In this document: positions 1-64,000 of the stretch, in pieces
Layout of the letters: each line of letters begins with the position of its first letter
Position numbering within the stretch: position 1 is the first letter of the stretch
Assembly: GCF_019679455.1 (NCBI RefSeq)
Contig: NZ_JAIEZQ010000001.1
Span: 744,001 to 808,000, forward strand
Length of the DNA stretch: 64,000 bases
Direction: 5' to 3'
DNA from: Nocardioides jiangsuensis
GTDB lineage: Bacteria > Actinomycetota > Actinomycetes > Propionibacteriales > Nocardioidaceae
The notes under the pieces: model-generated
What the model saw: the letters and a program-made list of their open reading frames with translations, nothing else
Told to the model about the DNA's origin: nothing
The model's database searches: none
Program-made: the position numbers and the translations under genes

Positions 1-2
1 GC

Positions 3-251
3 CGACACGGCCGCCTGCCGTTCATCGCGATGACGGTCTTCGCCCGCGGCCTGCTCAACCGGCTGTTCACCCGCGTCTACCTGCCCGCCCCCGAGTCCGC
101 CCTGGCCGGGGAGCCGCTGCTGGCCTCCCTGCCGCCGGAGCGACGGGGGACGCTGGTCGCGGAGGACGACGGGTCGGCCCTGCACTTCGACGTCCACCTC
201 CAGGGTGACCGGGAGACGGTGTTCCTCACGTACCCGGGGCACGCCCCGTGA
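3..251 (+). CDS. pcaG: Protocatechuate 3,4-dioxygenase alpha subunit, C-terminal part (5' end outside window)
   Basis: Only the last 82 residues are inside the window; the reading frame is open from the left edge. The visible segment contains FARGLLNRLFTR, then PPERRGTLVA, and ends with FDVHLQGDRETVF. This matches the conserved C-terminal end of the intradiol dioxygenase alpha chain. PcaGH cleaves protocatechuate between its hydroxylated carbons to give 3-carboxy-cis,cis-muconate, the substrate of the next gene. The stop overlaps the GTG start of pcaB by 4 nt, so the two are translationally coupled. The ATG at 30 is internal, not the start. The beta subunit gene pcaH presumably lies upstream. 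Confidence 0.88.
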   Translation, partial: RHGRLPFIAMTVFARGLLNRLFTRVYLPAPESALAGEPLLASLPPERRGTLVAEDDGSALHFDVHLQGDRETVFLTYPGHAP

Positions 252-1498
252 CGGACCTGTTCAGTCCCGGGGACGAGCGCGCCGGCGCCCTGATGAGCGA
301 CGAGGCGCTGCTCGACGCGCTGGTGGCCGTCGAGGAGGCATGGCTGCGCGTGCTCGCCAAGGCCGGTGTCGCGCCGGTCCGAGCAGATGCGCCGCTGGCC
401 GGCCTCGTCTCCCCCGACGACGTCCCGGCGCTGGCCCGGGCGTCCGAGAGCGGCGGTAACCCCGTGATCCCGCTCGTCACCCTGCTCCGCGACCGGACCT
501 CCGCCGACCCCGAGGTGGCCCGCTGGCTGCACCGCGGGCTGACCAGCCAGGACGTGCTCGACACGGCCCTCGTGCTCTGTCTGCGCGAGGTGGCCGGCAC
601 GGTGCTGCGGGACGTGCACGGCCAGGTCGGGACCCTGCGTGACCTGGCGCGGGCCCACCGCGGCACGGTGCAGGCCGGGCGCACCCTCACCCAGCACGCC
701 GTGCCGACGGCGTTCGGCCTCACCGTGGCCTGCTGGCTGCACGCCGTCCTCGACGCCGCGACGGACCTGCGCGCGGCGGCCCGGGCCCTGCCGGTGCAGG
801 CCGGGGGTGCCGCCGGCACGCTCGCAGCCTCCCTCGAGCTGGCCGCCCTCGCCGGACTCGAGCAGCCGGCCGCGGCCGCCCGAGCCCTGACCGCGGACCT
901 CGCCGCCGAGCTCGGCCTGGCCGACTCGGCGCCCTGGCACACCCGCCGGCGCCCGCTGACCCGGGTCGGCGACGCGCTGGTGGCGTGCACCGACGCCTTC
1001 GGGAAGATCGCCGGCGACGTGCTCGTGCGGACCCGCCCGGAGATCGGCGAGCTGGCCGAGTCGGCCGCCGAGGGCCGCGGTGGCTCGTCGACCATGCCGC
1101 ACAAGCAGAACCCGGTGCTGTCGGTGCTCGTCACCCGCGCCGCGCTGAGCGCTCCGCTCACCGCCGCGCAGCTGCACGTGGCGGCCGCGTCCGCCGTCGA
1201 CGACCGGCCGGCCGGCGCCTGGCACGCCGAGTGGCCGGCCCTGCGTACGCTCGGCCGGCTCGCCGCGGTCGCCGCCTCGCAGACCACCGACCTGCTCGCC
1301 GGGCTGACCGTGGACACCGGCCGCATGCGTGCCCACGCCGAGGCAGCCGGCGCCGGCCTGCTGGCCGAGCAGGCGTCCCTGCGTGCCCTGCACGGCCGGG
1401 ACGCGGGCACCGTGGTGGAGGACTACCTCGGTGCCGCCGACCTGTTGGTCGACGAGGCCGTAGCCCGTGCCGACGCCTTCCTGGAGGACCGACCGTGA
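248..1498 (+). CDS. pcaB: 3-carboxy-cis,cis-muconate cycloisomerase
   Basis: The 416-residue cytosolic enzyme lactonises 3-carboxy-cis,cis-muconate to 4-carboxymuconolactone, step two of the protocatechuate branch. It belongs to the fumarase/aspartase/argininosuccinate lyase superfamily: the signature GSSTMPHKQNP lies near residue 280 and the TSQDVLDTA segment near residue 100. The length is in the lower part of the family's usual range of about 350-450. The GTG start at 248 overlaps the pcaG stop (GTGA), and the stop overlaps the next gene by 4 nt. Position between pcaG and pcaD separates it from purB, which carries the same signature and occurs elsewhere in the window. Confidence 0.93.
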   Translation: MTDLFSPGDERAGALMSDEALLDALVAVEEAWLRVLAKAGVAPVRADAPLAGLVSPDDVPALARASESGGNPVIPLVTLLRDRTSADPEVARWLHRGLTSQDVLDTALVLCLREVAGTVLRDVHGQVGTLRDLARAHRGTVQAGRTLTQHAVPTAFGLTVACWLHAVLDAATDLRAAARALPVQAGGAAGTLAASLELAALAGLEQPAAAARALTADLAAELGLADSAPWHTRRRPLTRVGDALVACTDAFGKIAGDVLVRTRPEIGELAESAAEGRGGSSTMPHKQNPVLSVLVTRAALSAPLTAAQLHVAAASAVDDRPAGAWHAEWPALRTLGRLAAVAASQTTDLLAGLTVDTGRMRAHAEAAGAGLLAEQASLRALHGRDAGTVVEDYLGAADLLVDEAVARADAFLEDRP

Positions 1499-2688
1499 CC
1501 CACCCTGACCTCGCGCTGCACGACCTCGGCGGCACCGGGCCCCTGCTGGTGCTCGGCCCGTCGCTGGGCACCTCGGCCCGCACTCTCTGGGGCGCCTGCG
1601 CCGAGCGGCTGACCGACCGGTTCCACGTCGTCGCCTGGGACCTCCCCGGACACGGGGACAGCCCGACCGCCACCGGCTTCGACGTCGCCGACCTCGCCCG
1701 TGGCGTCCTGGCCGCGCTCGGCGGTGACGAGCGGTTCCACTACGCGGGCGACTCGGTCGGCGGCGCCGTGGGGCTGCAGCTGCTCCTCGACGCTCCGGAG
1801 CGCGTCGCCTCGGCGGTGCTGCTGTGCACGGGGCCGAGGATCGGCGACCCGGCCGGCTGGCACGACCGGGCGGCCGCCGTACGGTCCGGGGGCACCGCCG
1901 TCCTGCTCGACGCCACCCCTGGCCGCTGGTTCGGCCCCGGCTTCGCCGAGCGCGACGAGGCCCTGGCGAAGAGCCTGCTCGAGGACCTGGCCGCCACCGA
2001 CGCCGAGGGGTACGCCGCGGTCTGCGAAGCGCTGGCGTCGTACGACGTGCGCCCCCACCTGCCCCGCGTGGCCGCCCCCGTGCTGGCGGTGGCCGGCGAC
2101 CACGACGTCGTGACCCCGACGGGCGCGCTGCGGCACATCGCCGACGGGGTCCCGCACGGCAGGCTGGCCGTGCTCGCCGGCGTGGCCCACCTCGCCCCCG
2201 CCGAGGCTCCCGACGACGTGGCCGCGCTCATCGCCGGGCACGCCTCGTCGCCGCCCCGCGACACGACCACCACCGCCGCGGTGCGCGCCGAGGGGATGCG
2301 GGTCCGGCGGGAGGTCCTCGGGGACGCCCACGTGGACCGCGCGTCCGCGTCCGCCTCCGAGCTCACCGCGGACTTCCAGGAGCTGATCACGCAGTACGCC
2401 TGGGGCAGCATCTGGACCCGGCCCGGCCTGGACCGGCGCAGCCGCTCGATCATCGCGCTCACCGCCCTCGTCGCCCGCGGGCACCACGAGGAGCTCGCGA
2501 TGCACGTCCGCGCCGCCCGCACCAACGGGCTGACCGACGACGAGATCAAGGAGCTCCTCCTGCAGACCGCCATCTACTGCGGCGTACCCGACGCCAACAC
2601 GGCGTTCCGGATCGCCGCCCGGGCGCTGGCCGAGCCCGGCGGCGAACCGACACCGACCACCGCACACGAACCGACAAGCGAGAACTGA
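1495..2688 (+). CDS. pcaL: Fused 3-oxoadipate enol-lactonase / 4-carboxymuconolactone decarboxylase
   Basis: This 397-residue bifunctional enzyme joins PcaD and PcaC. Residues 1-250 are an alpha/beta hydrolase (enol-lactonase) with nucleophile Ser87 in GDSVGG, probable acid Asp204 in GDHDVV and His232 in AHLAP. After a Thr-rich linker (about 250-262), residues 265-380 are a carboxymuconolactone decarboxylase domain (WTRPGLDRRSRS, HHEELAMHV). Such fusions are known in actinobacteria as PcaL. The GTG at 1495 is preferred because it overlaps the pcaB stop (GTGA); the longer open frame upstream is an out-of-frame shadow of pcaB. The two domains run in the order opposite to the pathway, since PcaC acts before PcaD. 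Its stop shares one base with the pcaF ATG. Confidence 0.93.
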   Translation: MTHPDLALHDLGGTGPLLVLGPSLGTSARTLWGACAERLTDRFHVVAWDLPGHGDSPTATGFDVADLARGVLAALGGDERFHYAGDSVGGAVGLQLLLDAPERVASAVLLCTGPRIGDPAGWHDRAAAVRSGGTAVLLDATPGRWFGPGFAERDEALAKSLLEDLAATDAEGYAAVCEALASYDVRPHLPRVAAPVLAVAGDHDVVTPTGALRHIADGVPHGRLAVLAGVAHLAPAEAPDDVAALIAGHASSPPRDTTTTAAVRAEGMRVRREVLGDAHVDRASASASELTADFQELITQYAWGSIWTRPGLDRRSRSIIALTALVARGHHEELAMHVRAARTNGLTDDEIKELLLQTAIYCGVPDANTAFRIAARALAEPGGEPTPTTAHEPTSEN

Positions 2689-3881
2689 TGCCCTCCTCCC
2701 CTGCCTTCGTCTACTCCGCCGTGCGCACCCCGTTCGGGCGGTACGCCGGCGCGCTGTCCGGCGTGCGGCCCGACGACCTCGCCGCCAGCGTGCTGACGGG
2801 GCTGCTGGCCAAGACCCCCGACCTGGACCCCGCCCGGATCGCCGACGTCGTCTACGGCAACGCCAACGGGGCCGGCGAGGACAACCGCAACGTGGCGCGG
2901 ATGGCGGTGCTGCTGGCCGGCCTGCCGGTCACCGTGCCCGCGACGACGGTCAACCGGCTCTGCGGCTCCAGCCTGGACGCCGCGATGGCCGCCTCCCGGC
3001 TGGTGGAGACCGGCGACGCGGAGGTCGCGGTCGCCGGTGGCGTGGAGTCGATGAGCCGCGCGCCCTGGGTGCTGCCCAAGCCGCCCAAGGCCTTCCCGGC
3101 CGGCAACGAGACGCTCGTGTCGACCACCCTCGGCTGGCGGCTGGTCAACCCGCGGATGCCGCAGGAGTGGACGGTCTCGCTCGGCGAGGCCAACGAGCAG
3201 CTGCAGGAGAAGTTCGGCATCAGCCGGGAGCGCCAGGACGAGTTCGCCGTGCGCTCCCACCGCCTCGCCGACCAGGCCTGGAACGACGGGTTCTACGACG
3301 ACCTCGTGGTCCCCGTGCCCGGCGTGGACCTCGACCGCGACGAGGGCATCAGGCCCGACGCCTCCGTGGAGACCCTGGCCGGCCTCAAACCCGTCTTCCG
3401 GGCCGACGGCACCATCACCGCGGGCAACGCCTCCCCCCTGAACGACGGGGCGTCTGCGGTGCTGGTCGGGAGCGAGCAGGCGGCGTCGCACATCGGACGC
3501 GCCCCTCTGGCCCGCATCGCCGGTCGTGGCGCGGCTGCTCTCGAGCCGCAGCTGTTCGGCTACGCGCCGGTCCAGGCCGCGGAGAAGGCACTCGCCGCAG
3601 CCGGCATCGGCTGGTCCGACGTCGGCGCGGTCGAGCTCAACGAGGCGTTCGCCGTGCAGTCCCTGGCCTGCCTCGACGCGTGGAAGGTCGACCCCGAGAT
3701 CGTCAACACCCGTGGGGGCGCGATCGCCATCGGGCACCCGCTCGGGGCGTCGGGCGGCCGGATCCTCGGGACGCTGGCGGGCGTGCTGCGTGAGCGCGGG
3801 GAGCGCTGGGGCGTCGCCGCGATCTGCATCGGCGTCGGCCAGGGCCTCGCGGTCGTGCTCGAGAACGTCGACGCGGCCTGA
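2688..3881 (+). CDS. pcaF: 3-oxoadipyl-CoA thiolase
   Basis: The 397-residue cytosolic thiolase cleaves 3-oxoadipyl-CoA with CoA to succinyl-CoA and acetyl-CoA, the last step of the pathway. The acylated cysteine is Cys92 (NRLCGSSLDA). The base His350 is in GHPLGASGG and the second cysteine, Cys380, is in CIGVGQG. NEAFAVQ is also present. Length and the 30-residue His-Cys spacing are typical of the family. The loop reads CGSSLDA where many relatives have CGSGMDA, which is unlikely to matter. The ATG overlaps the preceding TGA by one base. It precedes the CoA-transferase genes, so the order in the operon is not the order of the reactions. Confidence 0.93.
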   Translation: MPSSPAFVYSAVRTPFGRYAGALSGVRPDDLAASVLTGLLAKTPDLDPARIADVVYGNANGAGEDNRNVARMAVLLAGLPVTVPATTVNRLCGSSLDAAMAASRLVETGDAEVAVAGGVESMSRAPWVLPKPPKAFPAGNETLVSTTLGWRLVNPRMPQEWTVSLGEANEQLQEKFGISRERQDEFAVRSHRLADQAWNDGFYDDLVVPVPGVDLDRDEGIRPDASVETLAGLKPVFRADGTITAGNASPLNDGASAVLVGSEQAASHIGRAPLARIAGRGAAALEPQLFGYAPVQAAEKALAAAGIGWSDVGAVELNEAFAVQSLACLDAWKVDPEIVNTRGGAIAIGHPLGASGGRILGTLAGVLRERGERWGVAAICIGVGQGLAVVLENVDAA

Positions 3882-3892
3882 GGACGGACGAG

Positions 3893-4576
3893 ATGGTGGA
3901 GATCGCAACCGACACCGACGAGGCGGTCCGCGGGATCGCCGACGGCTCCACGGTCCTGATCGGCGGCTTCGGCCGTGCCGGTCTGCCGTTCGCGCTCATC
4001 GAAGCCGTACGGCGCAGCGGAGCACGTGACCTGACGGTCGTGAACAACAACGCCGGCAACGGCACGACCGGGCTGGCCGCCCTGCTCGCGTCCGGGCAGG
4101 TCCGCAAGGTGATCTGCTCGTTCCCGCGGCAGAAGGACTCCTTCGTCTTCGACGAGCTGTACCGCGCGGGCAAGGTGGAGCTCGAGGTCGTGCCCCAGGG
4201 CAACCTCGCCGAGCGCATCCGCGCCGCCGGCGCGGGCATCGGCGCCTTCTACACCCCGACGGCGGTCGGCACGCCGCTCGCGGAGGGCAAGGAGGTGCGC
4301 ACGATCGACGGTCGCGACTACCTGCTGGAGTACCCGATCCGCGGCGACGTCGCGCTGGTCCGCGCCCACGCGGCCGACCCGATGGGCAACCTGGTCTACC
4401 GCAAGACCGGCCGCAACTTCGGGCCGATCATGGCCGGCGCGGCGAAGCTGACCGTCGTGGAGGTCACCGAGGTGGTCCCGCTCGGCGGGCTCGACCCCGA
4501 GACCGTCGTGACGCCCGGGATCTTCGTCGACCGGGTGGTCGCCACGACGCCGCACCCGCAGGAGGAGGACGCATGA
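3893..4576 (+). CDS. pcaI: 3-oxoadipate CoA-transferase, subunit A
   Basis: The 227-residue A subunit of the succinyl-CoA:3-oxoadipate CoA-transferase moves CoA from succinyl-CoA to 3-oxoadipate, making the thiolase substrate. It has the subunit A glycine-rich loop GGFGRAGLP (residues 24-32), NNNAGNG, and the GAFYTPTAVGT stretch. It starts 11 nt after pcaF and its stop overlaps the pcaJ ATG (ATGA). Class I CoA-transferases that use acetoacetate or other acids look alike; the pca operon decides the substrate. Confidence 0.92.
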   Translation: MVEIATDTDEAVRGIADGSTVLIGGFGRAGLPFALIEAVRRSGARDLTVVNNNAGNGTTGLAALLASGQVRKVICSFPRQKDSFVFDELYRAGKVELEVVPQGNLAERIRAAGAGIGAFYTPTAVGTPLAEGKEVRTIDGRDYLLEYPIRGDVALVRAHAADPMGNLVYRKTGRNFGPIMAGAAKLTVVEVTEVVPLGGLDPETVVTPGIFVDRVVATTPHPQEEDA

Positions 4577-5232
4577 TCGAGCACACCGACCAGGGTCCCC
4601 TCGACCGTGACGGGATGGCCCGGCTCGTCGCCCGGGACATCCCGACGGGATCGTTCGTCAACCTGGGCATCGGGCAGCCCACGCGCGTCGCCGACTTCCT
4701 CGCCCCCGAGCAGCAGGTGGTGCTCCACACGGAGAACGGCATGCTCGGCATGGGTCCCGAGGCGCACGGCGACGCGATCGACCCGGACCTGATCAACGCC
4801 GGCAAGATCCCGGTCACCGAGCTGCCGGGGGCGTCGTACTTCCACCACGCCGACTCCTTCGCGATGATGCGCGGCGGCCATCTCGACGTCTGCGTGCTCG
4901 GCGCGTTCCAGGTGGCCGCGAACGGTGACCTGGCCAACTGGCACACCGGCGCACCGGACGCGATCCCGGCCGTCGGCGGTGCCATGGACCTGGCCACCGG
5001 CGCCAAGGACGTCTTCGTGATGATGACGCTGTTCGCGAAGGACGGCTCGGCCAAGCTGGTGAAGGAGTGCAGCTACCCGCTCACCGGCCTGGGCTGCGTC
5101 AGCCGCGTCTACACGGAGCAGGCGATCTTCCACCTGACCGCCGACGGGGTCGTCGTGGCGGAGACCTTCGGTACGACGCTCGAGGAGCTGGCCCAGCGTC
5201 TCGACGTCCCCCTGGCCGGGGCGCCGCAGTGA
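4573..5232 (+). CDS. pcaJ: 3-oxoadipate CoA-transferase, subunit B
   Basis: The 219-residue catalytic B subunit pairs with pcaI. The covalent-intermediate glutamate is Glu54 in HTENGMLG, with the NLGIGQPT loop ahead of it. GAFQV, GGAMDL and the C-terminal CVSRVYTE-type segment are those of family I CoA-transferases. The ATG lies within the pcaI stop (ATGA) and the TGA lies within the GTG of the next gene (GTGA), so three genes in a row are linked by 4-nt overlaps and probably made in fixed proportion. Confidence 0.92.
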   Translation: MIEHTDQGPLDRDGMARLVARDIPTGSFVNLGIGQPTRVADFLAPEQQVVLHTENGMLGMGPEAHGDAIDPDLINAGKIPVTELPGASYFHHADSFAMMRGGHLDVCVLGAFQVAANGDLANWHTGAPDAIPAVGGAMDLATGAKDVFVMMTLFAKDGSAKLVKECSYPLTGLGCVSRVYTEQAIFHLTADGVVVAETFGTTLEELAQRLDVPLAGAPQ

Positions 5233-5681
5233 CCGCGACCCGCACCGTCATGGTGCTCAACGGGCCCAACCTGAACCTCCTCGGGCGCCGGGACCCCGCG
5301 GTCTACGGCACCGCGACCCTCGCCGACGTCGAGGCGCTGTGCCGCGCCGAGGGCGAGAACCTCGGCCTGCGGGTCGACTGCCGGCAGAGCAACCACGAGG
5401 GCCTGCTGATCGACTGGATCCACGAGGCGTTCGGGGCCGGGGCCGCGATCGTGGGCAACTTCGGCGCCTACACCCACACCTCGATCGCGATCATGGACGC
5501 GCTCGCGGTGGTCACCGCGCCGGTGGTCGAGGTGCACATCTCCGACATCCACGCGCGGGAGGAGTTCCGCCACCGGTCGTACGTCGGGATGGTGGCGGAC
5601 GCCGCGGTGATCGGGCAGGGCGTCGGCGGCTACGCCTCGGCGCTCCGCCGGGTCGTCGAACTGTGGGACCGGGCGGACTAG
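5229..5681 (+). CDS. aroQ: Type II 3-dehydroquinate dehydratase, catabolic context
   Basis: The 150-residue protein converts 3-dehydroquinate to 3-dehydroshikimate by trans elimination and normally forms a dodecamer. Motifs are NGPNLNLLG (11-19), the active-site lid with Arg20/Arg21 and Tyr26, QSNHEG (53-58), GAYTHTS (79-85) and His103 in EVHISDIH. The usual HISN is HISD and the usual NPGAYTH is NFGAYTH, so it departs a little from biosynthetic copies. The GTG at 5229 is chosen because it overlaps the pcaJ stop; longer frames are pcaJ shadow. Its place at the end of the pca operon and opposite quiC argues for quinate catabolism, not aromatic amino acid synthesis. The stop is shared with quiC on the other strand. 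Confidence 0.9.
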   Translation: MTATRTVMVLNGPNLNLLGRRDPAVYGTATLADVEALCRAEGENLGLRVDCRQSNHEGLLIDWIHEAFGAGAAIVGNFGAYTHTSIAIMDALAVVTAPVVEVHISDIHAREEFRHRSYVGMVADAAVIGQGVGGYASALRRVVELWDRAD

Positions 5682-7480
5682 CGGGAGAGCTGGGCGGCGA
5701 GCCGGACCGGGGCGTTGGCGGCGCCGTACCCGTCGTAGCCACCGCGACGCTCCACGACCTCGAGGAAGACCCCTCCTGCCGTCGCGGTGTAGAAGTGCAG
5801 GAACTCGGCGTCGCCGTCCCGGTCGTAGAGCAGGTCCAGCTCCCGCAGGGTCGCCAGGAGGTCCGGCGCCAGGTCGAAGCGGGCGTCCAGGTCCTCGTAG
5901 TAGTTGTCGGGCACGGCCAGGGTCCTCAGGCCGCGGGCGCGCGCCTCCCTGGCCAGCGTCACGACGTCGCGGCAGGCGAACGCGATGTGCTGCGGCAGGC
6001 CGCCCTCGATCCCTGCGGGCAGGAGGTTCAGGGCCAGCCGGATCCTGCCGTCGCGCGACCGCATCACCTGGCTGGTCACCAGCCCGACGGGTCCCGCCAC
6101 CTCGAGTGCCGCCTGAGCCTCCAGTCCCAGCACCGAGCTGTAGAACAGCACCGCCTCGTCGTAGTGCTGCCAGGGCTGGACGAGGTTGACATGGTCGACG
6201 TGGGTGACGAGCGGGTCCGGGTCGGGCGACGCCCCCTGCTCGAACTCGACCGTCCAGGTGGCGTCGGGCCCCTCGGGCACCTCGCCCAGGAAGATCTCGG
6301 TGCCGTCCGGGGCGGCGAACGCGGCCAGCTCCTGCTCCCCCGCGTAGGTCCGCCGGTGCACCTGGGGCGCGAGGAGGCGCGCCGCGCGGTCCGCGGACAC
6401 GGCGGTCGAGGAGACCTCGTACCCGATCGCGGACAGCGTGGGCGGCATGTCCCGGGCCTGCTGCTCGTTGCAGACCACACGGGCGGAGCCCTGCGTCCAG
6501 AGCCGGACGGGCTTGCTGCGGTGCCGGCCCCGGAACGTGAAGCCGAGCTGGCGCAGCAGTACCTCCACCTCGCCGGCGTCCTCGGCCTTCACCTCGACGA
6601 AGTCGAGGCCGGCCGGCTCGTCCACGTCGGGCAGCCGGACGAGGTCGGGACCGGCCTCGCCGCCGAGCTGCCGTGCCGCCTGGTCCTCCAGCCACCGGAG
6701 CGAGCGCAGGGCCTGCCGCGCGGTGCGGTCGGGGTCGGTCTGCCGGAAGGTGTCGTTGAAGACCTCGAGGGAGAGCGGGCCGTCGTACCCGGTGCGGAGC
6801 ACGTGCGCGAGGAACTCGGCGAGCGCGAAGCTGCCCTCCCCCGGGAACAGCCGGTGGTGCCGGCTCCAGGACAGCACGTCCATGCTCAGCGTCGGAGCGT
6901 CGGCGAGCTGGAGGAAGAACACCTTGTCGCCGGGGATCTGCTCGATCGCCTTCGGGTCGTGCCCCCGGGAGAGGATGTGGAAGCTGTCGAGGCAGACGCC
7001 GACGGCGGGATGGTCGGCCAGCTCCACGACCCGCCAGGCCCGGCGGTAGTCGTCGACGTACCGGCCCCAGGCGAGCGCCTCGAACGCGAGCCGGACGCCG
7101 TACCCGGCGGCCAGGTCGCCGAGCTCGCGCAGCTGGGCGGCCGACACGTGGTCGTCGTCCACGCTCGCGGTGCCGACGTTGCTGCACACGAGCATGGTGT
7201 CCATGCCGAGCCGCCGCATCAGGCGGAACTTCGCCTCGGCGCGGCGCACGTTGCCGGCGAACGTCGCGGGGTCCACCCCCTCGGCGTCCCGGAACGGCTG
7301 GAAGAGGTCCAGCGTGATGCCGAGGCGGTCCGCCAGGGCGCGGATCTCCTCGGGGCTCTGCGGCGCCGTGACGAGGTCCGGCTCGAACACCTCGATGCCG
7401 TCGAAGCCTGCGGCCGCACAGGCCTCCATCTTCTGGGTGAGGGTGCCACTGAGGCAGACGGTGGCGATCGACGTACGCAT
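5678..7480 (-). CDS. quiC: 3-dehydroshikimate dehydratase, TIM-barrel fused to HPPD-like VOC domain
   Basis: The 600-residue enzyme should convert 3-dehydroshikimate to protocatechuate. Residues 1-270 are a xylose isomerase-like TIM barrel with the four expected metal ligands Glu134 (FEALAW), Asp165 (CLDSFHIL), Gln191 (FFLQLAD) and Glu239 (SLEVFND). Residues about 295-600 resemble 4-hydroxyphenylpyruvate dioxygenase and keep the facial triad His430 (HVDH), His498 (LPQHIAF) and Glu574 (VFLEVVE). This architecture is the QuiC1 type known from pseudomonads. The role of the second domain in such fusions is not settled. ATG with a good AGGAGG site follows a 25-bp candidate operator. It is convergent with aroQ, both stops being read from one CTAG at 5678-5681. 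Confidence 0.9.
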   Translation of the reverse strand: MRTSIATVCLSGTLTQKMEACAAAGFDGIEVFEPDLVTAPQSPEEIRALADRLGITLDLFQPFRDAEGVDPATFAGNVRRAEAKFRLMRRLGMDTMLVCSNVGTASVDDDHVSAAQLRELGDLAAGYGVRLAFEALAWGRYVDDYRRAWRVVELADHPAVGVCLDSFHILSRGHDPKAIEQIPGDKVFFLQLADAPTLSMDVLSWSRHHRLFPGEGSFALAEFLAHVLRTGYDGPLSLEVFNDTFRQTDPDRTARQALRSLRWLEDQAARQLGGEAGPDLVRLPDVDEPAGLDFVEVKAEDAGEVEVLLRQLGFTFRGRHRSKPVRLWTQGSARVVCNEQQARDMPPTLSAIGYEVSSTAVSADRAARLLAPQVHRRTYAGEQELAAFAAPDGTEIFLGEVPEGPDATWTVEFEQGASPDPDPLVTHVDHVNLVQPWQHYDEAVLFYSSVLGLEAQAALEVAGPVGLVTSQVMRSRDGRIRLALNLLPAGIEGGLPQHIAFACRDVVTLAREARARGLRTLAVPDNYYEDLDARFDLAPDLLATLRELDLLYDRDGDAEFLHFYTATAGGVFLEVVERRGGYDGYGAANAPVRLAAQLSR

Positions 7481-7494
7481 GCAGGCCTCCTGAG

Positions 7495-7519
7495 TAATGA
7501 ACTAAACAGTACATACGTG
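7495..7519 (-). promoter_or_regulatory. Candidate operator, quiC copy of a 25-bp repeated element
   Basis: Read on the minus strand, this 25-mer matches 20 of 25 bases of the element at 8290-8314 on the plus strand. Both contain CACGTA, GTAC and an identical TAGTTCATTA end. It holds an imperfect dyad GTACT-N4-AGTTC. The element ends just before the quiC ribosome-binding site, 15 nt from the ATG. The likely binder is the TetR protein encoded next to it; this is inferred from position only. Confidence 0.68.
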
Positions 7520-7552
7520 GGAGCCGCCTGACCAGCCCTCCCCCTCGCCCAC

Positions 7553-7558
7553 TAGGCT
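7553..7558 (+). promoter_or_regulatory. -10 element of tetR, leaderless start
   Basis: TAGGCT stands 6 nt before the ATG at 7565 and no Shine-Dalgarno sequence is present, so transcription probably begins at the A of the start codon. Confidence 0.5.
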
Positions 7559-7564
7559 CTCGCC

Positions 7565-8206
7565 ATGTCCGAGGCCACCGAGCACGAGCGCATCCGCGAC
7601 GCCGACCGCACCCGCGCCGAGCTCCTCCAGGTGGCCACCGAGGTCTTCGCCGAGCAGGGCCTCTCCGGTGCCCGGGTCGACGAGATCGCCGAGCGGACCC
7701 GCACCACCAAGCGGATGATCTACTACTACTTCGGCGGCAAGGAGCAGCTCTACCGGGCCGTTCTCGAGGCCGCGTACCGCGGGATCCGCGAGGCGGAGCA
7801 GGGCATCCACGCCGGCGACCTCCCCCCGGTCGAGGCGGTACGCCGCATCGCCGAGCTGACCTTCGACCACCACCACGCCCACCCGGCGTTCATCCGGCTG
7901 GTGAGCATCGAGAACATCCACCGCGGGGTCCACCTGCGGCAGGTCGACTCGCTCCGCGACCTCAGCAACCCCGTCGCCACGCTCCTCGACGACGTCCTCA
8001 CCCGCGGACGCGCCGACGGAACGTTCCGCGACGACGTGGACGCGATCGACGTACACATGCTGATCAGCTCCTACTGCGTCTTCCAGGTCGCCAACAACAG
8101 CACCTTCGGGTTCTTGTTCGGGCGCGACATGCGGGCCCCGGACGTGCGGGCCCGCCACCGCGAGATGCTCGGCGACATCGTGGTCGCCTGGCTCACCCAG
8201 CGCTGA
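7565..8206 (+). CDS. TetR family transcriptional regulator, probable regulator of quiC and the dehydrogenase
   Basis: The 213-residue DNA-binding protein has a TetR N-terminal domain. The helix-turn-helix covers about residues 32-56 (GLSGARVDEIAERTRTTKRMIYYYF, partly shown by RVDEIAERT and MIYYYFGGKEQLYRAV). The C-terminal ligand domain is rich in His and Asp (TFDHHHAHPAF) and has a C-terminal segment like that of larger TetR members. It is divergent from quiC and followed by the quinate/shikimate dehydrogenase gene on the same strand, each of which has a copy of the same 25-bp element upstream. The natural ligand may be a pathway intermediate such as protocatechuate, dehydroshikimate or shikimate. 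It acts most likely as a repressor, but nothing in the sequence proves the sign of regulation. Confidence 0.88.
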   Translation: MSEATEHERIRDADRTRAELLQVATEVFAEQGLSGARVDEIAERTRTTKRMIYYYFGGKEQLYRAVLEAAYRGIREAEQGIHAGDLPPVEAVRRIAELTFDHHHAHPAFIRLVSIENIHRGVHLRQVDSLRDLSNPVATLLDDVLTRGRADGTFRDDVDAIDVHMLISSYCVFQVANNSTFGFLFGRDMRAPDVRARHREMLGDIVVAWLTQR

Positions 8207-8259
8207 CGCGCGCCGAGAGCGCCGCACTCCCCCGACCGGATCCCGGTCTCGACCACCCC

Positions 8260-8288
8260 TTGACGCCCGCGCACCTCTGTGATGTGCT
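8260..8288 (+). promoter_or_regulatory. Possible promoter of the quinate/shikimate dehydrogenase gene
   Basis: TTGACG (8260-8265) and TGTGCT (8283-8288) are separated by 17 nt, directly ahead of the candidate operator at 8290. A repressor bound there would cover the transcription start. The -10 hexamer is a weak match. Confidence 0.35.
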
Positions 8289-8289
8289 T

Positions 8290-8314
8290 CACGTACGTAC
8301 CAGATAGTTCATTA
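8290..8314 (+). promoter_or_regulatory. Candidate operator, dehydrogenase copy of the 25-bp repeated element
   Basis: This copy begins CACGTACGTAC and ends ATAGTTCATTA. It matches the quiC-side element at 20 of 25 positions in the opposite orientation, and its last base abuts the AGGAG ribosome-binding site of the next gene, as it nearly does at quiC. The two copies therefore share sequence, orientation relative to the gene and distance to the start codon. Confidence 0.68.
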
Positions 8315-8323
8315 GGAGCGAGC

Positions 8324-9187
8324 ATGTCGGACGCCTACCTCGTGGGTCTCGTCGGCGCCGGAGTCACCCGGTCGTTCACCCCCGCGATGCACATGCGGGA
8401 GGCGGACGCGCACGGGCTGCGCTACCTCTACCGAGCGATCGACCTCAGCGCCCTCGGGATCTCCCCCACCGAGATCGGCGACCTTGTGCGCTCCGCCCGG
8501 ATCCTCGGGTACGACGCGCTCAACATCACCCACCCGTGCAAGCAGCTGGTCATCGAGCACCTGGACCGCCTGGACGAGACCGCCGCCCGGCTGGGCGCCG
8601 TCAACACGGTGGTGTTCGAGGACGGCGCGGCGGTCGGCTACAACACCGACACCACCGGCTTCGCCTCCGCCGTACGCCACCACCTGCCCGGGGCCGCGGT
8701 CGGCGGCGTCGTGCAGCTGGGAGCGGGCGGCGCGGGCACGGCCGTCGCGGACGCCCTGCTCTCCCTCGGGACCGAGCACCTCGTGCTGGTCGACGTCGAC
8801 GAGTCGCGCAGCACGAAGCTCGCCCGGGAGCTCGCGCAGCGCCACCCCGAGGCCAGGGTCGAGAGCGGCCACCCGGACAAGCTGCCGGTGCTGCTGCCCG
8901 CGGCCGACGGCCTGGTGCACTGCACCCCCACCGGGATGGCCGACCACCCCGGCCTCCCGCTGGACCCCGCGCTCCTCCACCCCGGGATGTGGGTCGCGGA
9001 CATCGTCTACCGGCCGCTCGACACCGCACTGCTGCAGGCAGCACGGCACGCGGGCTGCCGCACCCTGCACGGAGGGCACATGGCGGTCTACCAGGCCGTC
9101 GACGCCTTCCGGCTGATCACAGGCGTCGACCCCGACGCCGACCGCATGCTCGCCCACCTCAGCGAGCTCGCCGCCGAGCGCGGCTGA
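8324..9187 (+). CDS. aroE: Quinate/shikimate dehydrogenase, NAD type (AroE family)
   Basis: The 287-residue enzyme should oxidise shikimate and/or quinate. The substrate site SFTPAMH (17-23), catalytic Lys73 in NITHPCKQ and Asp109 in YNTDTTGF are present, as is the Rossmann loop LGAGGAGTAV (132-141). The second strand ends in VLVDVDES with Asp157, which favours NAD over NADP and resembles catabolic QsuD of Corynebacterium rather than biosynthetic AroE. The ATG at 8324 follows an AGGAG site; an upstream in-frame ATG at 8279 would run through the promoter and operator and is rejected. It sits with TetR, quiC and a transporter. The use of the symbol aroE reflects family, not a biosynthetic role. 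Confidence 0.88.
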   Translation: MSDAYLVGLVGAGVTRSFTPAMHMREADAHGLRYLYRAIDLSALGISPTEIGDLVRSARILGYDALNITHPCKQLVIEHLDRLDETAARLGAVNTVVFEDGAAVGYNTDTTGFASAVRHHLPGAAVGGVVQLGAGGAGTAVADALLSLGTEHLVLVDVDESRSTKLARELAQRHPEARVESGHPDKLPVLLPAADGLVHCTPTGMADHPGLPLDPALLHPGMWVADIVYRPLDTALLQAARHAGCRTLHGGHMAVYQAVDAFRLITGVDPDADRMLAHLSELAAERG

Positions 9188-9280
9188 CCCTTGCACCACC
9201 CACCCACACAGAACCCGGCCTTTCGGCCACTCGACCGCTGGCGCCTGCCCGCGGGAGACTCGACCCGAGGAGGACCCCCG

Positions 9281-10612
9281 ATGGAGGGACCGAGCACCAC
9301 CGGCAAGACCCCGCACAGGGCAGCGGTCGCGAGCTTCATGGGCAGCGCCGTGGAGTACTACGACTTCTTCGTCTTCGGCTCCGCGGCCGCCCTGATCTTC
9401 CCGCATGTCTTCTTCCCCGACGACAACGCCTCCGCGCTGGTGATGTCGTTCGCGACCTTCGCGTTCGCCTACGTCGCCCGCCCCTTCGGCGCGGTCATCC
9501 TCGGCCACTTCGGCGACCGCGTCGGCCGCCAGCGCGTGCTGATGTTCACCCTGCTGCTGATGGGCTTCTCCACGTTCGTGATCGGCTGCCTGCCGTCGTA
9601 CGACGCCATCGGCTGGGCGGCTCCGGCGCTCCTCGTCCTGTGCCGTCTGCTGCAGGGCCTCTCCGCCGCCGGCGAGCAGGCCGGCGCGAGCTCGCTGACG
9701 CTGGAGCACGCACCCGACGACCGCCGGTCGTTCTTCACCTCCTGGACGCTGACCGGGACCCAGGGCGGTCAGATCCTGGCGGCCCTGGTCTTCATCCCGG
9801 TCGTGGCGCTGCCGGACGACATCAAGTACACCATCGGCTGGCGGATCCCCTTCTGGCTCAGCGCCGTGGTGGTCGTCGTCGCCTACTTCATCCGCCGCAG
9901 CCTGCACGAGCCGCCGTCGTTCCAGGAGGCCAAGGAGAACGACCAGATCGCCCGCCTCCCCGTCGTCGTGCTGCTCCGCGAGCACTGGGCCGACGTGCTC
10001 CGCGTCATCTGCTGCGCCTTCATCGCGGCCGTCTCCACCGTGTTCGGCAACCTCGCCATCGCCTACGGCACCGAGGTCGGCGTGAACGAGTCGATCACCC
10101 TGTGGCTGGTCGTCGTCGCGAACATCGTGGCGCTGTTCACGCAGCCCATGTTCGGTCGCCTCGCCGACAGGATCGGACGCAAGCCGGTCTTCATCTACGG
10201 CGCGCTCTCCAGCGCCGCGCTCATGCCGTTCTACCTGCTGTCGATGAGCGCCGACAACGAGCTGCTGACTTTCGCCCTCGCGGTGCTCACGTTCTCCTTC
10301 GGGTACGCCGCCGCGAACGCCACCTGGCCGTCCTTCTACGGCGAGATGTTCAGCACCCAGGTGCGCTTCTCGGGCGTGGCGATCGGGACCCAGCTCGGCT
10401 TCCTGATGGCCGGCTTCGCCCCGACGATCGTCACCGCGCTGGGCGGCGTCCAGGAGGGCGGCTGGGTCGTCACCGCCGGCTTCACCGCGGTCATCGCCCT
10501 CATCGCCGCCGTCTCCGCGGCCACGGCCCGGGAGACCCGGGACGTGCCCACCTCGGAGCTCGGCCTCAAGCGGGGTGCCGCCGCGGAGGTGCGGGTGCCG
10601 ACCTCCGTCTGA
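9281..10612 (+). CDS. MFS transporter, metabolite:H+ symporter type, probable shikimate/quinate uptake
   Basis: The 443-residue inner-membrane protein has about 12 hydrophobic segments. Its opening, ASFMGSAVEYYDFFVFG, is the hallmark of the metabolite:H+ symporter family that includes the shikimate carrier ShiA. The loop 2-3 motif GHFGDRVGRQR and the central GRLADRIGRKP repeat are typical MFS signatures. The ATG at 9281 has a strong GAGGAGGA site; an in-frame ATG at 9191 has none and would add a non-conserved leader. It follows the dehydrogenase gene by 93 nt and ends at a strong terminator. Shikimate or quinate is the likely substrate from context; protocatechuate is possible. Confidence 0.85.
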   Translation: MEGPSTTGKTPHRAAVASFMGSAVEYYDFFVFGSAAALIFPHVFFPDDNASALVMSFATFAFAYVARPFGAVILGHFGDRVGRQRVLMFTLLLMGFSTFVIGCLPSYDAIGWAAPALLVLCRLLQGLSAAGEQAGASSLTLEHAPDDRRSFFTSWTLTGTQGGQILAALVFIPVVALPDDIKYTIGWRIPFWLSAVVVVVAYFIRRSLHEPPSFQEAKENDQIARLPVVVLLREHWADVLRVICCAFIAAVSTVFGNLAIAYGTEVGVNESITLWLVVVANIVALFTQPMFGRLADRIGRKPVFIYGALSSAALMPFYLLSMSADNELLTFALAVLTFSFGYAAANATWPSFYGEMFSTQVRFSGVAIGTQLGFLMAGFAPTIVTALGGVQEGGWVVTAGFTAVIALIAAVSAATARETRDVPTSELGLKRGAAAEVRVPTSV

Positions 10613-10640
10613 CGCGGCGAGCGCCGGCTCGCGACACCGC

Positions 10641-10672
10641 CAGGGGCCCTCTTCCTCGGAAGAGGGCCCCTG
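10641..10672 (+). terminator. Strong hairpin terminator after the transporter gene
   Basis: A perfect 14-bp stem (10641-10654 with 10659-10672) closes on a CTCG tetraloop 29 nt after the transporter stop. There is no U tract, as is common in high-GC actinobacteria. Confidence 0.75.
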
Positions 10673-10897
10673 CCTGCCCCCGGGTCTCCCGTGGTGCCCG
10701 ACATCCTGGGGTGCTCCAGGCAATTCCTGGGGCCCGGATCGCAGGATCTCGCTTCCCCGAGGGTCTGGTTTTCCTATCGTTGACCCGGTCGACCTCGTTG
10801 AGGGGACGGCGGGGTGACTCCTTCCCTGCGGGAGGTTCCCCCCGCCGAGGTCGGCACCTACGTCGCGGGGGCGCGGCCCGCGCCCCCCGCGCGGCGG

Positions 10898-10946
10898 CCC
10901 CCCCGGGGGGGGGGGGGGGGGCCCCCCCGCCGCCCCCCCCCCCCCC
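10898..10946. repeat. G/C homopolymer tract, probable assembly artefact
   Basis: The tract reads C7 (10898-10904), G17 (10905-10921), C7 (10922-10928), a short GC spacer and C14 (10933-10946). Nothing else in the window approaches this. Runs of this length in a bacterial chromosome usually mark a sequencing or gap-closing fault. Confidence 0.8.
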
Positions 10947-10961
10947 ACGGCCGGACGGAGA

Positions 10962-11156
10962 TCAGTCCCGGCGACCGGGCTCTGAGTAGTCAGCCCACTC
11001 GTCGTACTCGTCGGCTTCGACGGCATCCTCGGATGCGTCGGTCTTCGACTCGCCGTGCAGCTCTCGGGCCAGCGCGCTGAGGTCCGTCTCGTGAGAGCGG
11101 TACTTCAGGTCGCGGGCAACCTTCGTCTGCTTCGCCTTAGCTCGGCCGCGCCCCAT
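10962..11156 (-). CDS. DUF3073 family small protein
   Basis: The 64-residue protein begins MGRGRAKAKQTKVARDLKY and ends in an acidic tail with YDEWADY, the two conserved ends of the actinobacterial DUF3073 family. Function is unknown; the basic head and acidic tail suggest nucleic-acid or ribosome binding, which is only a guess. The ATG at 11156 starts the conserved sequence; a longer frame from 11177 adds seven unconserved residues. It lies next to purM in the same orientation, a conserved neighbourhood in actinobacteria. Confidence 0.85.
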   Translation of the reverse strand: MGRGRAKAKQTKVARDLKYRSHETDLSALARELHGESKTDASEDAVEADEYDEWADYSEPGRRD

Positions 11157-11381
11157 AGGGTCGACCCCCTCGCACACTCGGCCGGAGTCACGTCTTCCCC
11201 ACCCGTGACGGCCGGTTACCGACCTTCACGGACGAAGCCCACGCGCGTCCGGTCTCTCGTTCGTATTCTCGTGGGTCCAACGGTACCTGCCCACCGGTGG
11301 TTCCTGCACATCAGGAGCACGATTCGGGACAAATCCGGGGCCGCGGGTCGCCGTACGGCGGGTCGGCGGCCGCCGCGGCGG

Positions 11382-12494
11382 TCAGGCCCAGCCGGGGTGC
11401 CGGCCCACCAGCGAGACCGTGCCGCCGGCCTGCGCCTCGAGGGCGTCGGACACCGCGCTCACCTCGCCGCAGACCCAGGCGCGCACGCCGTGGCCCTCGA
11501 GCAGCGAGATCGCCCGGTCGGCGTCGTCGGCCGCGGTCAGCGAGACCATGCCGACGCCGCAGTTGAGCGTCTTCTCCAGGTCGTCCTGCGGCACCGAGCC
11601 GACCCGGCGGACCAGGTCGAAGACCGGCTGCGGGGTCCAGGTGCCGCGGTCGACGGTGGCGACCAGCTCCTCGGGCATCACCCGCTCGAGGTTGGCGGCC
11701 AGGCCGCCCCCGGTGATGTGGGACATCGCATGGGTGCGGGTGTTCCGGGCCAGGTCGAGGCAGGCCTTGGCGTAGATCCGGGTCGGCTCGAGGAGCTCGT
11801 CGCCGAGGGTACGGCCGAGCTCCGGCACGTCCCGGTCCAGCGCCCAGCCGGCGGTGTTGAGCAGGACGTGGCGCACCAGCGAGTAGCCGTTGGAGTGCAG
11901 TCCGCTCGACTGCATCGCGATCACCACGTCACCGGGCCGGACCCGTCCGGGGCCGAGCAGGTCGGCGGCCTCGACGACCCCGGTGGTCGAGCCCGCGACG
12001 TCGTACTCGTCCGGACCGAGCAGCCCGGGGTGCTCGGCGGTCTCGCCGCCGATCAGGGCGCAGCCGGCCTGGACGCACGCCTCGGCGATGCCCTGGACGA
12101 TCGCGGCGATCCGCTCCGGCACCACCCGGCCGGTCGCGATGTAGTCGGTGAGGAACAGCGGCTCGGCGCCACAGACGACGAGGTCGTCGACGAGCATCCC
12201 GACGAGGTCGAAGCCGATCGTGTGGTGGCGGTCCATCGCCTGGGCGACGGCCACCTTGGTGCCCACGCCGTCGGCCGAGCTGGCGAGCAGCGGGCGCTTG
12301 TAGGACTTGAGCGCGCTGGCGTCGAAGAGCCCCGCGAAGCCGCCGATGCCGCCGATCATCTCGGGACGCCGGGCCTTGTCGACCCACACCTTCATCAGCT
12401 CGACGGCCCGGTCCCCGGCCTCGATGGAGACCCCGGCGGCCTCGTAGGTGCTGCCGCCGGCGGCGGCGCTTGCGGTCTCGGCCTGGTCAGACAT
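11382..12494 (-). CDS. purM: Phosphoribosylformylglycinamidine cyclo-ligase
   Basis: The 370-residue AIR synthetase closes the imidazole ring from FGAM using ATP, step five of purine synthesis. The family motifs SSADGVGTKVA (about 70), GGETAEHPG (about 155), HSNGYSLVR and HITGGGL are all present. The ATG at 12494 has GAGGAA upstream; longer readings run back through the purF terminus and are rejected. It is 47 nt downstream of purF on the same strand, so the two are probably one transcript, as in many actinobacteria. Confidence 0.96.
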   Translation of the reverse strand: MSDQAETASAAAGGSTYEAAGVSIEAGDRAVELMKVWVDKARRPEMIGGIGGFAGLFDASALKSYKRPLLASSADGVGTKVAVAQAMDRHHTIGFDLVGMLVDDLVVCGAEPLFLTDYIATGRVVPERIAAIVQGIAEACVQAGCALIGGETAEHPGLLGPDEYDVAGSTTGVVEAADLLGPGRVRPGDVVIAMQSSGLHSNGYSLVRHVLLNTAGWALDRDVPELGRTLGDELLEPTRIYAKACLDLARNTRTHAMSHITGGGLAANLERVMPEELVATVDRGTWTPQPVFDLVRRVGSVPQDDLEKTLNCGVGMVSLTAADDADRAISLLEGHGVRAWVCGEVSAVSDALEAQAGGTVSLVGRHPGWA

Positions 12495-12541
12495 GGGTTC
12501 CTCGTCCGTGGGTCGGGGTGGGCGCCGTCGGCGGTCGGTCG

Positions 12542-14107
12542 TCAGGGGCGGTCGAGCGCGTCGGAGGCCCCGCCGCCGGAGAGGCTGGCGCTGAGCCCGT
12601 CGACGTCGGTGGCGATCTCGGTGCTCGTCATCTCGAGCAGGTGCTTGCCGAGGTGCTCGGGTTCGGGCAGCTGCACCGGGTAGACCCCGTCGAAGCAGGC
12701 TCGGCACAGGTCGTCCTTCGGCACGGTCGTCGCCTCGACCAGCTCGTCGAGCGAGATGTAGCCGAGCGAGTCCGCGTCGATGGAGCGGCAGATCTCGTCG
12801 CTGTTCAGTCCGTTGGCGATCAGCTCCGCGCGGGTGGCGAAGTCGATTCCGTAGAAGCAGGGCCACTTCACCGGCGGGCTGGAGATCCGCACGTGCACCT
12901 CGCGGGCGCCGGCCTCGCGCAGCATCCGGACCAGGGCGCGCTGGGTGTTGCCGCGCACGATCGAGTCGTCGACGACCACGAGCCGCTTGCCCTCGATCAC
13001 GTCGCGCAGCGGGTTCAGCTTCAACCGGATGCCGAGCTGCCGGATCGTCTGCGAGGGCTGGATGAAGGTGCGCCCGACGTAGGAGTTCTTCACCAGGCCC
13101 GAGCCGTAGGGGATGCCGCTGGCCTCGGCGTACCCGATCGCCGCGGGCGTGCCGGACTCGGGCACCGGGATCACCAGGTCGGCGTCGGCGGGGAACTCCT
13201 TGGCGAGGCGCCGGCCGATCTCCACCCGGACGCTGTGCACCCGCTGGCCCTGGAGCAGGGTGTCGGGACGGGCGAGATAGACGAACTCGAACAGGCAGTG
13301 CTTGGGAGCCGGCTCGGCGAAGGTGCGGCTGCGCAGCCCGTCCTCGTCGACCGCGATCAGCTCGCCGGGCTCGATCTCGCGGATGAACGACGCACCGACG
13401 ATGTCGAGCGCCGCGGTCTCCGAGGCGACCACCCAGCCGCGCTCGAGGCGGCCGAGCACGAGCGGGCGGATGCCCTGCGGGTCGCGCGCGGCGTACAGGG
13501 TGTTCTCGTCCATCCAGACGAACGAGAACGCGCCCTTGACGGTGGTGAGGACCTCGGCGGCGTTCTCCTCGAGGCTCCGGTCCGGGTGGTGCGCGAACAG
13601 CGCGGTGACCAGGCTGGTGTCGTTGGTCGACACCACGTTGCGCGAGGGGAGGTCGAGCTCGCCGACCGCGTTGGGCAGGCCGGCGACGCGGCTCGCGAGC
13701 TCGCTGGTGTTGGTCAGGTTGCCGTTGTGCGCCAGGGCGATCGAGCCCGTGGCGGTCGGCCGGAACGTCGGCTGCGCGTTGTGCCAGGTGCTGGCGCCGG
13801 TCGTGGAGTAGCGGGCGTGGCCCACGGCGAGGTGGCCCTTGAGCGACTCCAGGGTGGTCTCGTCGAAGACCTGGGAGACCAGGCCCATGTCCTTGAAGAC
13901 GAGGATCTGCCGGCCGTTGCTGACCGCCATCCCGGCGGACTCCTGGCCGCGGTGCTGCAGCGCGTAGAGGCCGTAGTAGGTCATCTTCGCGACGTCCTCG
14001 CCGGGGGCCCAGACACCGAAGACCCCGCAGGCGTCCTGGGGACCGCGTTCCTGGGGGTCGAGGTCGTGGTTCAGGCGGCCGTCTCCACGGCGGGAGTTGC
14101 TGGTCAC
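12542..14107 (-). CDS. purF: Amidophosphoribosyltransferase
   Basis: The 521-residue enzyme makes 5-phosphoribosylamine from PRPP and glutamine, the committed step of purine synthesis. The mature N-terminal nucleophile is the cysteine in DACGVFGVWAPGE, so a propeptide of about 23 residues must be removed. LYALQHRGQESAG belongs to the glutaminase domain and VVVDDSIVRGNT is the PRPP-binding loop. The GTG at 14107 is chosen because a TAGACT -10 box lies 7 nt upstream, giving a leaderless start; the longer frame to 14188 adds Arg-rich unconserved sequence. It precedes purM and follows the M20 peptidase gene. Confidence 0.95.
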   Translation of the reverse strand: MTSNSRRGDGRLNHDLDPQERGPQDACGVFGVWAPGEDVAKMTYYGLYALQHRGQESAGMAVSNGRQILVFKDMGLVSQVFDETTLESLKGHLAVGHARYSTTGASTWHNAQPTFRPTATGSIALAHNGNLTNTSELASRVAGLPNAVGELDLPSRNVVSTNDTSLVTALFAHHPDRSLEENAAEVLTTVKGAFSFVWMDENTLYAARDPQGIRPLVLGRLERGWVVASETAALDIVGASFIREIEPGELIAVDEDGLRSRTFAEPAPKHCLFEFVYLARPDTLLQGQRVHSVRVEIGRRLAKEFPADADLVIPVPESGTPAAIGYAEASGIPYGSGLVKNSYVGRTFIQPSQTIRQLGIRLKLNPLRDVIEGKRLVVVDDSIVRGNTQRALVRMLREAGAREVHVRISSPPVKWPCFYGIDFATRAELIANGLNSDEICRSIDADSLGYISLDELVEATTVPKDDLCRACFDGVYPVQLPEPEHLGKHLLEMTSTEIATDVDGLSASLSGGGASDALDRP

Positions 14108-14114
14108 GCGGCCG

Positions 14115-14120
14115 AGTCTA
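14115..14120 (-). promoter_or_regulatory. -10 element of purF, leaderless start
   Basis: On the minus strand TAGACT is 7 nt ahead of the GTG at 14107. No ribosome-binding site is visible, and this supports the shorter purF start. Confidence 0.5.
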
Positions 14121-14195
14121 CGGGGGCGCAGGCGATCGCGCCGAACCCGTCCTAGACGGTGGGCCGACCCGCGCACGGGCCGGCCCACCGCGAGG

Positions 14196-15548
14196 TCACA
14201 AGTTGTTCAGCAGCAGCGTCTCGGCGAGGCAGACCCGCTCGAACTCCGCGAGGTGCAGCCCCTCGTTGGCGCCGTGGGCGCGGGTGTCGGGGTCCTCGAC
14301 ACCGGTCACCAGCACCGCGGCCGCGGGGAACGCCTTCTGGAACGACGCGATGAACGGGATCGAGCCGCCCACGCCGATGTCGACCGGGTCGGTGCCGTCC
14401 CAGGCCTCCTTGAACGCGGCCCGGGCTGCGTCGTACGCCGGCCCGCTGGCGTCGATCACGCCGGGCTCACCGCTCTCGCGCCCCTTGGTGACGGTGACCT
14501 TCGCGCCCCACGGGGCGTGGTCGTGGAGGTGGGCGACCAGCTTGTCGATCGCCGAGGTGGCGTCGTCGCCGGGAGCGAGCCGGAGCGAGACCTTCGCCCG
14601 CACCGACGGGATCAGGGTGTTGCTCGCGTCGGCGGTGCGGGTGGCGTCGAAGCCGATGATCGAGATGGACGGCTTGGTCCACAGCCGCTCGACCGCGGAA
14701 CCCGAGCCGATGAGCTCGACCCCGTCCAGGATCGAGGACTCCTCACGGATCCGCTGCTCGGGGTACTCCAGGTCGGCGGCGGGACCGGAGACGAGGCCCT
14801 CGACTGCGACGTTGCCCTCGTCGTCGTGGAGCGTGGCGAGCAGGCGCACCATGCTCATCACCGCGTCGGGGACCAGGCCGCCCCACATCCCGGAGTGCAC
14901 GCCGTGGTCGAGGGTGGCGAGGTCGACGAAGACGTCCACGTTGCCGCGCAGGGTGGTGGTCAGCGCCGGGACGCCGATCTCCCAGTTGGTGGAGTCGGCG
15001 ATCACGATCACGTCGGCGGCGAGCAGGTCCTTGTGCTCGGCGAGGAACGCCTCGAGCGTGGGTGAGCCGACCTCCTCCTCACCCTCGACGAAGACGGTGA
15101 CCCCCACAGGCGGCGTACCGCCGTGGGCGCGGATCGCGGCGAGGTGGGCGGCGATCCCGGCCTTGTCGTCGGCGGCACCGCGGCCGTAGAGCCGGTCACC
15201 GCGCTCGGTGGGCTCGAACGGCTCGCTGTCCCAGTCCTCGCGGCGCCCGACGGGCTGGACGTCGTGGTGCGCGTAGAGCAGCACGGTCGGCGCGCCCTCC
15301 GGGCCGGGCCTGCGGGCCACGACCGCGGGAGCGCCGCCACCGCTGGACAGGATCCGGACGTCGTCGAACCCCTCGGCCCGGAACAGGTCGGCGGTCACCT
15401 CCGCCGAGCGCTCCACGTCGGCCTTGCGGGCCGGGTCGGCGCTCACCGAAGGGATCCGGACCAGGGCCTCCAGGTCGGCCCGGACGGAGGGCAGCACGTC
15501 CTGCACGGCGCTGCGGAGCTGGTCGACCGTCTTCCTCGTTGAAGTCAT
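14196..15548 (-). CDS. M20 family metallopeptidase (dipeptidase-like)
   Basis: The 450-residue cytosolic zinc peptidase has the M20 signatures: LLYAHHDVQPVG with the first His ligand, GRGAADDKAG with the bridging Asp, and VEGEEEVGSP with the catalytic Glu and adjacent ligand Glu. GVHSGMWGG and the C-terminal HGANEG segment complete the family. It probably hydrolyses small peptides; the exact substrate is unknown. The ATG at 15548 is 7 nt from a TAGGGT -10 box. It lies between the SCP2-like gene and purF on the same strand, an arrangement with its own promoters. Confidence 0.88.
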   Translation of the reverse strand: MTSTRKTVDQLRSAVQDVLPSVRADLEALVRIPSVSADPARKADVERSAEVTADLFRAEGFDDVRILSSGGGAPAVVARRPGPEGAPTVLLYAHHDVQPVGRREDWDSEPFEPTERGDRLYGRGAADDKAGIAAHLAAIRAHGGTPPVGVTVFVEGEEEVGSPTLEAFLAEHKDLLAADVIVIADSTNWEIGVPALTTTLRGNVDVFVDLATLDHGVHSGMWGGLVPDAVMSMVRLLATLHDDEGNVAVEGLVSGPAADLEYPEQRIREESSILDGVELIGSGSAVERLWTKPSISIIGFDATRTADASNTLIPSVRAKVSLRLAPGDDATSAIDKLVAHLHDHAPWGAKVTVTKGRESGEPGVIDASGPAYDAARAAFKEAWDGTDPVDIGVGGSIPFIASFQKAFPAAAVLVTGVEDPDTRAHGANEGLHLAEFERVCLAETLLLNNL

Positions 15549-15555
15549 GGCGGAC

Positions 15556-15561
15556 ACCCTA
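15556..15561 (-). promoter_or_regulatory. -10 element of the M20 peptidase gene, leaderless start
   Basis: TAGGGT on the minus strand lies 7 nt before the ATG at 15548, with no Shine-Dalgarno sequence. Confidence 0.45.
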
Positions 15562-15581
15562 TGACCGGGCACACACCGCTC

Positions 15582-15941
15582 TCACGCCAGAGGCAGCAGC
15601 GGCGTCAGGTCGGAGCGCTCGCCGGACGCGACCAGCCGGGCGTCGCGCGCGGCGTCGGTCCACGCCAGGTCGCCCACCGCGAGCGCGATCCAGGTCGCGG
15701 CGTCCATCTCCACCACCGCGGGCGGGGTGCCCCGCGTGTGCCGGGTGCCCGCGAGGCACTGCGCCACGGCGTACGGCGGCACGCGCACCTCGACCGCCCC
15801 GCCCGGGGCCTTCGCGACCAGGAGCGCGAGGAGGTGCTTGGTGAGCAGCCGGAGGTCGGCGCCGTCCGCGGAGCCGTCCCGGAACCGGCTGAGCGCGGGG
15901 CCGACCACGGCGGGGTCGGCGGGGCGGAGGCGCACGGGCAT
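15582..15941 (-). CDS. Sterol carrier family (SCP2-like) small protein
   Basis: The 119-residue protein begins MPVRLRPADPAVVG and holds a short SCP2-like fold: VEVRVPPYAVAQCL, then VVEMDAATWIALAVGDLAW, as in the bacterial sterol-carrier domain proteins found near purF in actinobacteria. Its ligand and role are unknown. The ATG at 15941 has GATACT 7 nt upstream; the longer frame crosses the divergent promoter region and is rejected. The opposite-strand DUF1906 gene starts 70 nt away. Confidence 0.75.
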   Translation of the reverse strand: MPVRLRPADPAVVGPALSRFRDGSADGADLRLLTKHLLALLVAKAPGGAVEVRVPPYAVAQCLAGTRHTRGTPPAVVEMDAATWIALAVGDLAWTDAARDARLVASGERSDLTPLLPLA

Positions 15942-15948
15942 GCACAGC

Positions 15949-15954
15949 AGTATC
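15949..15954 (-). promoter_or_regulatory. -10 element of the SCP2-like gene, leaderless start
   Basis: GATACT on the minus strand lies 7 nt before the ATG at 15941, with no ribosome-binding site. Confidence 0.45.
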
Positions 15955-16014
15955 CCGCACACCCGATCTGCCCTAAAGTGACCCGGTCGGTCCAGATATT
16001 CCAACGGGGGAATG

Positions 16015-17337
16015 ATGCTGCTCACCCGCGCGCGGGCTCGCACCGCGTCCGTCGTCCTGTCCGCGCTCGTCGCCACCGGCCTGTCCGCGCCGCCGGCGCA
16101 GGCGGCCTCGCGGGTGACGCCCGGGTCGTTCACCGGCTTCGCCTTCGACACCTGCAACACGCCGTCCAACGCCGACATGGACGCGTGGCGGACCTCCTCG
16201 CCGTTCTGGGGCGTCGGTGTCTACATCGGCGGGGCCGAGCTCAGCAGGTGCACCAAGGAGGCGGAGACGAAGCTCGACGCCGCCTGGGTGTCGCGCCAGG
16301 CGCAGCGGGGCTGGCGGGTGCTGCCGATCTGGGTCGGGCCGCAGGCGGACTGCGCCGACGACCCGTACACCAGCCGGATCGACACGAGCAAGCGGTCGTC
16401 GTACGCCGCCGCCCGGAGCCAGGGAGCAGCGAACGCCGGCGCCGCTGTGACGCGGGCGAAGAACCTGGGCATCCCGGCCGGCAGCACGCTCTGGTACGAC
16501 ATCGAGGCGTTCGACAACAGCGTGCAGGACTGCCGCCGGTCGGTGCTGAGCTTCCTGTCCTCGTGGACCAAGCGGCTGCACGGGCTGGGCTATACCTCCG
16601 GGGTCTACTCCAGCGTCGCGTCGGGCATCCACGTCCTCGACAACGCCGACAAGCTCTCCCCCGGCAGCTACGCGATGCCGGACCAGGTCTGGTACGCCTG
16701 GGCCAACAAGCGCGCAAACACCGTCATCGCCACGAAGTGGGTGCGCCGGACCAGCTGGATGCCGCACGCGCGCGTCCACCAGTACGTGATCGACACGTAC
16801 GCGACCTACGGCGGGGTGCGGATGGAGGTCGACCGCAACTTCCTCGACGTCGGGCGTGGCTCGGTGGCACCGCGAGCCCTGGCCACCTGTGGCGTTCGCG
16901 TGGACTTCCCGGACTACCGCCTGCAGCGGCGCGGCATGACCGGCGCCCAGGTCGAGGCGGCGCAGTGCCTGCTGAAGAAGAAGCGCCTGTACGGCGGCCG
17001 GGTGCACGGTCGCTTCGACGCGGCCACCGTGCGGGCGGTCCGCTCGTTCCAGCACGGGCGGGGCATCCGGGTCACCGGCTCGGTCGACGCGCCGACCTGG
17101 ACCGCGCTGCTCTCCGACGGCGCCTCGCCGCTGCTCAAGCGTGGCTCGGTCGGTGACGCGGTCCGCCGGCTCCAGCGCGGCCTCACCGCCGCGCTCGACG
17201 ACCGCGTCACGGTGACCGGGGTCCTCGACACCCCGACCAGCGCGGCGGTCGTCCGCTACCAGCGAGCCCGGGGACTGACCGCGAACGGCGTGATGGCCGG
17301 CGAGACCTGGGCCGACCTCGAGGCCGGTAGGCGCTGA
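16015..17337 (+). CDS. Secreted DUF1906 glycoside hydrolase-like protein with two peptidoglycan-binding repeats (copy 1)
   Basis: The 440-residue exported protein has a Sec signal peptide with cleavage near PAQA-A. Residues about 35-280 form a DUF1906/Rv2525c-like TIM-barrel domain: GFAFDTCNTPS, YIGG, GWRVLPIWVG, TLWYDIEAFD, YTSGVYSS. Two peptidoglycan_binding_1 repeats follow (about 300-360 and 365-437; QCLLKKKRLYGG, FDAATVRAVRSFQ, then VRRLQRGL). It likely acts in the cell envelope on peptidoglycan or other glycans, though catalysis has not been shown for most of the family. ATG 16015 gives better spacing to GGGGG than ATG 16012. The next gene is a paralogue. Confidence 0.85.
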   Translation: MLLTRARARTASVVLSALVATGLSAPPAQAASRVTPGSFTGFAFDTCNTPSNADMDAWRTSSPFWGVGVYIGGAELSRCTKEAETKLDAAWVSRQAQRGWRVLPIWVGPQADCADDPYTSRIDTSKRSSYAAARSQGAANAGAAVTRAKNLGIPAGSTLWYDIEAFDNSVQDCRRSVLSFLSSWTKRLHGLGYTSGVYSSVASGIHVLDNADKLSPGSYAMPDQVWYAWANKRANTVIATKWVRRTSWMPHARVHQYVIDTYATYGGVRMEVDRNFLDVGRGSVAPRALATCGVRVDFPDYRLQRRGMTGAQVEAAQCLLKKKRLYGGRVHGRFDAATVRAVRSFQHGRGIRVTGSVDAPTWTALLSDGASPLLKRGSVGDAVRRLQRGLTAALDDRVTVTGVLDTPTSAAVVRYQRARGLTANGVMAGETWADLEAGRR

Positions 17338-17439
17338 CCGACTTTCGGGCGGTTCGGTCCGGTTTTTACGTTCGGTCCGTGACAAGGCACCAGAAGACAT
17401 AGCCTTTCGGCGCCACCCGCCGACCGGAAAAAAGGTCAC

Positions 17440-18765
17440 ATGACCCTCTCAGCTCTCTCGTGGCGCCGCCGCGCCCTCGCCGCTCTCACCGTCCTGGCCG
17501 TCACCGTGTCCGGACTGCTGCTCGCCGCTCCCGCCGAGGCGGGCAACCGGGTCACCCCCGGCAACTTCACCGGCTACGGCTTCGACCAGTGCAACGCGCC
17601 CTCGCAGACCGCGATGGACGCCTGGCTGACCAGCTCGCCGTACTTCGCCGTCGGCATCTACATCGCCGGCAAGTCCCGCTACTGCAAGGAGCAGCCGAAC
17701 CTCACCCCCGAGTGGGTCTCCACCCAGCTGCGCAGCGGGTGGCGGCTGCTGCCGATCACGGTCGGCCGGCAGGCGTCCTGCACGACCGTCGACCGCTACC
17801 GGACGAACCGGATCAGCGCCGACCCGACGGGCGGCTACAAGAAGGCCCGCGAGCAGGGCAAGGCCGAGGCCACCGTCACGGTCAAGGCCGCCCAGGGGCT
17901 CGGGATCAGCCCGAAGAGCACGCTCTGGTACGACATCGAGCACTTCGACATCGGGATCAGGCGCTGCCGGCTCTCCGCGCTGGCCTTCCTGTCTTCGTGG
18001 ACCGACCGGCTGCACGAGCTCGACTACGTGTCCGGCGTCTACTCCAGCGGGTCCTCGGGCATCGCGATGCTCGACGCCGCCGACCGGGACTTCCCGGACC
18101 GGTGGACGATGCCCGACCGGCTGTGGATCGCGGACTGGAACGGCCGCGACGACGTCTCCTCGTCCTACGTCCGGCCCACCGCGTGGATGCCGCACGCCCG
18201 GGTGCACCAGTACCGGGGTGACCACTACGAGAAGCACGGCGGTGTGTCGATCCAGATCGACAGCAACTTCCTCGACGTCGGCCGGGGCTCGACGGTGCGC
18301 CGCAAGCCGCGCACCTGCGGGGTGCAGATGGACTTCCCGCGGTACGGCTTCCTCCGGCTCGGCTCCGAGTGGCCGCAGGTCAGCGCGCTCCAGTGCCTGC
18401 TGCGGCAGAAGCGCCTGTACGACGCCCCGATCACCGGCACCTTCGACCGGGTGACCCAGCAGGCGGTCCGCGACTACCAGCGCAGCCGTTCGCTCGAGGT
18501 CACCGGCAAGGTCGCCCGCAACACCTGGACCTCGCTGCTGTCCGAGGGGACGAAGCCGGTGCTGAAGTACGGGTCCGCCGGCAACCCGGTCCGCCGCGTG
18601 CAGCGCGCCCTGAACGCCGCCCTCGGCTCCGGGCTGGCCGTGACCGGGGTCTTCGAGGCCGAGACCACCGCCGCCCTGCGCGAGTACCAGGGCCGCCGGA
18701 ACCTCTACCGGACCGGCGTGGTCGCCGGAGGCACCTGGGCCCAGCTGGTCGCCGGCCGCCTCTGA
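17440..18765 (+). CDS. Secreted DUF1906 glycoside hydrolase-like protein with two peptidoglycan-binding repeats (copy 2)
   Basis: The 441-residue protein has the same plan as the preceding gene: signal peptide (cleavage near AEAG), DUF1906 domain opening TPGNFTGYGFDQCN, STLWYDIEHFD, YVSGVYSSGSSG and VHQY, then two peptidoglycan-binding repeats (LRLGSEWPQVSALQCLL, FDRVTQQAVRDYQ, VRRVQRALNAAL). The WYDIE acid is conserved in both copies. It starts 102 nt after copy 1 behind an AAAAAGG site. The pair is a tandem duplication that has clearly diverged, so the two probably differ in target or timing. A terminator follows. Confidence 0.85.
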   Translation: MTLSALSWRRRALAALTVLAVTVSGLLLAAPAEAGNRVTPGNFTGYGFDQCNAPSQTAMDAWLTSSPYFAVGIYIAGKSRYCKEQPNLTPEWVSTQLRSGWRLLPITVGRQASCTTVDRYRTNRISADPTGGYKKAREQGKAEATVTVKAAQGLGISPKSTLWYDIEHFDIGIRRCRLSALAFLSSWTDRLHELDYVSGVYSSGSSGIAMLDAADRDFPDRWTMPDRLWIADWNGRDDVSSSYVRPTAWMPHARVHQYRGDHYEKHGGVSIQIDSNFLDVGRGSTVRRKPRTCGVQMDFPRYGFLRLGSEWPQVSALQCLLRQKRLYDAPITGTFDRVTQQAVRDYQRSRSLEVTGKVARNTWTSLLSEGTKPVLKYGSAGNPVRRVQRALNAALGSGLAVTGVFEAETTAALREYQGRRNLYRTGVVAGGTWAQLVAGRL

Positions 18766-18778
18766 TCCGTCGTCGTAC

Positions 18779-18813
18779 CGCCGCCCGGCCGCCCATGGGG
18801 GTGCCGGGCGGCG
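18779..18813 (+). terminator. Hairpin terminator after DUF1906 copy 2
   Basis: An 11-bp perfect GC stem (18779-18789 with 18803-18813) encloses a 13-nt loop, 13 nt after the stop codon. Confidence 0.65.
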
Positions 18814-18969
18814 GCGCCGGACCACCCGGTGAACACCGGATGCCGGCGGTCTTGCAGGGTTCTGAACCTGCTCATAACTGCACGCGGCACGCCGTGACCT
18901 TGCCGGGTTCCCCTCGTTGGGCCACCGTTCGGCTGCCCCGGCAGCTCGTCTCGGATGGCAAGGACCCCC

Positions 18970-20214
18970 ATGCGCAGAACAGCAGCACTCGCAGGCATCG
19001 CCTGCGCCACCCTCGCACTCGGCACCAGCCCGCTCGCGGCCCTCGCGGCCCCCGCCGCCCCCGTGGTCACACCGAGCGCGGCGGGCTCCTACATCGTGGT
19101 TCTCGAGGACACCGCCGCGGCCCGCACGACCGCGGCGGCGCACGCCGAGCGCTTCGGCCTCGACCTCGGCCACGTCTACACCTCGGCGGTCCGCGGCTAC
19201 TCCGCGACGATGCCCGCCGGGGTCGCCGACCTGGTCGCGGCCGCACCGGCCGTGGACTTCGTGCAGCGGGACACCGCCGTACGTGCCACCGCCCGGTCCA
19301 CGCCGACCGGCATCGACCGGGCCGAGGCGGACACCAGCCCCACGGCCGCGATCGACGGCACCGACCAGCGGGTCGACGTCGACGTCGCGGTCATCGACAC
19401 CGGCGCGGACCTGACCCACCCGGACCTGAACATCTACCGCGCCGGCGCACGGAACTGCTCCGTCGGCGCGGTCAGCGCCAACGACCTCCACGGCCACGGC
19501 ACGCACGTGTCCGGCACGATCGGTGCGCTCGACGACGGCGCCGGCGTGGTCGGCATGGCCCCGGGCGCCAGGATCTGGCCGGTCAAGGTGCTCACCGACG
19601 CCGGCACCGGGCTGAACTCCGACGTGATCTGCGGCATCGACTACGTCACCGCGCACGCTGACGAGATCGAGGTCGCCAACATGAGCCTCGGTGGCGGCGG
19701 CGAGGACGACGGCAGCTGCGGCGCCCGCAACGACGACGCCATGCACGCGGCGATCTGCGAGTCCGTCGCCGCCGGCGTCACCTACGTGGTGGCGGCCGGC
19801 AACGACTCCGCCGACGCGTCCACGTCCACCCCGGCGGCCTACGACGAGGTGATCACGGTCAGCGCGCTCGCCGACTTCGACGGCCGGCCCGGCGGCGGCG
19901 CGCCCTCGACCTGCCGCAACGACCAGGACGACACGTTCGCGAGCTTCTCCAACTACGGCTCGGACGTGGACCTCATCGCCCCCGGCGTCTGCATCGAGTC
20001 CACCTCGATGCTGGGTGGCTACGACACCCTGTCCGGTACGTCGATGGCCAGCCCGCACGTCGCGGGCGCGGCGGCGCTCTACGCGGCGAACAACCCCGGC
20101 GCCTCCCCGGCCCAGGTGAAGTCCGCCCTGCAGAACGCCGGCAGCACCGACTGGAGCGACGCCGACGACCCGGACAGCACCCAGGAGCGCCTGCTCGACG
20201 CCGGCACCTTCTAG
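18970..20214 (+). CDS. Secreted S8 family serine peptidase (subtilisin-like)
   Basis: The 414-residue preproenzyme has a signal peptide (about 1-28), an I9 propeptide/inhibitor domain (YIVVLEDTAAA to VDFVQRD, 41-101) and a subtilase domain. The triad is Asp143 (VIDTGAD), His176 (HGHGTHVSG) and Ser358 (GTSMASPH), with oxyanion Asn278 (AAGND). It ends soon after the catalytic domain, with no sorting or binding module. The ATG at 18970 has AAGGA at good distance; an in-frame ATG at 18955 would add five residues before the basic region. It is a monocistronic unit between two terminators. Substrate is unknown; general extracellular proteolysis is likely. Confidence 0.92.
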   Translation: MRRTAALAGIACATLALGTSPLAALAAPAAPVVTPSAAGSYIVVLEDTAAARTTAAAHAERFGLDLGHVYTSAVRGYSATMPAGVADLVAAAPAVDFVQRDTAVRATARSTPTGIDRAEADTSPTAAIDGTDQRVDVDVAVIDTGADLTHPDLNIYRAGARNCSVGAVSANDLHGHGTHVSGTIGALDDGAGVVGMAPGARIWPVKVLTDAGTGLNSDVICGIDYVTAHADEIEVANMSLGGGGEDDGSCGARNDDAMHAAICESVAAGVTYVVAAGNDSADASTSTPAAYDEVITVSALADFDGRPGGGAPSTCRNDQDDTFASFSNYGSDVDLIAPGVCIESTSMLGGYDTLSGTSMASPHVAGAAALYAANNPGASPAQVKSALQNAGSTDWSDADDPDSTQERLLDAGTF

Positions 20215-20239
20215 CCCGCCGGCACCGGAAGCACCCAGC

Positions 20240-20275
20240 GCGAGGGCCCGTCATCGTCCGGTGGCGGGCCCTCGC
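20240..20275 (+). terminator. Hairpin terminator after the S8 peptidase gene
   Basis: An 11-bp perfect stem (GCGAGGGCCCG, 20240-20250, with its complement at 20265-20275) lies 26 nt after the stop. Confidence 0.7.
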
Positions 20276-20366
20276 CCGTGGTCCGCCCCTCGTTCGCCGC
20301 TGACCGGACACCAGGACGGGCTACCATTCCCTGCCCCCACCTGCACCCCGACCCCGGAAGGCCGCC

Positions 20367-20942
20367 TTGAAAGGCATCATCTTCAACCTGGTCGAGGAGA
20401 CCGTCAGCACCGAGTACGGCGACGACACCTGGGACTCCCTCCTCGAAGCGGCCGACGTCGAGGGGTCCTACACCTCCCTCGGCAACTACGACGACGCGGA
20501 GATCCACCGCCTCGTGGACGCCGGCTCGGAGGCACTCGACGTGCCGGCCAAGGACCTCACCGAGTGGCTCGGCCGGGACGCGCTGCTGCGGCTCGCCGCG
20601 CGCTACCCGCACTTCTTCGCGCCGCACGCCTCCACCCGGCCGTTCCTGCTGACCCTGAACGACGTGATCCACCCCGAGGTGCGCAAGGTGCACCCGGACT
20701 CCCAGCCGCCGGACTTCGACTTCTCGGGCGCCGACCCGCGCGTGCTCGTGATGACCTACCGCTCGGCCCGCCGGCTGTGCGCGCTCGCCGAGGGCATGGT
20801 CCGCGGTGCGGCCGAGTTCTACGGCGAGCAGGTGGCGGTCACCCACGACGTCTGCATGCTGCACGGCGCGGACCGCTGCGAGCTGACCTGCACCTTCGAG
20901 CCCACCGGCGAGGCAGACGATGCAGCAGGCGTCGGCCGCTGA
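20367..20942 (+). CDS. H-NOX family heme-binding gas sensor
   Basis: The 191-residue cytosolic sensor matches the heme-nitric oxide/oxygen-binding domain over its length. The proximal heme ligand is His102 (NDVIHPEVRK) and the heme-propionate motif YxSxR is Tyr131-Ser133-Arg135. The N-terminus MKGIIFNLVEETV is typical. No distal tyrosine typical of O2-binding members can be judged by eye, so NO is the likely ligand, as in other stand-alone H-NOX proteins beside kinases. The start is TTG at 20367 with GGAAGG 5 nt upstream. Its last 23 nt overlap the histidine kinase gene, which points to a protein pair. Confidence 0.86.
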   Translation: MKGIIFNLVEETVSTEYGDDTWDSLLEAADVEGSYTSLGNYDDAEIHRLVDAGSEALDVPAKDLTEWLGRDALLRLAARYPHFFAPHASTRPFLLTLNDVIHPEVRKVHPDSQPPDFDFSGADPRVLVMTYRSARRLCALAEGMVRGAAEFYGEQVAVTHDVCMLHGADRCELTCTFEPTGEADDAAGVGR

Positions 20943-22263
20943 CCTGACCGCGCGCGTCGCCCTGCTGGAGCGCAGGCTCGAGCGTGAGCGGAGCGCGCGC
21001 CGTACCGCGGAGGAGATCGGCGAGCGCGCCACCTCCGAGCTGTTCGAGGCCGTGCAGAACCTCCAGCGCGCGCAGGCCGAGATCCAGGGCAGGGCCGACC
21101 AGGCCCGCACCGTCACCGAGCTCGCCCGCGAGGTGCGCCGCGAGCTCGACCTCGACGGGCTGCTCCAGCGCGCCGCCCGAGGGCTCGGCGAGGCGCTCGG
21201 CGCGGACTCGTGCACGGTGCGCCTGACCGCCGGCGACCGCGCGACCGCCCTGGCCAGGTGGGCCCGCCCCGGGTCCGGGTGCGACGGCTCGGCGGGGACG
21301 CCGCTCGGCGACCCGGCCGCGGAGCTCGCAGGCGGGTCGCCGGCCGGCCGGTGGGCGAGCACCCGCGCCGCGACGCCCGTCCTGGTCGGCGAGCAGCTGG
21401 TCGGCTGGCTGGAGCTGGAGTCCTCGCAGCCCCGGTCCTGGACGGAGCGGGACGTGGCGATCGCCGAGGGGCTGGCCCGCGAGCTCGGCGCCGCGGTCTC
21501 CCAGGCCCGGGTCTACGCCGACCAGCAGGCGACGGTGGAGCGGCTGCGTGAGCTCGACCTGGCGAAGACCGAGTTCGTCTCGACCGTCTCCCACGAGCTG
21601 CGCACGCCGCTGACCAGCATCACCGGCTACCTCGAGATGCTGCTGGAGGAGGCGCTCGGCGAGCTGACCCCGCACCAGGTGAAGGCGCTCACGGTGATCG
21701 ACCGGAACGCCCAGCGCCTCCAGCTGCTGATCGGCGACCTGCTCACCCTGTCCGGCGTGGACGCCGGCGCGTTCCGGCTCGACCTCGCGCCGGTCCACCT
21801 CGGCACGGTGGTCGCCGACGCGTGCGCCGCGGTCCGCCCGCTGCTCGAGCGGCGGGTGCTCGACATCGCGGTCGAGGTGCCGGACGACCTCGGTGTGGTC
21901 CACGGCGACGGCACCCAGCTCGAGCGGGTGGTCAGCAACCTGCTCACGAACGCCGTGAAGTTCACCCCCGACGGCGGCCGGATCCGGGTCGCCGCGGCCG
22001 ACGACGAGCACGGGGTGTCGCTGTCGGTGGCGGATACCGGCTGCGGGATCCCGCTCGACGAGCAGGACCGGCTGTTCACCCGGTTCTTCCGGTCCACGAT
22101 CTCGCAGGAGCAGGAGATCCAGGGTTCGGGTCTCGGCCTCGCGATCACCAAGGCGATCGTCGACGGGCACGGCGGCGGGGTGGACGTCGAGTCCGCCCCC
22201 GCGGCCGGCACCACGGTCACCGTCCGGCTGCCGCGGCACCCGCCGGCGGCTGGGGTCGCCTGA
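20920..22263 (+). CDS. Soluble sensor histidine kinase with GAF-like domain, partner of H-NOX
   Basis: The 447-residue protein has no membrane segment. Residues 8-75 are a long charged coiled coil, about 75-200 a GAF-like sensor, 210-280 the HisKA dimerisation domain with phospho-acceptor His225 (VSHELRTPL), and the remainder an HATPase with N box (NLLTNAVKFTPDGG), DTGCGIP and GSGLGLAI. It should autophosphorylate under control of the upstream H-NOX protein, as H-NOX/kinase pairs do elsewhere. No response regulator gene is adjacent, so the output is not visible here. It is convergent with purL across a hairpin. Confidence 0.88.
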   Translation: MQQASAADLTARVALLERRLERERSARRTAEEIGERATSELFEAVQNLQRAQAEIQGRADQARTVTELAREVRRELDLDGLLQRAARGLGEALGADSCTVRLTAGDRATALARWARPGSGCDGSAGTPLGDPAAELAGGSPAGRWASTRAATPVLVGEQLVGWLELESSQPRSWTERDVAIAEGLARELGAAVSQARVYADQQATVERLRELDLAKTEFVSTVSHELRTPLTSITGYLEMLLEEALGELTPHQVKALTVIDRNAQRLQLLIGDLLTLSGVDAGAFRLDLAPVHLGTVVADACAAVRPLLERRVLDIAVEVPDDLGVVHGDGTQLERVVSNLLTNAVKFTPDGGRIRVAAADDEHGVSLSVADTGCGIPLDEQDRLFTRFFRSTISQEQEIQGSGLGLAITKAIVDGHGGGVDVESAPAAGTTVTVRLPRHPPAAGVA

Positions 22264-22269
22264 GGGCCG

Positions 22270-22327
22270 GGTCGTCCGCACGAGCGCGGTCCATAGCGCG
22301 CGCTGGTGCGGACGACCGTGGCGACGA
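22270..22327. terminator. Bidirectional hairpin between the histidine kinase gene and purL
   Basis: A perfect 12-bp stem (22270-22281 with 22316-22327) encloses a 34-nt loop that is itself GC-rich. It fills the gap between two convergent stops and could serve both. Confidence 0.65.
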
Positions 22328-22332
22328 AGCGG

Positions 22333-24627
22333 TCAGCCGAGGGCCGCGGGCAGCGTCGCGGACCAGGCGGCCCGCAGCTCGCCGAGGCTCACCGAGAACT
22401 GGTCCTGCACGTCGAGCAGGGCGTCCTCGCCGCGGCCGTCGGTCACCCCGATTCGCGCGTGCGGGAAGCCGCGGGCGGCGCACATGTCGGTGAACCGCAC
22501 CTCCTCGCTGCGGGGCACCGCGACGATCGCCCGACCCGCCGACTCGCTGAACAGCGCGACGAACGCGTCGAGGTCGTCCGGCAGCCACACCCGGGCGCCG
22601 ATGCCGTGCCGCAGGCACGACTCGACGAGGGCCTGGGCGAGCCCGCCGTCGGAGAGGTCGTGCGCGGCGTCGACCAGCCCGTCACGCGAGGCGTTGACGA
22701 GGATGTCGCCGAGCTCCTTCTCCGCGGCCAGGTCCACCCGCGGCGGCGTACCACCGAGGTGGCCGTGCACGACGTGGGCCCACTCCGAGCCGGACAGCTC
22801 CTCGCGGGTGGCCCCGAGCAGGTAGACCTGCTGGCCCTCGGCGACGAAGCCCGAGGGGGTACGGCGGGTGACGTCGTCGATCACGCCGAGCACCGCGACC
22901 ACCGGCGTCGGGAGGATCGCGGTCTGCCCGGTCTGGTTGTAGAGGCTCACGTTGCCGCCGGTGACCGGGACGCCGAGCGCCCGGCAGCCCTCGGCGAGGC
23001 CGCGGGTGGCCTCCGCGAACTGCCACATCACGTCGGGGTCCTCCGGCGAGCCGAAGTTCAGGCAGTCGCTGACCGCGAGCGGCCGGGCGCCCGTGGTGGA
23101 GACGTTCCGGAAGGACTCCGCGAGCGCGAGCTGCGCGCCGGCGTACGGGTCGAGCTTGGCGAAGCGGCCGTTGCAGTCGGTGGACACCGCGACCCCGAGG
23201 TTGGTCTCCTCGTCGACGCGGACCATGCCGGAGTCCTCGGGCTGCGCGAGCACGGTGTTGCCCTGGACGTAGCGGTCGTACTGGTCGGTGATCCAGGACT
23301 TGTCGCAGAGGTTCGGGCTCGCCACGAGCCGGAGCAGGGTCTGCTTCAGCTCCTCGCCGGTCGCGGGACGCGGGAGGTCCTCGGCGCGGTCGGCCTGGAG
23401 CGCGTCCTGCCACGACGGCCGGGCGAACGGCCGGTGGTAGACGGGCCCCTCGTGGGCCACGGTGCGCGGGGGTACGTCGACCACGCTCTCGCCGTGCCAC
23501 TCGATGGTGAGCCGGCCCGAGTCGTTGACCTCGCCGACCACGGTGGCGTCGACGTCCCACTTCGCGCAGATCTCGAGGAAGCGGTCGACGTTCTCCGGCG
23601 TCACCACCGCCATCATCCGCTCCTGCGACTCGCTCATCAGGATCTCCTCCGGCGCGAGCGTGGAGTCGCGCAGCGGCACCCGGTCGAGCCAGACGTGCAT
23701 GCCGCCGTCGCCGGCGGAGGCGAGCTCGGAGGTGGCGCAGGACAGCCCGGCGCCGCCGAGGTCCTGGATGCCCACCACGAGGTCCTCGGCGAAGATCTCG
23801 AGCGTGCACTCGATGAGCAGCTTCTCCTGGAACGGGTCGCCGACCTGGACGCTGGGGCGCTTCGCGGGCCCGGTCGACTCGAAGGTCTCGCTGGCCAGCA
23901 CCGACACCCCGCCGATGCCGTCGCCGCCGGTCTTGGCGCCGTAGAGGATGACCTGGTTGCCGGCCCCGGAGGCCTTGGCGAGGTGGATCTCCTCGTGCCG
24001 CATCACGCCCACGCAGAGCGCGTTCACGAGCGGGTTGCCGGCGTAGGTCTCGTCGAAGACCGCCTCCCCGCCGATGTTGGGCAGCCCGAGGCAGTTGCCG
24101 TAGCCGCCGACGCCGGCCACGATCCCGGGCAGCACCCGGTGCGTGTCGGGGGCGTCGAGCGGGCCGAAGCGCAGCGGGTCCATCACGGCCACCGGACGCG
24201 CACCCATCGCCAGGATGTCGCGCACGATGCCGCCCACACCGGTCGCGGCGCCCTGGTAGGGCTCGACGTACGACGGGTGGTTGTGCGACTCGACCTTGAA
24301 GGTGACGGCGTACCCGTCGCCGATGTCGACCACGCCGGCGTTCTCGCCGATGCCGACCATCAGCGAGGCCCGCATCTCGTCGGTGACGTTGTCGCCGAAC
24401 TGGCGCAGGTGCACCTTGCTGGACTTGTAGGAGCAGTGCTCGCTCCACATCACGGAGTACATCGCCAGCTCCGAGCTCGTCGGGCGGCGGCCGAGGATCT
24501 CGCGGATGTTGGCGTACTCGTCCGGCTTGAGGCCGAGGTCTGCCCACGGCTGCTGGTGGTCGGGGTCGGTGGCGGCGACCCCGACGGTGTCGAGACGGGT
24601 CTTGGCTTCAGAGCGCTGTTCAGTCAC
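22333..24627 (-). CDS. purL: Phosphoribosylformylglycinamidine synthase, subunit PurL
   Basis: The 764-residue small-type PurL makes FGAM from FGAR with ammonia supplied by PurQ in a complex with PurS. The N-terminus shows the linker and PurM-like repeat ([37 protein letters not shown]) and the second half repeats the fold ([27 protein letters not shown]). The GTG start at 24627 precedes [10 protein letters not shown]. Its partners purQ and purS lie 3.7 kb away, separated by three plus-strand genes, so they are not one transcript. Confidence 0.96.
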
Positions 24628-24841
24628 CGAGCATGGCTTCCGGATCGGTCGAGCAGGGACGTGTAACCGGGCCCCAACCTACCGTTCCCGGCCGACCCCG
24701 CCGACCGGGCGTCCAGCGCTGGTACGACGCGGCGGGACGGATTCGCGCGCCCCCTCCCCTCCTTTACCTCTGCGTGGCAGGGTATGTCGCACGCACGGCC
24801 CACGCGCCGGAACCGCGGGGCCACGACGACGGGAAGACCAC

Positions 24842-25912
24842 ATGGACCGACGCACCCTCCTCAAGGCCGGGCTGGCGACCACTGCCGGAGGCATCCTCGT
24901 TCCCACCGCCGGGGCGCTCACCGCCCCCGCCGCCGCCGCGCCCAAGGTCACCAAGGTGCTCGCGCGCGACATCGACGTGCCGTGGGGCATCGCGTTCCTG
25001 CCCGGCGGGAACGCACTCGTGTCCGAGCGGGACACCGGCCGGATCCTCCGGGTGAAGAAGGACGGTGGGTTCCGCCCCGTCGGCCGCGTCCCCGGCGTGG
25101 TCTCCAACTCATCCTCCGGCGGGGAGGGCGGCCTGCTCGCGCTGGCGCTGCACCCGAACTTCCGCCGCAACAACTGGCTCTACGCCTACATGAGCACGCG
25201 CAACGACAACCGCGTGGTCCGGATGAAGTACGTCAACGGCAGGCTCGGCGACCCGAAGGTCGTGCTGCGCGGCATCCCGAAGGCCACCCACCACAACGGC
25301 GGCGGGCTCGCGTTCTCCCCCAGCGGCCACCTGTTCGTGGCCACCGGCGACGCCGAGAACAGCAGCGCCGCGCAGAACAGGAAGTCGCTGGCCGGCAAGA
25401 TCCTCCGGATGACCCCGCGCGGCGAGGTGCCATCGGGCAACCCGTTCGGCAACTACACGTGGTCCTACGGCCACCGGAACCCCGAACAGATCACGTTCGA
25501 CCCCCGCGGCCGGCTCTGGTCGAGCGAGTTCGGCGAGAAGGACAAGGACGAGCTGAACCGGATCGTCCGCGGCGGCAACTACGGCTGGCCGTACGTCGAG
25601 GGGAAGGACGGCTCCGGCGGCTACCGTGACCCGCTCGCCCAGTGGGACACCGACCAGTGCTCGCCGAGCGGCATCGCGATCCTCGGCGGCCGGGCCTGGC
25701 TCGGCGCGCTCCGGGGCGAGTGCGTCTACTCGGTCCGGATCTCCGGACCGAACCGCGGTCGCAAGGCGCGCTACTTCACCGGCGACCACGGCCGGATCCG
25801 GTCCGTGGCTGCGGCGCCCGACAACACGCTGTGGATCACCACGAGCAACCGCGACGGTCGCACCACGCCCGGGCCCAACGACGACAAGATCCTGCGGGTC
25901 CGTCTCGGCTGA
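24842..25912 (+). CDS. Tat-exported PQQ-dependent sugar dehydrogenase-like protein
   Basis: The 356-residue protein starts with a twin-arginine leader (DRRTLLKAG, Ala-rich to about residue 36) and continues as a six-bladed beta-propeller of the soluble glucose/sorbosone dehydrogenase type: DVPWGIAFLPGGNALVSER, HPNFRRNNWLYAY, THHNGGGLAFSPSGHLFVATGD, YGHRNPEQI and GGNYGWPYVEG. His in THHNGG and the GHRNPEQ stretch match the PQQ/active-site region. It is likely a periplasmic-side or secreted oxidoreductase acting on sugars; the substrate is unknown and no PQQ synthesis gene is nearby. The ATG at 24842 begins the Tat signal. Confidence 0.85.
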   Translation: MDRRTLLKAGLATTAGGILVPTAGALTAPAAAAPKVTKVLARDIDVPWGIAFLPGGNALVSERDTGRILRVKKDGGFRPVGRVPGVVSNSSSGGEGGLLALALHPNFRRNNWLYAYMSTRNDNRVVRMKYVNGRLGDPKVVLRGIPKATHHNGGGLAFSPSGHLFVATGDAENSSAAQNRKSLAGKILRMTPRGEVPSGNPFGNYTWSYGHRNPEQITFDPRGRLWSSEFGEKDKDELNRIVRGGNYGWPYVEGKDGSGGYRDPLAQWDTDQCSPSGIAILGGRAWLGALRGECVYSVRISGPNRGRKARYFTGDHGRIRSVAAAPDNTLWITTSNRDGRTTPGPNDDKILRVRLG

Positions 25913-26099
25913 CGGCTCAGCCGCCGTTCGTCCCTGCGGCGTCCGTCCCCTCGGGGCGGGCGCCGTGCGAGCTCGTCGAGCTCCTCCGGGCTCGGAAACA
26001 GCATCCCCCGCTCCTTCGCCGGGCGACCCTGGCCGCCGTACCGCCGTTGCGCCACACCGTACCGGGAATGTCCCGTAGGTCCGGGCCGTTGCACCCTCA

Positions 26100-27107
26100 G
26101 TGACTTCCGCGAACGCCGTCCCGCTGTCCGTGCTCGACCTCTCCCCGATCCCCTCCGGGAGGCCGGCCTCGTCCGCGCTCCACGACACCATCGAGCTGGC
26201 GAAGGCCGCCGAGGCGTTCGGCTACGAGCGCTACTGGCTGGCCGAGCACCACAACATCCCGAGCGTGGCGAGCAGCGCGCCGATGGTGATGATCGCGGCC
26301 GTCGCCGCGGCCACCGCGACCATCCGGGTCGGCAGCGGCGGGATCATGCTCCCCAACCACGCGCCGCTCGCGGTCGCCGAGACGTTCCGCGTGCTCGAGG
26401 GGCTGCACCCCGGCCGGATCGACCTCGGCCTCGGCCGGGCACCCGGCACCGACCAGCTCACCGCCTACGCGCTGCGCCGCGGTCGTGAGGGCGGCGACGA
26501 CTTCCCGCAGCAGATGTCGGAGATGCTCGCCTACGTCGACGGCTTCCCCGACGACCACCCGTTCAAGCCGCTCCGGGCGATCCCCGACGACGTCCCGCTG
26601 CCCCCGCTGTGGATCCTCGGCTCCAGCCTGTACGGCGGCCGGGCGGCGGCCGCCTTCGGCACCGGGTTCGCGTTCGCGGGGCACTTCGGCAGCGCCGACC
26701 CCGCCGAGGCGGTCGCGGGGTACCGGGAGAACTTCGAGCCGTCGGACCGGCTCGCGGAGCCCCGGGTGATGCTCGGCGTCGCGGCGATCACCGCCGAGAC
26801 CGAGGCGCGCGCGGAGGCGCTGGCCCGTGCCAACGACCTGGCGATGGTCCGGCTCATGCAGAACAACCCCGGCCCGGTGCCCACGCCCGAGGAGGCGGAG
26901 GCCCACCCGTGGACGCCGCAGGAGCTGTCGCTCGCCGCGAGCCGGCGCGCGTTCACCAGCGTCGGCACGCCCGAGCAGGTCCGCGACGACCTGGAGCGGC
27001 GGCGCACCGAGGCCGGCGCGGACGAGCTGGTGATCACCACCCAGATCCACGACCCCGCCGAGCGCCGGCTGTCCTACGAGCTGATCGCGAAGGCCTACGG
27101 CATCTGA
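26100..27107 (+). CDS. LLM class flavin-dependent oxidoreductase
   Basis: The 335-residue protein is a luciferase-like TIM-barrel monooxygenase of the alkanal monooxygenase/YhbW subgroup: [48 protein letters not shown] and WILGSS. It would use reduced flavin from a separate reductase. Substrate is unknown. The GTG at 26100 gives the conserved N-terminus. It stands 72 nt before the membrane acyltransferase-like gene, which has its own -10 box, so the two need not share a transcript. Confidence 0.87.
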
Positions 27108-27167
27108 CCCACCGCCTGACCGGACCGGACCCGGCGCGCGGCGCCCGGCCCGGCCGGCCCGTCCTGG

Positions 27168-27173
27168 CAGGAT
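27168..27173 (+). promoter_or_regulatory. -10 element of the membrane acyltransferase-like gene, leaderless start
   Basis: CAGGAT lies 6 nt before the ATG at 27180 and no Shine-Dalgarno sequence is present. Confidence 0.4.
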
Positions 27174-27179
27174 CGGGGC

Positions 27180-28352
27180 ATGAAGCCGATCGTGCCCGCG
27201 GGACGAGTCGTCGGGCTCGACGCGGCCCGCGCGCTCGCCCTGCTGGGCATGATGGCCACCCACATCCTGGTCGGCGTGGACGCCGACGGGGTCACCCTCC
27301 CGCAGCAGATCGCGGGCGGCCGCGCGTCGGCGCTCTTCGCGGTCCTCGCCGGGGTGAGCCTGGCGCTGATGACCGGTGGGACCACGCCGCCGCAGGGACG
27401 CCGCCGGTTCGTGCTGTCGGCCGGCCTGGCGGTCCGCGCGCTGCTCGTGGCGCTGGTCGGGCTGCTGCTCGGCGAGGTCGACTCCGGCATCGCGGTGATC
27501 CTCACCTACTACGGGCTGCTGTTCCTGCTCGGCCTGCCGTTCCTCGGCCTCCGCACCCGGCCGCTGGTGGTCCTCGCGGGCGTGTGGCTGCTCGTCGTAC
27601 CGGTGCTCTCCCACCTGCTCCGCCCGCACCTGCCGCCGCCGTCGTACGCCAGCCCGAGCTTCGCCTCGCTGGCCGACCCGGCGCAGCTGCTCGGCGAGCT
27701 CGCGTTCACCGGCTACTACCCGGCGGTGCCGTGGCTGGCCTACCTGCTCGCGGGCCTCGCGGTCGGCCGGCTCGACCTGCGCCGGTCCGGTACGGCGGGC
27801 ACGCTGGTGGTCTGGGGAGCGGTGCTGGCCGTGGTCAGCGCGCTGGTGTCGCGGGCGCTGCTCGACCGGCCCGGGGTGATGGGCACGCTCGGCGAGACGT
27901 TCACCGGGCCGGGGCTCCAGGCCACGACGGCGACGACGCTCGAGCACGGGCTCTACGGCACCACGCCGACCGGGAACTGGTGGTGGCTCGCGGTGCGCGC
28001 CCCGCACACCGCCACACCGTTCGACCTCGCGCACTCGATCGGGTCCGCGCTGGTCGTGGTCGGGGTCTGCCTGGTCGCGGGACGGCTGCTGCCCACGGTG
28101 CTCGCCGTGGCGCTTGGGGCGGGCGCGATGACGCTCACGCTCTACACCGCGCACGTCGCGCTCCGCGCCCCCGGCCTGTGGGACGGCGACGACATGGAGA
28201 CCTACCTGGCCCAGGCCGCGGCGGCGCTCGCGGTCGGGGCGCTCTACCGGCTCGGACGGCGGCGCGGGCCGCTGGAGGAGGTGCTGGCGCGGGCGAGCGC
28301 CGGCACCCAGCGGGCGCTGACGCCGCGGCCGTCGGTGCGGACCCGGGCGTGA
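27180..28352 (+). CDS. Heparan-alpha-glucosaminide N-acetyltransferase-like (DUF1624/DUF418) membrane protein
   Basis: The 390-residue polytopic protein has about ten hydrophobic segments. It opens with RVVGLDAARALALLGMMATH, the sequence that marks the DUF1624/HGSNAT-like transmembrane acyltransferases, and has the intramembrane PGRASALFAVLAG-like stretch (GGRASALFAVLAGVSLAL) and the C-terminal TLYTAHV element of DUF418 proteins. It may transfer acyl groups across the membrane to an envelope sugar; no substrate can be named. It is convergent with purQ, whose stop lies 6 nt beyond its own. Confidence 0.78.
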   Translation: MKPIVPAGRVVGLDAARALALLGMMATHILVGVDADGVTLPQQIAGGRASALFAVLAGVSLALMTGGTTPPQGRRRFVLSAGLAVRALLVALVGLLLGEVDSGIAVILTYYGLLFLLGLPFLGLRTRPLVVLAGVWLLVVPVLSHLLRPHLPPPSYASPSFASLADPAQLLGELAFTGYYPAVPWLAYLLAGLAVGRLDLRRSGTAGTLVVWGAVLAVVSALVSRALLDRPGVMGTLGETFTGPGLQATTATTLEHGLYGTTPTGNWWWLAVRAPHTATPFDLAHSIGSALVVVGVCLVAGRLLPTVLAVALGAGAMTLTLYTAHVALRAPGLWDGDDMETYLAQAAAALAVGALYRLGRRRGPLEEVLARASAGTQRALTPRPSVRTRA

Positions 28353-28358
28353 GCCCGG

Positions 28359-29030
28359 TCAGGCGTCGACGAGGGACCGCAGGACCGAGGTGAAGAACCC
28401 GAGCCCGTCGGTGCCGGGACCGCAGAGGTCCTCGATCGCGTGCTCCGGGTGCGGCATCAGGCCGACCACGTTGCCGCGCTCGTTGCTGATCCCGGCGATG
28501 TCGCGCAGCGAGCCGTTCGGGTTCCCGTCGAGGTAGCGCGCCACCACCCGGCCCTCACCCTCGAGCGCGTCGAGGGTCCGCTCGTCGGCGACGTACCCGC
28601 CCTCGCCGTTCTTGAGGACGATGCTGACCTCGGCGTTCTCGGCGTAGTCGGAGGTCCACGGGGTGCGGTTGTTCTCGATCCGGAGCCGCTGGTCGCGGCA
28701 GACGAACCTGCGGTGGTCGTTGCGGATCAGCGCGCCGGGGAGCAGGTGCGACTCGCACAGGATCTGGAAGCCGTTGCAGATGCCGAGCACCGGCAGGCCC
28801 TGCCGGGCGGCCGCGACGACCTCGGTCATCACCGGGGAGAACCGGGAGATCGCGCCGCAGCGCAGGTAGTCGCCGTAGGAGAAGCCGCCGGGCAGGACGA
28901 CCGCGTCGACCTCGCGCAGGTCGTGGTCGGCGTGCCAGAGCGCGACCGGTTCACCGCCGGCGAAGGTGACCGCACGGCGGGCGTCGACGTCGTCGAGCGA
29001 GCCGGGGAAGGTCACGACGCCGATCCTCAC
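28359..29030 (-). CDS. purQ: Phosphoribosylformylglycinamidine synthase, glutaminase subunit PurQ
   Basis: The 223-residue class I glutaminase supplies ammonia to PurL. The nucleophile is the cysteine of LGICNGFQ (about residue 87), and the His/Glu pair is in MPHPEHAIE near the C-terminus. [11 protein letters not shown] and [12 protein letters not shown] are family segments. The GTG start at 29030 overlaps the purS stop by 4 nt (GTGA). Confidence 0.96.
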
Positions 29031-29299
29031 TGCTCGTCGTCCTCGTCGTCGGCGAACTCCTCGACGTAGACCGAGAAGTCCTCGATCACGGGGTTGGAGA
29101 GCAGCTTCTCGGCGATCTCGTGCACCTCGGCGAGGCGCTCGTCGGTGAGCTCACCGTCGACCTCGAGCTCGAAGCGCTTCCCCTGGCGCACGTCGCTGAT
29201 CCCGGCGAAGCCGAGGCGCGGCAACGCACCCTGCACGGCCTTCCCCTGGGGGTCGAGGATCTCGGGCTTGAGCATGACGTCGACGACGACACGGGCCAC
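29027..29299 (-). CDS. purS: Phosphoribosylformylglycinamidine synthase, subunit PurS
   Basis: The 90-residue PurS joins PurL and PurQ into the FGAM synthase complex. [14 protein letters not shown] and the [15 protein letters not shown] segment are conserved. The last ten residues are an acidic tail ([11 protein letters not shown]). It starts with GTG behind an AGGAG site. It is coupled to purQ by overlap and probably transcribed from a promoter in the 29300-29350 region (TAGACT at about 29344 on the minus strand). Confidence 0.94.
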
Positions 29300-29415
29300 G
29301 GGAGGCTCCTAGGTAGGTCGGTGGCGAGAACCGGCGGCCACAGTCTAGACGGGGCGCAGGTACGTCGCCGCGCGGGCACGGTGCGCGAGACCGCGCCCGC
29401 CCGGTGCCGTACGAC

Positions 29416-29453
29416 GGGCCGTTCCGGGGCCTCGGAGGGCCTCGGAACGGCCC
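29416..29453 (-). terminator. Hairpin terminator after the acyl-CoA ligase gene
   Basis: An 11-bp perfect stem (29416-29426 with 29443-29453) lies 5 nt beyond the ligase stop, separating it from purS. Confidence 0.7.
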
Positions 29454-29458
29454 TCCGG

Positions 29459-31006
29459 TCAGCTCAGCTCGCGCTTGAGGATCTTCCCGGTCGCGGTCAT
29501 CGGCAGCGTGGGCGCGAACTCGATGACCCGCGGGTACTTGTAGTTCGCCATCTGCTCCTTCGCCCAGCCGCGCAGCTCGTCCTCGGTGACCGTCGCGCCG
29601 TCGTTGAGGATGATGAACGCCTTGATCTCCTCGCCGTGGCTCTCGTCCGGGATCCCCACGACGGCCGCGAGCGAGACCGCCTCGTGGGTCATCAGGACCT
29701 CCTCGATCTCGCGCGGGTACACGTTGTAGCCGCCGCGGATGATCATGTCCTTGGCCCGGTCGACGATGTAGTAGTAGCCGTCCTCGTCGCGTCGGGCGAG
29801 GTCGCCGGAGCGGAACCAGCCGTCCTTCATCACCTCGGTGGTCGCCTCGGGCCGGTTGTAGTAGCCCTTCATGATGTTGTGCCCGCGCATCGCGATCTCG
29901 CCGACCTCGTCCGCGCCCTCGATGGTCTTCCACTCGGGGTCGATGAGCTTGCACTCCACGCCCCAGATCGGGATGCCGATCGAGCCGGGACGCGGCTCGC
30001 GGTCGGGGTCGCTGAAGGTGGCCACCGGCGAGGTCTCGGAGAGCCCGTAGCCCTCGAGGATCTGCACGTGGAAGCGCTCCTTGAACGACTTGATGATCTC
30101 CACCGGGAGGCTGGCGCCGCCGCAGACGGAGATCCGCAGGTTCGCCGCGATCCGGTCCACGTCGACGTCGTCGGTGAGGGCGCCGAGCAGGCCCCAGTAC
30201 ATCGTCGGCACGCCGGCGAAGAAGGTGATGTCCTCCTTCTGCATCAGGTCCACGACCTGCTTGGCGTCGAAGCGGGGCACCAGCACGAGGGTGGCGGCGT
30301 TGGAGAAGCCGGCGTTCATCTGCACGCTCGACCCGAAGGAGTGGAACAGCGGCAGCGTGAGCAGGTGCGTGTCGCCGGCCGGGCGCGACCCGAACAGCCG
30401 GTTGCAGGTGAGCGCGTTCATCACCAGGTTGGAGTGCGACAGCTCCGCGCCCTTGGGCTGCCCCGTCGTACCGCTCGTGTAGAGGATGACCGCGCCGTCG
30501 GTCTCCTGGGTCTGCACCGCCTCGAACACCGGGGACTGGTCCCTCAGCGCCTGCCCGAGGGTCTCGGTGCCCTCGACCGGGGACGGCGCCGCGGGGTCGG
30601 CGGTGACCATGAAGAACTGCTCGCAGCCGTCGGCCTGCTCGAAGCCGGCGTGGCCCTCCGTGCCCATCGGCAGGTCGGCGGTGCCCTGGAAGCAGAAGTA
30701 GGCCTTCGCCTCGGAGTCGCCGAGGTGGTAGGCGATCTCGCGGCCCTTGAGCAGCACGTTCAGCGGGACGACGACCGCACCGGCCTTGAGGATCCCGTAG
30801 TAGAGGATCGGGAAGTAGGGCAGGTTCGGGCAGGACAGCGCCACCTTGTCGCCGGGCCGGATGCCGCGCGAGACGAGCAGGTTCGCGGCCTGGTTGGCGG
30901 CGCCGTTCACCTGGGCGTAGGTGAGCCGGGTGTCGCCGAGCACGACGGCCTCCCGGTCGGGGTACCTGCGGGCGCTGTCTTCCAGGAAGATCGAGAGGTT
31001 GAGCAC
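29459..31006 (-). CDS. Long-chain fatty acid/acyl-CoA ligase (AMP-dependent synthetase)
   Basis: The 515-residue enzyme activates a carboxylic acid to its CoA thioester through an acyl adenylate. The P-loop-like motif is ILYTSGTTGQPKGAE, the A5 motif EGYGLSETSP, the A7 region GDLARRDEDGYYYIVDR and the A10 lysine in TATGKILKREL. Chain-length preference cannot be read from sequence. The GTG at 31006 has AAGGAGT upstream. It follows purC by 21 nt in the same direction, so it may be read through from purC; this pairing has no obvious metabolic reason. Confidence 0.9.
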   Translation of the reverse strand: MLNLSIFLEDSARRYPDREAVVLGDTRLTYAQVNGAANQAANLLVSRGIRPGDKVALSCPNLPYFPILYYGILKAGAVVVPLNVLLKGREIAYHLGDSEAKAYFCFQGTADLPMGTEGHAGFEQADGCEQFFMVTADPAAPSPVEGTETLGQALRDQSPVFEAVQTQETDGAVILYTSGTTGQPKGAELSHSNLVMNALTCNRLFGSRPAGDTHLLTLPLFHSFGSSVQMNAGFSNAATLVLVPRFDAKQVVDLMQKEDITFFAGVPTMYWGLLGALTDDVDVDRIAANLRISVCGGASLPVEIIKSFKERFHVQILEGYGLSETSPVATFSDPDREPRPGSIGIPIWGVECKLIDPEWKTIEGADEVGEIAMRGHNIMKGYYNRPEATTEVMKDGWFRSGDLARRDEDGYYYIVDRAKDMIIRGGYNVYPREIEEVLMTHEAVSLAAVVGIPDESHGEEIKAFIILNDGATVTEDELRGWAKEQMANYKYPRVIEFAPTLPMTATGKILKRELS

Positions 31007-31027
31007 GGGTGACTCCTTCGCGGCGGT

Positions 31028-31951
31028 TTACCTGGCGGTGGGGGTGAACTGCTGTCCGGTGAGGCGTTCGTAGGCCTCGATGTACTTCGCGCGGGTGCGC
31101 TCGACGACCTCGGCGGGCAGGGCGGGCGGCTTCTGGCCCGAGCTCTTGTCCCAGGCGCTCTCGGGCGAGGTCAGCCAGTTGCGGACGATCTGCTTGTCGA
31201 ACGAGGGCTGCGTGCGCCCCGGCTCCCAGTCGTCGGCCGGCCAGAAGCGCGACGAGTCGGGGGTGAGCACCTCGTCGCCGAGGACCACCGTGCCGTCTGG
31301 CCGGGTGCCGAACTCGAGCTTGGTGTCGGCCAGGATGATCCCGCGCTCCCGCGCGACCTGCTCGGCCCGCCAGTAGACGGTGAGGGTGAGGTCGCGCAGC
31401 ACGGCGGCGGTGTCCTCCCCGACCGTCCGCGCCACGGCGTCGTACGACACGTTCTCGTCGTGGTCGCCGACGGCGGCCTTCGTGGCGGGGGTGAAGATCG
31501 GCGCTGGCAGCCGGCTGCCGTCGACCAGGCCGGGAGGCAGCGCGACGCCGCACACCTCGCCGGTGCTGCGGTAGTCCGCGAGCCCGGACCCGGTCAGGTA
31601 GCCGCGGGCCACGCACTCCACCGGGAACATGTCGAGCGCCTCGCAGACGACCGCGCGGCCGCGGACGGACTCGGGTACGTCGGTCGACACGATGTGGTTG
31701 GGGACCAGGTCGGCGAGCTGGTCGAACCACCACAGCGACATCTGGGTGAGGATGGCGCCCTTGTCGGGGATCACCGAGTCGAGCACGAAGTCGTAGGCCG
31801 AGATCCGGTCCGAGGCGACCATCAGCAGCCGGCCGTCCTCGAGGCGGTAGAGGTCGCGCACCTTGCCGGAGTGCAGGTGCCGCGCGCCGGGGATCTCGGG
31901 CGCTGCGGGGATGCCGAGGTCGGGTCCACTGCTCGGGGAGGCGGCACTCAT
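31028..31951 (-). CDS. purC: Phosphoribosylaminoimidazole-succinocarboxamide synthase
   Basis: The 307-residue SAICAR synthetase joins aspartate to CAIR with ATP. Motifs are HSGKVRDLY, LMVASDRISAYDFVL, ECVARGYLTGSG, LADTKLEFG and LGDEVLTPDSSRFW. Its length is that of the longer actinobacterial/fungal type rather than the 240-residue Bacillus type. The ATG at 31951 has TAGGAT 6 nt upstream. The gene lies between a terminator and the acyl-CoA ligase gene. Confidence 0.96.
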   Translation of the reverse strand: MSAASPSSGPDLGIPAAPEIPGARHLHSGKVRDLYRLEDGRLLMVASDRISAYDFVLDSVIPDKGAILTQMSLWWFDQLADLVPNHIVSTDVPESVRGRAVVCEALDMFPVECVARGYLTGSGLADYRSTGEVCGVALPPGLVDGSRLPAPIFTPATKAAVGDHDENVSYDAVARTVGEDTAAVLRDLTLTVYWRAEQVARERGIILADTKLEFGTRPDGTVVLGDEVLTPDSSRFWPADDWEPGRTQPSFDKQIVRNWLTSPESAWDKSSGQKPPALPAEVVERTRAKYIEAYERLTGQQFTPTAR

Positions 31952-31957
31952 GGCGTG

Positions 31958-31963
31958 ATCCTA
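31958..31963 (-). promoter_or_regulatory. -10 element of purC, leaderless start
   Basis: TAGGAT on the minus strand lies 6 nt before the ATG at 31951, with no Shine-Dalgarno sequence. Confidence 0.5.
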
Positions 31964-31975
31964 CGCACCCCGTGA

Positions 31976-32024
31976 CCACCGACGACCCCGAGGCGCAGGA
32001 GCGGCCGGTCGGGGTCGTCGGTGG
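31976..32024 (-). terminator. Strong hairpin terminator between the GH16-like gene and purC
   Basis: A perfect 16-bp stem (31976-31991 with 32009-32024) encloses a 17-nt loop. It lies 28 nt after the GH16-like stop and just ahead of the purC promoter. Confidence 0.75.
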
Positions 32025-32052
32025 CAGGTGAGGTCTCGATGGACCTGCCGGG

Positions 32053-32826
32053 TCAGCCTCGGCTCGAGGTCTGCACCTTCATGTAGTCGATGAGGATGCG
32101 CTCCCGGCCGGACGTGCCCCGGGGCATGTGCTTCTCGGAGACCTCCTGCTGGAGGACGACGCGACGCAGGGCGTGCGGGAGCGTCGTGCTGTTGCCCCGG
32201 TACTTCCACACGAGCTCGCCGTCGCGGAAGACCACGATCGTGTCGTCGGGCCGGTGGGCGAAGCGCCAGCGGTGCCACTTGGTCACGTCCACCTTGTGCT
32301 CGCGGTAGAGCTGCTTGCCGTCGGCGTAGTGCAGGAACGTGGTGGCGCTGTTGAGGGAGGAGCCCTCGTTGTAGTTCTCCTCGCCCTCGTAGGACTCGTA
32401 GGCGTCGTCGTGGACCCAGCGCATCGGGATGTTGCGGTGGGACTGCACGCCGTCGCTGTCCACGCGGTAGCGGATCGTGATGGCCTGGAACCTGCCCTCG
32501 AAGCCCTTGAGCGAGGCACCGCCGGTGTACCAGGCCGCGCCGTCGTCACCGCTCCTGCGGTACTTCATGAGCAGGACGAGGTGCCCGTTGCCGTCGAGGT
32601 AGAAGTGGTCCGGCCGGGCGTAGTTCTGGACACCGGAGCCGTACGGGCCGTCGTAGCGGGCCCAGGCGGGATGCAGCTTGGAGCCGCCGAACCCGTCCTT
32701 GTAGACGGTGCGCCAGGACCAGCCGCTCGACGACGAGGACGCGGCCGGGGCCACGGCGGCGGGGGCGAGGGCTGCGATGAGGGCCATCAGGACGACGGCC
32801 AGCGCCGCACGGAAGGTTGCGGTCAT
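32053..32826 (-). CDS. Secreted GH16-like concanavalin-fold protein
   Basis: The 257-residue protein has a signal peptide (about 1-29, ending AAVAPAAS) and a beta-jelly-roll domain like family 16 glycoside hydrolases. The catalytic stretch, normally ExDxxE, reads Glu149-Glu150-Asn151-Tyr152-Asn153-Glu154 (GEENYNEG): both glutamates remain but the central aspartate is asparagine. Other family-like segments are FEGRFQAITIRYRV, WHRWRFAHRPDDTIVVFRDGELVW. It could be a weak enzyme or a carbohydrate-binding protein. The ATG at 32826 begins the signal peptide; the longer frame upstream is non-coding. It is followed by a strong terminator and stands alone. Confidence 0.72.
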   Translation of the reverse strand: MTATFRAALAVVLMALIAALAPAAVAPAASSSSSGWSWRTVYKDGFGGSKLHPAWARYDGPYGSGVQNYARPDHFYLDGNGHLVLLMKYRRSGDDGAAWYTGGASLKGFEGRFQAITIRYRVDSDGVQSHRNIPMRWVHDDAYESYEGEENYNEGSSLNSATTFLHYADGKQLYREHKVDVTKWHRWRFAHRPDDTIVVFRDGELVWKYRGNSTTLPHALRRVVLQQEVSEKHMPRGTSGRERILIDYMKVQTSSRG

Positions 32827-33045
32827 GGAAACTCCAGGAAGATCTTGAAGCGGGGGACGGGCGCAGTTTTCCCCAAGAAAGTCCGAAACACTCCATGCTG
32901 TCCCCCAAACGACCGATCGGCGCTCTTCGGCCGGTTCGTGCGCGGGCGCCCGAATCGCACCGATGTGGGTCAGCGGGCACCCAGGCAACCGGGTCGCCAC
33001 CGGGGCCGGTTTCCTCCCTTTGACCCGGGCGGCGCGGCCGGATGG

Positions 33046-33051
33046 CAGGCT
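33046..33051 (+). promoter_or_regulatory. -10 element of the HIT-like gene, leaderless start
   Basis: CAGGCT lies 6 nt before the ATG at 33058; a TTGACC is present at 33020-33025 but is 20 nt away, longer than ideal. Confidence 0.4.
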
Positions 33052-33057
33052 GGGGCC

Positions 33058-33663
33058 ATGCCTGAGTCAGCCGAAGAGGTCTACGCCCGCGTCGTCGCCC
33101 GGGTCGGCGAGGACGGCCGGTTGCCCATGCCGCCCAGCCACGAGTGGGACGTCTTCCCGTGGGAGGGTGAGATGGTCCCCAAGGTCGTCGCGCCGCCGGT
33201 TGCCGCGGAGGAGCCCCGGTGGGGTGAGGGCGACAAGCCCTGCTCGTGCCGCGAGGGCGAGCCGCAGAACATGATCTGGCGCAACGAGCGCTGGTGGGTG
33301 ACGTCCACCGACAGGCCCGGTGGGCTGCCGCTGGTCCTGACCCTGCACCCGGTCGAGCACCTGGACTTCTCCGACCTGGACGACGACCTCGCCGCCGAGT
33401 ACGGCAGGGTGTCGAACTGGCTGCACCGGATCATGGCGAACCTGCCGAACATCGGCCGCGTCCACGTGTGCAAGTGGGGGGACGGCGGGTCGCACATGCA
33501 CGTCTGGTTCATCGCCCGGACCGCGCGGATGCCCCACATCCTCGGCAGCATGGCGATCGAGTGGAACGACATGCTGCCGCCGGTCCCCGAGGACATCTGG
33601 CGCGCCGACCTGCACGAGGTGGCCCGCAAGCTGGCCACCCACGACGGCAAGGCCCTCGTCTGA
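33058..33663 (+). CDS. HIT-like hypothetical protein
   Basis: The 201-residue cytosolic protein is of unknown function. Its C-terminal half follows the order of a HIT fold (LTLHPVEHLDFSDLDDDLAAEY, a helix, RVHVCKWGDGGSHMHVWFIAR), but the active-site triad HxHxH reads His-Met-His-Val-Trp, so the third histidine is a tryptophan. The N-terminal part has a CSC pair (PCSCREGEP), which might bind metal with other residues. The ATG at 33058 has CAGGCT 6 nt upstream. It is convergent with purB, one base apart. Nucleotide hydrolase or transferase activity is possible but not shown. Confidence 0.6.
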   Translation: MPESAEEVYARVVARVGEDGRLPMPPSHEWDVFPWEGEMVPKVVAPPVAAEEPRWGEGDKPCSCREGEPQNMIWRNERWWVTSTDRPGGLPLVLTLHPVEHLDFSDLDDDLAAEYGRVSNWLHRIMANLPNIGRVHVCKWGDGGSHMHVWFIARTARMPHILGSMAIEWNDMLPPVPEDIWRADLHEVARKLATHDGKALV

Positions 33664-33664
33664 G

Positions 33665-35083
33665 CTAGAGGATCGCGCCCGGGGTGTACGCCGCGGCCTC
33701 GGGGTAGCGGTGCGCGACCTCGTCGATGCGCCGTACGACGGCCTCCACCTGGCTCACGGCCGCACCGGTGAAGGTGATCGGCTCGGCGACGAGCGAGTCG
33801 AGCTGCTCCTTGGTGAGCCCGAGGCGCGGGTCGGCGGCGAGGCGGTCGAACACGTCGTTCTCGGCCGCACCCTGGCGCATCTCGAGGGCCACGCCGACCG
33901 CGGCCTCCTTGATCGCCTCGTGCGCGGTCTCCCGGCCGACCCCGTTGCGCACCGCGGCCATCAGCACCTTGGTGGTGGCCAGGAACGGCAGGTAGCGGTC
34001 GAGCTCGCGCTGGATCACCGCGGGGAACGCACCGAACTCGTCGAGCACGGTGAGGAAGGTCTGGAACAGCCCGTCGGCGGCGAAGAACGCGTCGGGCAAC
34101 GCCACCCGGCGTACGACGGAGCAGGAGACGTCGCCCTCGTTCCACTGGTCCCCGGCGAGCTCGCCGACCATGGACAGGTAGCCGCGCAGGATCACCGCGA
34201 GGCCGTTCACGCGCTCGCAGGAGCGGGTGTTCATCTTGTGCGGCATCGCCGAGGAGCCGACCTGGCCCTCCTTGAACCCCTCGGTGACCAGCTCGATGCC
34301 GGCCATCAGCCGGATCGTCGTGGCGAGGTTCGACGGTCCGGCGACCACCTGCACCAGCGCGGAGACCACGTCGAAGTCGAGCGAGCGGGGGTAGACCTGG
34401 CCCACGGAGGTGAGCACGTGGTCGAAGCCGAGGTGCGCGGCGACCCGCTGCTCGAGGGCCGCGAGCTTGTCGGCGTCCCCGTCGAGGAGGTCGAGCATGT
34501 CCTGGGCGGTACCGACCGGGCCCTTGATGCCACGCAGCGGGTAGCGCGTGAGCAGCTCCTCGAGCCGGGCCAGCGCGACGAGCATCTCGTCGGCGACGGT
34601 CGCGAACCGCTTGCCGAGGGTGGTGGCCTGGGCCGCGACGTTGTGGGACCGGCCGGCCATCACCGTCGCCTCGTGCTCGGAGGCCAGCCGGCCGAGCCGC
34701 GCGAGCGCCGCGACGACCCGGGCGCGGACGAGCTCGAGCGACGCCCGGACCTGGAGCTGCTCGACGTTCTCGGTGAGGTCGCGCGAGGTCATCCCCTTGT
34801 GGATGTGCTCGTGGCCGGCGAGCGCGCAGAACTCCTCGATGCGCGCCTTCACGTCGTGTCGGGTCACCCGCTCCCGCGCCGCGATCGAGGCGAGGTCGAC
34901 CTGGTCGACGACCTTCTCGTAGGCCTCGACGACACCGTCCGGGAGGGCGATCCCAAGGTCCTTCTGCGCCTTGAGGACCGCGATCCACAGCTGGCGCTCG
35001 AGGACGATCTTGTGCTCGGGCGACCAGATCTGCGCGAGGTCGGCGCCGGCGTACCGGTTGGCGAGGACGTTGGGGATGGACAC
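33665..35083 (-). CDS. purB: Adenylosuccinate lyase
   Basis: The 472-residue enzyme removes fumarate from SAICAR and from adenylosuccinate. The superfamily signature GSSAMPHKMN is near residue 275, with GHEHIHKGMTSRDLTENVEQ (catalytic His/Thr-Ser) and GRSHNVAAQATT. It starts with GTG at 35083 behind GAGGAGA. It is the last gene of a purA-purD-purB minus-strand set, 34 nt after purD. It carries the same signature as pcaB but clearly belongs to the PurB branch by sequence and neighbours. Confidence 0.95.
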   Translation of the reverse strand: MSIPNVLANRYAGADLAQIWSPEHKIVLERQLWIAVLKAQKDLGIALPDGVVEAYEKVVDQVDLASIAARERVTRHDVKARIEEFCALAGHEHIHKGMTSRDLTENVEQLQVRASLELVRARVVAALARLGRLASEHEATVMAGRSHNVAAQATTLGKRFATVADEMLVALARLEELLTRYPLRGIKGPVGTAQDMLDLLDGDADKLAALEQRVAAHLGFDHVLTSVGQVYPRSLDFDVVSALVQVVAGPSNLATTIRLMAGIELVTEGFKEGQVGSSAMPHKMNTRSCERVNGLAVILRGYLSMVGELAGDQWNEGDVSCSVVRRVALPDAFFAADGLFQTFLTVLDEFGAFPAVIQRELDRYLPFLATTKVLMAAVRNGVGRETAHEAIKEAAVGVALEMRQGAAENDVFDRLAADPRLGLTKEQLDSLVAEPITFTGAAVSQVEAVVRRIDEVAHRYPEAAAYTPGAIL

Positions 35084-35117
35084 GGGCGTTGTCTCCTCTT
35101 GCTCCTGCGGCGGCGGG

Positions 35118-36356
35118 TCAGATGCCGGCGGCGATGTCGGTGCGGTGGTGGCTGCCGTCGATGCGGATCTTCGCGACCGCGTCGTAAGCCCGGGTGCGGG
35201 CGTCCGCGACGTCGGAGCCGACCGCGGTGACCGCGAGCACCCGTCCGCCGGCGGTGACGAGCGCGCCGTCGTCGGCGCGGGCGGTGCCGGCGTGGATCAC
35301 GTCGATCCCGTCGACCCGGTCGGCGTCCATCAGCCCGTGGATGACGTCCCCGGTGCGCGGCGTCCCGGGGTAGTTGTGCGAGGCGACGACGACCGCGACC
35401 GCAGCCCCGTCGCGCCACCGGGGCGCGGCCACCCCGTCCAGGGTGCCGCGGGCGGCGGCGCGCAGCAGCACCCCGAGGGGCGAGTCGAGCAGCGCCATCA
35501 GCGGCTGCGTCTCCGGGTCGCCGAAACGGGCGTTGAACTCGATCACCCGCACCCCGCGCCCGGTCAGCGCGAGCCCGGCGTAGAGCAGCCCGGAGAACGG
35601 CGTGCCCCGGCGGGCCATCTCGTCGACGGTCGGCTGCAGCACCCGCGCGGTGACCTCCTCGACGAGGCCCTCGGGCGCCCACGGCAGCGGGGTGTACGCC
35701 CCCATGCCGCCGGTGTTCGGCCCGCTGTCCCCGTCTCCGGCCCGCTTGAAGTCCTGCGCGGGCTGGAGGGGTACGACGGTCGTGCCGTCGGTGATCGCGA
35801 ACAGCGACACCTCGGGCCCGTCGAGGAACTCCTCGACCACGACCCGCTCGCACTGGGCGGCGTGCGCGAGCGCGGCCTCCCGGTCGTCGGTGACCACGAC
35901 GCCCTTGCCGGCGGCGAGACCGTCGTCCTTCACCACGTACGGCGGCCCGAACGCGTCGAGCGCGGCCGCGGCCTCCTCCGGTGTCGTGCAGACATGGGCC
36001 ATCGCCGTGGGGACGTCGGCCGCCGCCATCACCTCCTTGGCGAACGCCTTGGAGCCCTCCAGCTGCGCGGCCTCCCTCGAGGGGCCGAAGCAGTCGATGC
36101 CCCGGGCGCGGACGGCGTCGGCGACGCCCGCGACGAGCGGTGCCTCCGGACCCACCACGACCAGGTCGGCGCCGAGGCGCTCGGCGAGGTCGGCGACCGC
36201 CGTACCGTCGAGCGGGTCCACGTCGTGCAGCTCGGCGACGCCCGCGATGCCCGGGTTGCCCGGCGCGGCGTGCACCTCGGTGACCTCGGGGTCGCGGGAC
36301 AGGGCGAGGGCGAGCGCGTGCTCACGACCTCCGGTGCCGATGACGAGCGTCTTCAC
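35118..36356 (-). CDS. purD: Phosphoribosylamine-glycine ligase
   Basis: The 412-residue GAR synthetase couples glycine to phosphoribosylamine with ATP. It has the N-terminal VIGTGGREHALA, the GNPGIAG segment, the ATP-grasp region (PYVVKDDGLAAGKGVVV) and the PurD signature RFGDPETQPLM. The start is GTG at 36356, whose ribosome-binding site (GGAG) is inside the end of purA 6 nt away. It is co-transcribed with purA and purB. Confidence 0.95.
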   Translation of the reverse strand: MKTLVIGTGGREHALALALSRDPEVTEVHAAPGNPGIAGVAELHDVDPLDGTAVADLAERLGADLVVVGPEAPLVAGVADAVRARGIDCFGPSREAAQLEGSKAFAKEVMAAADVPTAMAHVCTTPEEAAAALDAFGPPYVVKDDGLAAGKGVVVTDDREAALAHAAQCERVVVEEFLDGPEVSLFAITDGTTVVPLQPAQDFKRAGDGDSGPNTGGMGAYTPLPWAPEGLVEEVTARVLQPTVDEMARRGTPFSGLLYAGLALTGRGVRVIEFNARFGDPETQPLMALLDSPLGVLLRAAARGTLDGVAAPRWRDGAAVAVVVASHNYPGTPRTGDVIHGLMDADRVDGIDVIHAGTARADDGALVTAGGRVLAVTAVGSDVADARTRAYDAVAKIRIDGSHHRTDIAAGI

Positions 36357-36362
36357 CGGCGG

Positions 36363-37787
<1,425 letters not shown>

Positions 37788-37812
37788 TTATCAGAGCCGC
37801 TGGGGCGGGCTG

Positions 37813-37818
37813 TAGTGT
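37813..37818 (+). promoter_or_regulatory. -10 element of the lipid kinase gene, leaderless start
   Basis: TAGTGT, preceded by TG, lies 7 nt before the GTG at 37826, so the transcript should begin at the start codon. Confidence 0.5.
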
Positions 37819-37825
37819 CCGAGGC

Positions 37826-38725
37826 GTGGACCCCCTTCTCCTGATCACCAACTCCGAGGCGGGCACGACCGACGCCGAGAACGTCCAGAAGGCCCTCGCC
37901 GTCCTCCGCGAGGCGACGGACGTGGAGGTCGCCTCGACGTCCAACCCGGGCGAGCTCGACGGCGTCCTGCACCGCCGCGGCGGCCGTCGGGTGGTGGTGG
38001 CCGGGGGCGACGGCAGCATCCACGCCGTGGTCGCGGCGCTGCACCGGCGCCAGGAGCTGAAGGACACCGTCGTGGGCCTGATCCCGCTCGGCACCGGCAA
38101 CGACTTCGCCCGTGGCCTCGACATCCCCCTCGACCCCGAGGAGGCGGCGCGCCTCGTCATCGAGGGCGAGGTCCGCCCGGTGGACCTGCTGGTGGACTGC
38201 GTCGGCGAGGTCGTGGTGAACAACGTGCACGTGGGCGTCGGCGCCCAGGCCAGCCGCAAGGCGCACAAGTGGAAGAAGCGTCTCGGCAACGTCCGGCTGG
38301 GCCGGCTCGGCTACCCGATCGGGGCGGCGCTGGCCGCGGTCAACCCGCCCTTCGTCCGGCTGCGGGTCGAGGTGGACGGCCAGGAGGTCGCCGACTTCGC
38401 ACACCCGGTCCTCATGGTCGCGGTCGGCAACGGCCCCAACGTGGGCGGCGGCACCGCGATCACCCCGGAGGCGAACCCCGAGGACGGCAAGGTGGACGTG
38501 ATGATCTCCTACGCGATCGGCCCCTTCGCCCGCGTCGGCTACGCGTTCAAGTTCCGCAAGGGCGAGCACCACGAGCGCGAGGACGTCCGCTACGTGCGCG
38601 GCTCCTCGGTGTCGATCTCCGGGCAGACGTTCTACTGCAGCGCCGACGGCGAGGTGTACGGCCCCGAGCGGCACCGGACCTGGCACGTGGAGCGGGGCGC
38701 CTACTCCATGGTCCTGCCCCGCTGA
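37826..38725 (+). CDS. Diacylglycerol kinase family lipid kinase
   Basis: The 299-residue protein has the DAGK catalytic domain with the nucleotide loop VVVAGGDGSIHAVV (about 52-65), the GTGNDFARGL motif (about 90-99) and the C-terminal beta-sandwich ending in ISGQTFYCSADGEV. It may phosphorylate diacylglycerol or another membrane lipid; YegS/BmrU-like relatives vary in substrate. The GTG at 37826 is supported by the -10 element 7 nt upstream; a frame from 37775 would cross that promoter. It is divergent from purA and convergent with the regulator gene that follows. Confidence 0.88.
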   Translation: MDPLLLITNSEAGTTDAENVQKALAVLREATDVEVASTSNPGELDGVLHRRGGRRVVVAGGDGSIHAVVAALHRRQELKDTVVGLIPLGTGNDFARGLDIPLDPEEAARLVIEGEVRPVDLLVDCVGEVVVNNVHVGVGAQASRKAHKWKKRLGNVRLGRLGYPIGAALAAVNPPFVRLRVEVDGQEVADFAHPVLMVAVGNGPNVGGGTAITPEANPEDGKVDVMISYAIGPFARVGYAFKFRKGEHHEREDVRYVRGSSVSISGQTFYCSADGEVYGPERHRTWHVERGAYSMVLPR

Positions 38726-38729
38726 GGGT

Positions 38730-39725
38730 TCACAGCCACCCGCGCCGTACCGCCTCCACCCCCGCCTGGAAGCGGGACTCGACGCCCAGCTCGTCCATGA
38801 TGTCCGACACCCGCCGCCGCACCGTGCGCAGGCTGAGGCCCAGCGCGCGGGCGATCTGCTCGTCCTTGGCCCCGCCGGCCAGCTGGTGGAGCAGCAGCCG
38901 TCGATGGTCGGGGGCGGCCGGGCCGTCCGCGTCGTCGTCGAGACCCGGCACGGGCACCGCGCGCTCCCACAGCAGCTCGAACAGTGCGGTGAACGCCCCG
39001 ATCACGGAGTGCTCACGCACGACGAGCCGGCGACTCGTGCGCTCGCCCCACCGGTCCGGGATCAGCGCGGCCGTGGTGCCCATGACCGAGAGCCGGCAGG
39101 GGACGGAGGCAAGGATCCGGACGTGCTCGCCCGCCTCGGCCCGGGCGCGGACCACCTCGGGGGCCAGCTCGAGGGCTCGCGCGGGGTAGATCGCCCGGGA
39201 CGTCCGACCACCCTTCACCAGCTGCCGCACCCAGTCGTCGATCTCGGTGGTGACGGGCAGCCGCCACTGGTCCGGCCGTAGCCAGAGCAGGTCGCCGGTG
39301 GAGGCGTCCGAGAGGCTCCGGATCAGCGCGACCACGTCTCCGCCCTCGGTCGCCTGGATGTCGACCGGCTTCTGCACGTGGCTCTGCGCGGCGAGGTGGT
39401 CGGCCATCAGCGACGGCAGCATCGCGCGGACCGCCTCGAGCTGGGCGGCCGCGCCCTGCAGGCGCCGGGCCTCATCGGTGACCAGTCGCCCGAGTGCCTC
39501 GTCCGGGGAGACCGGTTCGACCCGGCCGCCCGCGACCGCGAGCATCCCGGCGGAGCCGAGGCGCGCCAGGGTGCGCCCGGTGTCGGCGCCGGAGAGGCCG
39601 AGCAGCTCCGCGACCTCCTGCACCGTGGCACCCGGCCGGGAGAGCAGGAGACGGTAGGTCACCTCGTCGTCGGGCTGCAGCCCGAGGAAGGTCAGGGGTG
39701 AGGTCGTTCCGCCGTTCGCCGCCAT
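38730..39725 (-). CDS. TrmB-like / LuxR-type helix-turn-helix regulator
   Basis: The 331-residue protein has an N-terminal winged-helix TrmB-like domain (TYRLLLSRPGATVQEVAELLGLSGADTGRTLARLG, seen as VQEVAELLGLS), a phospholipase D-like central region and a C-terminal LuxR/GerE helix-turn-helix (KDEQIARALGLSLRTVRRRVSDIMDELGV). Such proteins are frequent in actinobacteria and mostly uncharacterised. A perfect 17-bp palindrome ends 12 nt upstream of its ATG, suggesting autoregulation. The genes it controls are not known; the closest neighbours are a lipid kinase gene and DUF3151. Confidence 0.82.
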   Translation of the reverse strand: MAANGGTTSPLTFLGLQPDDEVTYRLLLSRPGATVQEVAELLGLSGADTGRTLARLGSAGMLAVAGGRVEPVSPDEALGRLVTDEARRLQGAAAQLEAVRAMLPSLMADHLAAQSHVQKPVDIQATEGGDVVALIRSLSDASTGDLLWLRPDQWRLPVTTEIDDWVRQLVKGGRTSRAIYPARALELAPEVVRARAEAGEHVRILASVPCRLSVMGTTAALIPDRWGERTSRRLVVREHSVIGAFTALFELLWERAVPVPGLDDDADGPAAPDHRRLLLHQLAGGAKDEQIARALGLSLRTVRRRVSDIMDELGVESRFQAGVEAVRRGWL

Positions 39726-39736
39726 GATTGGCAGGA

Positions 39737-39753
39737 TAGTGCCAGTGGCACTA
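39737..39753. promoter_or_regulatory. Perfect 17-bp palindrome, candidate operator
   Basis: TAGTGCCA-G-TGGCACTA is an 8+1+8 perfect dyad, 12 nt ahead of the ATG of the TrmB/LuxR-type regulator. A site there would cover or abut the start of transcription. No second copy is seen in the window. Confidence 0.65.
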
Positions 39754-39848
39754 AACGGTCAGCATGTACGAGGGGTTCGCTGTCATTCTTCTGATGGCGA
39801 AGGACTGCGGGCCTACGGGGGCAACGCGGGTTCAGGGTCCAAGCCCGT

Positions 39849-39890
39849 CGAAGCGCCGGAATCGCAGCAGGGGACGATTCCGGCGCTTCG
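39849..39890. terminator. Strong hairpin terminator downstream of DUF3151
   Basis: A perfect 16-bp stem (39849-39864 with 39875-39890) encloses a 10-nt loop, 47 nt beyond the DUF3151 stop on the minus strand. It insulates that gene from the regulator's promoter region. Confidence 0.75.
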
Positions 39891-39937
39891 CCTGTTCCAG
39901 GCGAAGCCGCGACTCGGCGTCGCGCGGAGTCCCGGGC

Positions 39938-40357
39938 TCAGCCGCCGAGCAGCGCGTCGTACGCCGCCGGGCTGGAGTCGCGCAGGAACTCCGAGCACCG
40001 CGCCGCCTCGGGGGCCTCCCCGATCCGGTCCGCGGCCGTGGCCAGCGCGGCGAGCGCCCGCAGGAACCCGCGGTTCGGCTCGTGCTCCCACGGCACCGGG
40101 CCGTGTCCCTTCCAGCCGTTGCGGCGCAGCAGGTCGAGGCTGCGGTGGTAGCCGACCCGGGCGTAGGCGTAGGCGGTCACGTCGTCCACGCCACCGTCCG
40201 CGAGCGCGGCCTCGGCCAGCGTCGCCCAGGCGAGCGGCGAGTCCGGGTGCGACCTGACCACGTCCGCGGCCGGGGTGCCGAGGGCGAGCTCCGCCGCCGC
40301 GGGGTCCTCGGGAAGGTGGGTGGGGGGCGGTCCTGCCATCAGGTCGTTGAAGGTCAT
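39938..40357 (-). CDS. DUF3151 family protein
   Basis: The 139-residue protein is a conserved actinobacterial protein of unknown function. Recognisable segments are GPPPTHLPEDP, DVTAYAYARVGYHRSLDLLRRNGWKGHGPVPW, EHEPNRGFLRALAAL and CSEFLRDSSPAAYDALL. The alternating small and aromatic residues suggest a TPR-like helical fold. The ATG at 40357 has CACAAT 6 nt upstream; a longer frame into the exporter gene is rejected. Its promoter overlaps that of the divergent exporter gene. Confidence 0.86.
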   Translation of the reverse strand: MTFNDLMAGPPPTHLPEDPAAAELALGTPAADVVRSHPDSPLAWATLAEAALADGGVDDVTAYAYARVGYHRSLDLLRRNGWKGHGPVPWEHEPNRGFLRALAALATAADRIGEAPEAARCSEFLRDSSPAAYDALLGG

Positions 40358-40363
40358 GTGGCC

Positions 40364-40369
40364 ATTGTG
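40364..40369 (-). promoter_or_regulatory. -10 element of the DUF3151 gene, leaderless start
   Basis: CACAAT on the minus strand lies 6 nt before the ATG at 40357, and no ribosome-binding site is visible. Confidence 0.4.
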
Positions 40370-40382
40370 CCTACCCTGCAGT

Positions 40383-41984
40383 GTGAGCCCTTCGCACCCC
40401 GGGGGCGCGACCTCCACCGGGGGCGCGGGCCCCCTTCCGGGAACGGCCGCCGCCGCTGCGGCGGACGCCGCGGCCGCCGGACCCCACGCCCGCCCCTGGG
40501 CGGCGCTGTGGGCGCTCTGCCTCGGCTTCTTCATGATCCTGGTGGACTCCACGATCGTGTCCGTGGCCACCCCGGCCCTGATGCAGGCCCTGGGGGCGGG
40601 GGTCAGCGAGGTCGTGTGGGTGACCAGTGCCTACCTGCTCGCCTACGCGGTCCCGCTGCTGATCACCGGGCGGCTCGGCGACCGGTTCGGTCCGAAGAAC
40701 CTCTACCTCGCCGGGCTGACGGTCTTCACCGTCTCCTCGGCGTGGTGCGGGCTCACCTCGTCCATCGAGCCGCTGGTCGTGGCGCGGGTCTTCCAGGGGC
40801 TCGGCGCCGCGATGATGAGCCCCCAGACGATGGCGGTGATCACCCGGGTCTTCCCGGCCACCAAGCGCGGGCAGGCGATGGGCGCGTGGGGCGCCGTGGC
40901 CGGGGTGGCCACCCTGGTCGGCCCGGTGCTCGGGGGCGTGCTCGTGGACAGCCTCGGCTGGGAGTGGATCTTCTTCGTCAACGTCCCCGTCGGTGTGGTC
41001 GGCCTGGTCCTCGCGTGGCGGCTCGTCCCCACCCTCCCGACGCACAGCCACTCCTTCGACCTGCTCGGCGTCGCGCTCGGCGGTGTCGGCATGTTCTGCG
41101 TCGTGTTCGGGATCCAGGAGGGCCGGACCTACGACTGGGGGACGGTGGTCGGTCCGGTCACCGTGTGGGGGCTGATCGGCACGGGCGTGGCGGTGCTCGC
41201 GCTCTTCGTGCTCTGGCAGGCGCGCAACCGGCGGGAGCCGCTGGTGCCGCTCAGCCTGTTCGGCGACCGCAACTTCTCGCTGGCCAACCTCGCGATCACC
41301 ACCGTGGGCTTCGCGATCACCGCGATGACCTTCCCGCTGATGCTGTACGCGCAGACCGTGCGCGGGATGAGCCCCACCCAGGCCGCGCTGCTGCTCGCCC
41401 CGATGGCGGTGATCTCCGGCGTGCTCGCGCCGTTCGTGGGCCGGCTCGTGGACCGGGTGCACCCGCGGTACGTCGCCGGGGTGGGTCTGCTCGCGTTCCC
41501 GGTGGCGCTGGTCTGGCTGAGCGCGGTGATGTCCCCCGGGTCCGCCGCCTGGCAGCTGCTGCTCCCGGTCGCGCTGCTCGGCGTCGCCAACGGCTTCATG
41601 TGGTCGCCGCTGAGCACCACCGCCACCCGCAACCTGCCGATGCGGTACGCCGGCGCGGGCGCGGGGGTCTACAACACCACCCGCCAGGTCGGGGCCGTGC
41701 TCGGCAGCGCCTCGATCGCCGCGCTGATGTCGTCGCGCCTCGACGCGCTGCTCCCCGGCGGTGCGCCCGTCGCCGGTGAGGGCCCGTCGGCCGGTCAGGC
41801 GCTGCCGGCCGCCCTGCACGAGGGGTTCGCCAGCGCGATGGCCCAGTCGATGCTGCTGCCGGCCGCCGTACTCGTGGTCGGCTGGGTCGCGGTCCTCTGC
41901 TTCGCGACCCCGCGGCACCTCCGGGCCGACCCCGGGAACGACACAGCCGGCCGGGAGGCGTCCGAGGACGTCCCGGCCGGCTGA
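40383..41984 (+). CDS. MFS transporter, DHA2 (EmrB/QacA) drug-exporter type
   Basis: The 533-residue membrane protein has about 14 predicted hydrophobic segments. Family motifs are LDSTIV-like LVDSTIVSVATPAL (about 50), GRLGDRFGPKN in loop 2-3 and the motif C region WGAVAGVATLVGPVLGGVL. These are typical of proton-driven 14-TMS multidrug exporters. A Gly/Ala-rich cytoplasmic head of about 40 residues precedes the first helix. GTG at 40383 is chosen because TACCCT lies just upstream and DUF3151 begins at 40357 on the other strand; the longer frame crosses that gene. The exported compound is unknown. Confidence 0.87.
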   Translation: MSPSHPGGATSTGGAGPLPGTAAAAAADAAAAGPHARPWAALWALCLGFFMILVDSTIVSVATPALMQALGAGVSEVVWVTSAYLLAYAVPLLITGRLGDRFGPKNLYLAGLTVFTVSSAWCGLTSSIEPLVVARVFQGLGAAMMSPQTMAVITRVFPATKRGQAMGAWGAVAGVATLVGPVLGGVLVDSLGWEWIFFVNVPVGVVGLVLAWRLVPTLPTHSHSFDLLGVALGGVGMFCVVFGIQEGRTYDWGTVVGPVTVWGLIGTGVAVLALFVLWQARNRREPLVPLSLFGDRNFSLANLAITTVGFAITAMTFPLMLYAQTVRGMSPTQAALLLAPMAVISGVLAPFVGRLVDRVHPRYVAGVGLLAFPVALVWLSAVMSPGSAAWQLLLPVALLGVANGFMWSPLSTTATRNLPMRYAGAGAGVYNTTRQVGAVLGSASIAALMSSRLDALLPGGAPVAGEGPSAGQALPAALHEGFASAMAQSMLLPAAVLVVGWVAVLCFATPRHLRADPGNDTAGREASEDVPAG

Positions 41985-42018
41985 GCGGCGTTCGTGACCC
42001 GGCGACGGGTCGCAGGGG

Positions 42019-43053
42019 TCAGGCGGAGAGCGAGTGCCCGGTGCTGCGCAGGTTCTCGCAGGCCTCGAGGACCCGGGCGGCCATCCCGGCCTCGGCGGCC
42101 TTGCCCCAGGCACGCGGGTCGTACTGCTTCTTGTTGCCGACCTCGCCGTCGACCTTCAGCACGCCGTCGTAGTGGGTGAACATGTGACCGGCGACCGGGC
42201 GCGTGAAGGCGTACTGGGTGTCGGTGTCGACGTTCATCTTCACCACGCCGTAGTCGACCGCGGCACCGATCTCCTCGGCGGTGGAGCCGGACCCGCCGTG
42301 GAAGACCAGGTCGAACGGCCGGGAGCCGGGCTCGAGCCCGAGCTTCTCGACCACGGCCTCCTGGGCGTGCTTGAGGATCTCCGGGCGGAGCTTGACGTTG
42401 CCGGGCTTGTAGACGCCGTGCACGTTGCCGAAGGTCAGCGCGGTCAGGTAGCGCCCCTTCTCACCGGTGCCGAGCGCCTCGACGGTGGCCAGCGCGTCGC
42501 CGGGGGTGGTGTAGAGCTTCTCGTCGATGGCGCCGACGACGCCGTCCTCCTCGCCACCCACGACGCCCACCTCGATCTCGAGGATGATGTGCGCGGCGGC
42601 GGCCTTCTCGAGGAGCTCCGCGGCGATCTTCAGGTTCTCCTCGAGCGGCACGGCCGACCCGTCCCACATGTGCGACTGGAACAGCGGGGCCTGCCCGTTC
42701 CTGACCCGCTCCGCGGAGACCTCGAGCAGCGGGCGGACGAACCCGTCCAGCTTGTTCTGCGGGCAGTGGTCGGTGTGCAGGGCGACGTTGACCGGGTAGT
42801 TCTTGGCCACCTCGGCCGCGTAGGCGGCGAAGGCCAGCGAGCCGGTGACCATGTTCTTGACGTTGGGCCCGGAGAGGTACTCCGCGCCCCCGGTCGAGAT
42901 CTGGATGATGCCGTCGCTGCCCGCGTCGGTGAATCCCTGCAGGGCGGCGTTGAGGGTCTGCGAGGACGAGACGTTGATCGCCGGGAAGGCGAACGACTCG
43001 CGCTTCGCCTTGTCGAGCATCTCCGCGTAGACCTCGGGGGTCGCGATGGGCAT
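42019..43053 (-). CDS. fba: Class II fructose-bisphosphate aldolase
   Basis: The 344-residue zinc aldolase splits fructose 1,6-bisphosphate in glycolysis and works in reverse in gluconeogenesis. The zinc and catalytic region HTDHCPQNKLDG, the ILEIEVGVVGGEEDGV glutamates, LTFGNVHGVY and the GGSGSTAEEI/NVDTDTQYAF phosphate loops are present. The ATG at 43053 has AGGAGA upstream; a frame from 43107 adds a non-conserved piece. A TAGAGT -10 box near 43117 on the minus strand would give a leader of about 60 nt. The PTS permease gene lies upstream. Confidence 0.95.
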   Translation of the reverse strand: MPIATPEVYAEMLDKAKRESFAFPAINVSSSQTLNAALQGFTDAGSDGIIQISTGGAEYLSGPNVKNMVTGSLAFAAYAAEVAKNYPVNVALHTDHCPQNKLDGFVRPLLEVSAERVRNGQAPLFQSHMWDGSAVPLEENLKIAAELLEKAAAAHIILEIEVGVVGGEEDGVVGAIDEKLYTTPGDALATVEALGTGEKGRYLTALTFGNVHGVYKPGNVKLRPEILKHAQEAVVEKLGLEPGSRPFDLVFHGGSGSTAEEIGAAVDYGVVKMNVDTDTQYAFTRPVAGHMFTHYDGVLKVDGEVGNKKQYDPRAWGKAAEAGMAARVLEACENLRSTGHSLSA

Positions 43054-43166
43054 CGGGGCATCTCCTGTGTCGGACGGCTGGGACGCGGCCGGTCGCCCGG
43101 CCTCCACGCTGCCACTCTAGAAGGCGGCCGAGCCCACCCGCGAGCCCCTGCGCGGATTGGCTCCGG

Positions 43167-44450
43167 TCAGTCGCGTCCGACGTCGTCCACGTCGTCGCCG
43201 CGGCCGGGCGTGGCCAGGTCGAACCGGCGGATCGCGAACCGGAACAGCAGGTAGTAGACCGCGGCGTAGCCGAGCCCGATCGGCACCAGCCACAGGGGCT
43301 GCGTCGCCGTGGTGAAGTTGAGCGCGTAGTCGATGAACCCGGCCGAGAACCCGAAGCCGTCCTTGATGCCGAGCGCGTTCACCAGCGCCAGCGAGGTGCC
43401 GGTGAGGACGGCGTGGATCAGGTACAGCGGCCACGCGACGAACATGAACGCGAACTCCAGCGGCTCGGTGACCCCGGTCAGGAACGACGCGAGCGCCCCG
43501 GAGAGCATCACGCCGCCGACCAGCTTGCGCCGCCCGGGAGCCGCCTCGTGGTAGATCGCGAGCGCCGCGGCGGGCAGCGCGAACATCATGATCGGGAAGA
43601 AGCCCGTCATGAAGCTGCCGGCGGTCGGGTCCCCGCCGAGGAACCGGGCGATGTCCCCGTGCACGACCGCCCCGCTCGGCGTCTCGTAGCTCCCCACCAC
43701 GAACCACGGGACGGAGTTGAGGAGGTGGTGCAGCCCGAACGGGATCAGCAGCCGGTTCGCGACGCCGTACGCGCCGGCGCCCACGATGTCGTGCTGCACC
43801 AGCCAGCCGCCGAAGGCCTCGAGGCCCCGGTCGAAGGCGGGGTAGGCGAAGGACAGGAGCACCGCGAGCGCCAGGCCGGCGTTCGCGGTGAGGATCGGGA
43901 CGAACCTGCGTCCGCCGAAGAACGCGAGGTAGGGAGGCAGCCTGATCCGGTGGTAGCGCTGCCACAGCAGCGCGGAGATGACGCCGACCAGGATCCCGCC
44001 GAACACCCCGTAGTCGACGGTCTCCCCCGCGGCGACGTCGTCGGCGGCCAGCACGTACGGCGACATGGCGTCGGCGACCCCGCCGAACACCAGGTAGCCG
44101 ACCACGGCCGCGAGGGCGGTCGAGCCGTCGGAGCGGCGGGCGAACCCGACCGCGACGCCGACCGCGAAGAGGAGCCCGAGATTGGTGAAGAGCACCCCGC
44201 CGGCCGCGGCCAGGACGGCGGCCACCGGCTCGAGCCAGGGCCAGTACGTGGCCAGCGCGAGCCCGGAGTCGCCCGCGCCGAGCATGTCGGGCTGGCCGAG
44301 CCGGAGCAGCAGCGCCGCCACGGGGAGCGCGGCGATCGGGAGCATCAGGCTGCGGCCCAGCCGCTGGAGGACACCGAGGCTCGCCCGTCCCGCGGAGCCC
44401 GACCGGGTCGGTCGGTCCTCGGTCGCGCCGGCGCTCTCTGCCTCGGCCAT
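43167..44450 (-). CDS. PTS EIIC, N-acetylglucosamine/glucose type
   Basis: The 427-residue permease has about ten membrane segments of the glucose-superfamily EIIC. SLMLPIAALPVAALLLRLG at the N-terminus, FGLHHLLNSVPWF, HGDIARFLGGDPTAGSFMTGFFPIMMFALPAAALAIYHEA and the sugar-binding ASFLTGVTEPLEFAFMFVAW loop identify the NagE-type branch. EIIB and EIIA domains are not attached but encoded divergently 106 nt away. GTG-ATG double start: ATG at 44450 is preferred over GTG 44453 for spacing to GGGGGA. Its sugar is probably N-acetylglucosamine, with glucose possible. Confidence 0.87.
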   Translation of the reverse strand: MAEAESAGATEDRPTRSGSAGRASLGVLQRLGRSLMLPIAALPVAALLLRLGQPDMLGAGDSGLALATYWPWLEPVAAVLAAAGGVLFTNLGLLFAVGVAVGFARRSDGSTALAAVVGYLVFGGVADAMSPYVLAADDVAAGETVDYGVFGGILVGVISALLWQRYHRIRLPPYLAFFGGRRFVPILTANAGLALAVLLSFAYPAFDRGLEAFGGWLVQHDIVGAGAYGVANRLLIPFGLHHLLNSVPWFVVGSYETPSGAVVHGDIARFLGGDPTAGSFMTGFFPIMMFALPAAALAIYHEAAPGRRKLVGGVMLSGALASFLTGVTEPLEFAFMFVAWPLYLIHAVLTGTSLALVNALGIKDGFGFSAGFIDYALNFTTATQPLWLVPIGLGYAAVYYLLFRFAIRRFDLATPGRGDDVDDVGRD

Positions 44451-44556
44451 CACTCCCCCGTTCGGTGTTCGTCCCTTTGAGGCTGGTTTCCCCGACTCCG
44501 GGTGTCAAGCGCGGCGCGCAGCGCCGTACCTTCGCCCCCAGTGGTTCAATGCCTTC

Positions 44557-44787
44557 ATGAGCCAAGCAGAGCAGATCATCGCGGGTCTCGGCGGCCGGGC
44601 CAACATCGTCGAGATCGAGGCCTGCATCACGCGCCTGCGCACCGAGGTGGCCGACGCGGCGCTGGTCGACACGACGATGCTCAAGGCGGCCGGGGTGCAC
44701 GGCGTGATGCGGACCGGGTCCTGGGTGCAGGTCGTGGTGGGGCCCGAGGCGGACACGATCGCGAGCGATATCGAGGACCTCCTCTGA
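44557..44787 (+). CDS. PTS EIIB, N-acetylglucosamine/glucose type
   Basis: The 76-residue protein is a free EIIB domain. The phosphorylated residue is Cys23 in EACITRLRTEV, the exact motif of glucose-family EIIB. LKAAGVHGVMRTGSWVQVVVGPEAD follows. It would take the phosphate from the EIIA encoded next and give it to the sugar carried by the divergent EIIC. The ATG at 44557 starts the domain directly. Its TGA shares a base with the EIIA ATG. Confidence 0.9.
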   Translation: MSQAEQIIAGLGGRANIVEIEACITRLRTEVADAALVDTTMLKAAGVHGVMRTGSWVQVVVGPEADTIASDIEDLL

Positions 44788-45239
44788 TGCTCCGGGTCCT
44801 GTCGCCGGTGGCGGGCCACAGCCTCGCCGTCCGCGACATCCCCGACCCGGTCTTCGCCAAGGGACTGGTCGGCCCCGGCGTGGCGATCCGTCCCCGCGAC
44901 GGCACCCAGACCGCGGTCGCCCCGATCTCCGGGACGCTGGCCAAGCTCCACCCCCACGCGTTCGTGGTCGTGGACGAGGAGGGCCACGCGGTGCTCGTGC
45001 ACCTCGGCGTCGACACCGTGCACATGCAGGGTGAGGGGTTCCACCTGATCGCCCACGAGCGGGACCACGTGCGCGCCGGCGACGAGGTGGTCAGCTGGGA
45101 CCCCGCCTACGTCGAGCGCACCGGCCGCTCCACGGTGTGCGCGGTGGTGGTCCTCGACTGCGACCCCGTCACCGTCGACAAGCAGGCGGTCGGCGTGGAC
45201 GTCGACACCCAGGAGCTGCTGTTCGAGGTGGACTGCTAG
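44787..45239 (+). CDS. PTS EIIA, glucose family
   Basis: The 150-residue protein is a free EIIA(Glc)-type domain. Active His72 is in LVHLGVDTVHM and the second histidine, His57, in HPHAFVV; the 15-residue spacing is that of the family. PISGTLAKL precedes. It carries phosphate from HPr to EIIB. It is translationally coupled to EIIB (TGATG) and convergent with the methyltransferase gene, the two stops being read from one CTAG. EI and HPr genes are not in the window. Confidence 0.92.
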   Translation: MLRVLSPVAGHSLAVRDIPDPVFAKGLVGPGVAIRPRDGTQTAVAPISGTLAKLHPHAFVVVDEEGHAVLVHLGVDTVHMQGEGFHLIAHERDHVRAGDEVVSWDPAYVERTGRSTVCAVVVLDCDPVTVDKQAVGVDVDTQELLFEVDC

Positions 45240-45955
45240 CCGCGCCAGGAGTGCTCGGCGGCGAGGTCGGCGTGCTGCCGGACCCAGGTGTGCATCGCGA
45301 TCGCCGCGGCCGCGGAGGCGTTGATCGACCGGGTCGACCCGAACTGCGCGATGGAGAAGGTGCCGTCGCACGCCTCGCGCGCCTGCTCCGAGAGCCCCGG
45401 CCCCTCCTGCCCGAAGAGCAGCGCGCACCGTCGGGGCAGCTCCATCGCCTCGATCGACCGCGAGCCGGGCAGGTTGTCGACGCCGAGCAGCACCACGCCC
45501 TGGTCGTGGAGGTACCCCGCGAGGTCCTCGGGCGTCTCGTGGTGCCGGATGTGCTGGTACCGGTCGGTGACCATGGCGCCGCGCCGGTTCCAGCGGCGCC
45601 TGCCGACGATGTGCACCTCGCGGGCGAGGAACGCGTTGGCCGTGCGCACGATGGTCCCGATGTTGAAGTCGTGCTGCCAGTTCTCGATGGCCACGTGGAA
45701 GTCGTGGCGGCGGGTGTCGAGGTCGGCGACGATCGCCTCGAGGGTCCAGTACCGGTACCGGTCCACGACGTTGCGCCGGTCCCCCTCGGCGAGCAGCCGC
45801 TCGTCGTACTGCTCCCCCTCCGGCCAGGCGCCCACCCAGGGGCCGACGCCCACCTCGGCGGGGCCGTGCGGCATCGGGTCGTACGGCGCGCGCCGCTCGT
45901 CGCTCTCGGCGGTCTGGGCGGCCTCCGGGCTCTCGGCAGCGGGGGTCTCGGGCAC
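45236..45955 (-). CDS. SpoU/TrmH family RNA methyltransferase
   Basis: The 239-residue protein has a 60-residue variable, acidic head and a C-terminal SPOUT domain with the three knot motifs: NWQHDFNIGTIVRTANAF, LLFGQEGPGLS and FGSTRSINASAAAAIAMH. It would use S-adenosylmethionine to methylate a ribose 2'-OH in rRNA or tRNA; the exact site is unknown. The GTG at 45955 has TAGCAT 6 nt upstream, matching a leaderless start. It is divergent from the DedA gene and ends on the shared CTAG with EIIA. Confidence 0.88.
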   Translation of the reverse strand: MPETPAAESPEAAQTAESDERRAPYDPMPHGPAEVGVGPWVGAWPEGEQYDERLLAEGDRRNVVDRYRYWTLEAIVADLDTRRHDFHVAIENWQHDFNIGTIVRTANAFLAREVHIVGRRRWNRRGAMVTDRYQHIRHHETPEDLAGYLHDQGVVLLGVDNLPGSRSIEAMELPRRCALLFGQEGPGLSEQAREACDGTFSIAQFGSTRSINASAAAAIAMHTWVRQHADLAAEHSWRG

Positions 45956-45961
45956 GCGACG

Positions 45962-45967
45962 ATGCTA
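45962..45967 (-). promoter_or_regulatory. -10 element of the SpoU methyltransferase gene, leaderless start
   Basis: TAGCAT on the minus strand lies 6 nt before the GTG at 45955. Confidence 0.5.
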
Positions 45968-46020
45968 GGCCAGGCCGGGTGAGCCGCCGACGGCCGCCGG
46001 AAGCGCTCGACCCCGCCGGT

Positions 46021-46026
46021 TAGGCT
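46021..46026 (+). promoter_or_regulatory. -10 element of the DedA gene, leaderless start
   Basis: TAGGCT lies 6 nt before the GTG at 46033. This favours that codon over the in-frame GTG at 46027, which would touch the -10 box. Confidence 0.5.
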
Positions 46027-46032
46027 GTGCCG

Positions 46033-46755
46033 GTGACTGATCTCCTGCCGATGCTCGTCCACGTCCAGCTGCTGGGCATCGACTGGCTCGACCCCGAGAA
46101 GCTCTTGACGGCGATGGACCCCTACGCGTTCTGGGGTCTGCTGTTCATCATCTTCGCCGAGTGCGGGCTGTTCGCGCTCCTCCCGGGCGACTCGCTGCTG
46201 TTCGTCGCCGGGCTCTTCATCGCCAACCAGTGGATCAGCACCCCGATCTGGCTGGCCTGCATCCTGATCTCGGTCGCCGCCTGGCTGGGCAACGTCGTGG
46301 GTTACGGCATCGGCTACAAGATCGGGCCCGCGCTGTTCAGCAAGCCCGACGCGCGGCTGTTCAAGCAGGAGTACGTCGACAAGACCTACGCGTTCTTCGA
46401 CCGGTACGGCAACCGCGCCATCGTGCTCGCGCGCTTCGTCCCGATCGTGCGCACCTTCATCACCATGGCCGCCGGCGTCGGCCGGATGCCGTTCACGCGC
46501 TTCGCGACCTACTCCGCGATCGGCGCGGTGCTCTGGGGCACCGGCATCACGCTGCTCGGCTTCTGGCTCGGGAACATCTCCTTCATCAAGGACAACATCG
46601 ACCTGATCGCTCTGCTGATCGTCTTCGTCTCGATCATCCCCATGATCGTCGAGGTGCTCCGCGAACGCTCGCGGAAGCGCGACGAGCGGTACGACGAGCC
46701 GCACGAGCGGGCCACCGTCGAGCGCGAGGACATCCGCCGCGACACCAACGGCTGA
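46033..46755 (+). CDS. DedA family membrane protein
   Basis: The 240-residue protein has the DedA (SNARE-associated/VTT) domain: FAECGLFALLPGDSLLFVAGLF with the conserved acidic residues, GNVVGYGIGYKIG, FFDRYGNRAIVLARFVPIVRTF with the membrane Arg, and AGVGRMPFTRFATYSAIGAVLW. Relatives move lipids such as undecaprenyl phosphate or phosphatidylethanolamine across the membrane. The C-terminal 40 residues are strongly charged and cytoplasmic. The next MFS gene begins 13 nt later and is probably on the same transcript. Confidence 0.9.
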   Translation: MTDLLPMLVHVQLLGIDWLDPEKLLTAMDPYAFWGLLFIIFAECGLFALLPGDSLLFVAGLFIANQWISTPIWLACILISVAAWLGNVVGYGIGYKIGPALFSKPDARLFKQEYVDKTYAFFDRYGNRAIVLARFVPIVRTFITMAAGVGRMPFTRFATYSAIGAVLWGTGITLLGFWLGNISFIKDNIDLIALLIVFVSIIPMIVEVLRERSRKRDERYDEPHERATVEREDIRRDTNG

Positions 46756-46768
46756 CCCCGACACGCGC

Positions 46769-48109
46769 ATGACGACCTCGGTGGGCCCCGCGCTCAGCAG
46801 GAGCCAGCGGCTGGACCGCCTCCCGTTCACCCGCCGGCACGGCCGGCTCGTCGTCGGGTCGGGGGCCGGCTGGGCCCTCGACGCCATGGACGTCGGGCTG
46901 ATCAGCTTCGTGATGGCGGCGCTCGCCGCTCAGTGGGGTCTCGACGACACCACGCTCTCCCTGGTCGGCTCGATCGGCTTCGCCGGGATGGCCGTCGGGG
47001 CCGGGCTCGGCGGGCTCCTCGCGGACCGGGTCGGACGCCGCCAGGTCTTCGCCGTCACCCTGCTCGTCTACGGCCTCGCCACGGGCGCGGCCGCCCTGTC
47101 CTGGTCGGTGGCCTCGCTGCTGGTCTTCCGCTTCGTGATCGGCCTCGGGCTCGGCGCCGAGCTGCCGGTCGCCGCCACCCTGGTCAGCGAGTTCGCCCCG
47201 GCCCGGATCCGCGGCCGGGTCGTGGTCGCGCTCGAGTCGTTCTGGGCGGTCGGCTGGGTGCTGGCGGCGCTGATCGGCTACCTCGTCGTCCCCACCTCGG
47301 ACTCCGGCTGGCGCTGGGCGCTCGCGCTGGGCGCCGTACCCGCCGTCTACGCCGCCGTCGTCCGGTTCGGCCTGCCCGAGTCGGTCCGCTTCCTCGAGCT
47401 GCGCGGCCGCGACGCCGAGGCGGAGGCGGTGGTCCGGCGGTTCGAGGAGTCCGCCGGGGTCACCCCACCGGTCGAGCCCGTGACCGCGACCCACGCCGCG
47501 GCACCCGCGCCCGGGCCGGCGGCACTGTGGCAGGCGGGCACCCGGCTGCGCACCGCGAGCCTGTGGGCGGTCTGGTTCGGGGTGAACTTCTCGTACTACG
47601 GCGCGTTCATCTGGCTGCCGTCGCTGCTGGTGGCCTCCGGCCTCGACCTGGTCCGCTCGTTCGGCTACACGCTCGTGATCACGCTGGCGCAGCTGCCCGG
47701 CTACGCGCTCGCCGCGGTGCTGGTGGAGGTCTGGGGACGGCGGCCGACCCTCTCGGTGTTCCTGGCCGGGTCGGCGGGCTCCGCCGTCGTCTTCGGCACC
47801 GCCGACAGCACGACGACGATGGTGGCCGTCGGGATGGCGCTGTCGTTCTTCAACCTGGGCGCCTGGGGCGCGCTGTACGCCGTCACGCCCGAGGTCTACC
47901 CGACCGCGATGCGGGCGACCGGGTCCGGCTGGGCCGCCGGGTTCGGCCGGATCGCGTCGATCCTGGCCCCGCTGTCCGTGCCCCTGCTGAGCGAGGGCGG
48001 CGACAACGTGCTCGTCTTCACGGTGTTCGCCGGGTTCTTCCTGCTCGCCGCGGGGGCGGCCTGGGGCCTCCCCGAGCGCCGGGGCGAGTCGATGGACGCC
48101 CCGGTCTGA
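46769..48109 (+). CDS. MFS transporter (sugar porter/SV2-like)
   Basis: The 446-residue membrane protein has 12 predicted segments. It starts with a cytoplasmic head ending RHGRLVVGSGAGWALDAMDVGLISF, then LADRVGRRQVF, RFVIGLGLGAELPVAATLVSE with an R-x-R-G-R after it, PESVRFLELRGRDAEAE in the central loop and EVWGRRPTL. This pattern is that of the aromatic-acid/sugar-porter MFS branch. The substrate is unknown. It follows dedA by 13 nt and is convergent with pyrE at 3 nt. Confidence 0.86.
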   Translation: MTTSVGPALSRSQRLDRLPFTRRHGRLVVGSGAGWALDAMDVGLISFVMAALAAQWGLDDTTLSLVGSIGFAGMAVGAGLGGLLADRVGRRQVFAVTLLVYGLATGAAALSWSVASLLVFRFVIGLGLGAELPVAATLVSEFAPARIRGRVVVALESFWAVGWVLAALIGYLVVPTSDSGWRWALALGAVPAVYAAVVRFGLPESVRFLELRGRDAEAEAVVRRFEESAGVTPPVEPVTATHAAAPAPGPAALWQAGTRLRTASLWAVWFGVNFSYYGAFIWLPSLLVASGLDLVRSFGYTLVITLAQLPGYALAAVLVEVWGRRPTLSVFLAGSAGSAVVFGTADSTTTMVAVGMALSFFNLGAWGALYAVTPEVYPTAMRATGSGWAAGFGRIASILAPLSVPLLSEGGDNVLVFTVFAGFFLLAAGAAWGLPERRGESMDAPV

Positions 48110-48112
48110 CGG

Positions 48113-48655
48113 TCAGGCGAGGCCGAGCTCCTCGAGACCGTAGGCGTAGACGTACTCGCAGCCTTCGGACTCGACCCGCTCCTTGGCGCCGGTGCCGCGG
48201 TCCACGATGACCGCGACCCCCACGACCTCCGCGCCCGCCTCGCGCAGCGCCTCGACCGCGGTCAGCACGGAACCGCCGGTGGTGGAGGTGTCCTCCACCG
48301 CGAGGACACGGCGGCCGCGGACGTCGGGCCCCTCGATGCGGCGCTGCATGCCGTGGGTCTTCTCCGCCTTGCGCACCACGAACGCGTCGAGCTCGCGCCC
48401 CTCGGCGGCCGCGGCGTGCAGCATGGAGAGGGCGACCGGGTCCGCCCCGAGGGTCAACCCGCCCACGGCGTCGTACTCCCGGTCCCGGGTGAGGTCGAGC
48501 ATGACCCGGCCGACAAGGGGTGCGGCCTGCGCGTCGAGGGTGACCCGGCGCAGGTCGACGTAGTAGTCGGCCTCCTTGCCGGAGGAGAGGGTGACCCGGC
48601 CGTGCACGACGGCCTTGTCCTTGATCTGCTCGAGGAGTGCGTCGCGGTGGCTCAT
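48113..48655 (-). CDS. pyrE: Orotate phosphoribosyltransferase
   Basis: The 180-residue enzyme makes OMP from orotate and PRPP, a step of pyrimidine synthesis. The PRPP loop is VLAVEDTSTTGGSV near residue 118, with VGGLTLGADPVAL and FVVRKAEKTHG typical of the actinobacterial PyrE group. The ATG at 48655 follows a TAGAGT 8 nt upstream. No other pyr gene is nearby. Confidence 0.94.
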   Translation of the reverse strand: MSHRDALLEQIKDKAVVHGRVTLSSGKEADYYVDLRRVTLDAQAAPLVGRVMLDLTRDREYDAVGGLTLGADPVALSMLHAAAAEGRELDAFVVRKAEKTHGMQRRIEGPDVRGRRVLAVEDTSTTGGSVLTAVEALREAGAEVVGVAVIVDRGTGAKERVESEGCEYVYAYGLEELGLA

Positions 48656-48686
48656 GGGAGGCGACTCTAGCCAGTGGCCCCGGGGG

Positions 48687-49406
48687 TCACTTCCGCTCGG
48701 TGTCCACGAGGTGGCCGAAGGCGATCATCCGGTTGTCGGTGTGGAACAGCTCCGCGCAGGTGGTCAGCGTGATCAGCCGCTGCCCCGGCTCCTGCGACGG
48801 GGGCTCGGTGCCGCCGTCGGGGTTGCGCGGCAGCCGGTCGACCACCCAGATCTCCTCGAAGGTGACGATCAGGTCGTTGGGGTCGGTGTCGAGCTCGTAG
48901 GTGTAGACCGCGTCGCGGGTCTCCACGACCACCTCGTCGCCGGGCCGCAGCTCGGGCATGTCGCGCAGCGGCTCGCCGTGGGTGACCCGGTGCGCCGCGA
49001 GCGCGTAGTTGCCCCGCCGGCCCGGGTCGGCGCTGTCGGGGAAGTGGCCGTAGCCGGAGGCCAGCTCGGCGTCGCCGATGCCCTCGAGCACCGGCACCAC
49101 GTAGTCGTCGCCGAAGGCCGGGATCCGGATCAGAGCGGACGCATCACCGAGCTTCAGCCGCTCGGGCCTGGCGTCGATCGTGCCGGCCTCGGCCACGCGC
49201 CACTGCTCCTGGAGCTCGCCGACGACCCGCTCCTGGTGCTGCCGCGAGACGATGTTGGTGCCGTAGAACTGCCAGGCGACGTACCCCAGCATCCCCAGTC
49301 CCCCGAGCACGAGGGCGAGACCCACCCAGAACGCGGCCCCGCGGCGGCGCCGGCGCTCCGGCGCGGCGCTGTCCTCGGGGGCGGCGGTGGCGGTCTCCTG
49401 GGTCAC
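48687..49406 (-). CDS. Class E sortase
   Basis: The 239-residue transpeptidase has a basic cytoplasmic head (RRRRR), one membrane anchor (about 25-45), and the sortase domain outside. His139 (LAAHRVTHGEPL), Cys217 (LTTCAELFHTDNR) and Arg226 form the catalytic set. Class E is the actinobacterial housekeeping type that attaches LAXTG-type proteins to the wall. The GTG at 49406 starts MTQETATAAPED; the longer reading crosses the divergent aminotransferase gene. No sortase substrate gene is visible here. Confidence 0.88.
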   Translation of the reverse strand: MTQETATAAPEDSAAPERRRRRGAAFWVGLALVLGGLGMLGYVAWQFYGTNIVSRQHQERVVGELQEQWRVAEAGTIDARPERLKLGDASALIRIPAFGDDYVVPVLEGIGDAELASGYGHFPDSADPGRRGNYALAAHRVTHGEPLRDMPELRPGDEVVVETRDAVYTYELDTDPNDLIVTFEEIWVVDRLPRNPDGGTEPPSQEPGQRLITLTTCAELFHTDNRMIAFGHLVDTERK

Positions 49407-49433
49407 CCGAACAGTGTGACCGAAACCGGCTAC

Positions 49434-49439
49434 TACAGT
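49434..49439 (+). promoter_or_regulatory. -10 element of the aminotransferase gene, leaderless start
   Basis: TACAGT lies 7 nt before the ATG at 49447. It also lies only 28 nt from the divergent sortase start, so the two promoters overlap. Confidence 0.45.
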
Positions 49440-49446
49440 CGGCGCT

Positions 49447-50628
49447 ATGGCAGCAATCGACCCGGACCCGAGGATGGCCAGCCGACTGCAGGGCATCCCG
49501 CCGACGATCTTCTCGGAGATGTCGGCGCTCGCCGTGCGCACCGGCGCGCTCAACCTGGGGCAGGGGTTCCCCGACCAGGACGGGCCGGCCTCCGTCGTCG
49601 AGGCCGCGGTGGCCGCGCTGCGCGAGGGCCGCAACCAGTACGCCCCCGGTGCGGGGGTCCCCGAGCTGCGGGAGGCGGTCGCGCAGCACCAGGCCGCGCA
49701 CTACGGCGTCGAGCTCGACCCGACGCGGGAGGTGCTCGTCACCACCGGCGCCACCGAGGCGATCGCGGCGGCGATCCTCGCGTTCGTGAACCCCGGCGAC
49801 GAGGTCGTCGTGCTCGAGCCGTTCTACGACTCCTACGTCGCGACCATCCAGATGGCCGGGGGCGTACGCCGTCCGGTGACCCTGCGCTCGCCCGACTTCC
49901 GGCTCGACGTCGACGAGCTCCGCGCCGCGGTGACGGACCGGACCACCGCCGTCCTGGTGAACTCCCCGCACAACCCGACCGGGACCGTCCTCGACCGGAA
50001 CGAGCTCGAGGCGATCGCCGCGGTGGCCCGCGAGCACGACCTGGTGGTGATCACCGACGAGGTCTACGAGCACCTCGTCTTCGACGACCGGGCACACGTC
50101 CCGCTCTGCACGCTCGACGGGATGTGGGACCGCACGGTGTCCATCTCCAGCGCCGGCAAGACGTTCTCGTTCACGGGCTGGAAGGTCGGCTGGGTGACCG
50201 GGCCCGCGTCGCTGGTGCGCGCCGTGGAGTCGGCGAAGCAGTGGCTCACGTTCAGCTCCGGCGCCCCGCTGCAGCCGGCGATCGCCTACGCGCTGACCAA
50301 GGAGAGCGCCTTCTACGGCCGGCTCGCCGCCGAGCTGCAGGACAAGCGCGACCTGCTCTGCGATGGGCTGCGCTCGCTCGACGTGGACGTGTGGGTCCCC
50401 GAGGGCACCTACTTCGTCACCACCGACGTGCGGCGCTACGGGTACGCCGACGGCCTGGAGTTCTGCCTGGCCCTGCCCGAGCGCGCCGGCGTGGTCGCGA
50501 TCCCGTCGCAGTTCTTCTACGACGACGCCGACGAGGGCCGGCACAAGGTGCGCTGGGCGTTCTGCAAGGACCGGGCCGTCGTCGACGAGGGGCTTCGCCG
50601 GCTGGCCGCGGCCGACCTCTACGCCTGA
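49447..50628 (+). CDS. Class I/II pyridoxal-phosphate aminotransferase (DapC/kynurenine-type)
   Basis: The 393-residue fold type I aminotransferase has NLGQGFPD at the substrate gate, the PLP-phosphate helix GATEAIAAA, NSPHNPTG, DEVYEHLVFD and the Schiff-base lysine in SSAGKTFSFTGWKVGW (about residue 238). The sequence resembles mycobacterial DapC-like (N-succinyldiaminopimelate aminotransferase) and methionine/kynurenine aminotransferases; these cannot be separated by eye. No other lysine or tryptophan pathway gene is nearby. Confidence 0.85.
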   Translation: MAAIDPDPRMASRLQGIPPTIFSEMSALAVRTGALNLGQGFPDQDGPASVVEAAVAALREGRNQYAPGAGVPELREAVAQHQAAHYGVELDPTREVLVTTGATEAIAAAILAFVNPGDEVVVLEPFYDSYVATIQMAGGVRRPVTLRSPDFRLDVDELRAAVTDRTTAVLVNSPHNPTGTVLDRNELEAIAAVAREHDLVVITDEVYEHLVFDDRAHVPLCTLDGMWDRTVSISSAGKTFSFTGWKVGWVTGPASLVRAVESAKQWLTFSSGAPLQPAIAYALTKESAFYGRLAAELQDKRDLLCDGLRSLDVDVWVPEGTYFVTTDVRRYGYADGLEFCLALPERAGVVAIPSQFFYDDADEGRHKVRWAFCKDRAVVDEGLRRLAAADLYA

Positions 50629-50638
50629 ACGGTCCGGC

Positions 50639-52021
50639 TCACCAGACGTTCTTGCGCGGCTCCTGCTGGTCGCCGTACGGCGGCTGGCCGGGCTGCTGTC
50701 CCGGCTGCCCCTGCTGTCCGGGCTGGCCCTGCTGTCCGGGCTGGCCGCCGTACCCGGGGTAGCCGTGGCCACCTGGCCGGTTCCGGCGGGAGTACCACTG
50801 GTTCGCGCCGCCGGTGAAGAGCAGCGCCACGGTCGCGATCGCGCCCATCGTGTGCAGCAGGCCGACCGGGAACGCCCCGAGGCTGAACAGGGCGGTGATC
50901 GAGGCGGAGACGACCAGCGTGATCCGCGCCCAGTTGGCCCGCCGGTAGGCGAACCAGGCCAGCACCATCGCCGCGACGCTCCAGAACACGGAGACCGCGC
51001 CCACCACCCACAGGGCCGCGATCACCTCGTCGGTGCGCACGCCGAGGTCCTGGAAGTTCGGGTCCCGCTCCAGCGCGTCGAGGAAGGGCTGCTGGGCGGA
51101 CAGCATCACCACGGCCATCAGCACGAACGTCACGACGGTGAGCGCCGAGAGCACCCAGGTCAGCCAGCAGGCGATGGTCACCGACTGGGGACGGCGCTCC
51201 GGGTCGACCTGTCCGTAGCCGGGGTAACCGCCGTAGGGCTGCCCGTACTGCTGGCCGTACGGCGCCTGCTGCTGGGCGTAGGGAGGTGCCCACTGCCCCT
51301 GCGGCTGCGCCGGCTGCCCCTGCTGGCCGTACGGCGGCTGGGCCTGCTGGCCCGGCTGTCCGTACTGGCCGGCCGGGGGGTAGCCGGCGGCCGGGGGCTG
51401 CTCGGGCTGCTGCTCGGGCTGCTGCGGGCTGCCGAACCCCTGGGTCGGCGGCGGCGCCGGCCGGTCGGAGGACTCGTCGGGCATGCGCGGCCACTGCGGT
51501 GCGGGGTTCTCCCCGGGGCGGTCAGAGGACACGACGGTGCCTTCCTTCTGCTGGTCGGACTTCTTCGGGGGCTTCCGGGCGGGGGTGCTCACGGTCCCGG
51601 AGAACCAGTCGCGGGCCGGGCGGGTCCACAGCATCACGGCCGCGAACGCGATCATCATCGGCAGCACCCCGCCGGAGACCGGGGAGGTCAGCACGATCAG
51701 CACGGCGAGCACGGTGAAGCCGATCCGCGCGGCACGGTGGCCCTGCAGGACGTAGATGGCCAGCACGGTCGCCGCGGCGGACGCGGCTCCGCTGAACATC
51801 ATCATCCAGCGGAGAAGCTCCACCACCTGGCCGCTCTCGAGCCCGAGGCCGTTGCCGGGCGGCCTGGCCAGGAACTCGTCGATGCTGTCGCGCATCTCGA
51901 CCGACCGCAGCCGGGACATCGCGTCGAGCACGGTCAGGACCAGCAGGGCCGACCCGGCGGCGGCGATCCACCCGGCCATCGTGACCTGGCTGGGGCGGGC
52001 GCTCGGCTTCGGCTCACTCAT
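50639..52021 (-). CDS. Membrane protein with proline/glutamine-rich cytoplasmic regions
   Basis: The 460-residue protein has two groups of hydrophobic segments (about 15-35, 75-140 and, after the linker, 285-400). They are joined by a 130-residue Pro/Gln/Gly/Tyr-rich linker with many QPYGQQ and YGQP units. The C-terminus (about 415-455) is another such stretch with GQPGQQ repeats. It has no recognised domain beyond similarity to actinobacterial membrane proteins with disordered Q/P-rich regions. The second hydrophobic half resembles DUF4064-like membrane proteins weakly. Function is unknown. It is convergent with the aminotransferase gene and lies downstream of clpB's end in the next transcription unit. 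Confidence 0.7.
   Translation of the reverse strand: MSEPKPSARPSQVTMAGWIAAAGSALLVLTVLDAMSRLRSVEMRDSIDEFLARPPGNGLGLESGQVVELLRWMMMFSGAASAAATVLAIYVLQGHRAARIGFTVLAVLIVLTSPVSGGVLPMMIAFAAVMLWTRPARDWFSGTVSTPARKPPKKSDQQKEGTVVSSDRPGENPAPQWPRMPDESSDRPAPPPTQGFGSPQQPEQQPEQPPAAGYPPAGQYGQPGQQAQPPYGQQGQPAQPQGQWAPPYAQQQAPYGQQYGQPYGGYPGYGQVDPERRPQSVTIACWLTWVLSALTVVTFVLMAVVMLSAQQPFLDALERDPNFQDLGVRTDEVIAALWVVGAVSVFWSVAAMVLAWFAYRRANWARITLVVSASITALFSLGAFPVGLLHTMGAIATVALLFTGGANQWYSRRNRPGGHGYPGYGGQPGQQGQPGQQGQPGQQPGQPPYGDQQEPRKNVW
50693..50746 (-). repeat. Three tandem 18-bp repeats encoding GQPGQQ
   Basis: Three 18-bp units (50693-50710, 50711-50728, 50729-50746) follow one another; the last two are identical. 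They encode the hexapeptide GQPGQQ on the minus strand, in frame, so copy-number change would not break the gene. Confidence 0.75.
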
Positions 52022-52055
52022 GGGCCCATTCCATCACGCGAGACCAGCGCCCGGG

Positions 52056-54653
52056 TCACGCCGCCGCAGCCGACCTCGTCTGCAGGCTCAGCCCCTCGCC
52101 GGACTCGGACACGTCGACCACGACCTCGCTGCCGTCGAGCACCTGCCCGGCGAGCAGCAGCCGGGCCAGCGGGTCGCCGATGGCGGTCTGGACGAGCCGG
52201 CGCAGCGGGCGGGCGCCGTACGCCGGGTCGTAGCCGGTGCGGCTCAGCCAGCCGTGCGCGGCCTCGGTGACGGTCACCTGGATCCGGCGCACCGCCAGGC
52301 GGCGGTTCAGCTCGGCGATCTGCAGGTCGACGATGTGCGAGAGCTGCTCCTCGCTGAGCGCGTCGAACATGACGATCTCGTCGAGTCGGTTCAAGAACTC
52401 GGGCTTGAACGACTGCCGGACGACCGCCATCACCGAGTCACGCTTCTTCTCCGGGTCGATGGTCGGGTCCACCAGGTAGTGCGAGCCGAGGTTCGAGGTG
52501 AGGATCAGCAGGGTGTTGCGGAAGTCGACGGTGCGGCCCTGGCCGTCGGTGAGCCGGCCGTCGTCGAGCACCTGGAGCAGGATGTCGAAGACCTCGGGGT
52601 GCGCCTTCTCGACCTCGTCGAGGAGCACCACGGAGTACGGCCGGCGGCGGACCGCCTCGGTGAGCTGGCCGCCCTCCTCGTAGCCGACGTAGCCGGGAGG
52701 TGCCCCCACCAGTCGCGCCACGCTGTGCTTCTCGGAGTACTCGCTCATGTCGATCCGGACGATCGCCCGCTCGTCGTCGAAGAGGAAGTCCGCCAGCGAC
52801 TTGGCGAGCTCGGTCTTTCCCACGCCGGTCGGACCGAGGAAGAGGAACGAGCCGGTGGGCCGGTTCGGGTCGGAGATGCCCGCACGTGAGCGGCGGACCG
52901 CGTCGGAGACGGCCGCGACCGCGGACTGCTGGCCGATCAGCCGCTTGCCGATGACCTCCTCCATGTGCAGGAGCTTGGCGGTCTCCCCCTCGAGCAGCCG
53001 TCCGGTGGGGATCCCCGTCCAGGCCTCGACGACCTCGGCGATCTCCTCGGGGCCGACGGCCTCCCGGACCAGCGGGTTCTCGATCACCTCCGCCTCCTCG
53101 GCGGCCACGATCTGCATCTCCAGCGCCGGGATCTGGCCGTAGAGGATCTCGCTGGCCTTCGCCAGGTCGCCCTCGCGCTGGAACCGGTCCGCCTCGCTGC
53201 GCAGCTGGTCGATCCGCTTGCGCAGCTCGCCCGAGCCCTCGAGCGCCGTCTTCTCGCGCTCCCAGCGGGCCTCCAGGCCGCGGAGCTCCTCCTCCCGGTC
53301 GGCCATCTCCGCACGCAGCTTCTCGAGCCGGTCCCGGGAGGCCTCGTCGGTCTCGCGCTCGAGCGCGAGCTCCTCCATCCTCATCCGGTCGACCTGGCGA
53401 CGCAGCTGGTCGAGCTCGACCGGGCTGGACTCGATCTCCATCCGGAGCCGGGACGCCGCCTCGTCGACGAGGTCGATCGCCTTGTCGGGCAGCTGCCGTC
53501 CGGTGATGTACCGGTCCGACAGCATCGCGGCCGCCACGAGGGCCTGGTCGGTGATCTTCACCCCGTGGTGCGCCTCGTACTTTTCCTGCAGGCCGCGCAG
53601 GATCGCCACGGTGTCCTCCACCGACGGCTCGCCTACGAAGACCTGCTGGAAGCGCCGCTCTAGGGCGGGGTCCTTCTCGATCCGCTCGCGGTACTCGTCG
53701 AGCGTGGTGGCGCCGATCATCCGCAGCTCGCCGCGGGCCAGCATCGGCTTGAGCATGTTGCCGGCGTCCATCGCGGAGTCGCCGCCGGCGCCCGCGCCGA
53801 CGACCGTGTGCAGCTCGTCGATGAAGGTGATGATCTGACCCTCGGAGTCCTTGATCTCCTGGAGCACCGCCTTGAGCCGCTCCTCGAACTCGCCGCGGTA
53901 CTTCGCGCCGGCGACCATCGCGGCGAGGTCGAGCGAGAGCACCTTGCGGCCCTTGAGCGACTCGGGGACGTCCCCGTCGACGACGCGCTGGGCGAGCCCC
54001 TCGACGACGGCGGTCTTGCCGACGCCGGGCTCGCCGATGAGGACCGGGTTGTTCTTGGTGCGCCGCGAGAGCACCTGCACCACGCGGCGGATCTCGGCGT
54101 CGCGGCCGATGACCGGGTCGAGCTTGCCCTCGGCGGCGCCCGCGGTGAGGTCGACGGCGTACTTCTCGAGCGACTGGTAGGTGGCCTCGGCGTCCTGGCT
54201 GGTCACCCGGGCACTGCCACGGACGCTGGAGAGCGCGCCGCGCAGCGCGTCGGCGGTCGCGCCCGCCTCGGCGAGGATCCGGGAGGCGGGGCTGTCGACG
54301 GTCGCGGCGGCGATGAGCATGTGCTCGGTGGAGACGTAGTCGTCCTTCATCTCCCCGGCGGTCTCGGTGGCCACGCTGAGGATCTGGAGGGCGGCCCGGG
54401 AGTACGACGGCGCGGCGACGGTCGTGCCGGACGCGGCCGGGAGCCGCTTCAGCTCGGCCTCGATGCCGGAGATGACCTGGGTCGGCTGGACCCCGGCGGC
54501 CTCGAACAGCGGGCGCGCGATGCCGTCCGGCTGCGCGAGCAGCGCGGCGAGCAGGTGGACCGCCTCGACCTGGGCGTGGCCGGCGGCGGCGGCGGTCTGG
54601 ATCGCGGTGTTGATGGCCTCTTGGCTACGGGTGGTGAACTTCGATGCGTCCAT
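52056..54653 (-). CDS. clpB: ATP-dependent chaperone ClpB
   Basis: The 865-residue hexameric disaggregase works with DnaK to rescue aggregated proteins. It has the N-terminal Clp repeats ([21 protein letters not shown]), NBD1 with [10 protein letters not shown] and [21 protein letters not shown], the coiled-coil middle domain (about 400-530), NBD2 with [12 protein letters not shown] and the C-terminal arginine-finger helices. ATG at 54653 starts [13 protein letters not shown], the usual N-terminus, behind AAAGGGA. It is the last gene of the dnaK operon, 11 nt after hspR. Confidence 0.97.
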
Positions 54654-54664
54654 GGTGCGTCCCT

Positions 54665-55087
54665 TTACATCAGACCTCGGCGCCACACGGTCACGGCCTG
54701 GTTGCCGGTGCGCAGGGCGGGAAGGTTCTGGCTCCTGGTGTTCTCGACCGACCGGCGCAGCGCGTACTGCGTGGCGGCCAGCTCGTCCTCGAGCTCTGCG
54801 ACGCGCATCTGCAGAGCGGTGACCTGGTTCTCGAGGTCGAGGATGCGTTTGACGCCCTCGAGACCGATGCCGGTGGCGGTGAGCTGCGCGACCTCGCGGA
54901 GCAGCTCGATGTCCCGCCAGGAGTAGCGGCGCCCGCCGCCGCCGGTGCGGCCCGGGCGGACCAGGCCCATCCGGTCGTAGGCGCGCAGGGTCTGCGGGTG
55001 CAGCCCGGTCAGCTCGGCGGCGACCGAGATGACGTAGACGGGAACCTCGGGGCCCGGGGCCCCGGAGCGCCCGGCGGTGGAACTCAT
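54665..55087 (-). CDS. hspR: Heat-shock repressor HspR (MerR family)
   Basis: The 140-residue protein has a MerR-type helix-turn-helix ([47 protein letters not shown], shown here as [12 protein letters not shown] and GRRYSW). A coiled-coil tail with [21 protein letters not shown] follows. It represses the dnaK and clpB operons through the HAIR element and needs DnaK as co-repressor in other actinobacteria. Its ATG overlaps the dnaJ stop (ATGA). A HAIR-like element lies upstream of dnaK at 58902-58922. Confidence 0.95.
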
Positions 55088-56259
55088 CGTGAGCCTCCGG
55101 CGAACAGGTTGCTGCGCAGGTCGGCCGCGGCAGAGGCCTCGCGGTACGCCTCCACCGCGGCGCGCTGCCTGTCGTTGAGCACGGCGGGCACGTGCACGTC
55201 GACGGTCACGAGCAGGTCGCCCTTGTGGCCGTCCTTGCGCTGCACGCCGCGCCCGCGGACCCGGAAGGTCCTGCCGTTGGGGGTCCCGGCCGGGATCTTC
55301 ACCGTGACCGGCGCGCCAGCCAGCGTGGGGACCTTGATGTCGGCGCCGAGCGCGGCCTCCGCGAACGACACCGGCACCTCGAGGGTGAGGTTGTCGCCCT
55401 TGCGGCCGAACAGCGCGTGCCCGGACACCTTGACGTTGACGTAGAGGTCGCCGGGAGGTCCGCCCCGCTCCCCGCTCGCGCCCTTGCCGCGCAGCCGGAT
55501 CCGCTGGCCGTCCTTGACGCCCGCGGGGATGCGCGCGGAGATGGTCCGCGAGGAGGTGCCGCGGCCGGAGCCGTGGCAGGTCGGGCAGGGGTCGTCGACG
55601 ACGAGCCCGCGGCCGCGGCAGCCCGGGCAGGTCTCGTTCATCGTGAACGCCCCGCCCACGGAGGCGGCGACCATGCCGACCCCCTCGCACTGCGGGCAGA
55701 CCCGCGGCACGGTGCCCGCCCGGGCGCCGGTGCCCGAGCAGTCCGGGCAGGGCGCGTCGGAGGAGAGCCTCAGCGAGACGGTGACGCCCTCGATCGCGTC
55801 GGTGAAGCTGATCGTGGCGTCGGTCTCGATGTCCTGGCCGCGGCGGGGTGCCGACTGCCGGGTACGTCCGCCGCCCCCGCCGCCGAACATGCCGCCGAAG
55901 AGGTCGCCGAGGCCGCCACCGGCGCCGCCGCCGCTACCACCCATGCCGCCGAGGAAGTCGTTGATGTCGAACGGCTGGCCGCTCCCCGCGCCGGTGGGCT
56001 GGCCCGTGAACGGGCCGAACCCGCCGCCGTAGGTGCGGAGGTCGTCGTACTGCTTGCGCTTCTCGGCGTCACCGACGACGTCGTACGCCTCGGCGATCGC
56101 CTTGAACCGCTCCTCCGCCGCCTTGTCCCCGGGGTGGGAGTCGGGGTGGTTGGCGCGCGCAAGCGTGCGGTACGCCTTCTTGATGTCCGCAGCGGACGCG
56201 TCCTTGGCGACGCCCAGCGTCTTGTAGAAGTCCTTGCCCGCCCAGTCGGCGTTCGTCAT
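55084..56259 (-). CDS. dnaJ: Chaperone DnaJ (type I)
   Basis: The 391-residue Hsp40 has the J domain with HPD (His38-Pro39-Asp40), a Gly/Phe-rich linker, the zinc domain with four CxxCxGxG repeats ([36 protein letters not shown]) and the C-terminal substrate-binding domain. It stimulates DnaK ATPase. Type I architecture fits DnaJ1 in actinobacteria. It follows grpE by 28 nt and overlaps hspR by 4 nt. Confidence 0.97.
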
Positions 56260-56287
56260 GCGCGCACCTCCCTTCCCGCGTGTCTGC

Positions 56288-56940
56288 CTACTGGTCCCCG
56301 GCCGGCTCCGGGTCGACGACGGTCACCCGCGCGGGGCGGACGACGCGCTCGCCGATGCGGTAGCCGGCCTGGATGATGTTCTGGCAGGTCGTCGTGGTGA
56401 CGTCCGGCGAGTGCGCGTGCATGAGCGCCTCGTGCAGGTTCGGGTCGAACTCGTCGCCCGGGCTGCCGAACTTCTCCAGACCCAGACCGAGCACGATCCG
56501 CTCGAGCGAGTCGGCGACGGCCTTGAAGCCGCCCTCGACCTCGCCGTGCTCGCGCGCCCGGTCGATGTCGTCGAGCACGGGGAGCAGCCCGGACAGCACG
56601 GAGTACTGCGCGTTCTGCTTCACCAGCTCGCGGTCACGGTCGACCCGCCGCTTGTAGTTGACGTACTCCGCCTGGAGCCGCTTCAGGTCGGTGGTCAGCT
56701 CGACCAGGTCCTGCTGCGCCTTGGCGAGGTCGTCGGTCATCTCGGTGTCGGACCCGTTGGCTCCGTCGGGACCGGCGGCGCCGGACTCGGCGTTGCCGGG
56801 CTCGGCGGCCGGGGGCTCCGCGGCGTGGCGGCCGGGAGCGGCCCCGCCGGGGGCGGGAGCCGCAGTCTCCTGCGGCTCCCCACCCTCGGTCACCGGAGCC
56901 GTGTCCTGGTCGGACCCGGGGCCCTGGTTCTCGGCAGGGG

Positions 56941-56944
<4 letters not shown>
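56288..56944 (-). CDS. grpE: Nucleotide exchange factor GrpE
   Basis: The 218-residue protein exchanges ADP for ATP on DnaK. It has an acidic/Pro-rich disordered head of about 60 residues, a long coiled coil ([24 protein letters not shown]) and the C-terminal beta-domain ([32 protein letters not shown], shown in part). The GTG start overlaps the dnaK stop (GTGA). The head is longer than in E. coli, as is usual in actinobacteria. Confidence 0.96.
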
Positions 56945-58794
<1,850 letters not shown>

Positions 58795-58901
58795 GTGTTC
58801 TACCTCCACGGATCATCCCGCCGGGCTGACGGGGGTTTGCTCTGCTTCAGAGTCGGGGACGAGAGCGATGCTGCGCTCGTCGACGTGAGTCTGTCAAACA
58901 A

Positions 58902-58922
58902 CCTGAGTGGGTTCAACTCAAC
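58902..58922 (-). promoter_or_regulatory. HAIR element, HspR operator of the dnaK operon
   Basis: The half-sites CCTGAGT (58902-58908) and ACTCAAC (58916-58922) are separated by exactly 7 nt and differ from the consensus CTTGAGT-N7-ACTCAAG by one base each. It lies upstream of dnaK, and hspR is in the same operon, giving the usual autoregulatory loop. Confidence 0.82.
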
Positions 58923-59046
58923 TCTTGTCATAGGGGATAACGCAAGGGGCGTCCGCCCTGTTCCCGTAACGCGGCTTTTGTGTTCGGTGAGGCGGGCCAC
59001 ACCCCGGAGGGCGCGGTGCCCGCGGCGCGCGAGGTCGACGTGGGCG

Positions 59047-59066
59047 GGCCGCCCTCCTGGGCGGCC
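59047..59066 (-). terminator. Hairpin terminator after the YczE-like gene
   Basis: An 8-bp perfect stem (59047-59054 with 59059-59066) with a TCCT loop lies 14 nt beyond the stop of the YczE-like gene. Confidence 0.6.
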
Positions 59067-59080
59067 GGCACGTGGCGCGG

Positions 59081-59689
59081 TCAGCCGTGCTCGGAGTGAC
59101 GCTCCGGCCGGTGCCGCTCCATGGCGGGGACGCGTCGGCGGAGCAGGTCGACGGCCGGGCCGAGCAGGAAGATCACGGCCAGGGTGCCCGGGCCGATCGC
59201 GGCACCGAGCAGCCAACCCACCAGGGCCCCTCCGCCCTGCACGATGCTGTAGCTCCACCGGAACGGCACCGGCGGGTCCCAGGCGATGGCCGCGGCCTCC
59301 GCCGGGCCCGCCCCGGTGTTGCTCGCGAGGTAGCCGGCCACGCCGAGGGCGAGCAGGACGAACGCCACCACCAGCTCCGCCGCCCGGGTCGGCAGCGACC
59401 CGGGCTCCGGGATCAGCGCGAGAGCGGCGGAGACGGTGAAGCCCACGACCACCGGCTGCACGACCGTCCCGACGCCAGGCCGGGTGCCGCGCAGCCACGC
59501 CATCGTGATCAGCGCCGCGCCGACGAAGGCGTTGACCACCCAGAACGGCTGGGCCGTGGCCACCGACAGGCCGTTGACGAGGGTGGAGTAGCCGTCCGAG
59601 CCGAGAGCGGCCTCCAGCAGGAACGCCACCCCGACGCCGAGGACGACACAGGCGACGACGAGCTGCAGGTGGGCGGCGGGGCGGGTCAT
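59081..59689 (-). CDS. YczE/YitT-like integral membrane protein
   Basis: The 202-residue protein has five or six membrane segments and the pattern of YczE/YyaS/YitT-like proteins: LGVGVAFLLEAALGSDGYSTLVNGL near the start, then FTVSAALALIPEP, LGVAGYLASNTGAGPAEAAAIAW and WLLGAAIGPGTLAVIFLLGPAVD. Function is not known in any organism with certainty. It is 5 nt after the DUF3817 gene and so probably translated from the same transcript. The C-terminus is a His/Arg-rich tail. Confidence 0.75.
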   Translation of the reverse strand: MTRPAAHLQLVVACVVLGVGVAFLLEAALGSDGYSTLVNGLSVATAQPFWVVNAFVGAALITMAWLRGTRPGVGTVVQPVVVGFTVSAALALIPEPGSLPTRAAELVVAFVLLALGVAGYLASNTGAGPAEAAAIAWDPPVPFRWSYSIVQGGGALVGWLLGAAIGPGTLAVIFLLGPAVDLLRRRVPAMERHRPERHSEHG

Positions 59690-59694
59690 CGGGC

Positions 59695-60039
59695 TCAGCC
59701 GACCGGCTGGTGCTCCCGGGGCGCACGGTCAGCCGGCGCCGCCAGGCGACCGGTGCGGGCCGCCCACAGCTCGAAGAACAGCGTGGCGAACGGCGGGATC
59801 GAGCAGGCCAGAGCCACCAGGGTCACCGGGACGCCCCAGCGGAGGGTCCGCGCGACGAGCAGCGCGAGGGCCACGTACGCGAGGAAGATGCCGCCGTGGA
59901 TCGGGCCGAAGATCTCCACGCCGCGCTCGGTCGTGCCGGCGACGTGCTTGAGGTACATGCCGACCAGGAGGCCCGCCCACGAGACGGCCTCCGCGACGGC
60001 GACGGCCTTGAACAGCAGGATCTGGGTGCGTGCGGGCAT
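59695..60039 (-). CDS. DUF3817 membrane protein
   Basis: The 114-residue protein has three hydrophobic segments and matches DUF3817: FKAVAVAEAVSWAGLLVGMYLKH, then EIFGPIHGGIFLAYVALAL with the conserved GxxHG, then VTLVALACSIPPFATLFFELWA. Unknown function; it is widespread in actinobacteria. ATG at 60039 is supported by TAGGAT 7 nt upstream; the longer frame would cross it. The YczE-like gene follows. Confidence 0.85.
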   Translation of the reverse strand: MPARTQILLFKAVAVAEAVSWAGLLVGMYLKHVAGTTERGVEIFGPIHGGIFLAYVALALLVARTLRWGVPVTLVALACSIPPFATLFFELWAARTGRLAAPADRAPREHQPVG

Positions 60040-60046
60040 GCCCGAG

Positions 60047-60052
60047 ATCCTA
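60047..60052 (-). promoter_or_regulatory. -10 element of the DUF3817 gene, leaderless start
   Basis: TAGGAT on the minus strand lies 7 nt before the ATG at 60039, with no ribosome-binding site. Confidence 0.5.
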
Positions 60053-60180
60053 GAGGCGGGCTCCGGCACGGCTCCGACGCGCGGTCGCGGGAGGTGACGT
60101 GCGCAACTACCGCGCGGGCGCCGGCGGCGTGTCCGCGGGCCGGGACGGGCCGGGCCGAAAGGGCTTCCCGGCGGGGCTGC

Positions 60181-60780
60181 TCAGCGGAGGGTGACCGTGA
60201 CCGGGTTCGACGCGCGGCCGCTGGACCGGTCGACGACCCGGAACCGGTTCGCGCCCTCCTGGCCGCTCTCCACCCAGGTCTCGAACGTCCCGCCGCTGAC
60301 GCTCGCGGTCACCGGGAACGCCGACCAGCCGCCCTCGAAGCGCTGGACGGTCAGCGTCGACCCGTTGCCGCCGGCGTAGCTGCCGCGCAGGTAGATCCGC
60401 TGGTACGTCGACCCGCTGGTCGGGCTCGCACGCAGGATGATCCGCGGCTTCGGGCGGGGCTCGCGGCGCGGCTCGTCCCGCTTCTTCGGGTCCTGGTCCG
60501 CCTGGGCCGGGGCGGGCCCGGCGCTCGGGGCGCTCGACGGCGTCGGGGGCGAGGACGCGACCGGCTCCTCGGGACGCTCCGTGGACAGCGCCTCGTCGGG
60601 GATGTACAGGCTGGGCTCCTCCGTCGCGGTGGTGGAGGGCGCGCCCACCCCGGCGACCCGCGCCCCGGCGAAGGCCAGGACCCCGACGAAGCCACCGATC
60701 ACGACGGCCGCCACCAGCACGGCGGCCAGGGCGACGGCGAGCTTACGACCCATGCCGGCTTCCTCGTCGTCCCATCGCAT
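60181..60780 (-). CDS. Membrane-anchored hypothetical protein with Pro/Ser linker
   Basis: The 199-residue protein has an N-terminal membrane segment (about 11-35), a disordered region rich in Pro, Ser, Ala and charged residues (about 40-105) and a C-terminal extracellular domain of about 85 residues (IYLRGSYAGGNGSTLTVQRFEGG, FETWVESGQEGANRFRVVDR) that looks like a single beta-sandwich/Ig-like repeat. No family is recognised. ATG at 60780 has CACAAT 6 nt upstream; a second possible start is ATG 60753. It stands alone, followed by a 111-nt gap. Confidence 0.65.
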   Translation of the reverse strand: MRWDDEEAGMGRKLAVALAAVLVAAVVIGGFVGVLAFAGARVAGVGAPSTTATEEPSLYIPDEALSTERPEEPVASSPPTPSSAPSAGPAPAQADQDPKKRDEPRREPRPKPRIILRASPTSGSTYQRIYLRGSYAGGNGSTLTVQRFEGGWSAFPVTASVSGGTFETWVESGQEGANRFRVVDRSSGRASNPVTVTLR

Positions 60781-60786
60781 GTCCCC

Positions 60787-60807
60787 ATTGTGGGGGTCGC
60801 CCCCACA
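60787..60807 (-). promoter_or_regulatory. -10 element and 8-bp inverted repeat ahead of the hypothetical gene
   Basis: CACAAT (minus strand, 60787-60792) lies 6 nt before the ATG at 60780. TGTGGGGG (60789-60796), TCG and CCCCCACA (60800-60807) form a perfect inverted repeat overlapping that -10 box, a possible operator. Confidence 0.4.
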
Positions 60808-60879
60808 CCGCGGTGCGCGCCGGGCGGGGGACGAGACGAGTCTCACCCGCGGCGTGCCCGGACCGCGGGGCCGGGTCGG

Positions 60880-61809
60880 TCAGTGGGCGGTGCGGTAGTG
60901 CGCGGCGAGCAGGTCGACGGCCCAGTCACGGCGGACGTCGCGCACCACCGTGTGCACGTGGTTGGCGCCGTCCTGCGTGTTGTCGTACTCCACCAGGAAG
61001 GTGCCGGAACGCAGCGCGTAGTAGTGCCCCTCCCCCGGCGTGGTGGACCCCGCCCAGGCGAAGGTCAGCGCGGGTACGTCGACCTCCGGCGGCACCCGGA
61101 ACCGGCCGAGGTACACGTCGAGCAGCCGCTCCAGGGCGGCCCGGCCGGCGGACCCGAGGTCGCCCCACGACACCCCGGTCGGCACCGCGGCGATGTCCGC
61201 CCGCACGGCGTTCCCGGTGCGGATGTCGGGAGGCGCGTCGGGCGAGACCAGGGCCGCCGTCCGCTCGTCGGCGCCGAGCGCGGCGAGCAGGTCGCGGGCG
61301 CGGTCCTCCTCCGCGGCGAGCACGCGCAGGCCGCGCTGCGGGCCGTCGGGCACCCGGGCGGGGTTCGCCCCGAGGAACAGCGGCACGGTCGCCGCCGCGT
61401 CGCCCACCGCGTTGACGTGCACGCAGACGTGGTGGCCGCCCACCCGCCAGCCCCAGGGGCCGGTGCGGGACGGGTCGCCGAAGACGCTGAACCAGTAGTG
61501 CTCGGGGTCGCGGCGCTCGTACCCGGGCCGCCCGGCCGCCTCCTCCAGCGCGCGCAGCACCGGCTCGAGCCCCATCACCGCGCGGGCCGTGCGCGCTCCC
61601 CCGGCGGACAGGCCGGCCTCGAGCAGGGCGAGTGCGGCGGCACGCTGGGGGGCGTCCATGTCCGCAAGCGCGAGCCCGCCGCGCGGCCCGGGCGTGTAGG
61701 CCCAGGTGGTCCGTTCGGCGCCGTCGAAGGGGTAGGTCGCGACGTCGCGCTGCCCGTCGGACAGGACGCTCAGGAAGGACTCGGCCGCCTCGCGCACGCT
61801 CCCATCCAA
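60880..61809 (-). CDS. DUF3500 family protein
   Basis: The 309-residue protein matches DUF3500: SFLSVLSDGQRDVATYPFD, TWAYTPGPRGGLALADMDAPQRAAALAL, YWFSVFGDPSRTGPWGWRVGGHHVCVHV and GHYYALRSGTFLVEYDNTQDGANHVHTVVRD near the end. The HH and HVH positions are conserved in the family, perhaps as metal ligands, but no reaction is known. The start is doubtful: TTG at 61809 or GTG at 61797. It lies 14 nt after the P450 gene in the same direction. Confidence 0.83.
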   Translation of the reverse strand: MDGSVREAAESFLSVLSDGQRDVATYPFDGAERTTWAYTPGPRGGLALADMDAPQRAAALALLEAGLSAGGARTARAVMGLEPVLRALEEAAGRPGYERRDPEHYWFSVFGDPSRTGPWGWRVGGHHVCVHVNAVGDAAATVPLFLGANPARVPDGPQRGLRVLAAEEDRARDLLAALGADERTAALVSPDAPPDIRTGNAVRADIAAVPTGVSWGDLGSAGRAALERLLDVYLGRFRVPPEVDVPALTFAWAGSTTPGEGHYYALRSGTFLVEYDNTQDGANHVHTVVRDVRRDWAVDLLAAHYRTAH

Positions 61810-61823
61810 CTACACGGGACGGG

Positions 61824-63209
61824 TCAGCGGGGGCGGACCGTGATCCTCGCGCCGTGCCGCGGGACGCTGGTGATGTTGCGGACCTTCGGCTCGTCGTCGG
61901 CGGGCGTGGAGACGTCGTACGACGCCAGCACCTCGCGCAGCACCGCCACCCCCTCCATCAGCGAGAAGCCCGCGCCGATGCAGCGCCGGACGCCTCCACC
62001 GAAGGGGATCCAGGTGTTCGGCGCGACGTGGCCGTCGAGGAACCGCTCGGGACGGAAGCTGCCCGGGTCCTCGAAGTTGTCCTCGCGGCTGTGCGCGATC
62101 AGGATCGAGGGGCCGACGTTGGTGCCGCGCGGCAGGTCCCGGCCGCCGATCGTGGCGGGCTCGGTCAGGTGCCGCAGCACCATCGGGATCACCGGGTGCA
62201 GCCGCATGGACTCCTTGACCACGGCCTCCAGGTAGGCGTCGTCACCGGCGTCGGCGGCCGCACGGGCCCGGGCCAGCTCGCCCGCGTCCCGGCCGAGCTC
62301 GTACAGGGTCCAGGCCAGCGCGGTCGCGGTCGTCTCGTGACCGGCGAGCAGGAGCGTGACCAGCTGGTCACGCAGCTCGGCGTCGCTGAGCCCGTCGCCG
62401 GCGCCGGCCTCGTCGCCGTCGTCGCTCCCGTGGGCGCCCACCGTGAGCAGGCGGGAGAGCACGTCGGAGCGCTCGTGCAGGTCCCCGGCCGCGCGACGCT
62501 CGGCGATCTCGGCGTACATCACCTCGTCGAGCGCGCGCTGGTTGTCGACGGTGGCCTTCCACGGGCCGAACCGCTGGAGGAACGGGTAGCCCCACCCGAG
62601 CAGCACCACCGGGTTGACGTCGACGGTCCGGTTCACCAGCGGACGGAGCCGGGCCAGCCGCTGCTCGTCGGTCACCCCGAACACCACCCGGAGGATGACC
62701 TCGAGGGTGAGCGCGTTCATCCGGTCCAGCGAGCGGAAGGTCGTCCCCGGAGTCCAGCGCGCGACCTCCTCCCGCGCCAGCCGGGTCACCATCGACTCGT
62801 AGCCGCGCAGGGCGGCGCCGTTGAACGCCGGCATCAGACGCTTGCGCGCGCGGCGGTGCTCGGAGGAGTCCTGGAGCAGCAGCGAGTGCTCGCCCATGAT
62901 CGGCCCGAGGATCGCGTTGCCCTTGCCGGCGTGGAACACCTCCGGGTCGCCGGCGAAGATCTCCTTGGCGTGCTCGGGTCGGGTGAACAGCACCAGCGGC
63001 GAGCCCTTCGGCACCACCCGGACCGTGAAGACGTCGCCGTACCGCCGGTGCAGCGCGGGCACGAACCGGTGCCGGAAGCGCATCAGCGCGATGCTCTGCA
63101 GCAGCGCCGGCCAGCGGGGGCCCGGCGGCAGGTCCCGCGCGCGGATCCTGGGGGTGAGACCGGCGTTGTAGGGCTTCATCCTCGCGAACCGGTCGTCGGT
63201 GATCGTCAT
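61824..63209 (-). CDS. Cytochrome P450
   Basis: The 461-residue monooxygenase has the I-helix LLLAGHETTATAL (about 286-298), the K-helix KESMR (ExxR), the PERF region (FRPERFLDG) and the heme loop FGGGVRRCIGAG with Cys410 as the iron ligand. It carries a Pro-rich N-terminal hinge (LPPGPRWPALLQ) and is longer than most soluble bacterial P450s, a form seen in mycobacterial CYP135/CYP138-like enzymes. Substrate is unknown; redox partners are not adjacent. It starts with ATG at 63209 after a possible TAGTAT -10 box and precedes DUF3500. Confidence 0.92.
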   Translation of the reverse strand: MTITDDRFARMKPYNAGLTPRIRARDLPPGPRWPALLQSIALMRFRHRFVPALHRRYGDVFTVRVVPKGSPLVLFTRPEHAKEIFAGDPEVFHAGKGNAILGPIMGEHSLLLQDSSEHRRARKRLMPAFNGAALRGYESMVTRLAREEVARWTPGTTFRSLDRMNALTLEVILRVVFGVTDEQRLARLRPLVNRTVDVNPVVLLGWGYPFLQRFGPWKATVDNQRALDEVMYAEIAERRAAGDLHERSDVLSRLLTVGAHGSDDGDEAGAGDGLSDAELRDQLVTLLLAGHETTATALAWTLYELGRDAGELARARAAADAGDDAYLEAVVKESMRLHPVIPMVLRHLTEPATIGGRDLPRGTNVGPSILIAHSREDNFEDPGSFRPERFLDGHVAPNTWIPFGGGVRRCIGAGFSLMEGVAVLREVLASYDVSTPADDEPKVRNITSVPRHGARITVRPR

Positions 63210-63217
63210 GAGCGTGC

Positions 63218-63264
63218 GTCACATCCCGGGGTAGGCCGTCCTCGGGATACTAGGGGTATGTGAC
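63218..63264 (-). promoter_or_regulatory. Possible promoter and inverted repeat ahead of the P450 gene
   Basis: A 7-bp inverted repeat GTCACAT (63218-63224) / ATGTGAC (63258-63264) brackets a TAGTAT -10-like box (minus strand, 63247-63252). It fills most of the 70-nt gap between the MFS and P450 genes. It may be an operator for an unseen regulator. Confidence 0.4.
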
Positions 63265-63279
63265 CGACTCTGGGAAGGG

Positions 63280-64000
63280 TCAGCCAGCGGGCTGCCCGGC
63301 GCGCAGCTCCCGCTCCCGGACCGCGTGCTCGTCGGTGCGTTCGTCGTACGCCCAGAAGTCGCGCAGCCACAGGCCGACCGCGCCCACCCCGACCACGCAG
63401 AGCAGTCCGCCGCTCGCGATCGAGCCGCGCACCGTCCACGCGTCCGCGACGAGTCCGGCGCGGGCCTGGCCACCGAGCGGGCCGAGGGAGTACGACAGCA
63501 TCTCGATGCCCGCGAGCCGGCCCCGCATGTGGTCCGGGATGGTCTGGTTCCACACCGTGGAGCGGAAGATCCCGCTGATCATGTCGGCGGCACCGGCCAG
63601 GGTGAGCAGGACCAGCACCCACACGATGCTCGGCGCCACCCCGGCCGCGGCGACGGCGGCGCCCCACGCCATCGCGGCGACCATCACCGCCCGGCCGTGG
63701 TGGTGCACGTGCCGGGTCCAGCCCGAGGTGAGCGTCGCGAGCAGGCTGCCGATCGTGCCGACGCTGTAGAGCAGGCCGAGCAGCGCGGGCTGGTCGAAGA
63801 CGTCCTCGACCAGGGCGGGGTAGAGCACGGTCGGCATGGCCAGGAACATCGCGACCATGTCCACCACGTAGGTGCCGAGCAGGTCGCGGCGGCGCAGCGC
63901 GTAGCCGACCCCCTCGGCGATCCCCCGCAGCGAGGGCGGGTTGCTCCGGTCGGTGACCGGGTAGGGCCGCAGCGCCGCGAAGAGCGCAGTGGCGACCAGC
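63280..64000 (-). CDS. MFS transporter, enterobactin-exporter/MFS_3 type (5' end outside window)
   Basis: About 239 C-terminal residues are visible, entering from the right edge as LVATALFAALRPYP. Repeated hydrophobic segments, MAMPTVLYP-like AMFLAMPTVLYPALVEDVF, SVGTIGSLLATLTSGW, ADMISGIFRSTVWNQTIPDHMRGRLAGIEMLSYSLGPLGGQARAG are typical of MFS_3 exporters (EntS-like). An internal ATG at 63867 is not the start. The substrate is unknown; the P450 and DUF3500 genes follow in the same direction and may belong to one metabolic unit. Confidence 0.83.
   Translation of the reverse strand, partial: LVATALFAALRPYPVTDRSNPPSLRGIAEGVGYALRRRDLLGTYVVDMVAMFLAMPTVLYPALVEDVFDQPALLGLLYSVGTIGSLLATLTSGWTRHVHHHGRAVMVAAMAWGAAVAAAGVAPSIVWVLVLLTLAGAADMISGIFRSTVWNQTIPDHMRGRLAGIEMLSYSLGPLGGQARAGLVADAWTVRGSIASGGLLCVVGVGAVGLWLRDFWAYDERTDEHAVRERELRAGQPAG

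Follow-up and report, generated by a model that had tools for sequence, protein, structure and literature searches.

Which regulator controls the entry of the plant acids quinate and shikimate into catabolism in Nocardioides jiangsuensis? In the 64-kb stretch of its genome that we analyzed (the window), a TetR-family gene lies between quiC and a shikimate/quinate dehydrogenase gene, and similar elements lie ahead of those two genes. Are these elements the operators of the TetR protein, and which genes do they control?

Genes of the locus

The relevant features of the window are:

Window start, plus strand: pcaB-like gene (TIGR02426, 332.3 bits, just below the cut-off of 355.75)
About 5232-5681, plus strand: aroQ, type II 3-dehydroquinate dehydratase gene, which ends the pca operon (from a domain search)
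5678..7480, minus strand: quiC, two-domain 3-dehydroshikimate dehydratase (AP_endonuc_2, 1.2e-41; Glyoxalase_5, 4.3e-9)
7495..7516, minus strand: O1, predicted operator before quiC, GTATGTACTGTTTAGTTCATTA (minus strand), between the divergent quiC and tetR
7553..7558, plus strand: -10-like TAGGCT of tetR, 6 nt before the tetR ATG, read from the sequence
7565..8206, plus strand: tetR, TetR-family regulator of 213 aa, predicted repressor (Pfam TetR_N, 3.1e-14; TetR_C_29, 1e-46)
8260..8265, plus strand: -35-like TTGACG of the dehydrogenase promoter, starting 33 bp before O2
8278..8292, plus strand: CRP-like palindrome TGTGATGTGCTTCAC, over the likely -10 and abutting O2
8293..8314, plus strand: O2, predicted operator before the shikimate/quinate dehydrogenase gene, GTACGTACCAGATAGTTCATTA
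8324..9187, plus strand: shikimate/quinate dehydrogenase-like gene (sdh/qsuD-like; Shikimate_dh_N, 1.6e-18)
9281..10612, plus strand: MFS transporter gene, shikimate-transporter-like (MFS_1, 5.2e-41), without an operator of its own

The product of quiC has an N-terminal TIM barrel and a C-terminal HPPD-like half, as in the QuiC/QsuB type. It matches the NCBIfam model for QuiC over nearly its full length, with 539 bits against a curated cut-off of 1200, so we describe it as a relative of QuiC. The dehydrogenase scores 405.6 bits with PRK12549 (above the cut-off of 235) and 245.6 bits with the model for quinate/shikimate dehydrogenase (NAD+) (below the cut-off of 515). The best NCBIfam models for the MFS transporter are metabolite/H+ symporter and shikimate transporter, both below their cut-offs; its gene is probably read through from the dehydrogenase gene.

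On the other side of quiC, the pcaB-like gene is followed by frames which we take to be pcaDC, pcaF, pcaI, and pcaJ (named from the open frames). Just upstream of the window are pcaHG-type dioxygenase frames, with IclR and FAD-monooxygenase genes beside them on the minus strand (locus L146). Another 3-dehydroquinate dehydratase gene, 50% identical to the pca-linked copy, is found on contig C2, and the copy linked to pca may thus serve as an isozyme for catabolism.

Two similar elements in the window

The 25-mers at 7495-7519 (minus strand; CACGTATGTACTGTTTAGTTCATTA) and at 8290-8314 (plus strand; CACGTACGTACCAGATAGTTCATTA) are identical at 20 of 25 positions, as the original prediction reported, and the ten-base end that they were said to share, TAGTTCATTA, is present in both. 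They do lie close to the starts of the genes, with a gap to the start codon of 14 nt for quiC and 9 nt for the dehydrogenase gene; O1 is placed just ahead of the ribosome-binding site of quiC. With as many as 3 mismatches allowed at the shared positions, these two copies were the only matches in the window (expected 0.00), and the entire genome (3,965,686 bases) had one forward and one reverse match, versus none for the backwards control.

Comparison to relatives (see below) showed that conservation extends over 22 bp (7495-7516 and 8293-8314), which form a palindrome, TAAYGTAC-N6-GTACATTA. The CAC that is common to both 25-mers is outside this motif. The window's copies are weakly symmetric (12/22 and 10/22 positions), so the palindrome is visible only via the relatives. 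Each element had been described as an imperfect dyad with half-sites like GTACT/AGTTC; the dyad is real, but these half-sites are too short. Conservation puts 6 bp between arms of TAAYGTAC and GTACATTA, which rules out a full site of GTACT/AGTTC with a 4-bp spacer. The inverted orientation of the two elements says little because a palindrome has no orientation.

With a matrix from all of the loci, O1 scores 31.8 bits and O2 scores 31.1 bits; with a matrix trained outside of the family, they score 30.2 and 30.5 bits. A scan of the window at 5 bits or above found only these two sites. O1 also lies 48 nt ahead of tetR.

A palindrome upstream of quiC and sdh in many genera

We searched 341 genomes from the window's family (Nocardioidaceae) and found an orthologue of the TetR protein (E ≤ 1e-40) in 34 of them. 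We compared the locus sequences of the best 30 of these, including the window, along with the best 80 further loci from a scan of named genomes, in which more exist. Some of these 110 loci represent one assembly twice (such as L018/L038 and L026/L039). They come from Nocardioides, Aeromicrobium, Microbacterium, Mycolicibacterium, Gordonia, Streptomyces, Saccharopolyspora, Geodermatophilus, and other genera, and 107 of them also have a match to quiC, sdh (the dehydrogenase gene), or the MFS transporter gene (mfs); the exceptions are L044, L059, and L112.

In 59 non-redundant loci (with TetR proteins under 90% identical and with DNA from upstream of quiC or sdh), we searched exhaustively for inverted repeats with 5-base arms and spacers of 0-14. 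The top dyad of all was TGTAC-N6-GTACA, which was present in 12 of the 59 loci, while the maximum in 30 shuffles was 4. Because unrelated G+C-rich dyads were also above the shuffles (CGACG-N1-CGTCG in 8/59 loci, CGACG-N4-CGTCG in 7/59, and CCGGG-N5-CCCGG in 7/59), this control is lenient if taken alone. Refining the top dyad gave the 22-bp palindrome (28.7 bits), which is found mostly 5-65 nt ahead of quiC and sdh in loci with the TetR orthologue.

The motif is present where the TetR orthologue is, as the original prediction required. Using the all-locus matrix, which was trained on the loci that it counts and with a less strict redundancy filter, 104 of the 110 loci had a site of at least 15 bits. 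In total, these loci (896 kb) contain 172 such sites, and the reversed loci contain none. Most of the sites (160/172) are at most 260 nt upstream of quiC, sdh, mfs, or tetR; the other 12 include ten in TRAP-type loci (described below) and one each in L010 and L114. Of the six loci with no 15-bit site, L033 and L051 each have an 11-bit site, and L066 and L116 are on contigs that appear to start inside the unit. The other two are L112 and L044.

Closer to independent are the genome-wide pattern tests of the next section and a matrix trained on 54 loci from outside the Nocardioidaceae. When tested on Nocardioidaceae loci (including the window, and not filtered for redundancy), this outside-family matrix found sites at 32/34 quiC genes, 22/22 sdh genes, and 1/23 mfs genes; at 15 bits, it found none in 1580 shuffles. 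Among the non-redundant loci, 30/49 quiC genes, 39/48 sdh genes, and 13/39 mfs genes have a site scoring 15 bits or more within 150 nt, versus 0/1360 shuffles. (Gene starts in the relatives were extrapolated from protein matches, which shifts some of these distances by a few codons.) Seven of the nine sdh genes that lack a site within 150 nt are internal genes of TRAP-type loci. As for the other two, the site in L079 is further upstream, and the site in L114 is at the front of a longer row of genes.

Many mycobacterial and Streptomyces operators (in L043, L045, L055, L061, L092, L098, and others) have an overlapping second dyad that is shifted by 4 bp. These might bind two dimers or allow sliding use of half-sites.

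The palindrome occurs with the TetR gene

Across the 341 family genomes, an exact 20-base pattern (itself derived from the all-locus matrix) was found in 27 of the 34 TetR-positive genomes but in just 1 of the 307 TetR-negative genomes (Fisher 1.9e-32), some of which could be misses, as these searches score the best few candidates in each genome. The backwards control matched 2 of the 341 genomes. Six of the seven TetR-positive genomes that lack the exact pattern have sites of 19-29 bits, and the other has a site of 11 bits.

The gene quiC is more widespread than the TetR gene: it is found at E ≤ 1e-60 in 76 of the 341 family genomes, including all 34 TetR-positive genomes. None of the 42 genomes with quiC and without the TetR orthologue has the exact pattern (Fisher 1.9e-14, versus 27/34). 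In 19 of these 42 genomes, quiC is 62-71% identical to that of the window, and in the other 23, it is 44-54% identical. We also scored nine quiC loci from TetR-negative genomes, along with a second copy of quiC in a TetR-positive genome (G042), and the best match in any of them was at most -8.6 bits.

In a sample of 396 genomes from the phylum, the exact pattern is less telling, as it was found in 5/10 TetR-positive genomes, 3/386 others, and 11/396 genomes for the backwards control. A matrix scan of nine loci from other TetR-positive genomes of the phylum found a site of at least 22 bits in seven, with L182 and L186 lacking one; the genome of L182 has two matches to the pattern, at distances of about 5 and 7 kb, and one of them directly precedes quiC.

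The only TetR-orthologue-negative genome of the family with a match is G268 (L138, 757-3007). Its site stands between a different TetR gene (TetR_N only) and, by eye, an FAD-monooxygenase-like gene. This match could be due to chance, or it could be a similar operator of another TetR protein.

The motif and the TetR gene stay together through at least three gene arrangements. In the window's type, tetR is divergent from quiC, with sdh-mfs behind. In another, tetR diverges from an sdh-quiC operon and has mfs behind it, and in a third, sdh-mfs is divergent from tetR, with quiC behind. A TRAP-type group, with Microbacterium murale and an Arthrobacter among its members, has the TetR gene downstream of TRAP transporter genes. 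For instance, in L040 (38-4924), the operator heads a row of DctM, SDH, DctP, PTE, and TetR genes (Pfam confirms DctM, SDH, DctP, and a phosphotriesterase), and in L059 (990-3961), the operator is before TRAP genes (Pfam confirms DctM and DctP), with the TetR gene downstream.

A phosphotriesterase-family protein, as in the TRAP variant L040, is also encoded directly before quiC in three TetR-negative loci (L153, 2-1495; L157, 362-1498; and L168, 215-1498) and before the second quiC of G042 (L161, 254-1495). Our guess is that it hydrolyzes a lactone or ester of quinate or shikimate.

In the genome G501, a 28.0-bit site lies before a second SDH gene that is on a different contig than tetR (L193, 1500-2416), so the regulon may act in trans. 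By eye, this gene adjoins genes that resemble ATPases of branched-chain-type ABC transporters.

Sites are at the heads of transcription units

We classified genes as internal if they start 700-1300 nt behind the start of sdh on the same strand, and as heads of units otherwise. In the non-redundant set, 21 of 23 quiC genes at the head of a unit have a site, versus 0 of 15 that are behind sdh. (Where sdh is not visible, 9 of 11 quiC genes have a site.) Similarly, 9 of 13 mfs genes at the head of a unit have a site, versus 0 of 22 behind sdh; by subtraction, all four mfs regions from loci without sdh have one. An operator would be placed in this way, whereas a feature of the coding sequences or RNAs of these genes would not. 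If sites are only at the heads of units, then the window's transporter gene should be controlled solely via the dehydrogenase promoter.

A consensus scan of 7400-8400 for sigma-70 promoters and terminators found neither (0 and 0), and TTGACG was not scored as a promoter, so we read the dehydrogenase promoter from conservation. Of the 40 sdh regions that have an operator, 24 have TTGAC at 30-41 bp ahead of it. Because TTGACG starts 33 bp before O2, O2 begins at about the likely start point of transcription.

The CRP-like element between them suggests that the dehydrogenase promoter might have a second, global input. The pattern TGTGAN6TCAC occurs 16 times in the genome, versus 0 for the backwards control. 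Of the sdh regions, 7 of 11 from Nocardioidaceae have a similar element that precedes the operator by 15-20 bp, versus 0 of 29 others. As for tetR itself, the position of TAGGCT suggests that its transcript is possibly leaderless, and by eye, many relatives have similar hexamers near the start of tetR.

The proposed switch and the pca operon

How self-contained is this switch? The part of the original prediction that concerns quiC and the dehydrogenase gene is supported: both have predicted operators at their heads, and these track tetR. The transporter gene, also named as part of the switch, lacks a separate site and would be covered only through co-transcription with the dehydrogenase gene. 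For quinate, one step falls outside the switch: the gene for 3-dehydroquinate dehydratase (aroQ) sits in the pca operon in this genome. In 14 loci from Microbacterium, other Microbacteriaceae, and mycobacteria, aroQ is behind quiC on the same strand, so there, unlike in the window, aroQ may belong to the switch.

The proposed separation from the pca operon was borne out. L146, which is 15.4 kb, contains pcaHG, and reaches 400 bases into the window, has no match of 0 bits or above, and the IclR gene adjoins pcaHG. As L146 is empty and the window has only O1 and O2, we reject the idea that a nearby copy of this operator also controls the pca operon.

The TetR protein

The TetR_N domain of the protein scores 52.9 bits (versus a cut-off of 24). 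At E ≤ 0.001, we found only TetR-type domains and no LysR-type domains. The AlphaFold model is all-helical, with a typical TetR fold and a mean pLDDT of 89.9. According to Foldseek, the nearest solved fold is 3npi (E = 7.7e-11, TM 0.76-0.79, 36% identity), followed by RutR (4jyk, 21% identity). Residues 47-56 show little or no variation in an alignment of 53 TetR sequences; they include a helix (49-56) at the position of the recognition helix. Seven polar residues in the ligand-binding half are also invariant (H103, E116, N117, H164, S168, N177, and T180), and we suspect that these bind a polar acid.

Proposed mechanism

We propose that O1 and O2 are the operators of the TetR protein that is encoded between them, and that it represses both units until a hydroaromatic acid appears; we consider this very likely. 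Binding by TetR, repression rather than activation, derepression by a ligand, and the ligand's identity are what we infer from the patterns described above. Without inducer, a TetR dimer would sit on each 22-bp palindrome. On O2, it would cover the start point of the dehydrogenase transcript, just after the -10. Both units, the dehydrogenase and MFS transporter genes as well as quiC, would be shut. This would keep 3-dehydroshikimate, which is needed for making aromatic amino acids, from draining to protocatechuate. Uptake of quinate or shikimate would supply the ligand, a hydroaromatic acid (one of these two or 3-dehydroshikimate), whose binding would release TetR from the DNA. The acids would then be funnelled to protocatechuate, with the pca operon handled separately. 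Because O1 lies between the divergent quiC and tetR, TetR may also regulate its own gene.

We expect the effector to be quinate, shikimate, or 3-dehydroshikimate rather than protocatechuate because the sites are at genes for uptake, the dehydrogenase, and the dehydratase. The pca genes, by comparison, are next to an IclR gene and have no site nearby in this genome.

We also considered that the palindrome might be the TetR protein's site, with TetR activating its targets or having a dual role. The position of the site does not by itself prove the sign of the effect, a few TetR proteins do act as activators, and the activator FasR is among the weak family matches of this protein (39.1 bits versus a cut-off of 330). 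However, activators usually bind at or upstream of the -35. In those 24 of 40 sdh regions, the spacing from TTGAC puts the operator over the start point, where a bound protein should block RNA polymerase. A protein bound to O2 should likewise block initiation, which argues for repression, and we think that activation or dual regulation is unlikely.

It seems more improbable still that the element is the site of another regulator, or a conserved promoter or leader element of quiC and sdh, with the TetR gene merely nearby. The sites are close to start codons, and the CRP-like element does point to another regulator at the sdh promoter. But none of the 42 family genomes with quiC and without the TetR orthologue has the motif, which rules out a general feature of quiC promoters. 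Furthermore, the nine quiC loci without TetR and the second quiC of G042 have negative scores, and the motif accompanies the TetR gene through its different arrangements. Least credible of all is that the two 25-mers match by chance or because of a recent duplication of the intergenic regions. The genome does have only two copies, and they are quite similar. But in 60 shuffles of the intergenic pair, the best match was at most 17/25 (versus the actual 20/25), and many genera retain the site at both positions but little of the flanking sequence. Given the conservation, the shuffles, and the uniqueness within the genome, we exclude this explanation.

Relation to known regulators

The general design, with TetR as a repressor and palindromic operators, is an ordinary one. 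The nearest solved relative, by sequence (E = 1.2e-32) as well as by fold, is the TetR-family protein DIP1788 (3npi) from Corynebacterium diphtheriae. A literature search found no target or ligand for DIP1788, and at about 36% identity, we do not assume that it shares a target with the window's protein. RutR matches in fold and has a known ligand, uracil, that is small and polar, but the window's protein scores just 51.9 bits with the NCBIfam model for RutR (cut-off 368), and the gene context differs. PcaU/PcaR-type regulators of the IclR family control protocatechuate genes. They act directly downstream in the pathway, and this genome has an IclR gene beside pcaHG. But they are from another family and act on another operon, and the 15.4 kb around pcaHG has no site of the TetR type.

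The closest functional parallel is QsuR from Corynebacterium glutamicum, which PMC11258901 describes as a LysR-type, chorismate-dependent activator of the qsu genes. According to that paper, QsuR controls the same steps (quinate/shikimate dehydrogenase and a two-domain 3-dehydroshikimate dehydratase), also in an actinobacterial host. In contrast to the window's TetR protein, with one palindrome per unit, QsuR is a LysR protein that is described there as activating one divergent promoter from three operator sites. Also, aroQ lies outside of the window's switch, which differs from the QsuR system as described there. By analogy with the effect of chorismate on QsuR in that account, it is possible that TetR responds to a downstream signal instead.

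In the literature that we searched, which covered titles, abstract openings, and selected passages and had most subscription journals outside its scope, we found no description of a TetR regulator of quinate or shikimate genes. Specifically, none is mentioned in the passages from PMC8222616, PMC6498646, PMC11258901, PMC12566513, or PMC7442255. Similarly, the main text of a paper on the genome context of TetR proteins (PMC3511530) does not mention shikimate, quinate, dehydroshikimate, or protocatechuate.

Implications

Overall, we think that this is probably an undescribed actinobacterial regulon, in which a TetR sensor and the TAAYGTAC-N6-GTACATTA operator govern the entry of quinate and shikimate into catabolism in bacteria from Nocardioides, Mycolicibacterium, and Microbacterium to Streptomyces and Geodermatophilus, and which extends to TRAP-type uptake operons and to one unlinked second dehydrogenase gene. 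This names a likely gatekeeper and its predicted sites for a wide range of actinobacteria. Which metabolite signals an outside supply becomes directly testable, and a sensor for an acid of the shikimate pathway would be a useful biosensor part. Because 3-dehydroshikimate and shikimate are biosynthetic intermediates as well as food, the dehydratase must stay off unless the acid is external. If our proposal is correct, then a TetR sensor of a shikimate-pathway acid guards the branch between the biosynthesis and the degradation of aromatic compounds, and it takes the role that a LysR protein, QsuR, has in C. glutamicum.
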